DNA of 39,406 nt. Source: an uncultured Bacteroidota bacterium. GTDB taxonomy: Bacteria > Bacteroidota > Bacteroidia > Flavobacteriales > Flavobacteriaceae. The notes below the pieces were generated by a model. The model was not told where the DNA came from. It did not search any database and worked only from the letters and a program-made list of their open reading frames with translations. How positions within the stretch are numbered: position 1 is the first letter of the stretch; every line of letters starts with the position of its first letter. Location: positions 1-39,406 of the forward strand of contig CABZAD010000010.1 of assembly GCA_902523665.1 (NCBI GenBank). The letters are read 5' to 3'. A program made the position numbers and the translations under genes. Shown here piece by piece: positions 1 to 39,406 of this stretch.

Positions 1-1197
1 AATAAAATTAAAGAATACTCAAATAATTTTAAATCATTAAAATTACTAGAGAAAGAACTTAGTGATAAGATATTATTGAGGGATAAACTAAATTCTGATT
101 TAGACTACAATAAATTCTTGCATGATGAATTTAATGATCTTGAAATCAACAGTATTAATCTAGAAGAACTTCGAGATAAAATTAATGAGGCTGATGACTT
201 AGATCAAATTAAAGATGCACTATCTGTAACAATAGGTCACTTAAACTCTGAAGATGTTGGGGTCTTGGATAAACTTCAAGATATTTCAAGAAACCTCAAC
301 AAACTATCAAACTCTTCAGAGAGAATAAGTTTGCTCTTTACAAGGATTCAAACTCTCATTGAGGAATTAAATATAATTTCTAGTGATACAGAATCAATAT
401 TATATGATATAGATAATAATCAAGAAAATATTAATGATTTAAGGAATATTCAAGATAAAATTTACACATTACAAAATAAGCACAGGGTAAATTCTATTGA
501 AGATTTATTAAAAATTAAAAAAGATATTGAGTCAAAAATCTTAACACATAATAATATAGACAATGATATAACTAAAATTGAAGAATCAATTAGAAGTTTA
601 ATGTTGAATCTTAGTGCAGATGCAGATAAAATTCATAGTAAAAGAAAATCTGTTATACCTGATTTTGAAAAATTAATGAAGCAAAATTTAATTGAGTTAG
701 GAATGGAAAAATCTGATATAAAGATTGATCTATCAGAAACAGAAATTATTCAAAAAAACGGTATAAGTGCTGGTAAGTTCCTTTTTAAATCTAATAAAGT
801 TGGTATTTACAATGAGTTGAAGCATATTGCTTCTGGTGGAGAAATCTCAAGAATAATGCTATCGGTAAAGTCTATTCTTTCCAAATACACCAAGTTAGCC
901 ACAATAATTTTTGATGAAATAGATACTGGAATTTCGGGTTCAGTCTCTTCTAAAGTTGGAGAACTGATGAAATTTATGTCACAAAATATGCAAGTAATAG
1001 TTATAACACATACTGCTCAATTAGCATCTAAAGGTGACTCTCATTTTAAAGTATTTAAAAGAGAGCAAAATGATAAAGTTATCACCGATATTAAATTGTT
1101 GTCTGATGGACAAAGAGTCAACGAAATTGCCGAAATGTTATCAGGTGATAAATCTAATAAGTCAGCAAATGAGCTAGCTAATGAATTATTGAATTAA
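1..1197 (+). CDS. recN: DNA repair protein RecN, C-terminal part (5' end outside window)
   Basis: SMC-like ATPase that works in recombinational repair of double-strand breaks. The frame is open from the first base of the window, so about 398 C-terminal residues of a protein usually near 550 are present; the Walker A half lies upstream. What remains is a long coiled-coil-rich region, then the C-terminal ATPase lobe with the ABC signature SGGEISR, the Walker B motif IIFDEIDTGISG and the H-loop region VITHTAQLAS. The TTG at 76 is an internal codon and not a start. The stop is 14 bp before fabI, so the two are probably co-transcribed. I see no defect in the visible part. Confidence 0.96.
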   Translation, partial: NKIKEYSNNFKSLKLLEKELSDKILLRDKLNSDLDYNKFLHDEFNDLEINSINLEELRDKINEADDLDQIKDALSVTIGHLNSEDVGVLDKLQDISRNLNKLSNSSERISLLFTRIQTLIEELNIISSDTESILYDIDNNQENINDLRNIQDKIYTLQNKHRVNSIEDLLKIKKDIESKILTHNNIDNDITKIEESIRSLMLNLSADADKIHSKRKSVIPDFEKLMKQNLIELGMEKSDIKIDLSETEIIQKNGISAGKFLFKSNKVGIYNELKHIASGGEISRIMLSVKSILSKYTKLATIIFDEIDTGISGSVSSKVGELMKFMSQNMQVIVITHTAQLASKGDSHFKVFKREQNDKVITDIKLLSDGQRVNEIAEMLSGDKSNKSANELANELLN

Positions 1198-1211
1198 ACT
1201 ATATTTACATT

Positions 1212-2027
1212 ATGGGAAACAATATTTTAAAAGGTAAAAAAGGAATAATTTTTGGTGCTCTTGATAATAGTTCTATTGCATGGAAAACTGCAGAACGTGT
1301 ATATAACGAAGGAGGCGAATTTATTTTATCAAATGCACCGGTTTCTATAAGAATGGGAAGCATAAATGATTTAGCAAATAAAACAAATTCTGAAGTCATA
1401 CCAGCAGATGCCACTAATCTAGAAGATCTTGAAAACTTAATTAAAGCAGCTACTAATAAATTTGGTTGTAAACTAGACTTTGTATTACACTCAATAGGAA
1501 TGTCTGTAAATGTCAGAAAAGGTAAACATTACACTGATTTAAATTATGAATGGTTGAAAAAGGGGTGGGATGTTTCCGCAGTATCTTTCCACAAATTAAT
1601 GCAATCTCTATTTAAATTCGATGCAATGAATCAATGGGGAAGTATTGTTGCATTAACATACATTGCTGCACAAAGAACGTTCCCAAATTATAATGATATG
1701 GCTGATAATAAGGCATATTTGGAATCAATTGCAAGAAGTTTTGGGTATTTCTTTGGTAAGGAGAAAAATGTTCGGGTTAATACTATATCTCAATCACCAA
1801 CTATAACTACTGCTGGTAAGGGTGTTAAAGGGCTTGAAGACTTTATTAAATATGCTGATTTAACATCACCATTAGGTAATGCAACTGCAGAGGATTGTGC
1901 TGATTTAACTGTCACTTTATTTTCTGATTATACCAAAAGAGTTACTCTTCAAAATATTTTTAATGATGGAGGTTTCTCAAATGTCGGCGTAAGCCAGGAG
2001 ATTATAGATAAATTAAATTCAAAATGA
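1212..2027 (+). CDS. fabI: Enoyl-[acyl-carrier-protein] reductase (NADH), FabI
   Basis: Catalyses the last reduction of each fatty-acid elongation cycle (trans-2-enoyl-ACP to acyl-ACP). It is a 271-residue short-chain dehydrogenase-fold protein starting at ATG. The N-terminal nucleotide-binding segment reads GIIFGALDNSSIAW. The FabI catalytic pattern is present: Tyr150, Tyr160 and Lys167 in LTYIAAQRTFPNYNDMADNK, with the Y-x6-K spacing. The segment SPTITTAGKGVKGL after the active site is the form usual in Bacteroidota FabI. It lies 14 bp after recN and its stop overlaps the start of coaE (ATGA), suggesting translational coupling. Recognition by motif is strong. Confidence 0.96.
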   Translation: MGNNILKGKKGIIFGALDNSSIAWKTAERVYNEGGEFILSNAPVSIRMGSINDLANKTNSEVIPADATNLEDLENLIKAATNKFGCKLDFVLHSIGMSVNVRKGKHYTDLNYEWLKKGWDVSAVSFHKLMQSLFKFDAMNQWGSIVALTYIAAQRTFPNYNDMADNKAYLESIARSFGYFFGKEKNVRVNTISQSPTITTAGKGVKGLEDFIKYADLTSPLGNATAEDCADLTVTLFSDYTKRVTLQNIFNDGGFSNVGVSQEIIDKLNSK

Positions 2028-2602
2028 AAATTGTTGGATTAACTGGAGGTATTGGTTCTGGTAAATCTACTATTCTCAATGAGTTTAAAAATCTTGGGAT
2101 AAAGACATATAGTGCAGATAACGTTGCAAAGACTCTCATTAATACAGATAGGAAATTAATAGACTCGATAAAAAAAGTTTTTGGTAATAATATTTACAAA
2201 AAAAATAAATTAGATACTAAGCAGTTGTCTAAAATTGTTTTTCAGGATTCAGATAAATTAAAAGTACTTAATTCAATTATTCATCCTGCAGTTTTAAATG
2301 ACTTTGATTCTTTTATTAAAGCAAATGATGAAATCTATGTCGTTAAAGAGGTAGCAATAATTTTTGAGACTAAATCTGAAAATGCTTATGATAAAATTAT
2401 TCTAGTTAGAGCGCCTTTAGAGGAGAGAATTAAAAGGGTATTATTAAGAGATAATACATCAACAGATGAAGTAATTAAAAGGATAAATAATCAGGTAGAT
2501 GATTCTTCAATAATTAATAAATGTGATTATATAATTGACAATTACAATCTATCGGATTTAAAGGATAAAGTCACTCAAATTCATATAGATTTGATTAGAT
2601 AA
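2024..2602 (+). CDS. coaE: Dephospho-CoA kinase
   Basis: Last step of coenzyme A synthesis: ATP-dependent phosphorylation of the 3'-hydroxyl of dephospho-CoA. The 192-residue protein has a P-loop GGIGSGKST at about residues 8-16, then the family pattern of the YSAD segment, IIHPAV (substrate-binding region) and RAPLEERIKRVLLRDN in the lid. Length is normal for the family. The ATG overlaps the fabI stop by four bases (ATGA). The next gene is 60 bp downstream behind its own promoter, so recN-fabI-coaE probably end a unit here, although no clear terminator hairpin is visible. Confidence 0.95.
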   Translation: MKIVGLTGGIGSGKSTILNEFKNLGIKTYSADNVAKTLINTDRKLIDSIKKVFGNNIYKKNKLDTKQLSKIVFQDSDKLKVLNSIIHPAVLNDFDSFIKANDEIYVVKEVAIIFETKSENAYDKIILVRAPLEERIKRVLLRDNTSTDEVIKRINNQVDDSSIINKCDYIIDNYNLSDLKDKVTQIHIDLIR

Positions 2603-2640
2603 GTATAATACATTAACATTTCGTTAAGAAATTTTAATTT

Positions 2641-2648
2641 TAAATTTG
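2641..2648 (+). promoter_or_regulatory. Predicted -7 box of the histidine kinase/response regulator operon
   Basis: TAAATTTG is an exact match to the Bacteroidota TAnnTTTG box, 14 bases before the kinase ATG. TTTCG about 18 bases upstream is a poor -33 element. The predicted mRNA leader is only about ten bases. Confidence 0.5.
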
Positions 2649-2662
2649 AGAATTTTATAAAA

Positions 2663-4240
2663 ATGAATAAGAGATATTATACCACATTGGTCTTTTTAAT
2701 GTCTTTCTCCTTAATTGGGATTATTTTAATGCAGGGCTATTGGATATACTCTTCTTGGCAAAATAAAGAAGAAGAATTTACGCTCGCTGTAAATAGGACT
2801 CTAAGGCAGGTTGTAAATGAAATTCAAAGTAGAGAACTCAATGATTATGTATATACTTATCAAATGCTAATTGATTCAATTGGCTCTCCTGATGAGTCAA
2901 ATTTTACAGATGTTTTTCTTTTCTTAGATGAAGATCAGTCATCTAATCTTTCAACTTTTTTTGCCTATGGAATTCTTGAAGAGGATTATAATATTACCCT
3001 TCCAAATAATTTATCAAATAGATATGCGAATGATGATTTTAAAGATTATAAAGCTGTCAAGACAACTATTGTGAATAAGAACATATTTGATAGGAGAGAG
3101 AATAGGCTTAATGCATCAATATCTAAATTGAAAAGTGTTGAAGATATAGATATATTTAAATTTGAAAAATATAAATCAGCTTTTCAGGAATATGCATCAT
3201 CTCTTCCAATTCATAAAAGAACTACATCAAGAGAAATCCAAGAATTATTAAAACGAGGTTTTAATGAAAGAAATATTGTAACACAATATGAATTTGGAAT
3301 TTACAGTAATGGATTATCTACTAAGGTAAAATCAAATAATTATTTGGAAGAGCAGTCTGGACCCAAATACTCTATTCCTTTTCTTTACGATAGCACTAGT
3401 CCTGTTAAATACGATTTAATTGTTTCTTTTCCTGATAAGCAAGAATATGTTTTGTCAAGTATAATAGGAGTTGCAACACTGTCTTTCATGCTTACTTTGG
3501 TTATTATTGTGATTTCAACTAGTGCTTTATATCAAATAATCAAACAAAAAAAGTTATCAGAGATAAAGAGTGATTTTATTAATAACATTTCTCATGAGTT
3601 TAAGACACCAATTGCCACTATAAATTTAGCATTAGATGCTATTTCAAGCTCAAAAAATAACTTAAATGATAAATTCAACTCATATTTAGGAATGATTAGA
3701 GAGGAGAACTCAAGAATGTTGTCACAGGTCGAAAACATATTAACTATATCACAACTTGAAAAAAGTTCTAATCCATTTGAAATGGAAGATACTGATATCC
3801 ATGAAGTAATTGAAGATGCTATTGAGCATGTAAAATTAATAGTAGAAAGTAGACAAGGTTCCATCAAGATAACTTTAGATGCGGTTAGAAGTATTATAAA
3901 TGGAAACAGCAACCACCTTGAGAATATAATCATCAACATACTGGATAATGCAGTAAAATATTCAAAGCACAATCCACATATAATCGTTTCATCTTCAAAC
4001 TCTGATGATAGTATAGTTATTTGTATTGAAGATAATGGTATTGGAATGGACAAGAATATTCAAAAGTTAATTTTTGAAAAGTTCTACAGAGAACAAAATG
4101 GAAATATTCATGATATTAAAGGGCATGGTTTAGGATTATCATACGTAAAAAAGATAATTGATTTCCATAACGGTAAAATTTCTTTGGAAAGTAAAAAGGG
4201 AGTTGGAACAAAATTCTACATAACATTAAAGAATATTTAA
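2663..4240 (+). CDS. Two-component sensor histidine kinase (RprX-like)
   Basis: Membrane sensor kinase of 525 residues. A first membrane helix lies at about 8-30 and a second at about 264-292. Between them is a periplasmic sensor region of some 230 residues that I cannot assign to a named domain. The cytoplasmic part has the H-box NNISHEFKTP (His311 is the phosphorylation site), the N-box NIIINILDNAVKYS, the G1 box IEDNGIGMD and the G2 box GHGLGLSYV, so all catalytic motifs are intact. There is no clear HAMP or PAS domain. The partner regulator follows after one base. The arrangement and N-terminus resemble the RprX/RprY pair of Bacteroides, but orthology is inference and the signal sensed is unknown. 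Confidence 0.9.
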   Translation: MNKRYYTTLVFLMSFSLIGIILMQGYWIYSSWQNKEEEFTLAVNRTLRQVVNEIQSRELNDYVYTYQMLIDSIGSPDESNFTDVFLFLDEDQSSNLSTFFAYGILEEDYNITLPNNLSNRYANDDFKDYKAVKTTIVNKNIFDRRENRLNASISKLKSVEDIDIFKFEKYKSAFQEYASSLPIHKRTTSREIQELLKRGFNERNIVTQYEFGIYSNGLSTKVKSNNYLEEQSGPKYSIPFLYDSTSPVKYDLIVSFPDKQEYVLSSIIGVATLSFMLTLVIIVISTSALYQIIKQKKLSEIKSDFINNISHEFKTPIATINLALDAISSSKNNLNDKFNSYLGMIREENSRMLSQVENILTISQLEKSSNPFEMEDTDIHEVIEDAIEHVKLIVESRQGSIKITLDAVRSIINGNSNHLENIIINILDNAVKYSKHNPHIIVSSSNSDDSIVICIEDNGIGMDKNIQKLIFEKFYREQNGNIHDIKGHGLGLSYVKKIIDFHNGKISLESKKGVGTKFYITLKNI

Positions 4241-4241
4241 T

Positions 4242-4940
4242 ATGAAATCAAACAAAAGTATATTATTAGTAGAGGATGATCCAAATTTTGGTAGAATTCT
4301 GAAAGACTATTTAACAATTAATAACTATGAAGTATCTTTAGCTGTAAATGGAATTGAAGGATTTGAAAAATTTAATAGATCAGAATTTGACTTATGTATA
4401 TTAGACATAATGATGCCCTTCAAAGATGGGTTAACTCTTGCAAGGGAAATAAGAGAGGTAAATGATGCTATACCTTTGATTTTCTTAACTGCAAAAAATC
4501 TAAAAGATGATGTTCTAAAAGGTTACAAAATTGGTGCAGATGATTACCTTACCAAACCATTTGATTCTGAGATTCTATTAGCTAAAATAAAGTCAATACT
4601 CAATAGAAAGCCAAATGTTAACGTAGAAGAAAAAGATGTCTTTGAGTTTGATTTTGGTGACTTTAATTTCAATTCTAAACTTAGAATTCTAGCTCACAAT
4701 AAAGGGGAGTCTCATAAATTATCTCCAAAAGAGAATCAATTACTAAAAATGCTTGTACTAAATTTTGATGATCTTTTACCAAGGGACATAGCACTTAACA
4801 AAATATGGAGAGACGCAAACTACTTTACTTCAAGAAGTATGGACGTATATATTGCTAAGCTTAGAAAATATTTAGAAAAAGATACATCTCTTAAGATTAT
4901 CAATGTTCACGGTGAGGGGTTTAGGCTTATGCAGGAATAA
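4242..4940 (+). CDS. OmpR/PhoB-family response regulator (RprY-like)
   Basis: A DNA-binding response regulator of 232 residues. The receiver domain covers about 5-120, with the acidic pair Glu11-Asp12-Asp13, phospho-acceptor Asp55 (LCILDIMMP), Thr83 and Lys105 in LTKPFD. The C-terminal winged helix runs from about 130 to 230, with ARDANYFTSRSMDVYIAKLRKYLE-like recognition-helix residues (RSMDVYIAKLR visible) and the terminal wing GEGFRL. It starts one base after the kinase stop, so the pair is translated from one mRNA, and the kinase is its obvious phosphate donor. Targets cannot be read from this window. It ends 6 bp from the end of the convergent otsAB gene. Confidence 0.94.
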   Translation: MKSNKSILLVEDDPNFGRILKDYLTINNYEVSLAVNGIEGFEKFNRSEFDLCILDIMMPFKDGLTLAREIREVNDAIPLIFLTAKNLKDDVLKGYKIGADDYLTKPFDSEILLAKIKSILNRKPNVNVEEKDVFEFDFGDFNFNSKLRILAHNKGESHKLSPKENQLLKMLVLNFDDLLPRDIALNKIWRDANYFTSRSMDVYIAKLRKYLEKDTSLKIINVHGEGFRLMQE

Positions 4941-4946
4941 AGTTAT

Positions 4947-7157
4947 TCATTTCAGATAAGTATTTATATCATCTAATAAATTTACCACACTTTTGGGTCC
5001 GTCAATGTAAAAACTCGCATAAGTATTTTTTATTCCAACCTTGATAGTTGTAGAATTTTCATTTAAGTTTTTAAACATATTCTCATCAGTTTTATCATCT
5101 CCAATACAAACTATATGATCGTATTTCTTTTTTTTTGTTAATTCATTCACTGCTGATCCTTTGTCAAATTTTCTGCTTGTAACTTCAATTGCTTTGTCAA
5201 GGTTTAAAATTTGAAATTGATCAGTTAACAAGCTATTTAAAACAGTTTCTATTTCTACAACTCTTTCTGAGGCTAGCTCTGGATCAGTTTTTCTAAAATG
5301 CCACACCAATCCACTTTCTTTTTTTTCAGTAAATGTTCCTGGTGTTCTATCAGAGAAAGATTGTAAGATTGCATATATCTCATTTAAAAAAACTTTATCA
5401 ATATTTCCAAGGCTTGTCCAATTTTTGTTCTTTTTCTTTAAGAAGTGACCATGTTCTGCAATAATACTAGCATTAAGTTTTCCAAGATTATTCTCTAGAA
5501 ATAATTTATCTCTACCACTTACAATTGCTATATCCAGACCTTTAATTTTAGATAAGTTATCCAAAATGTCTATTAAATTATTGTCAGGAATTGCTAACTC
5601 CGGTTTATCCTTGAAAGTGACCAAAGTTCCATCGTAATCAAGTATAATTAATTTATTGTTTGATAATTTAAGTTTTTCGATTAATTTATTTTTTTCTGAT
5701 AAATTAAAATAATTAGTAACTGAATTCTGATTAGATTTTGCTCTATAGATTAAATTTTTCATAAAATCTTTTGCCCAATAATTGACTGTATATCTACTTA
5801 ATCTTTCTTGCATGCTTCTATTTCTTTCAATTTGTTCTTTCTTAGGCATATTAATTGCCTTTAGAATCATTTCGGACATTTTATTTAGATCAAATGGATT
5901 TACAGTTATTGTTTCATATAATTCTTTTGAAGCCCCTGCCATTTCACTAAGGATTAAAACACCGTCTCCTTCAACCCTCGTTGCAACAAACTCTTTTGCA
6001 ACAAGATTCATTCCGTCCCTAACTGGAGTTATCATAGCTATATCTGAAATAGTATATAGGTCAATTAATTCGTCAAAACTCATAGATCGATAATAATACC
6101 AAATTGGAGTCCAATTTACTGAAGCAAATTTACCATTAACTCTACCAACTATTTCATCTGTCTGTTTTTTAAGCTTTATGTAATCATTAACATCAGATCT
6201 TGAGGGGACTGTAAGCATTATAAGTCTGACTTTACCTCTAAATTCTGGATTATTTGTAAGAAAAATCTCAAATGCCTTAATTCTATTTATAACTCCCTTT
6301 GTATAATCAAGTCTATCAATAGATAGGATTAATTTGCTGTCAGATGAAGTCTTCTTATGGTCTTTAAGTTGGAGTCTGAGGTTAGACATCTCAGACCTTT
6401 TTTGTTTATTTTTTTTTCTGGCAGCATCATTATATTTTGCATAGTCAATTCCCATAGGAAAAGTATCAACCAAAACCTCCCTTGAACCTACATTAATTTT
6501 ATTAAAGATTACGTCATACTTTGAAATTCTTTTAACGGAGCTTAAAAAATGTCTAACATAATCATAAGTATGAAAACCAATTAGATCAGAGCCAAGAATT
6601 CCCTCAAGTAATTCTTCTCTCCATGGAAAAATTCTAAAAATTTCAAAAGATGGAAAAGGTATATGAAGAAAGAATCCAACAGTCAAGTCTGGTCTTTTAG
6701 TTTTAATCATTCTTGGACAGAGTAATAATTGATAATCATGGACCCAAATTATATCATCTTTTTTGGCATACTTTATTACACAATCAGCAAATTTCTTATT
6801 AACATTAACATAAGACTTCCAATGTGCTTTATTGAATATTGAAAACTCTATGAAGTAATGGAACAGAGGCCAAAGAGCTTCATTACTTGTGCCATAATAG
6901 AAATCGTTTATTTCTTTTTTTCTCAAAAATACTGGGATGTAATTTTTTTTGTGTAATAATTTTTCTGCTTTAGCTAAATTATTACCTAAAGATTTCTTAT
7001 CAATTCCAGGCCATCCTATCCATAAAAAATTATTTTTTTTGTGAATTGATTTCATTCCAGTGGCTAATCCTCCACTAGTCGAAGAAAATTCAAAAGATTT
7101 ATCTAAATTAGATATCTTAATAGGTAATCTATTTGAAACAATTATTGTTCTACTCAA
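4947..7157 (-). CDS. otsAB: Fused trehalose-6-phosphate synthase / trehalose-6-phosphate phosphatase
   Basis: A single 736-residue protein makes trehalose from UDP-glucose and glucose-6-phosphate. The GT20 synthase domain covers about 1-475, with the glycine pair in STSGGLATG (29-30), the loop VHDYQL (139-144), DRLDYTKG (281-288, nucleotide-sugar-binding Arg and Lys) and the VRDGMNL motif (379-385). The HAD phosphatase domain covers about 500-736, with the nucleophile motif LDYDGT (Asp507, Asp509) and GDDKTDE (686-692). The start is TTG: the in-frame stop TAA lies six codons upstream, and SRTIIVSNRLP is the conserved family N-terminus. Its start faces that of the GH15 gene across 23 bp. The fused form is common in Bacteroidota. 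Trehalose probably serves as an osmolyte or stress sugar. Confidence 0.96.
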   Translation of the reverse strand: MSRTIIVSNRLPIKISNLDKSFEFSSTSGGLATGMKSIHKKNNFLWIGWPGIDKKSLGNNLAKAEKLLHKKNYIPVFLRKKEINDFYYGTSNEALWPLFHYFIEFSIFNKAHWKSYVNVNKKFADCVIKYAKKDDIIWVHDYQLLLCPRMIKTKRPDLTVGFFLHIPFPSFEIFRIFPWREELLEGILGSDLIGFHTYDYVRHFLSSVKRISKYDVIFNKINVGSREVLVDTFPMGIDYAKYNDAARKKNKQKRSEMSNLRLQLKDHKKTSSDSKLILSIDRLDYTKGVINRIKAFEIFLTNNPEFRGKVRLIMLTVPSRSDVNDYIKLKKQTDEIVGRVNGKFASVNWTPIWYYYRSMSFDELIDLYTISDIAMITPVRDGMNLVAKEFVATRVEGDGVLILSEMAGASKELYETITVNPFDLNKMSEMILKAINMPKKEQIERNRSMQERLSRYTVNYWAKDFMKNLIYRAKSNQNSVTNYFNLSEKNKLIEKLKLSNNKLIILDYDGTLVTFKDKPELAIPDNNLIDILDNLSKIKGLDIAIVSGRDKLFLENNLGKLNASIIAEHGHFLKKKNKNWTSLGNIDKVFLNEIYAILQSFSDRTPGTFTEKKESGLVWHFRKTDPELASERVVEIETVLNSLLTDQFQILNLDKAIEVTSRKFDKGSAVNELTKKKKYDHIVCIGDDKTDENMFKNLNENSTTIKVGIKNTYASFYIDGPKSVVNLLDDINTYLK

Positions 7158-7180
7158 ATTATTAATTAAATCTTAAAAAT

Positions 7181-8974
7181 ATGGAAATTAGAGATTCTTA
7201 TGGATATAGAGACAACATTAATTATGGAATAATAGGAAATTGTCAATCATCAGCATTAATTTATAAGGATTCTTCAATAGATTGGTGTTGTTTACCAAAA
7301 TTTGATTCTCCTTCGGTATTCGCAAAAATAATTGATAATAATATTGGTGGTTTTTTTAAAGTCGAAACAGTTGGAAATTATAATCTAAGTCAAGAATATT
7401 TGAAAAACACGTGCATACTAAAGACAAGCTTTAATAACGGTTTTGATGAGTTTCACATTATAGATTATATGCCCAGGTATCAAACAAAAAAAAAGACTTA
7501 TTACTCTCCACCAGAAATTACCAGAATTATTAAGCGCATTAAGGGCAACCCTAAAATTAAAATAACCTATGATCCAAAACTTGACTACTCTGTTGGTAAG
7601 ACCAAATCATATGTTAAAAGTAATTTTATAGTGAGCATTTCTGAAAATGAAAATTATGAAACACTTTATTTATATTCAAACACTAATTTAAATGCAATTA
7701 TTAATAATGAAGTTATTGAATTAAAGTCAGATCTATTTTTTAAAATTTCATATTATGAAAAGTTAATTTCTCCAGAATTTAAAGAAATATTATTAGAGTT
7801 TAATTCAACAAAAAAATATTGGACTAATTGGATAAATAAAACTCCAAATTTTAAAAAGTATAACAATGAAATATTAAGAAGTGCACTGACTTTAAAGTTA
7901 CTTACATACCAAAAAACTGGAGCAGTTCTTGCTGCTGTAACAACTTCTTTACCGGAGACAATAGGTGAGGAAAGGAACTGGGACTATCGTTTTTGCTGGA
8001 TAAGAGACGCCTCTATGGTAATTAAGGTAGTTGCAAAATTAGGACATAAAAATATTGTTAAGAATTTTATAAAATTTATAATTAACATTATTCCTGATAA
8101 AAATGAAAAACTTCAGATAATGTATGGAATCAATGGTGAAAAAATACTTGAAGAAAAAACTCTTGATCACTTCTCAGGTTATCTAGATTCATCACCAGTG
8201 AGAATTGGAAATGCAGCTTATAATCAAAAACAAAATGATATCTATGGAATTCTTATGGATGCCATTCATTATCAAATTGAAAAATTTCCTACCGAAAATG
8301 AGGAATACGAGGAATTATGGTCAATTGTAAAATCAATAGTATGGATAGTAAAAAATAATTGGAAACTTCCCGATAAAGGAATTTGGGAATTTAGAAATGA
8401 GGACAAACACTTTACCTTTTCAAAATTATTAAGTTGGGTTGCTATTGACAGAGCAATCAAGATCTCAATTCTAATCAATAAATCCTCAAATGTTAAGAAA
8501 TGGAAATTAATTAGAAAAGAAATTTATAATGACATACTAGAGAATGGGTGGAATAAAAAACTTGGTGCTTTTACGCAATATTATGGCTCAGATAGCCTTG
8601 ATGCATCACTACTTCTCATGGAATCATTTGATTTTGTGAAGCCCAATAACTTAAAATACATAAAGACAGTCAAAGCAATTGAAAAAGATTTAATGAATGA
8701 TGGACTTTTATTCAGATATAAAAATAAAGATGATTTTGGTTTTCCTTCATCTTCTTTTACTGTTTGTTCATTTTGGTATATAAATAGTCTATATAAAATA
8801 GGTGAAAAAGAGAAATCAAAAAATTATTTTGAGAAGATATTAAAATATAGTAATCACCTCGGTTTATATAGTGAGGATCTGGATTTTAAATCAAAAAGAT
8901 TATTAGGTAATTTTCCACAAGCATATTCACATCTTGCCTTAATTGATTGCGCACTTAATTTTAATTCAGAATAA
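7181..8974 (+). CDS. GH15 family glycoside hydrolase, probable trehalase or glucoamylase-like enzyme
   Basis: A 597-residue cytoplasmic-type GH15 protein without a signal peptide. The N-terminal beta-sandwich begins IGNCQSSALIYKDSSIDWCC (residues 18-37), typical of the bacterial/archaeal branch. The (alpha/alpha)6 barrel carries RNWDYRFCWIRDAS (265-278), the putative general acid Glu403 in GIWEFR and the putative general base Glu565 in YSEDLD, followed by LGNFPQAYSH. Characterised relatives include glucoamylases and trehalases. The divergent TPS/TPP fusion next door makes a trehalase role attractive, so the pair would make and break the same sugar. Substrate specificity is inference. The stop is one base from the end of convergent xerD. 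Confidence 0.9.
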   Translation: MEIRDSYGYRDNINYGIIGNCQSSALIYKDSSIDWCCLPKFDSPSVFAKIIDNNIGGFFKVETVGNYNLSQEYLKNTCILKTSFNNGFDEFHIIDYMPRYQTKKKTYYSPPEITRIIKRIKGNPKIKITYDPKLDYSVGKTKSYVKSNFIVSISENENYETLYLYSNTNLNAIINNEVIELKSDLFFKISYYEKLISPEFKEILLEFNSTKKYWTNWINKTPNFKKYNNEILRSALTLKLLTYQKTGAVLAAVTTSLPETIGEERNWDYRFCWIRDASMVIKVVAKLGHKNIVKNFIKFIINIIPDKNEKLQIMYGINGEKILEEKTLDHFSGYLDSSPVRIGNAAYNQKQNDIYGILMDAIHYQIEKFPTENEEYEELWSIVKSIVWIVKNNWKLPDKGIWEFRNEDKHFTFSKLLSWVAIDRAIKISILINKSSNVKKWKLIRKEIYNDILENGWNKKLGAFTQYYGSDSLDASLLLMESFDFVKPNNLKYIKTVKAIEKDLMNDGLLFRYKNKDDFGFPSSSFTVCSFWYINSLYKIGEKEKSKNYFEKILKYSNHLGLYSEDLDFKSKRLLGNFPQAYSHLALIDCALNFNSE

Positions 8975-8975
8975 T

Positions 8976-9869
8976 CTATTTCCTTGGATGAAAATTCTTA
9001 AGAACTTCTTCCAAGTGATTTGTATCTAAATGGGTGTATATCTCAGTTGTTGTTATGCTTTCATGTCCAAGTATTAGTTGAATCGTCCTAAGATCAGCTC
9101 CATTTTTTAATAAATGAGTTGCAAATGAATGTCTTAATGTATGGGGACTTATTTTTTTATTAAGACCAATTTTTTTATAACTATCGCTTATTATTTTAAA
9201 TATCATAGATCTCGTTAAACCTCGTCCATACCTATTTAAGAAAACAATGTCAGAAAACTTAGAATCTATAATTGAATTCTCTCTTATTTTTAAATATTTT
9301 TTTATTTCATTTGATGCTATTCTTCCAAGTGGGACAAATCTTTCTTTATTACCTTTCCCAATTATTTTAATAATATTTTCTTTAAAAAAAATATTTGACA
9401 GTTTTAAATTTACTAGCTCACTTACTCTTATCCCTGTCCCGTAAAGTACTTCAATCATGGTTCTATTTCTTTGGCCAAAATTCTCCTTAACATTAAATGA
9501 TTTAATCAATTCTTCAATCTCTAATACAGTTAATACCTCTGGAAGTTTGTTTTCTAATTTTGGTGATTCAATATCAGAAATAGGTGATTTTTTTATATAA
9601 CCTTCAAAAATAAGATAATTAAAAAATCCTTTTATAGCGGAGATGCTCCTTGCTTGACTTCTTGACTTCTTATTTGATAAGTTACTATATAAATAATTCT
9701 TTACAGTTTCAGGTCTGCAGTTAAAAGGAGTATCAGAAATTTGATTAATTTTAATAAAATTTTTGAATAAATTAAGATCATATTCATAACTTTTAATGGA
9801 GTTGATGCTCAAACCTCTCTCAAGTTTTAAATAATTTTTAAAATTTTCGAAGCTATTATCCCAATCCAT
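8976..9869 (-). CDS. xerD: Tyrosine recombinase XerD (chromosome dimer resolution)
   Basis: A 297-residue Xer recombinase that would resolve chromosome dimers at dif with XerC and FtsK. The N-terminal SAM-like core-binding domain spans about 1-90. The catalytic domain has the full set: Arg148 (GTGIRVSEL), Lys172, His243 and Arg246 (HTLRHSFATHLL), His269 (LGHES) and the nucleophile Tyr278 (TEIYTH). Length and motifs match XerC/XerD. I choose XerD because of the aroQ neighbour often found beside xerD in flavobacteria, but the XerC/XerD split needs a tree. No integrase-like neighbours or att repeats are seen, so this is not a mobile-element gene. It starts at ATG and is divergent from aroQ with 42 bp between them. 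Confidence 0.9.
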   Translation of the reverse strand: MDWDNSFENFKNYLKLERGLSINSIKSYEYDLNLFKNFIKINQISDTPFNCRPETVKNYLYSNLSNKKSRSQARSISAIKGFFNYLIFEGYIKKSPISDIESPKLENKLPEVLTVLEIEELIKSFNVKENFGQRNRTMIEVLYGTGIRVSELVNLKLSNIFFKENIIKIIGKGNKERFVPLGRIASNEIKKYLKIRENSIIDSKFSDIVFLNRYGRGLTRSMIFKIISDSYKKIGLNKKISPHTLRHSFATHLLKNGADLRTIQLILGHESITTTEIYTHLDTNHLEEVLKNFHPRK

Positions 9870-9911
9870 TTTAATTTTTTAATTTGTCTTTAAGCATTAC
9901 CTTTATAATAT

Positions 9912-10331
9912 ATGAAAATAACAATAATTAATGGCCCTAACCTTAATCTTCTTGGTTCAAGAGAAACTGACATATATGGAAGTCAGAATTTTGAATCTTA
10001 TCTAGATTCACTAAAGTCATTATTCGCAGATATTTATATTGATTATTTTCAGTCAAACATTGAAGGTGAGATAATTAATTTTATTCAAAATTCAAAAAAT
10101 TCCGATGGTATTGTATTAAATGCTGCTGCATACACCCATACATCTGTTGGTATTGCCGATGCTGTAAAATCTATTGATTGTAAAGTTGTTGAGGTTCATA
10201 TTTCAAATACTTTTTCAAGAGAAGAATTTAGGCACAATTCATATCTTTCACCTGTGGTAGATGGTATAATAATAGGATTTGGATTAGATAGCTATAGGCT
10301 TGCTGTTGAAAGTATTCTTAAAGGTGTATAA
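9912..10331 (+). CDS. aroQ: 3-dehydroquinate dehydratase, type II
   Basis: Third step of the shikimate pathway (3-dehydroquinate to 3-dehydroshikimate). The 139-residue type II enzyme shows INGPNLNLLGSRE (6-18), the catalytic Tyr22 in TDIYG, the AAAYTHTS substrate loop and EVHISN with the catalytic His96, then REEFRHNSYLS. Length is normal for the small dodecameric family. The weak promoter-like TTAATTTG at 9879-9886 (one mismatch to TAnnTTTG) could drive it. Its 3' end overlaps the end of convergent lpdA by 14 bp. Confidence 0.95.
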   Translation: MKITIINGPNLNLLGSRETDIYGSQNFESYLDSLKSLFADIYIDYFQSNIEGEIINFIQNSKNSDGIVLNAAAYTHTSVGIADAVKSIDCKVVEVHISNTFSREEFRHNSYLSPVVDGIIIGFGLDSYRLAVESILKGV

Positions 10332-11709
10332 CTTCATCATATGCATCAGCAACAGCTTCCATCAAAGCTTCACTCATTGTTGGGTGGGGGTGAACTGCAT
10401 TTAGTATTTCTTTACCTGTTGTTTCAAGTTTTCTACCAAGAACTGCCTCAGCGATCATGTCGGTTACTCCTGCTCCGATCATATGGCAACCAAGCCACTC
10501 TCCATATTTTTCATCAAAAATTACCTTAACAAAACCATCAGAGTGACCAGAGGCCTGCGCTTTTCCTGAAGCTGTAAATGGAAACTTACCAACTTTTATA
10601 TCGTAACCCATCTCTAATGCTTTTTCTTCTGTTAAACCAACAGATGCTACCTCAGGTGAACAGTAAGTACATCCTGGAATATTATCATAATTAATCGGTT
10701 CCACATCGTGATTAGTAATTTTTTCAACACAAAGTATTCCTTCTGCAGATGCAACATGTGCTAAAGCCTGTCCAGAAGTTATATCGCCAATAGCATAATA
10801 TCCTGGGATATTAGTTTTATAGAATTCATCAACAATAATCTTGTCTTTATCAACAGCAATTCCAACTTCCTCTAAACCGATATTCTCAATGTTACTTTTA
10901 TAGCCAACTGCTGAAAGAACAATATCTGCCTCATGATCAGATATTTGACCATCAGATTTAACTTGAACCTTAACTCCCTTACCTTTTATATCTGATGAAA
11001 TTACCTCGGAGTTGGTTAAAATCTCAATTCCTGATTTTTTAAAAGTTTTATTTAGTTGATTTGATATATCATTATCTTCAATAGGTAAAATTCTATCCAT
11101 ATATTCTATGATTTTTACTTCAGTTCCCATAGAATTATAGAAATAAGCAAACTCAATACCTATTGCTCCAGAGCCAACTATTATCATCTTTTTTGGTTGC
11201 TTTTGAAGAGTCATTGCTTCTCTGTAGCCAATTATCTTTTTACCATCTTGAGGGATAGAATCAATAACTCTTGATCTGCCACCAGTAGCAATTATAATAT
11301 TATCTGCTTCAAAATCCATTTCAGTTCCTTCATTTTCTACAGAGACTAATTTATTTGGTTTAATTTTACCGTATCCGTTTATAACTTCAATTTTATTTTT
11401 TTTCATAAGAAAATTTACACCTTTACTCATACCACTTGCGACATCCCTACTCCTCTTTACCACAGCATCAAAGTCTTTATCAAAATCCTTTATTTTTAGA
11501 CCATATGTATCAGCTTTTTTTATGTATTCAAAAACTTGAGCAGATTTTAACAACGCTTTAGTTGGTATACATCCCCAATTTAAGCAAACTCCACCTAAAC
11601 TTTCCTTCTCAACTATAGCGGTTTTTAATCCTAATTGAGAGGCTCTTATAGCTGTAACATATCCTCCTGGCCCACTACCTAGTACTATTAAGTCAAATTT
11701 CTTACTCAT
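10318..11709 (-). CDS. lpdA: Dihydrolipoyl dehydrogenase (E3)
   Basis: FAD flavoprotein that reoxidises the lipoyl groups of 2-oxoacid dehydrogenase complexes and of the glycine cleavage system. The 463-residue chain has the FAD-binding GSGPGGY (11-17), the redox disulfide Cys42-Cys47 in GGVCLNWGCIPTK, the NAD-binding GSGAIGIEF, the second FAD motif YAIGDI, and the C-terminal HPHPTMSE with the catalytic His. The E1 and E2 subunits are not in the window; gcvT at 30158-31231 is a possible user of the same E3. It follows msrB with an 8 bp overlap of coding sequence, so the two are co-transcribed. The 3' end overlaps aroQ by 14 bp tail to tail. Confidence 0.96.
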   Translation of the reverse strand: MSKKFDLIVLGSGPGGYVTAIRASQLGLKTAIVEKESLGGVCLNWGCIPTKALLKSAQVFEYIKKADTYGLKIKDFDKDFDAVVKRSRDVASGMSKGVNFLMKKNKIEVINGYGKIKPNKLVSVENEGTEMDFEADNIIIATGGRSRVIDSIPQDGKKIIGYREAMTLQKQPKKMIIVGSGAIGIEFAYFYNSMGTEVKIIEYMDRILPIEDNDISNQLNKTFKKSGIEILTNSEVISSDIKGKGVKVQVKSDGQISDHEADIVLSAVGYKSNIENIGLEEVGIAVDKDKIIVDEFYKTNIPGYYAIGDITSGQALAHVASAEGILCVEKITNHDVEPINYDNIPGCTYCSPEVASVGLTEEKALEMGYDIKVGKFPFTASGKAQASGHSDGFVKVIFDEKYGEWLGCHMIGAGVTDMIAEAVLGRKLETTGKEILNAVHPHPTMSEALMEAVADAYDEVIHL

Positions 11710-12193
11710 TTTTGTTATTTATGAAATTAATACTTGCAGAATTTACACAATATCTTTTACCAGTTGAAGTTGGACCATCATCAAATACATGTCCCTGATG
11801 ACCTCCACAGTTAGAGCATAGTATTTCAGTTCGAATCATACCTAAACTTGTATCTTTTTTGTAAGTTATAGCACCAGGTATTGCACTCTCATAACTAGGC
11901 CATCCGCAATTAGACATAAATTTATTATTACTTTTGAATAGCCCTTGCCCACATCCTTTACAAACATATACACCATCCTCAAAGTGCATGTTATATATAC
12001 CGGTATGTGGCCTTTCAGTTCCTTTATTTCTCAGAATATCATATTCTTCAGGAGATAGTTCTTCTCTCCATTCTTTGTCTGTTTTACTCACGTTATATGT
12101 AATTTTAGATTCCTCAGATTTTGTGTTTGTTTGACAATTTAGCATTGAAAAGCCAAAAATCAGAACACCAAATAAGTGTATTTTATTGTACAT
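11702..12193 (-). CDS. msrB: Exported lipoprotein peptide-methionine (R)-S-oxide reductase MsrB
   Basis: Reduces methionine-R-sulfoxide in damaged proteins. Of 163 residues, the first 20 form a lipoprotein signal peptide (hydrophobic LFGVLIFGF, then SMLNC with lipidation site Cys20), so the enzyme should sit on a membrane outside the cytoplasm. The SelR/MsrB domain follows from about residue 38, with the structural zinc site Cys78/Cys81 (CKGC) and Cys126/Cys129 (CSNC), NCGWPSYESAI, GHVFDDGPTSTGKRYCVNS and the catalytic Cys149. Its coding region overlaps lpdA by 8 bp. Its electron donor outside the cytoplasm is not apparent here. Confidence 0.94.
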   Translation of the reverse strand: MYNKIHLFGVLIFGFSMLNCQTNTKSEESKITYNVSKTDKEWREELSPEEYDILRNKGTERPHTGIYNMHFEDGVYVCKGCGQGLFKSNNKFMSNCGWPSYESAIPGAITYKKDTSLGMIRTEILCSNCGGHQGHVFDDGPTSTGKRYCVNSASINFINNKNE

Positions 12194-12200
12194 CTATTTT

Positions 12201-12233
12201 TTTGACAAATATATATATCTTTTGATTTATTTG
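12201..12233 (+). promoter_or_regulatory. Candidate promoter of the MFS transporter gene
   Basis: TTTG at 12201-12204, then 21 bases, then TTTATTTG at 12226-12233 (one mismatch to TAnnTTTG). The ATG is 25 bases beyond the box. It overlaps the oppositely directed msrB promoter. Confidence 0.35.
12206..12213 (-). promoter_or_regulatory. Predicted -7 box of msrB-lpdA
   Basis: Read on the minus strand, TATATTTG matches TAnnTTTG exactly and ends 12 bases before the msrB ATG. No good -33 TTTG is seen. The predicted leader is under ten bases. Confidence 0.45.
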
Positions 12234-12258
12234 CTTAATTTGTTAATCATTTAAATTT

Positions 12259-13581
12259 ATGCTTAATAAAAAAACTGTTCTTCCAAGAGGGAGTAAAAAG
12301 CTAATTCGAGCATGGACATTTTATGATTGGGCAAACTCAGTTTATTCCTTAGTAATATCATCAGCAATATTCCCAATATATTATTCTACCTATGTTTTTT
12401 CTGATGTAAACTCAATATTAATATTCAACATAGATATTAATAAAGATACTTTAATAAGTCTTCTATCAGGTATATGTTTTTTAATTATAGCTTTTCTTTC
12501 ACCAATGTTAAGTGGAATAGCTGACTATATTGGGAATAAAAAAATATTTATGAAGTTTTTTGTTTACATGGGTTCATTTTCTTGTATAAATTTATATTGG
12601 TTTGAGTTAGAAAACATAGAGATTAGTCTATTACTATATTTTTTCTCATTACTTGGATTTTGGGGAAGTTTGGTTTATTACAATTCATATTTAAATGATA
12701 TTACCTTTCCAAAGCAAGCAAATTCTGTGAGTGCTAAAGGTTACACAATGGGATATATTGGAAGCGTTATTTTACTTCTAATAAATTTAATTATGATTTA
12801 TTTTTTTGAGGATCTAGGCTTCGATTCTGACAAAAGTGCCATGAAATTATCATTTGCTTTAACAGGTTTATGGTGGCTTGGTTTTAGCCAATACTCATTT
12901 TATTATTTACCAAAGGGTAATAACCAGATTAATGTTCCTAAGAATATTATTTGGAATGGATTTAAAGAATTAAAAGGTGTTTATAAGATAATCCGGTCAA
13001 GCAAGAGGTTTACAAGGTTTTTAATGGCATTTTTTATTTTTTCATTTTCCCTACAAACTGTTTTATATATTGCATCTTATTTTGGAGTCAATGAAATTCA
13101 GTGGTCAAGTTCATCCGAACAAACATCAGGTCTTATAATTAGTATCTTATTAATTCAGATTGTAGCAATAGGAGGAGCATATAGTTTTACCAAATTAGCT
13201 CAAAAGTTTGGAAATATTTTGGTTCTAACTATTGCCATATTTTTATGGGGAGCAGTATGTATATATGCATATTTTATATATTCCCCAGATCAATTTTATT
13301 TGATTGCTGGACTTGTAGGATTGTTAATGGGTGGAACTCAAACTGTTGCCAGAGCAACATTCTCCTTATTTATTCCTCAGACTAGTGATACGACCTCTTT
13401 TTTTAGTTTTTATGATGTTACAGAAAAAATAGGTATTTTTTTTGGTCTTTTATTCTATGCTTTCGCAGCTCAAATTACTGGATCTGTTAGATTTTCGGTC
13501 ATAATTTTTATGTTTTTCTTTTTTCTTGGTGCTATTCTTTTAACTAGAGTTCCAAGAATTGACAGAAATAAGTTGGCATAG
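12259..13581 (+). CDS. MFS transporter of the UMF1 (Atg22-like) family
   Basis: An integral membrane protein of 440 residues with about twelve hydrophobic segments. The N-terminal motif RAWTFYDWANSVYSLVISSAIFPIYY (key residues YDWANS) is characteristic of the UMF1/Atg22 branch of the major facilitator superfamily. GLLMGGTQTVARATFS late in the protein is also typical. Yeast Atg22 exports amino acids from the vacuole; bacterial members have no established substrate, so none is given. It starts at ATG and seems to be a single-gene unit, with the lon promoter immediately downstream. Confidence 0.88.
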   Translation: MLNKKTVLPRGSKKLIRAWTFYDWANSVYSLVISSAIFPIYYSTYVFSDVNSILIFNIDINKDTLISLLSGICFLIIAFLSPMLSGIADYIGNKKIFMKFFVYMGSFSCINLYWFELENIEISLLLYFFSLLGFWGSLVYYNSYLNDITFPKQANSVSAKGYTMGYIGSVILLLINLIMIYFFEDLGFDSDKSAMKLSFALTGLWWLGFSQYSFYYLPKGNNQINVPKNIIWNGFKELKGVYKIIRSSKRFTRFLMAFFIFSFSLQTVLYIASYFGVNEIQWSSSSEQTSGLIISILLIQIVAIGGAYSFTKLAQKFGNILVLTIAIFLWGAVCIYAYFIYSPDQFYLIAGLVGLLMGGTQTVARATFSLFIPQTSDTTSFFSFYDVTEKIGIFFGLLFYAFAAQITGSVRFSVIIFMFFFFLGAILLTRVPRIDRNKLA

Positions 13582-13601
13582 CTTTTGTCGTTATTTATAT
13601 G

Positions 13602-13629
13602 TTGTTTGTGTCTGTAATATAAACCTTTG
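13602..13629 (+). promoter_or_regulatory. Candidate promoter of lon
   Basis: TTG at 13602-13604, a 17-base spacer, then AACCTTTG at 13622-13629 (one mismatch to TAnnTTTG). The lon ATG is 43 bases past the box, an unusually long leader for this window. No CIRCE-type inverted repeat was seen. Confidence 0.4.
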
Positions 13630-13672
13630 TAATCATCGTGATATTATGACATAATGACTTAAAAATAATTAA

Positions 13673-16123
13673 ATGAGTTTAATTTTTAATAATATAGACA
13701 AAATGTCATTTGATGATTTAACTGATGAATCTGAATTTATTCCATTAATGACTTCAGAGGATGAGGAGGCTCTTGAAAAAGAAAATCTTCCAGAGGTATT
13801 ACCTATACTTCCATTGACAAATACAGTTCTTTTTCCAGGTGTTGTAATTCCAATCAATGCAGGCAGAGATAAGTCAATAAAGCTTATAAATGATGCTAAC
13901 AAATCAAATAAACTCATTGGTGTAGTCTCTCAGAAAGATATTAAGATTGAAAATCCATCTATCGAAAATATATACGGAGTTGGAACTGTTGCAAAAATCT
14001 TAAGAGTTTTGAAAATGCCCGATGGCAACACTACTGTAATTATTCAGGGGAAGAAAAGATTTAAAATTAAATCTGTTGTCAAAACTGACCCATACATTCA
14101 AGCAACTATCAATTCTTTACCTGATAAAAATCAAAAAAAATCTAATAATAAGTTTACTGCAACAATAGATGCTATTAGAGATATAGCATTAAAAATTATT
14201 AAGGAAAACCCAAACATTCCCTCTGAAGCATCATTTGCAATTAAAAATATTCACAGCTCTGCCTTTCTAATAAATTTTGTATGCTCAAATATGAACATTT
14301 CAGTAAAAGATAAACAAGATTTGCTTTCAAGTTTAAATATTGAAAATAGAGCATTAAAATGTTTAAAATTCCTCAATGTTGAATATGAAAAACTTGCTTT
14401 AAAAAATGACATTCAATCAAAGGTAAGAAATGACTTAGATCAACAACAACGTGAGTATTATCTTCAACAACAAATGAAAACAATACAAGAGGAGCTTGGA
14501 GAAAACTCATATCAAGAGGATATAAAAGAGTTAATCAGTAAATCAAAGAATAAAAATTGGAATCAAGATATTAAAGAACATTTTGAAAAAGAATTAGCAA
14601 AGCTCAAAAGAATGAATTCTCAGGTAGCAGAGTATTCTGTTCAACGAAATTATCTTGATTTAATTGTTGATCTTCCATGGGAAAATTATTCTGAAGATAA
14701 TTTTGATTTAAAAAAGGCTCAAAAAATATTGGATAGAGATCACTTTGGACTTGATGATGTTAAAAAAAGAATTATTGAATATTTAGCTGTATTAAAATTG
14801 AGAAGTGATATGAAATCTCCAATTTTATGTCTTCATGGTCCGCCAGGAGTTGGGAAGACATCTTTAGGTAAATCAATAGCAAAATCTATTAATAGGGAAT
14901 ATGTAAGAGTGTCACTTGGAGGCTTAAGGGATGAAGCTGAGATAAGAGGTCATAGAAAAACTTATATTGGTGCAATGCCTGGTAGAATTATACAAAATAT
15001 CAGAAAATCAGGTACTTCTAATCCAGTCTTTGTGCTTGACGAGGTAGATAAAATTTCAAGTGGATCTCAGGGTGATCCTAGCTCTGCACTTCTTGAGCTT
15101 CTTGATCCTGAGCAGAATAATTCATTTCACGATAATTTTCTTGAAGTAGGATATGATTTATCTAAAGTTATGTTTATTGCTACTGCAAATAATTTGTCCA
15201 CAATGCATCCTGCTCTTTTAGATAGGATGGAATTAATAAATGTATCTGGTTACACATCTGAGGAAAAGGTTTCAATAGCATCAAAATTTCTTGTCAAAAA
15301 ACAATCAATTGAACATGGTTTGAAACCAACTGACTTTAAATTATCAAGAAAGCTACTTAAAGACATAATCAGTGATTATACAAGGGAATCTGGCGTAAGA
15401 AATTTAGAAAAGCAAATCGCAAAATTAATAAGAAATAGAGCAAAGAACATAGTTGCTAATTTAAAGCAAAACAGTTCAAAAGATCAAAACTTCTTAAAAG
15501 ATGTACTTGGTCCAAAAAAGTTTTTTAGAGATAAATATGAGAGTAATAATGTAGCTGGCATTGTTACAGGTCTTGCATGGACATCTGTTGGAGGTGAAAT
15601 TTTATTTATTGAATCCTCAATATCAGAAGGAAAAGGAAATCTTTCTATTACTGGGAACTTAGGAAAAATAATGAAAGAATCTGCAATTATTGCATTAGAA
15701 TTTATAAAGTCAAATCAAAAAGAATTAGGAATAAAAAAAGAAGTTGACTTTTCCAAGTATAACATACATATTCACGTACCAGAGGGAGCAACTCCAAAAG
15801 ATGGACCTAGTGCAGGTATTACAATTCTAACTTCACTAGTTTCACTATTTACTCAGAAGAGAGTCAAAAAAAATATTGCTATGACGGGAGAAATAACTTT
15901 AAGGGGCAAGGTGCTTCCAGTAGGTGGAATAAAAGAAAAGATTCTGGCTGCAAAAAGAGCAAATATCAAAGAAATTATTTTAAGTTCATATAATAAAAAA
16001 GATATAATAGAGATAAATCCTAAATATCTCAAAGGACTCAAATTCATTTATGTTGATTCTATGAAGGATGTTATTTTAAACTCTATTATAAATAGAAAAG
16101 TTATTAATCCTAAGTTAATCTGA
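13673..16123 (+). CDS. lon: ATP-dependent protease Lon
   Basis: A cytosolic AAA+ serine protease degrading misfolded and regulatory proteins. The 816-residue chain has the N-terminal substrate-binding domain (about 40-245, LPILPLTNTVLFPGVVIPI), a coiled coil with QQQREYYLQQQMKTIQEELG, and the ATPase with Walker A GPPGVGKTS and Walker B PVFVLDEVDKI. The C-terminal protease domain carries the Ser-Lys dyad: Ser713 in PKDGPSAG and Lys754 in GGIKEK. Length is normal for bacterial LonA. It starts at ATG behind its own predicted promoter. cmk begins one base after its stop. Confidence 0.97.
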   Translation: MSLIFNNIDKMSFDDLTDESEFIPLMTSEDEEALEKENLPEVLPILPLTNTVLFPGVVIPINAGRDKSIKLINDANKSNKLIGVVSQKDIKIENPSIENIYGVGTVAKILRVLKMPDGNTTVIIQGKKRFKIKSVVKTDPYIQATINSLPDKNQKKSNNKFTATIDAIRDIALKIIKENPNIPSEASFAIKNIHSSAFLINFVCSNMNISVKDKQDLLSSLNIENRALKCLKFLNVEYEKLALKNDIQSKVRNDLDQQQREYYLQQQMKTIQEELGENSYQEDIKELISKSKNKNWNQDIKEHFEKELAKLKRMNSQVAEYSVQRNYLDLIVDLPWENYSEDNFDLKKAQKILDRDHFGLDDVKKRIIEYLAVLKLRSDMKSPILCLHGPPGVGKTSLGKSIAKSINREYVRVSLGGLRDEAEIRGHRKTYIGAMPGRIIQNIRKSGTSNPVFVLDEVDKISSGSQGDPSSALLELLDPEQNNSFHDNFLEVGYDLSKVMFIATANNLSTMHPALLDRMELINVSGYTSEEKVSIASKFLVKKQSIEHGLKPTDFKLSRKLLKDIISDYTRESGVRNLEKQIAKLIRNRAKNIVANLKQNSSKDQNFLKDVLGPKKFFRDKYESNNVAGIVTGLAWTSVGGEILFIESSISEGKGNLSITGNLGKIMKESAIIALEFIKSNQKELGIKKEVDFSKYNIHIHVPEGATPKDGPSAGITILTSLVSLFTQKRVKKNIAMTGEITLRGKVLPVGGIKEKILAAKRANIKEIILSSYNKKDIIEINPKYLKGLKFIYVDSMKDVILNSIINRKVINPKLI

Positions 16124-16124
16124 T

Positions 16125-16793
16125 TTGGATAAAGTAATTATTGCTATAGATGGTCAAGCATCAACAGGTAAAAGTACTCAAGCAAAAAAAATAGCTTTAT
16201 ATCTGGATTATGTTTACAGAGACTCTGGAGCTTATTACAGAGCAATTACACTTTACTTACTGGATAATGATATTAAATTCGATATAAATATATCTGATGA
16301 AATACTTAATGGAATTAATATAAAACAAACTTATAAAAATGGACAATTTAGTATTTACTTAAATGATAATGATGTTACTAATAGGATTAGAGGTTACAGG
16401 GTGTCGTTAAATGTAAGTAATTATGCAAAAAAACCAGAAATTAGAAAGTTTGTTTTTAATCAACTTAGGAAATCGGGTAAATCCAATTCTTTAGTTGTAG
16501 ATGGACGAGATATTGGAACTGTGGTTTTTCCTAATGCTAATTTTAAATTTTTCTTAGTTGCTGAACCCAGAGTTAGAGCTGAGAGAAGACACAAACAAAT
16601 TAATGATAACTCAGTAAAAGTAAATGTTGTAGAGGAGGAGATAAAGCTAAGAGATGAAACTGACTCTAAGAGAGAAATTGCTCCATTAAGGAAAGCTAAG
16701 GATGCATTTAAAATAGATGTATCACATCTTACAATTGATCAAGTCTATAATATAATACTCAAAAAAATTAAATCTGATTATATAAAAAACTAA
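16125..16793 (+). CDS. cmk: Cytidylate kinase
   Basis: Phosphorylates CMP and dCMP to the diphosphates. The 222-residue protein has the P-loop IDGQASTGKST (8-18), YRDSGAYYRAIT for nucleoside monophosphate binding, VVDGRDIGTVVFP and the lid region ERRHKQ...RDETDSKREIAPL. The start is TTG: it lies one base after the lon stop, no other start codon fits before the P-loop, and the family N-terminus MDKVIIAIDG is matched. This close spacing implies translation coupled to lon. rpsA follows but has its own strong promoter signal. cmk upstream of rpsA is a widespread bacterial gene order. Confidence 0.94.
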   Translation: MDKVIIAIDGQASTGKSTQAKKIALYLDYVYRDSGAYYRAITLYLLDNDIKFDINISDEILNGINIKQTYKNGQFSIYLNDNDVTNRIRGYRVSLNVSNYAKKPEIRKFVFNQLRKSGKSNSLVVDGRDIGTVVFPNANFKFFLVAEPRVRAERRHKQINDNSVKVNVVEEEIKLRDETDSKREIAPLRKAKDAFKIDVSHLTIDQVYNIILKKIKSDYIKN

Positions 16794-16800
16794 TCTTATT

Positions 16801-16830
16801 TTGCCAGTAACTTAATTAATTATATTTTTG
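16801..16830 (+). promoter_or_regulatory. Strong predicted promoter of rpsA, abutting the start codon
   Basis: TTTTG ends at 16803, then exactly 19 bases, then TATTTTTG at 16823-16830, a full match to the Bacteroidota TTTG-N19-TAnnTTTG consensus. Only six bases separate the box from the ATG at 16837, so the mRNA should have almost no 5' leader. Confidence 0.7.
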
Positions 16831-16836
16831 CGCTCT

Positions 16837-18636
16837 ATGAGCGAAGAGAATACCGCAAATACTAATATCGAGGAAACTGGAAAAATAAAGAAAGCTTCAC
16901 CAAAAAAAGCTACAGCAAAAAAAACAAGTACTAAGAAAGCTGATCCTCATAGTGAATTTCTAACAAGTTTTAATTGGCATCAGTACCAAGAAGGTATAGA
17001 TGAAATTGATGAAAAGCAGATTAAAGAATTTGAGAAACTTGTTGAGAAAAATTTTGTAGATACTTCGGATGATAATATAATACATGGAGAAGTTATACAT
17101 TTGACAGATAAAGATGTTATAATAGATATAAATGCTAAATCAGAAGGTGTAATATCAAAAAATGAATTTAGATATAATCCTGAATTAAAAGTTGGTGATA
17201 AGGTAGAGGTAATTGTTGATACAAGAGAGGATAAATCGGGACAATTAATTCTTTCTCATAGAAAGGCTAGAGTAATTAAAGCATGGGATAGAGTTAATTA
17301 TGCACATGATAAAAATGAGATTGTTCAAGGTTTTGTTAAGTGTAGAACTAAAGGTGGTATGATAGTAGATGTTTTTGGTATCGAAGCTTTTCTACCTGGC
17401 TCTCAAATTGATGTAAAGCCAATAAGGGATTATGATCAGTATACAAACAAAAACATGGATTTTAAAGTTGTAAAGATAAACCATGAGTTTAAAAATGTAG
17501 TTGTCTCCCACAAAGCCTTAATTGAAGCTGATATTGAAGAGCAGAAAAAAGGAATAATTAGTCAGCTTGAAAAAGGGCAAGTTCTTGAAGGTACTGTAAA
17601 AAATATGACTTCTTATGGAGTGTTTATTGATTTAGGAGGAGTTGATGGACTTATTCATATAACAGATTTATCATGGAGTAGAATCAATCATCCTAGCGAG
17701 ATCCTTGAACTTGACCAATCAATAAAAGTTGTAATTCTTGATTTTGATGATGACAAATCCAAAATTCAACTAGGTTTAAAACAATTAACTGATCATCCTT
17801 GGGATAAATTAGGAGATGATATAAAAGAGGGTTCTAAAGTTTCTGGAAAAGTTGTTGTAATAGCAGATTATGGAGCATTTATTGAAATTGACGAAGGAAT
17901 TGAAGGATTAGTTCATGTATCTGAGATGTCTTGGTCTACTCATCTTAGAAGTGCTCAAGACTTTGTTAATGTTGGTGATAACATCGAAGCTATTGTACTA
18001 AATCTTGACAGAGAGACAAGAAAGATGTCACTTGGAATGAAACAATTATCTGAGGACCCATGGACTGATATTACAAATAAGTTTCCAATAGGTTCAAAGC
18101 ATAAAGGATCAGTAAGAAACTTTACAAACTTTGGGGTATTTATTGAACTTGAGGAAGGCATAGATGGACTAATTTATATTTCTGATTTATCATGGACAAA
18201 AAAGATCAAACATCCATCAGAGTTCTTATCAATAGATGATAAAATTGATGTAGTTATTCTAGATTTAGATGTTGATGGAAGAAAATTGAGCCTTGGTCAC
18301 AAACAGACAAAAGACAATCCATGGGATTTATATGAAAAAGACTTTGCAGTAGATACTATTCACAAATCAGAAGTTTCCGAAGTCATTGATAAAGGAGCTA
18401 TAATAGATTTTAATGATGATATCTCAGCATTTTGCCCTTTAAGACATTTAGATAAAGTGGACGGCTCAAAACTTGAAAAGGGAGAAATTGCTGATTTTAA
18501 AGTAATAGAGTTCAGTAAAGAATTTAAGCGAGTAGTTGTGTCTCATTTGCAAACTCATACTAATGATTCCATACCAGATAATTCTGACTCTGAGAAGAAA
18601 AAGGATAAAAAATCCAAAAAGAAAGATGTTGAATGA
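16837..18636 (+). CDS. rpsA: 30S ribosomal protein S1
   Basis: The ribosomal protein that binds mRNA and helps initiation on unstructured leaders. Taking the ATG at 16837, the product has 599 residues. The reading frame also contains a TTG at 16828, but that overlaps the promoter -7 box and is not likely used. Six S1/OB repeats are visible, starting near residues 75, 160, 245, 330, 415 and 505, with the repeats 3-5 most regular (YGVFIDLGGVDGLIHITDLSW, YGAFIEIDEGIEGLVHVSEMSW cores). Lysine-rich tails flank them: KKASPKKATAKKTSTKK near the N-terminus and EKKKDKKSKKKD at the end, features I note as unusually basic. A terminator follows directly. Confidence 0.95.
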   Translation: MSEENTANTNIEETGKIKKASPKKATAKKTSTKKADPHSEFLTSFNWHQYQEGIDEIDEKQIKEFEKLVEKNFVDTSDDNIIHGEVIHLTDKDVIIDINAKSEGVISKNEFRYNPELKVGDKVEVIVDTREDKSGQLILSHRKARVIKAWDRVNYAHDKNEIVQGFVKCRTKGGMIVDVFGIEAFLPGSQIDVKPIRDYDQYTNKNMDFKVVKINHEFKNVVVSHKALIEADIEEQKKGIISQLEKGQVLEGTVKNMTSYGVFIDLGGVDGLIHITDLSWSRINHPSEILELDQSIKVVILDFDDDKSKIQLGLKQLTDHPWDKLGDDIKEGSKVSGKVVVIADYGAFIEIDEGIEGLVHVSEMSWSTHLRSAQDFVNVGDNIEAIVLNLDRETRKMSLGMKQLSEDPWTDITNKFPIGSKHKGSVRNFTNFGVFIELEEGIDGLIYISDLSWTKKIKHPSEFLSIDDKIDVVILDLDVDGRKLSLGHKQTKDNPWDLYEKDFAVDTIHKSEVSEVIDKGAIIDFNDDISAFCPLRHLDKVDGSKLEKGEIADFKVIEFSKEFKRVVVSHLQTHTNDSIPDNSDSEKKKDKKSKKKDVE

Positions 18637-18641
18637 ATATA

Positions 18642-18669
18642 AATCCTCAATTATTTGAGGATTTTTTTT
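18642..18669 (+). terminator. Rho-independent terminator of rpsA
   Basis: A perfect 9-bp inverted repeat AATCCTCAA / TTGAGGATT with a four-base loop (TTAT), running into eight T residues. It begins five bases after the rpsA stop and separates rpsA from the pyrR unit. It is the clearest intrinsic terminator in the window. Confidence 0.92.
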
Positions 18670-18695
18670 GACATAAACTTAAAACTTAAAATTTA

Positions 18696-18703
18696 TATTT
18701 TTG
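18696..18703 (+). promoter_or_regulatory. Predicted -7 box of the pyrR-pyrB-pdxH-sixA-ppk1-ppx unit
   Basis: TATTTTTG is an exact TAnnTTTG match, 15 bases before the pyrR ATG. The nearest TTG upstream is 25 bases away, longer than ideal, and it is part of the terminator T-tract. A leader of about ten bases leaves no room for a PyrR-type attenuator. Confidence 0.5.
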
Positions 18704-18718
18704 TAGTAATAAATAATT

Positions 18719-19255
18719 ATGCCAAAAAAAGTTCTTTTAGACTCAAAAAAAATAGACATTATTCTTAATAGGCTTGTATGTCAACTAGTTGAAAATCATA
18801 AAGATTTTAATAATACAGTTTTAATTGGTCTGCAACCTAGAGGCATCTTTTTAATCGAAAAGATTCTTAAAATATTTAAAAAAAATTACCCTTCTATTGT
18901 CATTAATAGTGGTATTCTAGATTTTACTTTTTTTAGAGATGATTTTAGGAGATCTGAAAAAACACTTAAAGCTAGTTCAACACAAATCAATTTTTCAATC
19001 GAAAATAAAAATGTTGTCCTAATAGATGATGTTCTTTTTACAGGAAGAAGTATTAAAGCTGCTATGTCCTCAATGGATTCATATGGAAGGCCAAATTCAA
19101 TTGAATTGTTAGTATTAATTGATAGAAGATATAAAAGAGAGATACCGATTCAAGCAAATTACTGCGGTGCAAAAATAGATACTTTTAAAGGCGATAGAGT
19201 AAATGTTGTTTGGAATGAAAATTCTGATAAAAACAAAATATATATTGAAAACTAA
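18719..19255 (+). CDS. pyrR: PyrR: pyrimidine operon regulator / uracil phosphoribosyltransferase family
   Basis: A 178-residue type I phosphoribosyltransferase. The PRPP-binding loop is VVLIDDVLFTGRSIKAAM, followed by PNSIELLVLIDRRYKREIPIQANYCG, the conserved PyrR C-terminal half. In Bacillus, PyrR binds mRNA to attenuate pyr transcription and also makes UMP from uracil. Here the gene precedes pyrB, the expected context, but the predicted leader is too short for an attenuator and I see no anti-terminator hairpin, so the salvage activity may be its main role (inference). The stop overlaps the pyrB start by one base (TAATG). Confidence 0.92.
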   Translation: MPKKVLLDSKKIDIILNRLVCQLVENHKDFNNTVLIGLQPRGIFLIEKILKIFKKNYPSIVINSGILDFTFFRDDFRRSEKTLKASSTQINFSIENKNVVLIDDVLFTGRSIKAAMSSMDSYGRPNSIELLVLIDRRYKREIPIQANYCGAKIDTFKGDRVNVVWNENSDKNKIYIEN

Positions 19256-20196
19256 TGGATAAGTTAAGTGTAGATCACCTTTTGGGTATTAAATATCTAA
19301 AAAAATCAGATATAAACTTAATTTTTAAAACTGCTACACACTTTAAAGAGGTTATTAATAGACCTATAAAAAAAGTTCCTACTTTGAGGGACATGACAAT
19401 CGCAAATTTATTTTTTGAAAATAGTACTCGAACTAAAATTTCTTTTGAATTAGCTCAAAAAAGATTAGGAGCAGATGTTGTAAACTTTTCAAGTTCATCC
19501 TCATCAGTTAAAAAGGGTGAATCTTTAACAGATACAGTAAACAATATATTAGCAATGAAAGTCGATATGATAGTTTTAAGACATCCAAATCCGGGTTCAC
19601 CATTACTTTTATCTAAACATACAAATTCATGTATTATAAATGCAGGAGATGGTTCGCACGAACATCCAACACAAGCCTTGCTAGATTGTTTTACTTTAAC
19701 TGAAAATTTAGGTGAGCTTAAATGTAAAAATATTTTAATCGTAGGAGATATTCTCCATTCTAGGGTTGCACTATCTAATATATACACTCTTCAACTCTTA
19801 GGAGCTAACATAAAATTATCATGTCCTCTAAGTTTAGTTCCAAGAGAAATTGAGAATCTTAATGTTTCAATTGAAACCAATATTTCTAAAGCTTTAAGGT
19901 GGTGCGATGCAGTTAATGTTCTAAGAGTCCAAAAAGAAAGAATGGAAAAATCTTATTTTCCAAATAATAGAGAATATTCTATGTTATTTGGCCTCAATAC
20001 AAATAAAATAAATAATATTAAGAAAAATATTTTAATATTACATCCTGGTCCAATTAATAGGGGGGTGGAAATCACCTCAGAAATTGTAGAATCAAATAAT
20101 TCGATTATTTTAGACCAAGTAGAAAATGGAGTTGCCATAAGAATGGCAATTATATATTTGCTTGCATCAAAGATGAATTTTTCAATAAATGGCTAA
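19255..20196 (+). CDS. pyrB: Aspartate carbamoyltransferase catalytic subunit
   Basis: First committed step of pyrimidine synthesis: carbamoyl phosphate plus aspartate to N-carbamoylaspartate. The 313-residue chain has the carbamoyl-phosphate site STRT (57-60) in FFENSTRTKISFE, the Lys in SVKKGES, RHP at 109-111, HPTQALLD (137-144) and the aspartate-side LHPGPINRGVEI near the C-terminus. These are the features of ATCase rather than ornithine carbamoyltransferase. No regulatory subunit gene pyrI is nearby. Joined to pyrR and pdxH by one-base TAATG overlaps on both sides. Confidence 0.96.
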   Translation: MDKLSVDHLLGIKYLKKSDINLIFKTATHFKEVINRPIKKVPTLRDMTIANLFFENSTRTKISFELAQKRLGADVVNFSSSSSSVKKGESLTDTVNNILAMKVDMIVLRHPNPGSPLLLSKHTNSCIINAGDGSHEHPTQALLDCFTLTENLGELKCKNILIVGDILHSRVALSNIYTLQLLGANIKLSCPLSLVPREIENLNVSIETNISKALRWCDAVNVLRVQKERMEKSYFPNNREYSMLFGLNTNKINNIKKNILILHPGPINRGVEITSEIVESNNSIILDQVENGVAIRMAIIYLLASKMNFSING

Positions 20197-20831
20197 TGAA
20201 ATTATTTAATTACAGAAAATTTTATAAAAAAGATAAATTGAGTATAAATGATATAGGAAATAATCCTTTAGAATTTTTTAAAAGATGGTTTAAAGATGCT
20301 GAGAATTCAGATGGAATTATTGAATCAAATGCTATGACATTATCAACTATTGAGGATAACACTCCATCGTCAAGAGTAGTTCTTCTTAAAGAAATTAAAG
20401 ATAGAAGTTTAGTATTCTTCACTAACTATGATAGCAACAAAGGGCGCGCAATATTAGATAATCCAAATGTATGTGCGTCTTTTTATTGGCCCCCATTAGA
20501 AAGGCAAGTTATTTTTAAAGGAATAGCAAAAAAGACAGATAAAGATTACTCAAATTCTTACTTTAGTTCAAGACCTTTTAAAAGCCAGGCTGCTGCAATA
20601 GTGTCAAAACAAAGTGAAGTAATCGATAGTTATGAACATCTTTTAAAAAGATATGATAAACTCATTAATGAAAATAAAGATTCCATTTTCAAAAGACCTA
20701 ATAATTGGGGTGGGATAGAGATAGTTATTAAAGAGATTGAGTTTTGGCAAGGAAGAGAAAATAGACTTCATAATAGAGTAGTTTGTCGCTTTATTAGCGA
20801 TAAATGGGATATTCAACTTTTATCACCATAA
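20196..20831 (+). CDS. pdxH: Pyridoxamine 5'-phosphate oxidase
   Basis: FMN-dependent oxidase producing pyridoxal 5'-phosphate. The 211-residue protein has the FMN-binding RVVLLKEI and FFTNYDSNKGRAI, ASFYWPPLERQVIFKG, the SYFSSRPFKSQAAAIVSKQSEVI stretch, and the C-terminal signature EFWQGRENRLHNRVV with WDIQLLSP. The start ATG overlaps the pyrB stop (TAATG) and sixA begins at the next base after its stop. A vitamin B6 gene inside a pyrimidine/polyphosphate unit has no obvious pathway link; PLP is used by thrC in this same window. Confidence 0.95.
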   Translation: MKLFNYRKFYKKDKLSINDIGNNPLEFFKRWFKDAENSDGIIESNAMTLSTIEDNTPSSRVVLLKEIKDRSLVFFTNYDSNKGRAILDNPNVCASFYWPPLERQVIFKGIAKKTDKDYSNSYFSSRPFKSQAAAIVSKQSEVIDSYEHLLKRYDKLINENKDSIFKRPNNWGGIEIVIKEIEFWQGRENRLHNRVVCRFISDKWDIQLLSP

Positions 20832-21320
20832 ATGAAGGTAATTACTTTTTTAAGACATTCTAAGTCGTCATGGGATTATGATATACTAGATATGCACAGG
20901 CCTTTAAGCTCTGTTGGAATTGAAAAAATTAAAAAAACTGCTATATCCTCAAACGATCAATTTATTTCTTCCGAAATAATATTCACTAGTTCTGCTAATA
21001 GAGCTTTATATACCTCTATTCTGCTGACAAAAAATCTATCAATTAATTATAGTAAAATAAAGATATGTGATAAATTGTATACCTTCAACTCAAGTGAAGT
21101 AATGGAATTTATTAAAACTATTGACAATATTTATTCAAACGTTGTTTTAGTTGGTCACAATCCAGCATATACAGAAATTTCAAATTATTTTTCTGAAAAT
21201 AAAATTTTAAATTTACCTACTGCAAGATGGTTTTCTTTGAAATTTAGATCTGATAATTGGTCGGATATTATAGATTTGAAGCCAATTTCTTATCTAAGTA
21301 ATTTAAAAAGTGGAGTCTAA
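20832..21320 (+). CDS. sixA: SixA-type histidine phosphatase
   Basis: A small histidine phosphatase (162 residues) with the catalytic RHSKSSW motif at residues 8-14 (His9 the nucleophile), the HRPLSSVG segment, and the second catalytic His in VGHNPAYTE. SixA of E. coli dephosphorylates phosphohistidine on proteins; the substrate here is unknown. Its position directly upstream of ppk1 and ppx, with an 11-base overlap into ppk1, suggests a link to phosphate or polyphosphate metabolism, as inference only. Ppk1 itself works through a phosphohistidine. Confidence 0.85.
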   Translation: MKVITFLRHSKSSWDYDILDMHRPLSSVGIEKIKKTAISSNDQFISSEIIFTSSANRALYTSILLTKNLSINYSKIKICDKLYTFNSSEVMEFIKTIDNIYSNVVLVGHNPAYTEISNYFSENKILNLPTARWFSLKFRSDNWSDIIDLKPISYLSNLKSGV

Positions 21321-23352
21321 ATATATAAATAGAGAGTTAAGCTGGCTTGATTTTAATGCGAGGGTTTTGCAAGAGGCATCTAATGATAATGTCCCTCTTC
21401 TAGAAAGATTAAGGTTTATAGGTATATTCTCAAATAATCTTGATGAATTTTTTCAAGTTAGATACGCTACAATAAAAAGAATTGCAGATGCAAGAGCTTC
21501 AAATAAAAATAATAAGGATAATATTGCTGCAAAAGAGCTGCTTGATAATATTACATCAAAAGTTATAAATCTACAATCTGATAGTTCAAAAATACTTGAC
21601 TCAATCGAAAAATCATTAAGGAATGAAGATATAGTTTTTATAGATGAGCTGAATGTGCCTGATTCACAAAAAGAATTTCTAAAGGATTATTTTATTAAAA
21701 AAATTAGTCCGGCACTTATTACAGTCATACTTTCAAACAATAAATATCATGATTTTAATGATAATAAAGCTTTTTTAATTATTAATTTAAAATTAAAAAA
21801 TACAAATGATATATATGCGCTTGTGGAGATTCCTCGTGACATTAGTAGATTCGTAGTTCTTCCTAAAAAAGATAATAAGCAATATATAATGTTTATTGAT
21901 GATATAATTAGATTTAACTTAGATATATTATTTAGTTTTTTCAATTATAAAAATGTCGAGGCACATATGCTAAAAATTACAAGAGATGCTGAACTGGACA
22001 TAGATGATATGGATTTATCTAAAAGTTATATAAAGAAGATTCAAGAATATGTTAATAAAAGAAAGATAAGTAACCCAGTAAGACTAGTTTATGATGAATC
22101 TATACCCGGAGAGACATTAAATTATCTTATAAAAAAAATTAGAATTACATCGCATGACAGTTTAATACCTGGTGGTAAATATCATCACAGAAGTGATTAT
22201 ATGAACTTTCCTGATTTAGGGAGAACAGATCTTTTATATCCAAAAGAAAAAGCTTTAAATATAAAAAACCTAAAAATTGAGTCTAACCTCTTAGATCAAC
22301 TGATAGTGAGAGATTTTCTAATGTATACTCCTTACCATTCATTCTCATATTTAATATCAATATTGAGACAGTCTGCAATTGATCCAACTGTAAAGTCTAT
22401 CAAAATAACTCTATACAGGCTATCTAAAAAATCGAATGTAATTAGTTGTTTGATTAACGCGGCTAAAAATGGAAAAAAAGTTTTAGTCCAGATAGAACTT
22501 CAAGCAAGATTTGATGAAGAAAATAATATAAAGGTCTCGCAAGAATTAAAAGCTGCTGGTGTTGATTTAATTTATGGGCTCAAAGGGTTGAAAGTTCACT
22601 CAAAAATTTGTCTAATTGAGAGGTCTACGAGTGATAAAAAAAGATACTATGGTTTTATCAGTACTGGAAATTTTAATGAATCAACAGCAAAAGTCTACTC
22701 GGACTTTACTCTATTTACTTCAAATCAAAAAATTTTAAAAGAAATTAATAAAGTCTTTGATTTTCTCCAGTCCAACTATAAAATTCAGAATTACAAACAT
22801 TTAATTGTCTCTCCTCACCATACCTCAGAAAAATTATTTGATTTAATTGATAATGAAATCAAAAATGTAAAAAAAGGTCTTAAAGGAGAAATTATTTTAA
22901 AATTAAATAGCTTTACCAGTTACAAATTTGTTGATAAGTTATATGAAGCAAGTAAATTAGGAGTCAAGGTTAAGTTATTTATAAGGGGAATATGTTGCCT
23001 CATACCTAATAAATTTGGGTTAAGTGAAAATATTGAGGTCAAAAGTGTAGTAGATAAATATCTTGAACACTCAAGAGTTTATGTATTTGAAAATGCAGGA
23101 GAAAAAAAAGTATACATATCGTCAGCTGATTTAATGACAAGAAATATTGAAAAACGAGTTGAAGTTGCATGCCCAATCTATCAAAAGGACATAAAAAATC
23201 AAGTAATTGAAACACTTAAAATAACAGACAACGATAATATCAAAACCAGATTAATTAATCATGAACCACAAAATAAATTTGTTGATAATTTAAATAAAAA
23301 AATAAGGTCACAATGGGAAACTTACAATTACTTTAATGATATCTTAGACTAA
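21310..23352 (+). CDS. ppk1: Polyphosphate kinase 1
   Basis: Makes inorganic polyphosphate from ATP, reversibly. The 680-residue chain begins with the conserved YINRELSWLDFNARVLQEA. The two phospholipase-D-like catalytic domains carry the autophosphorylated His430 in KVHSKICLI, the following STGNFNESTAKVYSDFTLF, and a second conserved His in LEHSRVYVFEN with the AADLMTRN-like SSADLMTRNIEKRVEV. The start is GTG, overlapping sixA by 11 bases; no ATG fits before the conserved N-terminus. ppx starts at the very next base after its stop. Length matches the family. Confidence 0.97.
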   Translation: MESKYINRELSWLDFNARVLQEASNDNVPLLERLRFIGIFSNNLDEFFQVRYATIKRIADARASNKNNKDNIAAKELLDNITSKVINLQSDSSKILDSIEKSLRNEDIVFIDELNVPDSQKEFLKDYFIKKISPALITVILSNNKYHDFNDNKAFLIINLKLKNTNDIYALVEIPRDISRFVVLPKKDNKQYIMFIDDIIRFNLDILFSFFNYKNVEAHMLKITRDAELDIDDMDLSKSYIKKIQEYVNKRKISNPVRLVYDESIPGETLNYLIKKIRITSHDSLIPGGKYHHRSDYMNFPDLGRTDLLYPKEKALNIKNLKIESNLLDQLIVRDFLMYTPYHSFSYLISILRQSAIDPTVKSIKITLYRLSKKSNVISCLINAAKNGKKVLVQIELQARFDEENNIKVSQELKAAGVDLIYGLKGLKVHSKICLIERSTSDKKRYYGFISTGNFNESTAKVYSDFTLFTSNQKILKEINKVFDFLQSNYKIQNYKHLIVSPHHTSEKLFDLIDNEIKNVKKGLKGEIILKLNSFTSYKFVDKLYEASKLGVKVKLFIRGICCLIPNKFGLSENIEVKSVVDKYLEHSRVYVFENAGEKKVYISSADLMTRNIEKRVEVACPIYQKDIKNQVIETLKITDNDNIKTRLINHEPQNKFVDNLNKKIRSQWETYNYFNDILD

Positions 23353-24249
23353 TTGAAAAAGATTGCTGCTATTGATATTGGTTCCAATGCTGTTAGAATG
23401 CTGATATGCTATGTTATACCGTCTGGAGAAGAACATATATTTCAAAAAAACTTATACCTAAGACTACCTTTAAGACTTGGGGAAGATTCTTTTAGAAATG
23501 GAATAATTTCAGAGGATAAAATTAAAACACTTTCAGAAGCACTTCTTTCATTTAAATATATAATGAAAGTTCATAAAGTTAATGAGTATCAAATTTATGC
23601 TACTTCAGCTCTTAGAGAATCAATTAATTCGTCTAGTGTGATATTAAAAGTTAAAAAAGAAACTGGTTTTAAAGTTAACTTAATAACTGGTTTAAAGGAA
23701 GCTAAAATTATTACAAAGGGAAATCAACTATCTAAGTTAGATTATAATAAAACCTACTTACATGTTGATGTAGGTGGAGGGAGCACAGAGTATTCTATCA
23801 TTAAGAAAGGAGCCAATAAGAAATCTATGTCATTTAAACTTGGAACTGTAAGGCTTTTAAATAATATAGATTTTTCTCATACTAAGAGTGAGATTAATAG
23901 TTGGTTAACCTCAAATATTGATTTCAAAGATAAAATTAAGTTATTTGCAACTGGAGGAAATATTAATAAAATTCAATCAATGTCAGGAACAAAAATTGGT
24001 AAACCAATTTCATATATTTCTATTAAAAATCTTTTGAATAAAATGTTAGAATGTGATTTCAAAGAAAGGATGATAAAATTTAATTTAAACCCCGATAGAG
24101 CTGATGTAATTATACCTGCATTAGAAATATTTATTTTAACAATGGAATCTGTTGAAGCAAATAAAATGTTTATTCCAAAAACAGGTCTTGTTGATGGAAT
24201 GGTAAAAGAAACTTTCATTAAAAATAATGGGAATAAGCTAGATCCTTAA
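23353..24249 (+). CDS. ppx: Exopolyphosphatase, Ppx/GppA family
   Basis: Actin/hexokinase-fold phosphatase that hydrolyses polyphosphate ends or pppGpp. The 298-residue protein has phosphate-1 loop AAIDIGSNAVRMLI, ATSALRES, the second loop HVDVGGGSTEYSI, and ATGGNINK. It is the short form, lacking the C-terminal HD domain of E. coli Ppx. The start is TTG, immediately after the ppk1 stop, and matches the family N-terminus MKKIAAIDIGSN. With ppk1 upstream, polyphosphate turnover is the likely role; a GppA activity cannot be excluded. Its last 12 bases overlap the end of the convergent dnaX reading frame. Confidence 0.93.
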   Translation: MKKIAAIDIGSNAVRMLICYVIPSGEEHIFQKNLYLRLPLRLGEDSFRNGIISEDKIKTLSEALLSFKYIMKVHKVNEYQIYATSALRESINSSSVILKVKKETGFKVNLITGLKEAKIITKGNQLSKLDYNKTYLHVDVGGGSTEYSIIKKGANKKSMSFKLGTVRLLNNIDFSHTKSEINSWLTSNIDFKDKIKLFATGGNINKIQSMSGTKIGKPISYISIKNLLNKMLECDFKERMIKFNLNPDRADVIIPALEIFILTMESVEANKMFIPKTGLVDGMVKETFIKNNGNKLDP

Positions 24250-24789
24250 ATTAAACTCCTCTATTAAAGAAATTATACTCTTATTACTTTCTTGAATTAT
24301 CTTAAGTTTTTCTTTACTATCAAGAAATTTCTTTTTATCTGTTTCCTCAGACAACTTTACATCAATAGAGATTGAATAATTATTTAATTCTTTAGATATA
24401 AATGCTTGTATTTTTGCCTTATAACCCTTCATTTCTTTATAATTCATTTTATTAATGGTATTGATAATAATTACATTATCATGAATAAAGGGTTGATTCA
24501 TCTTTAAAAGAGATAATATATTATTATTACCGTCCTTTTTTTCAAGTTCACAGAATTTTTTCCAGGCTATCTCAAAGTCATTATTAGTAAAATCCTCATT
24601 AGGAAAATCTAAATCCAAATCATCATTCTCATCTTCAACAGATTTTTTAAAGTTAAGACTTGCAATTGATAATGATGAAATATCTTTTATTTGAGGTTGT
24701 TTAAATAATTTACCAGAGTCTTCATCTTTAATTTGTAAAATTTCTTTTTCAATACTACTTATCAATTCCGTAGTTTTAATTAGAGACTT
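24238..24789 (-). CDS. dnaX: dnaX -1 frame: C-terminal (tau-specific) part of DNA polymerase III subunit
   Basis: About 183 codons in the -1 frame relative to the upstream dnaX frame. The sequence fits the DnaX C-terminal region of flavobacteria: an acidic linker, then DFEIAWKKFCELEKKDG, YKAKIQAFISKELNNYSISIDV and the end SKEKLKIIQESNKSIISLIEEF. This frame opens only at a TAA formed by the first bases of the A10 run, and the zero frame closes at a TAA six bases after the run, so joining must happen in between. The joined protein would have 533 residues, ordinary for a tau subunit. A TTG at 24765 could be a start, but a free C-terminal fragment has no known role. Confidence 0.8.
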   Translation of the reverse strand, partial: KSLIKTTELISSIEKEILQIKDEDSGKLFKQPQIKDISSLSIASLNFKKSVEDENDDLDLDFPNEDFTNNDFEIAWKKFCELEKKDGNNNILSLLKMNQPFIHDNVIIINTINKMNYKEMKGYKAKIQAFISKELNNYSISIDVKLSEETDKKKFLDSKEKLKIIQESNKSIISLIEEFNLRI

Positions 24790-25838
24790 TTTTTTTTAAT
24801 GCTACCTAATGACGCTATTTTCATTAAACAAAGCTCAACATGTATCCTTTTATCATTTATTTTTTGATAATTGACTAAAGTTTCATTAATTATTTCTATC
24901 ATTGAGATTAGGTCTTGATCTAATATATTTTTTGAATGTTCAATATACCTTTTACTTAATTCATTTTTATGATCTGAAAGTTCATCAAATGAATTAAGTC
25001 TGTAGACTAGTAACTCTCTTAAATGCTTTGATAATCCATTTAAAAAATATAAATCATCAAATCCTTTATTGTATATTTCATTATATAAATGAAGGATTCC
25101 AGGTATATCTTTATCATTGATTAAATCAGACAACTTAAAATATGTATTAAAGTCTAAGATATTTAAATTAGAAGTTACTCCTTCTAATGAAAGATTAGAG
25201 TCAGTAAAACTTACTAATCTATCAAATATTGACAAAGAGTCTCTGATTGATCCTTCAGATCTTTCAGCGATTAAAAATAAAGAACCATCTTCATGTTTGA
25301 TTTTTTTTTCTTTACATATTTTTAGAAGAAGCTTAGTAATGGACTTACTGTTAACTTTTTTAAAATCATATATTTGACACCTTGACAATATTGTTGGAAG
25401 AATCTTGTTTTTTTCTGTTGTTGCTAGAATAAAAACAACATGTCCGGGTGGTTCCTCTAGGGATTTAAGAAATGCATTAAATGCTTGGTTTGAAAGCATA
25501 TGAACTTCATCAATAATATAGACTTTATATCTGCCTTTCTGAGGTGGAATCCTAATTTGATCAGTAATATTCCTTATATCTTCAACTGAGTTATTTGATG
25601 CTGCATCTAATTCAAAAATATTGTACTCAAAGTCTTCCTCTAAATTATTTATTGTCTTCGCTAGTATTCTTGCGCATGATGTTTTTCCAACTCCTCTGGG
25701 GCCACAAAAGAGAAGAGCTTGGGGAATATTATCTTTCTTTATTGCATTACTAAGGGTTTTTACAATTGCATCTTGACCTATCATTTCCTCAAAGTTTTTA
25801 GGTCTATATTCTGAAGCAGAAGAATTTGAACTCATCAT
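24780..25838 (-). CDS. dnaX: DNA polymerase III gamma-like subunit (zero frame of dnaX)
   Basis: AAA+ motor of the replicative clamp loader. In the zero frame the product is 352 residues: Walker A CGPRGVGKTSCARI (about 44-57), Walker B YIIDEVHMLS, sensor 1 ILATTEKNK, the arginine finger in LSRCQI and the sensor 2 region GSIRDSLS, then the collar domain to about 345. It ends just after the collar, in KKKSL, the place where gamma forms end. The four-cysteine zinc module seen in E. coli DnaX is missing: only about fifteen residues lie between ARILAKTI and FELDAASNNS. The promoter -7 box is five bases upstream of the ATG. Continuation as tau needs a -1 shift in the A10 run. Confidence 0.93.
   Translation of the reverse strand: MMSSNSSASEYRPKNFEEMIGQDAIVKTLSNAIKKDNIPQALLFCGPRGVGKTSCARILAKTINNLEEDFEYNIFELDAASNNSVEDIRNITDQIRIPPQKGRYKVYIIDEVHMLSNQAFNAFLKSLEEPPGHVVFILATTEKNKILPTILSRCQIYDFKKVNSKSITKLLLKICKEKKIKHEDGSLFLIAERSEGSIRDSLSIFDRLVSFTDSNLSLEGVTSNLNILDFNTYFKLSDLINDKDIPGILHLYNEIYNKGFDDLYFLNGLSKHLRELLVYRLNSFDELSDHKNELSKRYIEHSKNILDQDLISMIEIINETLVNYQKINDKRIHVELCLMKIASLGSIKKKSL
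24788..24797 (-). other. dnaX: A10 slippery run in dnaX: probable programmed frameshift or transcriptional slippage site
   Basis: Ten consecutive A on the coding strand, read in zero frame as ATT AAA AAA AAA AGT CTC TAA. A -1 shift gives AAA AAG TCT CTA ATT and continues into the 175-residue C-terminal frame. One extra A in the transcript would have the same effect. There is an AGG seven bases upstream of the run, but I see no convincing downstream stem-loop, which favours transcriptional slippage as in Thermus dnaX over the E. coli ribosomal mechanism. Confidence 0.7.
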
Positions 25839-25843
25839 TTAGA

Positions 25844-25876
25844 CAAATATAAAGATTGAGAAAATTTTATCATCAA
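25844..25876 (-). promoter_or_regulatory. Predicted dnaX promoter, abutting the start codon
   Basis: On the minus strand: TTG, 22 bases, then TATATTTG (25844-25851), an exact TAnnTTTG match. Only five bases (TCTAA) separate the box from the ATG, predicting a leaderless or nearly leaderless mRNA. Confidence 0.6.
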
Positions 25877-25913
25877 TTGGTTATTTTTTTTTAATAAAAT
25901 TATTAACAAACAC

Positions 25914-25921
25914 TATATTTG
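25914..25921 (+). promoter_or_regulatory. Predicted -7 box of rnpB
   Basis: TATATTTG, exact TAnnTTTG match, ending five bases before the first base of the P1 helix of RNase P RNA. The -33 region is A/T only with no TTTG. Because the RNA 5' end is fixed by P1, this box calibrates the box-to-start distance at about three to five bases in this genome. Confidence 0.65.
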
Positions 25922-25923
25922 TT

Positions 25924-26208
25924 GTGCAAGCCATCTTATCGCTGATTTTTCAGAGGAAAGTCCGGACACCAACGAGCAATGCAGCGGGTAATACCCGTCG
26001 TCTGTAATGGATAGGAATAGTGCAACAGAAAGTATGTACAGGTAATGCTGTAGTGGAATCTTGTAAACTCTGCATGGTGAAACGCCAAGTATATCTACAA
26101 CTTAAAACTGCTCGTTTTATGTAGAAGGGTAGGCGGTTTGAGTGTAATAGTAATATTACATCTAGATAAATGATAAGACTAGACAGAATCCGGCTTACAG
26201 GCTTGCTT
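25924..26208 (+). ncRNA. rnpB: RNase P RNA, type A
   Basis: Catalytic RNA that matures tRNA 5' ends. Conserved cores are clear: GAGGAAAGTCCGGAC (25953-25967), GGTGAAACG (26076-26084) and ACAGAATCCGGCTTAC (26183-26198), the last two in their usual order and the first and last forming P4. The ends pair as P1: GCAAGCC (25926-25932) with GGCTTGC (26200-26206). A run of seven T follows P1 and probably terminates transcription. The length, about 283 bases, is short for a type A RNA but within a reduced range. The 3' end overlaps the last codons of convergent rsmD. Exact ends are inferred from P1. Confidence 0.95.
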
Positions 26209-26740
26209 TTTTTATAAAGCTTAATATTGAGCCTCCATATTTTCTTTCTTCAATATTGTTGTATTTTTCCGCTAAAGAAATATTTGAACTATGTTCAATA
26301 ATAATTTGACCATTATTTAAAAGAATATCTCTTTGCTTTATTATATTCAATAATTCAAAATACTGATCTTTTAAAAATAAGTACGGTGGATCTGCAAAAA
26401 TTATATCAAAATTTTCTTCATTTTTTATTAAAAAATCAATGTAGTCTTTTTTTTTAGTAATAATATCAAATCCATGTTTAACAGAAGTTTCTTTTATAAA
26501 TTTTACACATTTTAAATTTTTATCAACAGAAATTATTTTTTTTGCTCCTCTAGATGCAAACTCAAAAGATATGTTCCCTGTACCTGCAAATAAATCTAAA
26601 ACTCTTATTTCATCAATTTTGAATCTGTTAATTAATATATTAAAAAGAGATTCTTTTAATTTATCGGTGGTTGGCCTGCTTGGGAGATCTTTAGGCGCTC
26701 TAATAGATAAACTCTTTTTACTTCCTGATATTATTCTCAT
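26195..26740 (-). CDS. rsmD: 16S rRNA (guanine-966 N2) methyltransferase, RsmD family
   Basis: SAM-dependent methyltransferase for 16S rRNA. The 181-residue chain starts MRIISGSKKS, with the SAM-binding VLDLFAGTGNISFEFASRGAKK-type motif I and the catalytic ADPPY (NPPY-type) motif in DIIFADPPYLF. RPTTDKLKESLFNIL is the conserved N-terminal signature. It starts inside the last 23 bases of the DUF3822 gene, so it is the last gene of that unit. Its final codons (Ala-Ser-Leu-stop) are complementary to the 3' strand of the rnpB P1 helix, an unusual overlap with a structural RNA. Confidence 0.93.
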   Translation of the reverse strand: MRIISGSKKSLSIRAPKDLPSRPTTDKLKESLFNILINRFKIDEIRVLDLFAGTGNISFEFASRGAKKIISVDKNLKCVKFIKETSVKHGFDIITKKKDYIDFLIKNEENFDIIFADPPYLFLKDQYFELLNIIKQRDILLNNGQIIIEHSSNISLAEKYNNIEERKYGGSILSFIKKASL

Positions 26741-27467
26741 TTAAAATTGAAAAAGATTGTGATTCATAACTTACAAGTGAATTAATATTTTCTTCAATAA
26801 AGTCGATTTTAGAATATTTTGATACTAAATCATAAAATTTATCAAATCTTTCATATTTTCCAAGAAATATAATTTTATTTGATTTAATTGAAGCATTATA
26901 ATTTTTTAGCACAAAAAATGTATAATATAAAAACTCATTTTCATCATTAATATTAAATGAATTAAAGAAGACAAATTTATTATTGTTAAATACGATTACC
27001 TCAAATGAAGTATCGCTTAAGTTTATGAAAAATGAATACCCGTCAGAATTATTTAATTGTCCAATTAAATAGTTGTATAATTGAGTAAAATAATTAGTAT
27101 GATAATTTTTTTTATCATTATTATTAAGAATTTGAGATAAGTTTTCGTTCTTTGAATATACAATAGTCATTTTTTTGTCATTAGAAATATCTTTGCCAAT
27201 ACTTCTTGATATTTTAGTATTAGTTTCTAGATATTTAGCTTTAATACTTTTATCATAGTATTTTGACGGTATTATTGATGGAGGGGAATTAAAATGAGTT
27301 ATATTTATTGATTTAATTGAATCTTTATTCAGAATATTAGTAACCAATTTAAGTTTATTCTTGTCAGAATATGATGATGAGAAACATTCATTTAATGAAC
27401 TTAAATGAAAGAAATTTTCAAATTGATAAATTGATGCTTTGCTAATTTTAGTTTTTATTTTTTGCAT
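26718..27467 (-). CDS. DUF3822 family protein (predicted actin-like fold)
   Basis: A 249-residue protein of unknown function, restricted as far as I know to Bacteroidota. It matches the DUF3822 pattern, for which an actin-like ATPase fold has been reported from a Bacteroides structure (from memory). Visible features: basic N-terminus KIKTKISKASIYQF, YSFFINLSDTSFEVIVFNNNKFVFFNSFNI in the middle (beta-hairpin like an actin phosphate loop region), and NASIKSNKIIFLGKYERFDKFYD. I chose the ATG at 27467, overlapping the upstream gene by 20 bases, over one 36 bases further up. It lies between a membrane protein gene and rsmD. No catalytic motif is certain. Confidence 0.75.
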   Translation of the reverse strand: MQKIKTKISKASIYQFENFFHLSSLNECFSSSYSDKNKLKLVTNILNKDSIKSINITHFNSPPSIIPSKYYDKSIKAKYLETNTKISRSIGKDISNDKKMTIVYSKNENLSQILNNNDKKNYHTNYFTQLYNYLIGQLNNSDGYSFFINLSDTSFEVIVFNNNKFVFFNSFNINDENEFLYYTFFVLKNYNASIKSNKIIFLGKYERFDKFYDLVSKYSKIDFIEENINSLVSYESQSFSILNENNIRK

Positions 27468-28104
27468 CAAAGATTGTAGGCCAATTCCCACTTGTACTAA
27501 CATCAGTCATTGATCCTAAAATAATTTCAGGTCCATTGACACCATCAACTGAGATAACTTTATTCTCTTGATCTAGTAAGTCTTTGTTCTGATCAAAAAG
27601 TACAATGTCTTTTTTAACTTTTACTTCAAATACTGGTACTTGATACCCATTCTTATCAATAATGTCAGCCTTAATGGAAAATTTTGAGTCAGTACCGTCA
27701 ATTGGAACTTTAGCCATCATTTTATAGGATTCATTTTTTCCAAATAGAGAGTCTTTGACAGAGACAAATCCTAATGTGTCAACTATTTCAACTTCTTTTA
27801 ACATATCAATTCTGTAGGTTCTATTATATTCTAAATATGACGAGTCTCTCTTTTCAACTAATGTAAAAATACCATTGTCAATAAAACTAACTAAGCTATC
27901 AAAATTATTTGCATAAAAACCATTAACATCTTTATGAGCAATTTGAGCTGTCCTAATATCTTTAAGTCTGTCAATCACTTTAGTATATCTATCGTTTTTT
28001 ACTTGATTAAACTTTATTGGTCCATTAATTGAACTGTATATCTGTGAAGCAAAAAATATTGATAAAATCCATAAAAATAATTCTAAAGCACGTTTTTTAT
28101 TCAT
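27448..28104 (-). CDS. Conserved membrane-anchored protein with pilin-like N-terminus, function unknown
   Basis: A 218-residue protein with a single hydrophobic segment at about 9-27 (LFLWILSIFFASQIYSS) and the rest outside the cytoplasm or periplasmic. After the helix, RLKDIRTAQIAHKDVNGFYANNFDSL looks like the helix-to-loop region of type IV pilins and pseudopilins, where an AxxAYKxxNGxY pattern is usual. The prepilin-peptidase Gly-Phe-x4-Glu motif is absent, so it is not a processed pilin. I recognise it only as a protein found upstream of DUF3822 in flavobacteria. It heads a unit with DUF3822 and rsmD, behind a good promoter box. Confidence 0.7.
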   Translation of the reverse strand: MNKKRALELFLWILSIFFASQIYSSINGPIKFNQVKNDRYTKVIDRLKDIRTAQIAHKDVNGFYANNFDSLVSFIDNGIFTLVEKRDSSYLEYNRTYRIDMLKEVEIVDTLGFVSVKDSLFGKNESYKMMAKVPIDGTDSKFSIKADIIDKNGYQVPVFEVKVKKDIVLFDQNKDLLDQENKVISVDGVNGPEIILGSMTDVSTSGNWPTIFDAKNKN

Positions 28105-28127
28105 TTTAGTATTTTTTTTGATTTTAA

Positions 28128-28135
28128 CAAATCTA
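28128..28135 (-). promoter_or_regulatory. Predicted -7 box of the membrane protein-DUF3822-rsmD unit
   Basis: On the minus strand TAGATTTG, an exact TAnnTTTG match, with TTG 22 bases upstream across a 12-base A tract. The ATG is 23 bases past the box. Confidence 0.55.
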
Positions 28136-28195
28136 CAATTTTTTTTTTTTCGTTAAACAATATATAAATGAATTATATTAGAAAAATATTTACAA

Positions 28196-28918
28196 ATGAA
28201 AACTACAGCATTAATCCCTGCAAGACTTGAATCTAAAAGGTTTCCAAATAAATTAATCGAAAAAATTAATGGTACACCTGTTATCTTGAAAACATACAAA
28301 GCCGCAGTAGATACAGGACTTTTTGAAAATGTTTATGTTATTAGTGGTAATGATGTGATACTTGATATTATTAAGTCAGAGGGAGGTAAAACCCTAAGAT
28401 CTCAAAAAAATCATAATTCAGGTACAGATAGAATTGCTGAAGCAGCAACTAATTTAAACACTGATATTGTTGTTAATCTTCAAGGTGATGAACCATTTAT
28501 TAGTAAAAAAGCTATTGGCAGTTTAATCAAGTCATTTGATGATAAAAGTGTTGAGATGGCCTCACTGATGACAAAGTTTAAATCATTCGAAGAGCTAAAC
28601 AATCCAAATAATGTTAAAGTAATAGTTGACATTTATAGCAATGCTTTATACTTTTCTAGATTACCAATACCTCATGCTTCGAAAAACTTGAATGATTATA
28701 ATCGTCATATTGGTGTATATGCATTTCTCAAAAAATCTTTAATTGAATTTTCTAATTTAAAAAGACTAAATCTTGAAATTATAGAAAATCTTGAGGGAAA
28801 TAGAGCCATTGAAAATTCAAAAAAAATTAGAATGATTAGAACTGATTTCAATGGAATATCTATAGATACACCTGAAGATCTTTTAAACGCTGAAAAATTT
28901 ATCTCTTTGGATGATTAG
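28196..28918 (+). CDS. kdsB: 3-deoxy-manno-octulosonate cytidylyltransferase (CMP-Kdo synthetase)
   Basis: Activates Kdo with CTP for attachment to lipid A, so the cell makes LPS. The 240-residue protein has the nucleotidyltransferase signature ALIPARLESKRFPNK (5-19), NSGTDRIAEAA, VVNLQGDEPFI and YFSRLPIPHASKN, then NRHIGVYAFLKKSLIEF and IDTPEDLLNAE near the end. All conserved regions are present and length is normal. No clear TAnnTTTG box precedes it. It overlaps the next gene by 8 bases, so the two are translated together; both act on envelope lipids. Confidence 0.96.
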   Translation: MKTTALIPARLESKRFPNKLIEKINGTPVILKTYKAAVDTGLFENVYVISGNDVILDIIKSEGGKTLRSQKNHNSGTDRIAEAATNLNTDIVVNLQGDEPFISKKAIGSLIKSFDDKSVEMASLMTKFKSFEELNNPNNVKVIVDIYSNALYFSRLPIPHASKNLNDYNRHIGVYAFLKKSLIEFSNLKRLNLEIIENLEGNRAIENSKKIRMIRTDFNGISIDTPEDLLNAEKFISLDD

Positions 28919-29444
28919 AATTTTATCAAAGTTTATACTAAATAAAATTATTGGATGGAAAGTAATTGGCTACTTACCAAAAAATGAAAAATATATTATT
29001 GCTGTAGTTCCACATTCGAGTTATTTTGACTTAATAATTGCCGTGTTGATACGAACTTATTCAGACTTAAAAATAAAATTTATTGGGAAAAAAGAGTTAT
29101 TTAATCCAATTACCTCATTTTTATTTAAATTTCTTGGTGGAATCCCAGTTAACAGAATCAAAAAATCAAATATTGTAAATGAAGTTGTTGACCTATTTAA
29201 ATTGGACAAAATTAAAATACTAGCAATTGCTCCTGAGGGTACAAGAAAAAGAGTTAAAAAATGGAAAACAGGATTTTACTATATAGCTCTAAAAGCAAAT
29301 CTACCAATAATCATGGTTTCATTTGATTATATAAGAAAAGAGGTCAAGATTAATAATAAATTTTATCCCAGTGGAGACATAGATAAAGATTTTATTGAGC
29401 TTAAAAAAAAAGTTAATGATGTTGTAATAAGGAATACTATTTAA
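28911..29444 (+). CDS. PlsC-like 1-acyl-sn-glycerol-3-phosphate acyltransferase family protein
   Basis: A 177-residue membrane-associated acyltransferase. The catalytic H-x4-D motif is HSSYFD (His35, Asp40), the phosphate-binding motif is APEGTRKR (108-115), and GIPVNRIKKS matches block II. It is short compared with E. coli PlsC (about 245), lacking an N-terminal membrane helix, which fits the small Bacteroidota form. The acceptor (lysophosphatidic acid or another lipid) is not certain. It overlaps kdsB by 8 bases. Its stop codon abuts that of convergent yebC with no base between. Confidence 0.86.
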   Translation: MIRILSKFILNKIIGWKVIGYLPKNEKYIIAVVPHSSYFDLIIAVLIRTYSDLKIKFIGKKELFNPITSFLFKFLGGIPVNRIKKSNIVNEVVDLFKLDKIKILAIAPEGTRKRVKKWKTGFYYIALKANLPIIMVSFDYIRKEVKINNKFYPSGDIDKDFIELKKKVNDVVIRNTI

Positions 29445-30155
29445 TCAGTTTTCCATATCATGATAAACTTTTTGGACATCTTCATCTTCATCAATCATAT
29501 TTATTAGTTTTTCAACTTTTTGTCTTTCTTCATTACTTAGAACTTTTGTAGTTATGGCTTCTCTCTCGAATTCACTTGAAGAAATTTCAATTTTTCTTTT
29601 TTCTAATTCTTTCTGAATAGATCCAAAATCTTCAAACTTGGCTGTAATACTAATTTCATTTTCTATATTACTTAATTCAATAGCTCCAAAATCAATTAAA
29701 TCAAGCTCAATTTCTTCAATATCTATACCATCATTTTTAATTTGAAAGAAACAATGGTGATTAAATAAAAAATCAACTGATCCAGAAGTTGCCAAGCTAC
29801 CATCATATTTATTAAAATAGCTTCTTATGTTTGCTACAGTTCTATTGTTATTGTCTGTTGCAGCTTCAATAAGAATAGCTACTCCATGGGGAGCATATCC
29901 TTCCAATAATAATTCCTTAAAATTTTCTGTGCTTTTTTCAGAAGCTTTTTTAATAGCTCTCTCAATATTGTCCTTAGGCATATTGGCTGCCTTCGCATTT
30001 TGTATTATTGCTCTCAATCTTGAGTTTGATGAAGGATCTGGTCCAGACTCTTTTACAGCAATTATAATATCTCTACCAATTCTCGTAAAGGTTTTCGCCA
30101 TGTTAGACCATCTCCTCATTTTCCTAGCTTTCCTAAATTCAAATGCTCTTCCCAT
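29445..30155 (-). CDS. yebC: YebC/PmpR family protein (translation/transcription factor)
   Basis: A 236-residue member of the YebC/TACO1 family, with the conserved N-terminus MGRAFEFRKARKMRRWSNMAK and VKESGPDPSSNSRLRAIIQNAKAANMPKDNIERAI. The acidic middle and C-terminal domains (EGYAPHGVAILIEAATDNNNRT, DEDEDVQKVYHDME) are typical. Once called a transcription regulator, the family is now linked to rescue of ribosomes stalled at polyproline in some bacteria. Which applies here is unknown. It starts two bases after the gcvT stop, so it closes the clpC-thr-gcvT unit. Start at ATG is firm. Confidence 0.94.
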   Translation of the reverse strand: MGRAFEFRKARKMRRWSNMAKTFTRIGRDIIIAVKESGPDPSSNSRLRAIIQNAKAANMPKDNIERAIKKASEKSTENFKELLLEGYAPHGVAILIEAATDNNNRTVANIRSYFNKYDGSLATSGSVDFLFNHHCFFQIKNDGIDIEEIELDLIDFGAIELSNIENEISITAKFEDFGSIQKELEKRKIEISSSEFEREAITTKVLSNEERQKVEKLINMIDEDEDVQKVYHDMEN

Positions 30156-30157
30156 TT

Positions 30158-31231
30158 CTATATAAAAGGTGTATTTACTATTATAGCCTTTATAAAATTA
30201 TCTCTTATTTTGATATAAATATTTTCATTATCTAAATAATTTACATCAACATAAGCAAGGCCAATTCCAATTTTTAATATAGGTGAAAATGTTCCAGATG
30301 TAACACTTCCAATTAATTCTTTTTCTAAGTTATAAATCTCATATCCATTTCGTGGAATAGATTTCTCAATTAACTTAAATCCAATGAGCTTTTTTCTAAT
30401 CCCAGATTTAATCTGTTCTTTAATATTAGTACTACCGATAAAATTTGTTTCTGTCTTAGTAATCCATCCTAAATTTGCTTCTATTGGTGAAGTATCTTCG
30501 TTAATATCATTACCATATAAGCAATATCCCATCTCAATTCTAAGGGTATCTCTAGCGGCAAGTCCAATTGGTCTTAAATCATATTTATCATTTGAGAATA
30601 AAGTATCCCAAATTTTTAAAGCTTTTTTGTTTGGAATATAAATTTCATATCCTCCGGACCCAGTATATCCTGTCTTTGAAATTAATATATCTTCAATTCC
30701 AGCAAATTCACCTATGAAAAAGGAGTAGTTTTTTAAAGTTGATAAATTTTCCTCCGTATATTTTTGACATAATGATTCAGCCTCTGGACCTTGAATTGCT
30801 AAAAGTGAAATATCATCTGATAAATCAGATATTGAACAATTAAATTTTTCATTAATACTTGTTATCCATTTCCAATTTTTTGAAATGTTAGATGCATTAA
30901 CTACCAACAAAAATTTATCAGTATCTAATCTGTAAACTATAGCATCATCAATTATTCCTCCAGACTCATTAGTTAAACAATTATATTGTGCTTTGCCAAC
31001 CTCAATTTTTGAGATATCATTAGAACATAAATGCTGGACGAATTCAAGAGAATTTAATCCTGAAATTTCAAATTCACCCATATGGGAAACATCGAATATC
31101 CCAACTTTATTTCTTACATGAATATGTTCTTCATTAACAGATGTGTAGCTTATTGGCATCATATATCCAGCAAAATTGACAATCTTCGAATTAAGCTTTT
31201 TATGTCTATCAAAAAGAACGGTTTTTTTCAT
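30158..31231 (-). CDS. gcvT: Aminomethyltransferase (glycine cleavage T protein)
   Basis: Transfers the methylene group from the lipoyl-bound aminomethyl intermediate to tetrahydrofolate in glycine cleavage. The 357-residue chain has the N-terminal folate-binding GCV_T domain with FAGYMMPISY, VGIFDVSHMGEF (catalytic Asp), and YNCLTNESGGIIDDAIVYR, then the C-terminal barrel with GSVTSGTFSPILKIGIGLAYV. Length is normal. gcvH and gcvP are not in the window; lpdA at 10318-11709 could supply E3. It starts 8 bp after thrC and 2 bp before yebC. Glycine and threonine metabolism meet in this gene order. Confidence 0.95.
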   Translation of the reverse strand: MKKTVLFDRHKKLNSKIVNFAGYMMPISYTSVNEEHIHVRNKVGIFDVSHMGEFEISGLNSLEFVQHLCSNDISKIEVGKAQYNCLTNESGGIIDDAIVYRLDTDKFLLVVNASNISKNWKWITSINEKFNCSISDLSDDISLLAIQGPEAESLCQKYTEENLSTLKNYSFFIGEFAGIEDILISKTGYTGSGGYEIYIPNKKALKIWDTLFSNDKYDLRPIGLAARDTLRIEMGYCLYGNDINEDTSPIEANLGWITKTETNFIGSTNIKEQIKSGIRKKLIGFKLIEKSIPRNGYEIYNLEKELIGSVTSGTFSPILKIGIGLAYVDVNYLDNENIYIKIRDNFIKAIIVNTPFI

Positions 31232-31239
31232 TTAAATAA

Positions 31240-32544
31240 TCAGACTCTACTCAGTAAAAAATCTTTCAATTCAGAATAGTTCTCAATTGATAATGACTTT
31301 TTTTGTTTATTAAGAATATCTTTGATTGATTTAGGATATTTAATACTTGTGTTTATACTATTCTCAACTACATCTTTAAATTTTATACAATGAGCAGTTG
31401 AAATAAAAACTCCATTCACATTACTAATTTTATTCATATCCATATATTTCTTCAATCCAAGGTAACCAACAGCTGAATGTGGACAAGTTAAATAATTATA
31501 AGAATTATATAATAATCTCATTGCATCCTCAGTCTCAGTATCATTAAAACTATAGCTAGATACATTTTTTCTTAACTTTTGCAGATCAGAATTAAATATT
31601 TTTTGAATTCTTATAAAGTTGCTAGGGTCAGATACATCCATTGCATTTGATATTGTTTTCTTTGTGGAATGAGGGTCATAAAGGCCTTCTTTAATATATC
31701 TTGGAATTGTATCGTTTGCATTAGTAGATGCTATAAAGTGATGAATAGGGAGACCCATTGATTTACTTAATATTCCAGCACAGATATTTCCAAAGTTTCC
31801 ACTAGGTACAGAAAATATATTATCCTTTTTACTATTTATTTTTTTATATGCTAGAAAATAATAAAACATTTGTGGAAGCCACCTGGCTACATTAATAGAG
31901 TTTGCTGATGTTAAAGCAATTTTTCTAATAATCTCTTCATCATTAAACGCTTTTTTTACCATTGATTGGCATTTGTCAAAATCTCCTTCAACCTCAATAG
32001 CCTTTACATAATCACCATTAGTTGTTATCTGCCTCTCTTGAACTTTACTAATTTTATCTTTGGGATATAATATACAAACCTCTATATCTTTAGTACCACT
32101 AAATCCTTTAGCAACAGCCCCTCCAGTATCTCCAGATGTGGCCACCAAGACGGTTATTTTTTTTGAACTATAACTACTTTTAAAGTAGTCTAGACATTGA
32201 GCTGTAAATTTTGCACCAATATCTTTAAATGCTAATGTTGGTCCGTGAAATAACTCAAGTGAATATATAGAGTCATCAATTTTTTTTAGTGGAATTTTAA
32301 ATGATATAGTATTTTCTATAATTTCAATTAACTTTTGTTTTGGTATTTCATCTCCAACGTATTTATTTATGACTTCGTAACATATCTCAACATCGTCAAT
32401 ATTTTTTATGGATTCAACAAAACCTTTTGAAAGAATTACTTTTTCTTGTGGAAAATATAAACCTTTATCTCGAGCTAACCCATTAATAACTGCTTTCATA
32501 AATGAAGTAGGGGATGAATTATGATTTAGGCTAGAATATTTCAC
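31240..32544 (-). CDS. thrC: Threonine synthase
   Basis: PLP enzyme converting O-phosphohomoserine to threonine. The 434-residue chain has the N-terminal MKYSSLNHN..F pattern, the PLP-binding Lys in ELFHGPTLAFKDIGAKF, ATSGDTGGAVAKGF (phosphate loop), SANSINVARWLPQ and VPSGNFGNICAG. The start is GTG, overlapping the thrB stop as GTGA; no ATG lies before the conserved N-terminus. Last of the thrA-thrB-thrC set. A conserved residue check of the substrate loop shows nothing missing. Confidence 0.95.
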   Translation of the reverse strand: MKYSSLNHNSSPTSFMKAVINGLARDKGLYFPQEKVILSKGFVESIKNIDDVEICYEVINKYVGDEIPKQKLIEIIENTISFKIPLKKIDDSIYSLELFHGPTLAFKDIGAKFTAQCLDYFKSSYSSKKITVLVATSGDTGGAVAKGFSGTKDIEVCILYPKDKISKVQERQITTNGDYVKAIEVEGDFDKCQSMVKKAFNDEEIIRKIALTSANSINVARWLPQMFYYFLAYKKINSKKDNIFSVPSGNFGNICAGILSKSMGLPIHHFIASTNANDTIPRYIKEGLYDPHSTKKTISNAMDVSDPSNFIRIQKIFNSDLQKLRKNVSSYSFNDTETEDAMRLLYNSYNYLTCPHSAVGYLGLKKYMDMNKISNVNGVFISTAHCIKFKDVVENSINTSIKYPKSIKDILNKQKKSLSIENYSELKDFLLSRV

Positions 32545-33470
32545 TTAGTCTCTATAATTTTGATTCCATCACTATTTACCTTGGATATAAATCCATCAAA
32601 ATCTATATCCATTGAGTTGTAATGATCAGAAATTTTGTCTAATATATTGTTGGAAGAGACACGGTTGTTTGATAATGAAAAAATTGATGGGCCTGAACCT
32701 GATATTCCTGCTGCAATAGAGCCAATACCTTTTGATATCATTTTTATTTTTTCAAATTCAGGTATTAAAACAGCTCTATCTGGTTCAACAACTTGGTCAA
32801 TGACTGACCTTGACATTAAATCATAGTCTTCTGAATAGAGGCTGCTTACAAATGATCCTAAATTAGCAGATTGTTGAGTCATCTTTTCAATTTTAACCTT
32901 TTTTTTAACAACTTTTCTTGAGTCTGCTGTCTTAATCTCAATGTTTGGTCTAACTATAACCACTTCAAGGTCTTTTGGAGTTGGAAGTGGAATTATATCT
33001 AAATCATCAATTGTTCTAACTAAAGTAATCCCCCCAAAAATAATAGGTGCAACATTATCAGCATGATATGCTCCACTAACAAACTTTTCACCTTCCATTG
33101 AAAATTTTACTAAATCAAGAAGACTAAATGGTGAATCAAGAAGCTGATTAATTGCAAATACTGTACCTGCTGAGCTTGCAGCTGAACTTCCTATTCCACT
33201 TCCAGGTTTTATTCCTTTATTTATCTCAATTTCAAAGCCATGATTTATATTAATTTTACTCAGTAATGATTGTGCAGCAATTCCTGAGACATTCTTATTT
33301 ATATCTTTAGTCAATTCAAAACCACTAATTGACTTAATTATTACACCTTTCTTACTTGTTTTTGAAACTGTTATTTCATCACCTCTACTTTCAAGGCACA
33401 TTCCAAGGATATCATAACCACAAGACAAATTTGTGATACTACCTGGAGAAAATACCTTAATACTTTCCAT
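32541..33470 (-). CDS. thrB: Homoserine kinase
   Basis: GHMP-family kinase that phosphorylates homoserine. I set the start at the ATG at 33470 (MESIKVFSPGSITNLSCGYD), giving 309 residues and a 14-base overlap with thrA. A start 63 bases further up would lie deep inside thrA and add a segment unlike the family. The ATP-binding motif PGSGIGSSAASSAG is clear, as are GAYHADNVAPIIFGG and the C-terminal GSIAAGISGSGPSIFSL. The stop overlaps the GTG start of thrC by four bases, so thrA, thrB and thrC are translated as a chain. Confidence 0.94.
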   Translation of the reverse strand: MESIKVFSPGSITNLSCGYDILGMCLESRGDEITVSKTSKKGVIIKSISGFELTKDINKNVSGIAAQSLLSKININHGFEIEINKGIKPGSGIGSSAASSAGTVFAINQLLDSPFSLLDLVKFSMEGEKFVSGAYHADNVAPIIFGGITLVRTIDDLDIIPLPTPKDLEVVIVRPNIEIKTADSRKVVKKKVKIEKMTQQSANLGSFVSSLYSEDYDLMSRSVIDQVVEPDRAVLIPEFEKIKMISKGIGSIAAGISGSGPSIFSLSNNRVSSNNILDKISDHYNSMDIDFDGFISKVNSDGIKIIETK

Positions 33471-35910
33471 TCTCTTGACTAGCTTTAATGATATCAGCAA
33501 AAACTCCTGAGGCAGTAAACTCACCTCCAGCACCAGCTCCTTTTACAACAAGAGGAGATTCACTATATCTATCTGTGTAAAATACAGTTATATTATCTGA
33601 ACCGACTAAATTATAGAAAGGATGATCTGGAGGAACAGATTCAAGACCCACACTTGCTTTACCTTTATTTAGTTTTGCTACAAATTTTAATCTACAATTC
33701 TTTTTTTTAGCTTCATTTAAAAGCTTATTAAAATGATTACTATTTTCTTTAAGTGATAATAAAAAATCATCTTTAGTTTCTGTATTTATTGAACTAATTG
33801 GTAAGAAATGATTTTTTTTGACCTCATCAAACTCTATATTGTAACCACTTTCTCTTGCCAGAATTAATATTTTCCTAGAAACATCAATTCCACAAAGATC
33901 AATTTTTGGATCAGGCTCGGTAAATCCTAAATCAACTGCTTTTGAAACAATATCATGGAAAGTGTCAGGTTCTTTAAAGCTATTGAAAATATAGTTTAAT
34001 GTACCAGATAGCACAGCCTCTATTTTTATTATTTTATCCCCAGAATTTATAAGATTATTTAGGGTGCTTATAACTGGTAATGCCGCACCAACATTAGTTT
34101 CATAAAAAAAAGGAGAGTTGTAATTCCTTGACAAGGATTTTAATAATTCATAATTAGAGTATTCTACTGAATTTGCAATCTTATTACAAGTTATGATGCC
34201 AACACCATTTTTAAGATATTTACTATATGTAAAGGGTATTACCTCACTAGCTGTATTATCAACAAATAAGCTATTTCTGAGATTTAACTCTAATATTTTA
34301 TCTTGAAAATCATCAAAATCTGCTTTTAATTTTGATTCATCCAAAAGTTTACCCCAATTATTAAGATCAATTTCTGAATCTGAAATAACCATTTTCTTTG
34401 AATTAGAGATTCCCAGGACTTTTAAATTTAACTTTAGATTTTGGGCAATAAATTTTTTTTGAACATTAATTTGTTCCATTAAATACCCACCTACATTTCC
34501 TACACCAGTTATAAATATATGTATATCCTTAAGATTATCTTCAAAAAAAGTTTCATGAAGAGAGTTTAATGCTTTGCTAGTATTTTTTTTATCAATTATA
34601 ATTGAAATATTTCTCTCTGATGCACCTTGAGCTATTGCTCTGATATTAATATTGTTATGTCCTAATGAACTAAAAAGTTTACCACTAATCCCTTTTTTAC
34701 TTTTCATCTTGTCACCAACAATAGCAATATTTGATAAATTATTCTCTATTTGAGCTTTATTAATTCTTTTTTGAGATATTTCAAATTTAAATTCCTTATC
34801 AATCACTTGTTTGGCAAGTTTTGCGTCATCTGAGTTAACAGCAATACAAATTGAGAATTCTGATGAGGCTTGAGTAATCATAACAACATTTATTTTATAA
34901 TTTGATAAAGACTCAAAAAATCTTTTGGAAAAACCAGGCACTCCAACCATCCCAGAGCCTTCAAAATTAATTATGGAAATATTTTCTATGTGGCTAATTC
35001 CCTTTACTACCTCGTCTTCATCTAATTTTGTTGAATTTGAAATACAGGTTCCATCTGCATCTTGATCAAAAGTATTTTTAATATATACAGGAATATTCTC
35101 TTCAATTAGAGGTTGAAGAGTAGGGAAGTAAATAACTTTAGCACCATAGAATGATAACTCCATAGCTTCTTTATATGATAGAAATTGAATTGGTAATGCT
35201 TTTTTCACAATTTTTGGGTTCGCACTAAATACTCCACTAACATCTGTCCAAATCTCTAAAGACATAGCATTACAATACTTTGCATATATTGCTGCTGTAT
35301 AATCAGACCCTCCTCTTCCAAGATTTGATGTTTCACCTAATTCATCTGAACAAATGTATCCAGGTGTAATAATCATTTTTGAAATTGAAAGGTCCAGATT
35401 ATTCTTAATATTTATAGATGATTTTTCACCATCTAAAATTTCATTTTCATTTACTTCTTTTGTAAAAATTAAATCCTTTGAGTTTACATAATTTATATCA
35501 AAGCCTTTCTGAACTAGTATTTCATATATAATTTTACTAGATAATAACTCTCCTAATGTTAAAACTTTTGAAACGGTCTTTTTTGTTACTTCATCTATAG
35601 TTGAAATTGCATCAAGAATATCTTCTAGTTGACTTAAGTTTTCTTTTAAAAAACTTTTTAAAGAGCTTTGACCTTCAAGATCTGATAAATTATTAATTAC
35701 CTCTAAATGTCTCTCTTCTATTTTATTTAAAACATTGTCAGTTGATTTCCCTTTGAGACTAAGACATTCTTGCAAAAGATTGGTTATTCCGCCCAAAGCT
35801 GAAACGACAATCAGTAGATTATCACTTCGATTACTATTTAAAATTGAAATTACGTTAGATATTGATTCTGAATTAGCGACTGATGTTCCACCAAATTTTA
35901 AGACCTTCAA
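33457..35910 (-). CDS. thrA: Bifunctional aspartokinase / homoserine dehydrogenase
   Basis: Two enzymes of the aspartate family pathway in one 817-residue chain. The aspartokinase domain covers 1 to about 295 (VLKFGGTSVANS at 3-14, TNLGRGGSDYTAAI). Regulatory ACT domains follow (about 310-450; feedback by threonine is typical of the family). The homoserine dehydrogenase covers about 455-817 (FITGVGNVGGYL NAD(P)-binding, VGAALPVISTLNNL, SGTLNYIFNSF, KGAGAGGEFTASGVFADI). The start is TTG, overlapping the clpC stop as TTGA; an in-frame stop lies only six codons upstream and no ATG is available. Head of the threonine block. Confidence 0.96.
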   Translation of the reverse strand: MKVLKFGGTSVANSESISNVISILNSNRSDNLLIVVSALGGITNLLQECLSLKGKSTDNVLNKIEERHLEVINNLSDLEGQSSLKSFLKENLSQLEDILDAISTIDEVTKKTVSKVLTLGELLSSKIIYEILVQKGFDINYVNSKDLIFTKEVNENEILDGEKSSINIKNNLDLSISKMIITPGYICSDELGETSNLGRGGSDYTAAIYAKYCNAMSLEIWTDVSGVFSANPKIVKKALPIQFLSYKEAMELSFYGAKVIYFPTLQPLIEENIPVYIKNTFDQDADGTCISNSTKLDEDEVVKGISHIENISIINFEGSGMVGVPGFSKRFFESLSNYKINVVMITQASSEFSICIAVNSDDAKLAKQVIDKEFKFEISQKRINKAQIENNLSNIAIVGDKMKSKKGISGKLFSSLGHNNINIRAIAQGASERNISIIIDKKNTSKALNSLHETFFEDNLKDIHIFITGVGNVGGYLMEQINVQKKFIAQNLKLNLKVLGISNSKKMVISDSEIDLNNWGKLLDESKLKADFDDFQDKILELNLRNSLFVDNTASEVIPFTYSKYLKNGVGIITCNKIANSVEYSNYELLKSLSRNYNSPFFYETNVGAALPVISTLNNLINSGDKIIKIEAVLSGTLNYIFNSFKEPDTFHDIVSKAVDLGFTEPDPKIDLCGIDVSRKILILARESGYNIEFDEVKKNHFLPISSINTETKDDFLLSLKENSNHFNKLLNEAKKKNCRLKFVAKLNKGKASVGLESVPPDHPFYNLVGSDNITVFYTDRYSESPLVVKGAGAGGEFTASGVFADIIKASQENGKY

Positions 35911-38459
35911 GAAGCTATCTCTTTTTTATTAATTAACAATGTAAGATTCTCAGAGTCTAACTTATGATCAACATACAGCTTATCGCCTTGTTTTATTTTA
36001 TCAGCAACTAGATTTTCTGCAATTAAATCCTCGATATATTTCTGAATCATTCTGTTTAAAGGTCTAGCACCATTTTTCTTATCAAAACCTTTATCACAAA
36101 TAAATGCTTTTGCTTTAGTAGAAATAGTTAGATCATAACCTATGCCTTTAACTCTTTCTTTAAGTTTATCAATTTCAATACTTACAATCTTATTAATATC
36201 TTTTATAGAAAGTGAATTAAAGATTACACAATCGTCTACTCTATTTAGAAACTCTGGTGCAAAAGTATTCCTTAATGCTCTTTGAATAACTTTTTGCTCA
36301 GTTTGAGAGGACTGGTCTAATGATGACTTAGTCTCAAAACCTACACCAATTCCGAAATCATTTATTTGTTTGACACCTATATTAGATGTCATGATTATAA
36401 TAGTATTTTGAAAGTTAATTTTTCTACCAACACTGTCTGTCAAGAACCCATCATCTAAAATTTGCAGTAGCATGCTGTAAATATCAGGATGACCTTTTTC
36501 GATTTCATCAAAAAGAACAACCGAATATGGTCTTCTTTTAACTTTTTCTGTTAACTGTCCTCCTTCTTCATATCCAACATAACCCGGAGGTGCACCGATA
36601 AGTCTAGAAACAGAGAATTTTTCCATGTACTCACTCATATCAATTCGTATTAAGTTTTCTTCCGATTCAAAAATCTCGGATGCTAATACTTTTGCTAATT
36701 GTGTTTTACCAACTCCTGTTTGACCCAAAAATATAAATGATCCTATAGGTCTGTTTGGAGAGTTAAGGCCAGCCCTATTCCTCTGGATAGACTTCACAAC
36801 TTTTGACACAGCTTCGTCTTGACCAATAATTTTATCCTTAATTATCTTTTCAAGTTTTGATAGCCTATTCTTTTCAGTTGAAACAATCTTATTAACTGGA
36901 ATGTTAGTCATCATTGAAACAACATCGGCAATCTCATTTTCATCAACAGTTACCCTGTTTAGCTTTGAGTCCTCATGCCACCTATTTTGAGCTTCTACAA
37001 GCTTTCTCTCAACTCTTTTTTCATCATCACGGAGTTTAGCTGCTTCTTCGTATTTCTGTTTCTTTACAACAGAATTTTTTAATTCTCTTACATCTTCAAG
37101 TTGTTTTTCCAAGAGAATTACTTCCTCAGGAACATCCATATTATTAATGTGAGCTCTTGATCCAGCTTCATCAAGTGCATCAATTGCCTTATCAGGTAGG
37201 AATCTATCAGTAATATATCTTTGACTAAGTTCAACACATGCAACTAATGCTTCGTCTGTATAATTTACACTATGATGTGATTCATATCTATCTTTAATAT
37301 TTCTCAGTATCTCTACCGTTTCTTCTTTGTTAGTTTCTTCAACTAGTATTTTTTGAAATCTTCTTTCAAGTGCGCCATCTTTTTCAATGTGTTGACTGTA
37401 TTCATTTAAGGTTGTGGCCCCAATACACTGAATCTCACCTCTTGCAAGTGCAGGTTTGAACATATTTGATGCATCAAGACTACCCGTTGCACCTCCAGCT
37501 CCAACAATTGTATGAATTTCGTCAATAAATAAGATTATATTTCTGTTCTTCTCAAGTTCATTCATAACAGCTTTCATTCTTTCCTCAAACTGACCTCTGT
37601 ATTTTGTACCAGCTACAAGACTTGCAAGGTCTAGAGTTATAACTCTTTTTCCGTATAAAATTCTTGAGACCTTTTTTTCAATTATTCTTAGAGCTAAGCC
37701 TTCAGCAATCGCAGATTTTCCGACACCTGGTTCTCCAATTAAAAGTGGATTATTCTTCTTTCTTCTACTTAATATTTGAGACACCCTCTGTATTTCTTTT
37801 TCTCTGCCTATAACAGGATCAAGTTTATTTGATTCAGCAAGTGCAGTCATATCTCTACCAAAATTATCTAGAACAGGTGTTTTAGTATTAGAAGACGATT
37901 TTGTTTTCTGTTTTGAAGAGAAAGGATTTTTTTGCTCTTCAGAGTCATCTTTCTCGTCAGGGAATGCAGAAGAAGTTGGGTATTCAATAATGTCATCAGA
38001 TCCTGTATCATTTATCATAGATTTGAATTTCTCTTTCACATTATCATATGTGATATCCATTTTCAGTAAAACCTTTGTTATGGGGTCATTATCATTCCTT
38101 AGAATGCAAAGAAGTAAATGAGCTGTATTAATATTTGTGCTTTGAAATAATTTTGCTTCAAGAAAAGTGGTTTTTAGAGCTCTCTCAGCTTGTCTAGTTA
38201 AGTGAAGATTTTTCTTTTCATTAAGTCCAATTGATGAGCTATCAATAATTGCAGGATTTAAAATTTCAATTTTTTTCCTAAGTTCATCTAAATTAACCTC
38301 GATAGAATTTAATATCGAAATAGCTTTTCCACCTCCATCTCTTAACATACCAAGTAAAAGGTGTTCAGTTCCAATCTGCTTATGGCCGAGCCTTAGTGCT
38401 TCCTCTTTACTGTAAGAAATAACATCTTTTACTCTTGAAGAAAAATTATCATCCATCAT
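35907..38459 (-). CDS. clpC: ATP-dependent Clp protease ATP-binding subunit ClpC
   Basis: Hsp100 unfoldase that feeds proteins to ClpP. The 850-residue chain has the N-terminal double Clp repeat (about 1-145), a linker rich in Ser, Lys and Glu, AAA1 with Walker A GEPGVGKSA near 244, LFIDEIHTIVGAG, a UVR-containing middle domain (about 455-490, KKQKYEEAAKLRDDEK) that marks ClpC as opposed to ClpB, AAA2 with GQTGVGKTQ near 579, LFDEIEKGHPDIY, and a C-terminal D2-small domain. ATG ATG at the start gives Met-Met; either may serve. The stop overlaps the thrA TTG start (TTGA), and clpP is not in the window. Confidence 0.96.
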   Translation of the reverse strand: MMDDNFSSRVKDVISYSKEEALRLGHKQIGTEHLLLGMLRDGGGKAISILNSIEVNLDELRKKIEILNPAIIDSSSIGLNEKKNLHLTRQAERALKTTFLEAKLFQSTNINTAHLLLCILRNDNDPITKVLLKMDITYDNVKEKFKSMINDTGSDDIIEYPTSSAFPDEKDDSEEQKNPFSSKQKTKSSSNTKTPVLDNFGRDMTALAESNKLDPVIGREKEIQRVSQILSRRKKNNPLLIGEPGVGKSAIAEGLALRIIEKKVSRILYGKRVITLDLASLVAGTKYRGQFEERMKAVMNELEKNRNIILFIDEIHTIVGAGGATGSLDASNMFKPALARGEIQCIGATTLNEYSQHIEKDGALERRFQKILVEETNKEETVEILRNIKDRYESHHSVNYTDEALVACVELSQRYITDRFLPDKAIDALDEAGSRAHINNMDVPEEVILLEKQLEDVRELKNSVVKKQKYEEAAKLRDDEKRVERKLVEAQNRWHEDSKLNRVTVDENEIADVVSMMTNIPVNKIVSTEKNRLSKLEKIIKDKIIGQDEAVSKVVKSIQRNRAGLNSPNRPIGSFIFLGQTGVGKTQLAKVLASEIFESEENLIRIDMSEYMEKFSVSRLIGAPPGYVGYEEGGQLTEKVKRRPYSVVLFDEIEKGHPDIYSMLLQILDDGFLTDSVGRKINFQNTIIIMTSNIGVKQINDFGIGVGFETKSSLDQSSQTEQKVIQRALRNTFAPEFLNRVDDCVIFNSLSIKDINKIVSIEIDKLKERVKGIGYDLTISTKAKAFICDKGFDKKNGARPLNRMIQKYIEDLIAENLVADKIKQGDKLYVDHKLDSENLTLLINKKEIAS

Positions 38460-38474
38460 ATTTTATTTAGTTGA

Positions 38475-38505
38475 CTAAAATATATCATTAATATAAATTA
38501 ACAAA
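38475..38505 (-). promoter_or_regulatory. Candidate promoter of the clpC-thrABC-gcvT-yebC unit
   Basis: On the minus strand TTTG, exactly 19 bases, then TATTTTAG (one mismatch to TAnnTTTG). The clpC ATG pair begins 15 bases past the box. No heat-shock operator such as CIRCE is seen. Confidence 0.45.
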
Positions 38506-38639
38506 GAAAATACTTATACTAATTGCTTATTTCATGATAAAACTTTTCAATTAATAATGTTAATAAATAATAAAGTTTTGTATGAATTAAACACTTTAAA
38601 ATAATAAGCGATTAATTATTTTAGCTATAATATACTATT

Positions 38640-39406
38640 ATGGAAAAAGAAAAGTTAATCCCAATAAAAATTGAAGATGAAATGAAGTCCGCATACATCG
38701 ATTATTCGATGTCTGTAATTGTTTCAAGAGCATTACCAGATGTTAGAGATGGTTTAAAACCTGTTCATAGGAGAGTATTATTTGGGATGAATGAAATGGG
38801 AGTAAGATCATCCTCATCTTACAAGAAATCCGCAAGAATAGTTGGAGACGTAATGGGGAAGTATCACCCACACGGTGATAGCTCAGTTTACGATACGATG
38901 GTCAGAATGGCTCAAGAATGGAGTTTAAGATATAACCTTGTTGATGGTCAAGGCAATTTCGGCTCTGTAGATGGTGATAGCCCAGCTGCTATGAGGTATA
39001 CAGAAGCGAGAATGCAAAAAATATCTGAGGAGTTATTATCAGATATTGATAAAGAGACTGTTGACTTTCAATTAAATTTTGATGATACTATAATGGAACC
39101 TACTGTCTTACCTACTAGGGTTCCTGCCCTAATAGTAAATGGTACATCTGGAATTGCCGTAGGTATGGCTACTAATATGCCTCCTCACAACCTGTCTGAA
39201 GTTATCGACGGAATAATGCAATATATTGATAATAATGATATTACTATTGATGAGCTCCTCCAATATGTAAAAGCTCCTGACTTTCCAACTGGTGGTACTA
39301 TATACGGTTATGATGGTGTCAAAGAAGCTTTCCATACTGGAAAGGGAAGAGTCGTTATGAGAGGCAAAGCTATTATTGAAAATGTTAATGATAGAGAATG
39401 TATAAT
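38640..39406 (+). CDS. gyrA: DNA gyrase subunit A, N-terminal part (cut by window end)
   Basis: Type II topoisomerase subunit that breaks and rejoins DNA. About 255 codons lie inside the window and the frame runs off the end. The N-terminus is [20 protein letters not shown], with [17 protein letters not shown], the quinolone region [15 protein letters not shown], and the catalytic Tyr120 in [10 protein letters not shown]. Ser81 and Asp85 (E. coli 83 and 87) are the ordinary, susceptible residues. [18 protein letters not shown]-type residues are intact. The start is ATG; a weak TATTTTAG box lies at 38617-38624. GyrA rather than ParC follows from the conserved N-terminal block, with moderate weight. 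Confidence 0.94.

Follow-up and report, generated by a model that had tools for sequence, protein, structure and literature searches.

The window analysed here is a stretch of 39,406 nucleotides from an uncultured member of the Flavobacteriaceae. It carries a dnaX gene whose two parts lie in different reading frames, and this raises the question of whether the gene is damaged or is built to yield more than one product. The frames meet on the minus strand, within the junction sequence ATT AAA AAA AAA AGT CTC TAA. The features concerned are the following.

24780..25838, minus strand: dnaX zero frame, clamp-loader core and collar, gamma product of 352 aa (ORF; TIGR02397, Pfam, NCBIfam)
24788..24797, minus strand: A10 run, proposed slip site and sole junction of both frames (sequence)
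24796..24798, minus strand: TAA stop of the -1 frame, overlapping the 5' end of the A10 run (sequence)
24238..24795, minus strand: C-terminal part specific to tau, in the -1 frame, extending 182 codons beyond the run (PRK14971; dN/dS)
24776..24782, minus strand: TAATTAA double stop, closing both non-tau frames (form T[AG]ATTAA, in 19/22 genus genes)

Anatomy of the split gene

The zero-frame product scored 361 bits over the TIGR02397 cut-off and ends, at 352 aa, in IKKKSL followed by a stop. The first two A of the A10 run are at the same time the last two bases of the TAA that shuts the -1 frame. These details, together with the run as the only place where the two frames can be joined, are just as an earlier reading of the sequence had described them (referred to here as the original prediction). 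The DnaX profile PRK14971 (NCBIfam) matched the zero-frame product over profile positions 7-364 and the -1 product over positions 477-612 (E 3.8e-15), which confirmed that the -1 frame encodes a DnaX C-terminus. Either half on its own falls below the whole-protein cut-off of this profile; because both match it, we treat the two ORFs as parts of one dnaX gene. A -1 shift inside the run would give a tau of 533 aa, and the count of 350 residues, one lysine and 182 residues agrees with the length that had been predicted. The anatomy of the ORFs also supports the assignment of gamma to the zero frame and of tau to the -1 frame.

When the tail of the window was compared with those of six relatives from the genus (Nei-Gojobori), dN was 0.09-0.21 and dS was 0.35-1.23. 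As dN is well below dS, the tail is kept as protein and is under purifying selection. Past the run, stops in the two non-tau frames follow at 2 and 3 codons. The zero frame contains the heptamer A_AAA_AAA, and the heptamer of E. coli, A_AAA_AAG, is absent from it.

The dnaX gene lies divergent from an RNase P RNA gene at 25923-26213 on the plus strand (Rfam RF00010, 190 bits), with 84 nt between this gene and the dnaX start. At its other end, polyphosphate kinase and an exopolyphosphatase-like ORF (21310-24249, plus strand) are oriented towards dnaX, and the end of the exopolyphosphatase-like ORF overlaps the end of the dnaX tail by 12 nt (24238-24249).

Conservation of the A run

A dnaX-like match was found in all 100 relatives searched, a few of them only weak or partial. 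The dnaX loci of relatives were parsed by tblastn, and the junction was read in 206 genomes, made up of 22 of 25 for the genus of the window, 46 of 46 for the family, 35 of 39 for the order, 16 of 16 for the class and 87 of 89 for the phylum. Assemblies with no full dnaX core were left out (G008, G013, G015, G063, G083, G094, G097, G117 and G145). With the criterion of at least nine A within -15 to +150 nt of the collar end, the run was present in 22/22 genus, 45/46 family, 31/35 order, 15/16 class and 57/87 phylum genomes, or 170 of 206 in total. An additional 43 of 43 named loci carried a run of at least nine A in a slightly wider window; these come partly from duplicate genomes and stand outside the counts. 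The run counts include 29 loci added later, which were left out of the stop, tree and hairpin tests described below. In three further genomes, G039, G074 and G138, the run is present but the contig stops within the gene, so these are not among the 151 genes with a run and a readable tail. Within these 151, runs of 9, 10, 11, 12 and 13 A occurred in 27, 92, 28, 3 and 1 genes, respectively.

The run is concentrated at the junction. For 177 dnaX genes, runs of at least nine A were found in 154 junction windows (29 kb in total), whereas the 183 kb of core sequence in the same genes held 6 such runs and the 63 kb of tail sequence 3. It also occurs despite high G+C content, namely in 23 of 37 genes with GC of at least 0.5 and in 20 of 20 genes of one family (f29) with GC of 0.47-0.64. 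Redrawing synonymous codons according to the usage of the individual gene, without changing the protein, led us to expect a run in 33 of the 91 genes with tau in frame 0, a contrast that is inflated, since only run-bearing genes were used, and also shrunk, since the lysines held fixed may themselves be due to the run.

These comparisons bear on the simplest explanation of the split, that an error of sequencing or assembly produced the A10, or that dnaX has decayed in this strain. Homopolymers are error-prone, and the genome consists of 52 contigs and is about 81% complete. The zero frame nevertheless ends at residue 352 in twelve other genomes of the genus, with A10 or A11 (and at 355 in one more), and single-contig genomes of the family and order (G047, G049, G062, G077 and G088) are split at the run too. 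With the purifying selection on the tail added to this, error or decay is extremely improbable.

A10 runs elsewhere as controls

The genome contains 22 distinct A runs of at least ten in 1.13 Mb. The 20 outside the window comprise 9 inside intact sense ORFs, 4 near start codons, 1 antisense and 6 between ORFs, and no evident dnaX-like split was found at any of them (ORFs of about 50 or more codons, in stretches of 2.5-3.1 kb). Inside the window, an A12 run at 28139-28150 on the minus strand lies about 35 nt upstream of the start of the ORF 27448-28104 and outside any listed ORF of at least 100 aa.

Three comparison genes, which from reading their proteins we take to be rsmI, murD and an amidase-like gene, were followed through relatives. 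The A10 of rsmI was kept in 1 of the 19 genus sequences covering it; two other sequences had a run of 9 A, in one case next to the position rather than at it. The A10 of the amidase-like gene was kept in 1 of 6. The murD run (L156 458-1786 in the same genome; L247-L269) was A10 in 22 of the 23 genus sequences covering it, always in the same frame. Outside the genus, no run above 6 was found there in 29 of 29 sequences, the best-scoring 29 of 59 other family genomes, so that within the family the murD run was present in 0/29 and the dnaX run in 45/46. In the single-contig genome G049 (L327), only the C-terminal part of the protein, from about residue 257, was detected at the murD place. Because an A10 occurs in nine intact ORFs, and because the murD run is kept without any change of frame, an A10 alone proves no programmed site.

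Drift of the tau frame

In dnaX, the frame of the tail changes around the run. Among the 151 genes, tau is encoded in frame 0, -1 and +1 in 91, 56 and 4 cases, and in 101, 62 and 4 of 167 once the later loci are added. On a tree of dnaX cores, built from sequence that excludes the junction, the frame must have changed at least 29 times, compared with an average of 49 when frame labels are shuffled. The frame is not random between neighbors; it is inherited for a while and then flips. From genus to class the tree needs at least 21 changes of frame as against at least 4 changes in the presence of the run. Within the genus at least 5 frame changes are needed, 3 of them forced by well-supported branches, and the run is A10-A12 in 22 of 22 genes, which is the comparison of run length and frame in related genomes that the original prediction had proposed. 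The same prediction had named, as a finding that would refute it, a close relative whose single frame is uninterrupted and lacks a homopolymer. No such relative was found among the genus genomes read: in 8 of the 22, core and tail are fused, with tau in frame 0, and all 8 have A10-A12. That relatives keep the run while the frame around it changes makes a built-in slip site, by which one gene could yield a short and a long protein, the most likely explanation of the run.

The four genes with tau in +1 are L104, L107, L109 and L158, one of them in the single-contig genome G049, and a hairpin scoring at least 12 stands beside the run in three. Hairpins may favor the loss of an A in these +1 genes, but this is only an idea, as the base rate of hairpins in the family is high.

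The same data bear on the proposal that the tail is started separately, or that the length of the run varies in the DNA of the population (phase variation). An A10 is generally prone to replication slippage, and a TTG lies in the tail frame of the window 22 nt past the run; in addition, one genome of the order, of 0.3 Mb, encodes a dnaX of 345 aa, which is gamma length, without a tail (G075, L134). Across the genus, however, the distance from the run to the first start codon in the tail frame varies between 3 and 298 nt, so there is no conserved start, and in the 8 fused genomes the tail simply continues the core. The split state is common to whole sub-clades, unlike a switch within a population. 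We therefore consider either form of this proposal very unlikely.

Closure of the wrong frames

If slippage produced transcripts of all three frames, both frames that do not lead to tau would be expected to end soon after the run, whereas ribosomal -1 shifting would need just one closed frame. Both wrong frames are closed within 8 codons in 132 of the 151 genes, and this holds for tau in frame 0, -1 and +1 in 78/91, 50/56 and 4/4, respectively. In the frame-0 and -1 groups, the closure of each frame exceeded all 5,000 draws from tail positions. In the genus, all 22 genes close both wrong frames within 5 codons, and in 19 of these the seven-base double stop T[AG]ATTAA lies shortly past the run.

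RNA structure near the run

The original prediction had seen no stem-loop downstream of the run in the window, and folding agrees (z = -0.9). Across 151 genes we looked for a general downstream structure and found none; folding was near chance (mean z -0.3), with a slight excess of stable stretches (z < -2 in 11.9%, as against 5.3% in a control stretch).

Upstream of the run, a hairpin abuts it in 33 of 44 Flavobacteriaceae genes outside the genus, where about 1 was expected (counting stems that score at least 14 and end, on the 3' side, no more than 3 nt from the run). It was found in 4/29 order, 2/15 class and 4/41 phylum genes and in 0 of 21 genes of the window's own genus, and we accordingly rejected it as part of the window's own device. 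Among 24 distinct family sequences with the commonest spacing, the eight-pair stem was 82.8% paired, and sliding it reduced this to 34-55%. Seven cells of the stem changed on both sides, a number reached by 0 of 500 shuffles; pairs with a double change numbered 3, which 95 of 500 shuffles reached, and RNAalifold predicted no structure on the same 24 sequences. The family hairpin is likely to be real; many of the 33 genes are near relatives.

Junctions without the run

In the order, the four exceptions are G075, mentioned above, G086 and G095, these three being genomes of 0.3-0.6 Mb, and G079. G086 (L329) and G095 (L330) have no run and one continuous dnaX frame. G079 (L126) also lacks the run; its zero frame reads CCA AAA AAG TAG, that is, A_AAA_AAG-TAG, with tau in -1, and a 14-bp hairpin begins 6 nt downstream of the junction (z -5.4). 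By its sequence, this signal is of the E. coli kind, even with tau in -1, and the lineage has apparently switched to ribosomal shifting. From this one assembly it would seem that, in this order, either way of shifting can take the place of the other.

The one exception in the family, G044 (L087), has a split dnaX with a zero frame of GAA AAG TAA and tau in -1; there was no clear stimulator at its junction (z -1.05), and the split may reflect a faulty assembly or a site of a different type. In the class, G162 is the exception, with A7. In the phylum, tau is encoded in one frame in 29 of the 30 exceptions, and the remaining one runs into the end of its contig; they are mostly GC-rich, with three at GC 0.31-0.38.

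Proposed slippage by the polymerase or by the ribosome

Two ways of reading through the run have to be weighed. In programmed -1 ribosomal frameshifting, the polymerase would copy the run faithfully and tRNA-Lys would slip on A_AAA_AAA to give tau. A_AAA_AAA stands in the zero frame at every one of the 151 sites, which makes -1 ribosomal shifting possible, and 35 of them end in A_AAA_AAG. Tau is far more common in -1 than in +1 (56 versus 4 of 151), stable downstream stretches are somewhat more common than in the control, and the heptamer and hairpin of G079 make the mechanism plausible in the same order. Against this, a general downstream structure is lacking, and runs are 9-13 A long where a heptamer needs just 7. 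The four genes with tau in +1 are out of reach of one -1 ribosomal shift. The frame that would not need closing under -1 shifting is closed all the same in 79 of 91 frame-0 genes, where about 36 were expected. Ribosomal shifting at this locus is, in our view, unlikely.

The comparisons of run, frame and stops favor polymerase slippage over ribosomal shifting, as had been predicted, and dnaX in the window probably carries a programmed site of transcriptional slippage by RNA polymerase. We infer from these comparisons the slippage itself, RNA polymerase as its agent and the ratio of the products. In the proposed mechanism, RNA polymerase would slip on the A10 and produce transcripts with differing numbers of A. 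A faithful A10 transcript would yield gamma (352 aa), and one that had gained a single A, or lost two, would join the frames and yield tau (533 aa). The third frame would be stopped within a few codons and give another gamma-like product. As slippage would fill all three frames, the encoded frame would itself be unselected and would drift among relatives, while selection would hold the run of at least nine A and the stops.

We lean towards a wider reading, namely that dnaX genes across much of the phylum share a slippage cassette indifferent to the frame, consisting of A9-13, the stops in both wrong frames and, in Flavobacteriaceae, the hairpin of the nascent RNA, and that selection holds this cassette as the frame drifts between 0, -1 and, rarely, +1. 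The 91 : 56 : 4 ranking of frames may reflect transcripts that become scarcer as the number of extra A rises from 0 to 1 to 2. This wider pattern, a conserved slip site with a drifting frame, is a more interesting result than the split in the window. If it is true, an essential replication gene in much of the phylum is read correctly only through an imprecise polymerase, and gene prediction will wrongly report many sound dnaX genes as truncated or broken. The relatives, which differ in frame (0, -1 and +1) and in whether they have the hairpin, and one of which has apparently switched to the ribosome, would also form a natural series in which to study the gamma to tau ratio, and one that bears on why both gamma and tau are kept.

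Comparison with known systems

Among the titles listed by a search of the literature, none dealt with conservation of the run irrespective of frame or with a hairpin in dnaX, but the search covered subscription journals and supplements thinly and is weak evidence of novelty. The original prediction knew of no such arrangement described in flavobacteria, and the view that the arrangement is undescribed is not supported. In its account of dnaX, Antonov 2013 (PMC3711429) reports 17 split dnaX genes from 12 genera with a -1 change for tau, nine of them with 10 A's, and infers transcriptional realignment for them; this kind of gene is therefore already known. As in the window, there are two ORFs at a poly-A tract, with the core and collar in one frame and the tail in another, joined by a -1 shift. 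That account appears to treat split genes alone, whereas here the run is kept whether the gene is split or unsplit. The reversed arrangement is repeated elsewhere as one found in fewer bacteria (PMC5009743).

E. coli dnaX has tau as its zero-frame product and gamma as the product of the shift; its signals are A_AAA_AAG, an element resembling a Shine-Dalgarno sequence and a stem-loop downstream (PMC3711429, PMC5009743). Like it, the dnaX of the window has a slippery heptamer in the zero frame and would make both gamma and tau at a site rich in A, and it differs in lacking the stem-loop downstream. The original prediction had called the arrangement the reverse of E. coli; this is right for the layout in the window but says little here, because the tau frame flips repeatedly among relatives and the run stays.

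An RNA hairpin directly 5' of a slip run has been described for IS1447 (PMC6211511) and for a Roseiflexus insertion sequence (PMC5009743), and this is the layout shared by the 33 of 44 other Flavobacteriaceae dnaX genes and by none of the 21 in the window's genus. In Blochmannia, the dnaX frame is interrupted at a poly-A tract and slippage has been proposed (PMC3017870). As presented in that report, this frameshift lies downstream of the gamma/tau site and is viewed as corrected damage, not as a two-product device.

Another known system is the dnaX gene of Thermus thermophilus, in which an A9 run gives transcripts of mixed length, both other frames are stopped and gamma and tau are made (PMC1088944, PMC5009743). 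Like it, the window has a run of at least nine A at the gamma/tau junction and early stops in both non-tau frames. Tau is the zero frame in Thermus, unlike in the window, where it lies in -1, and 91 of the 151 genes studied here have the Thermus layout. By analogy with this system, the dnaX gene of the window would work like that of Thermus, but with a split layout.
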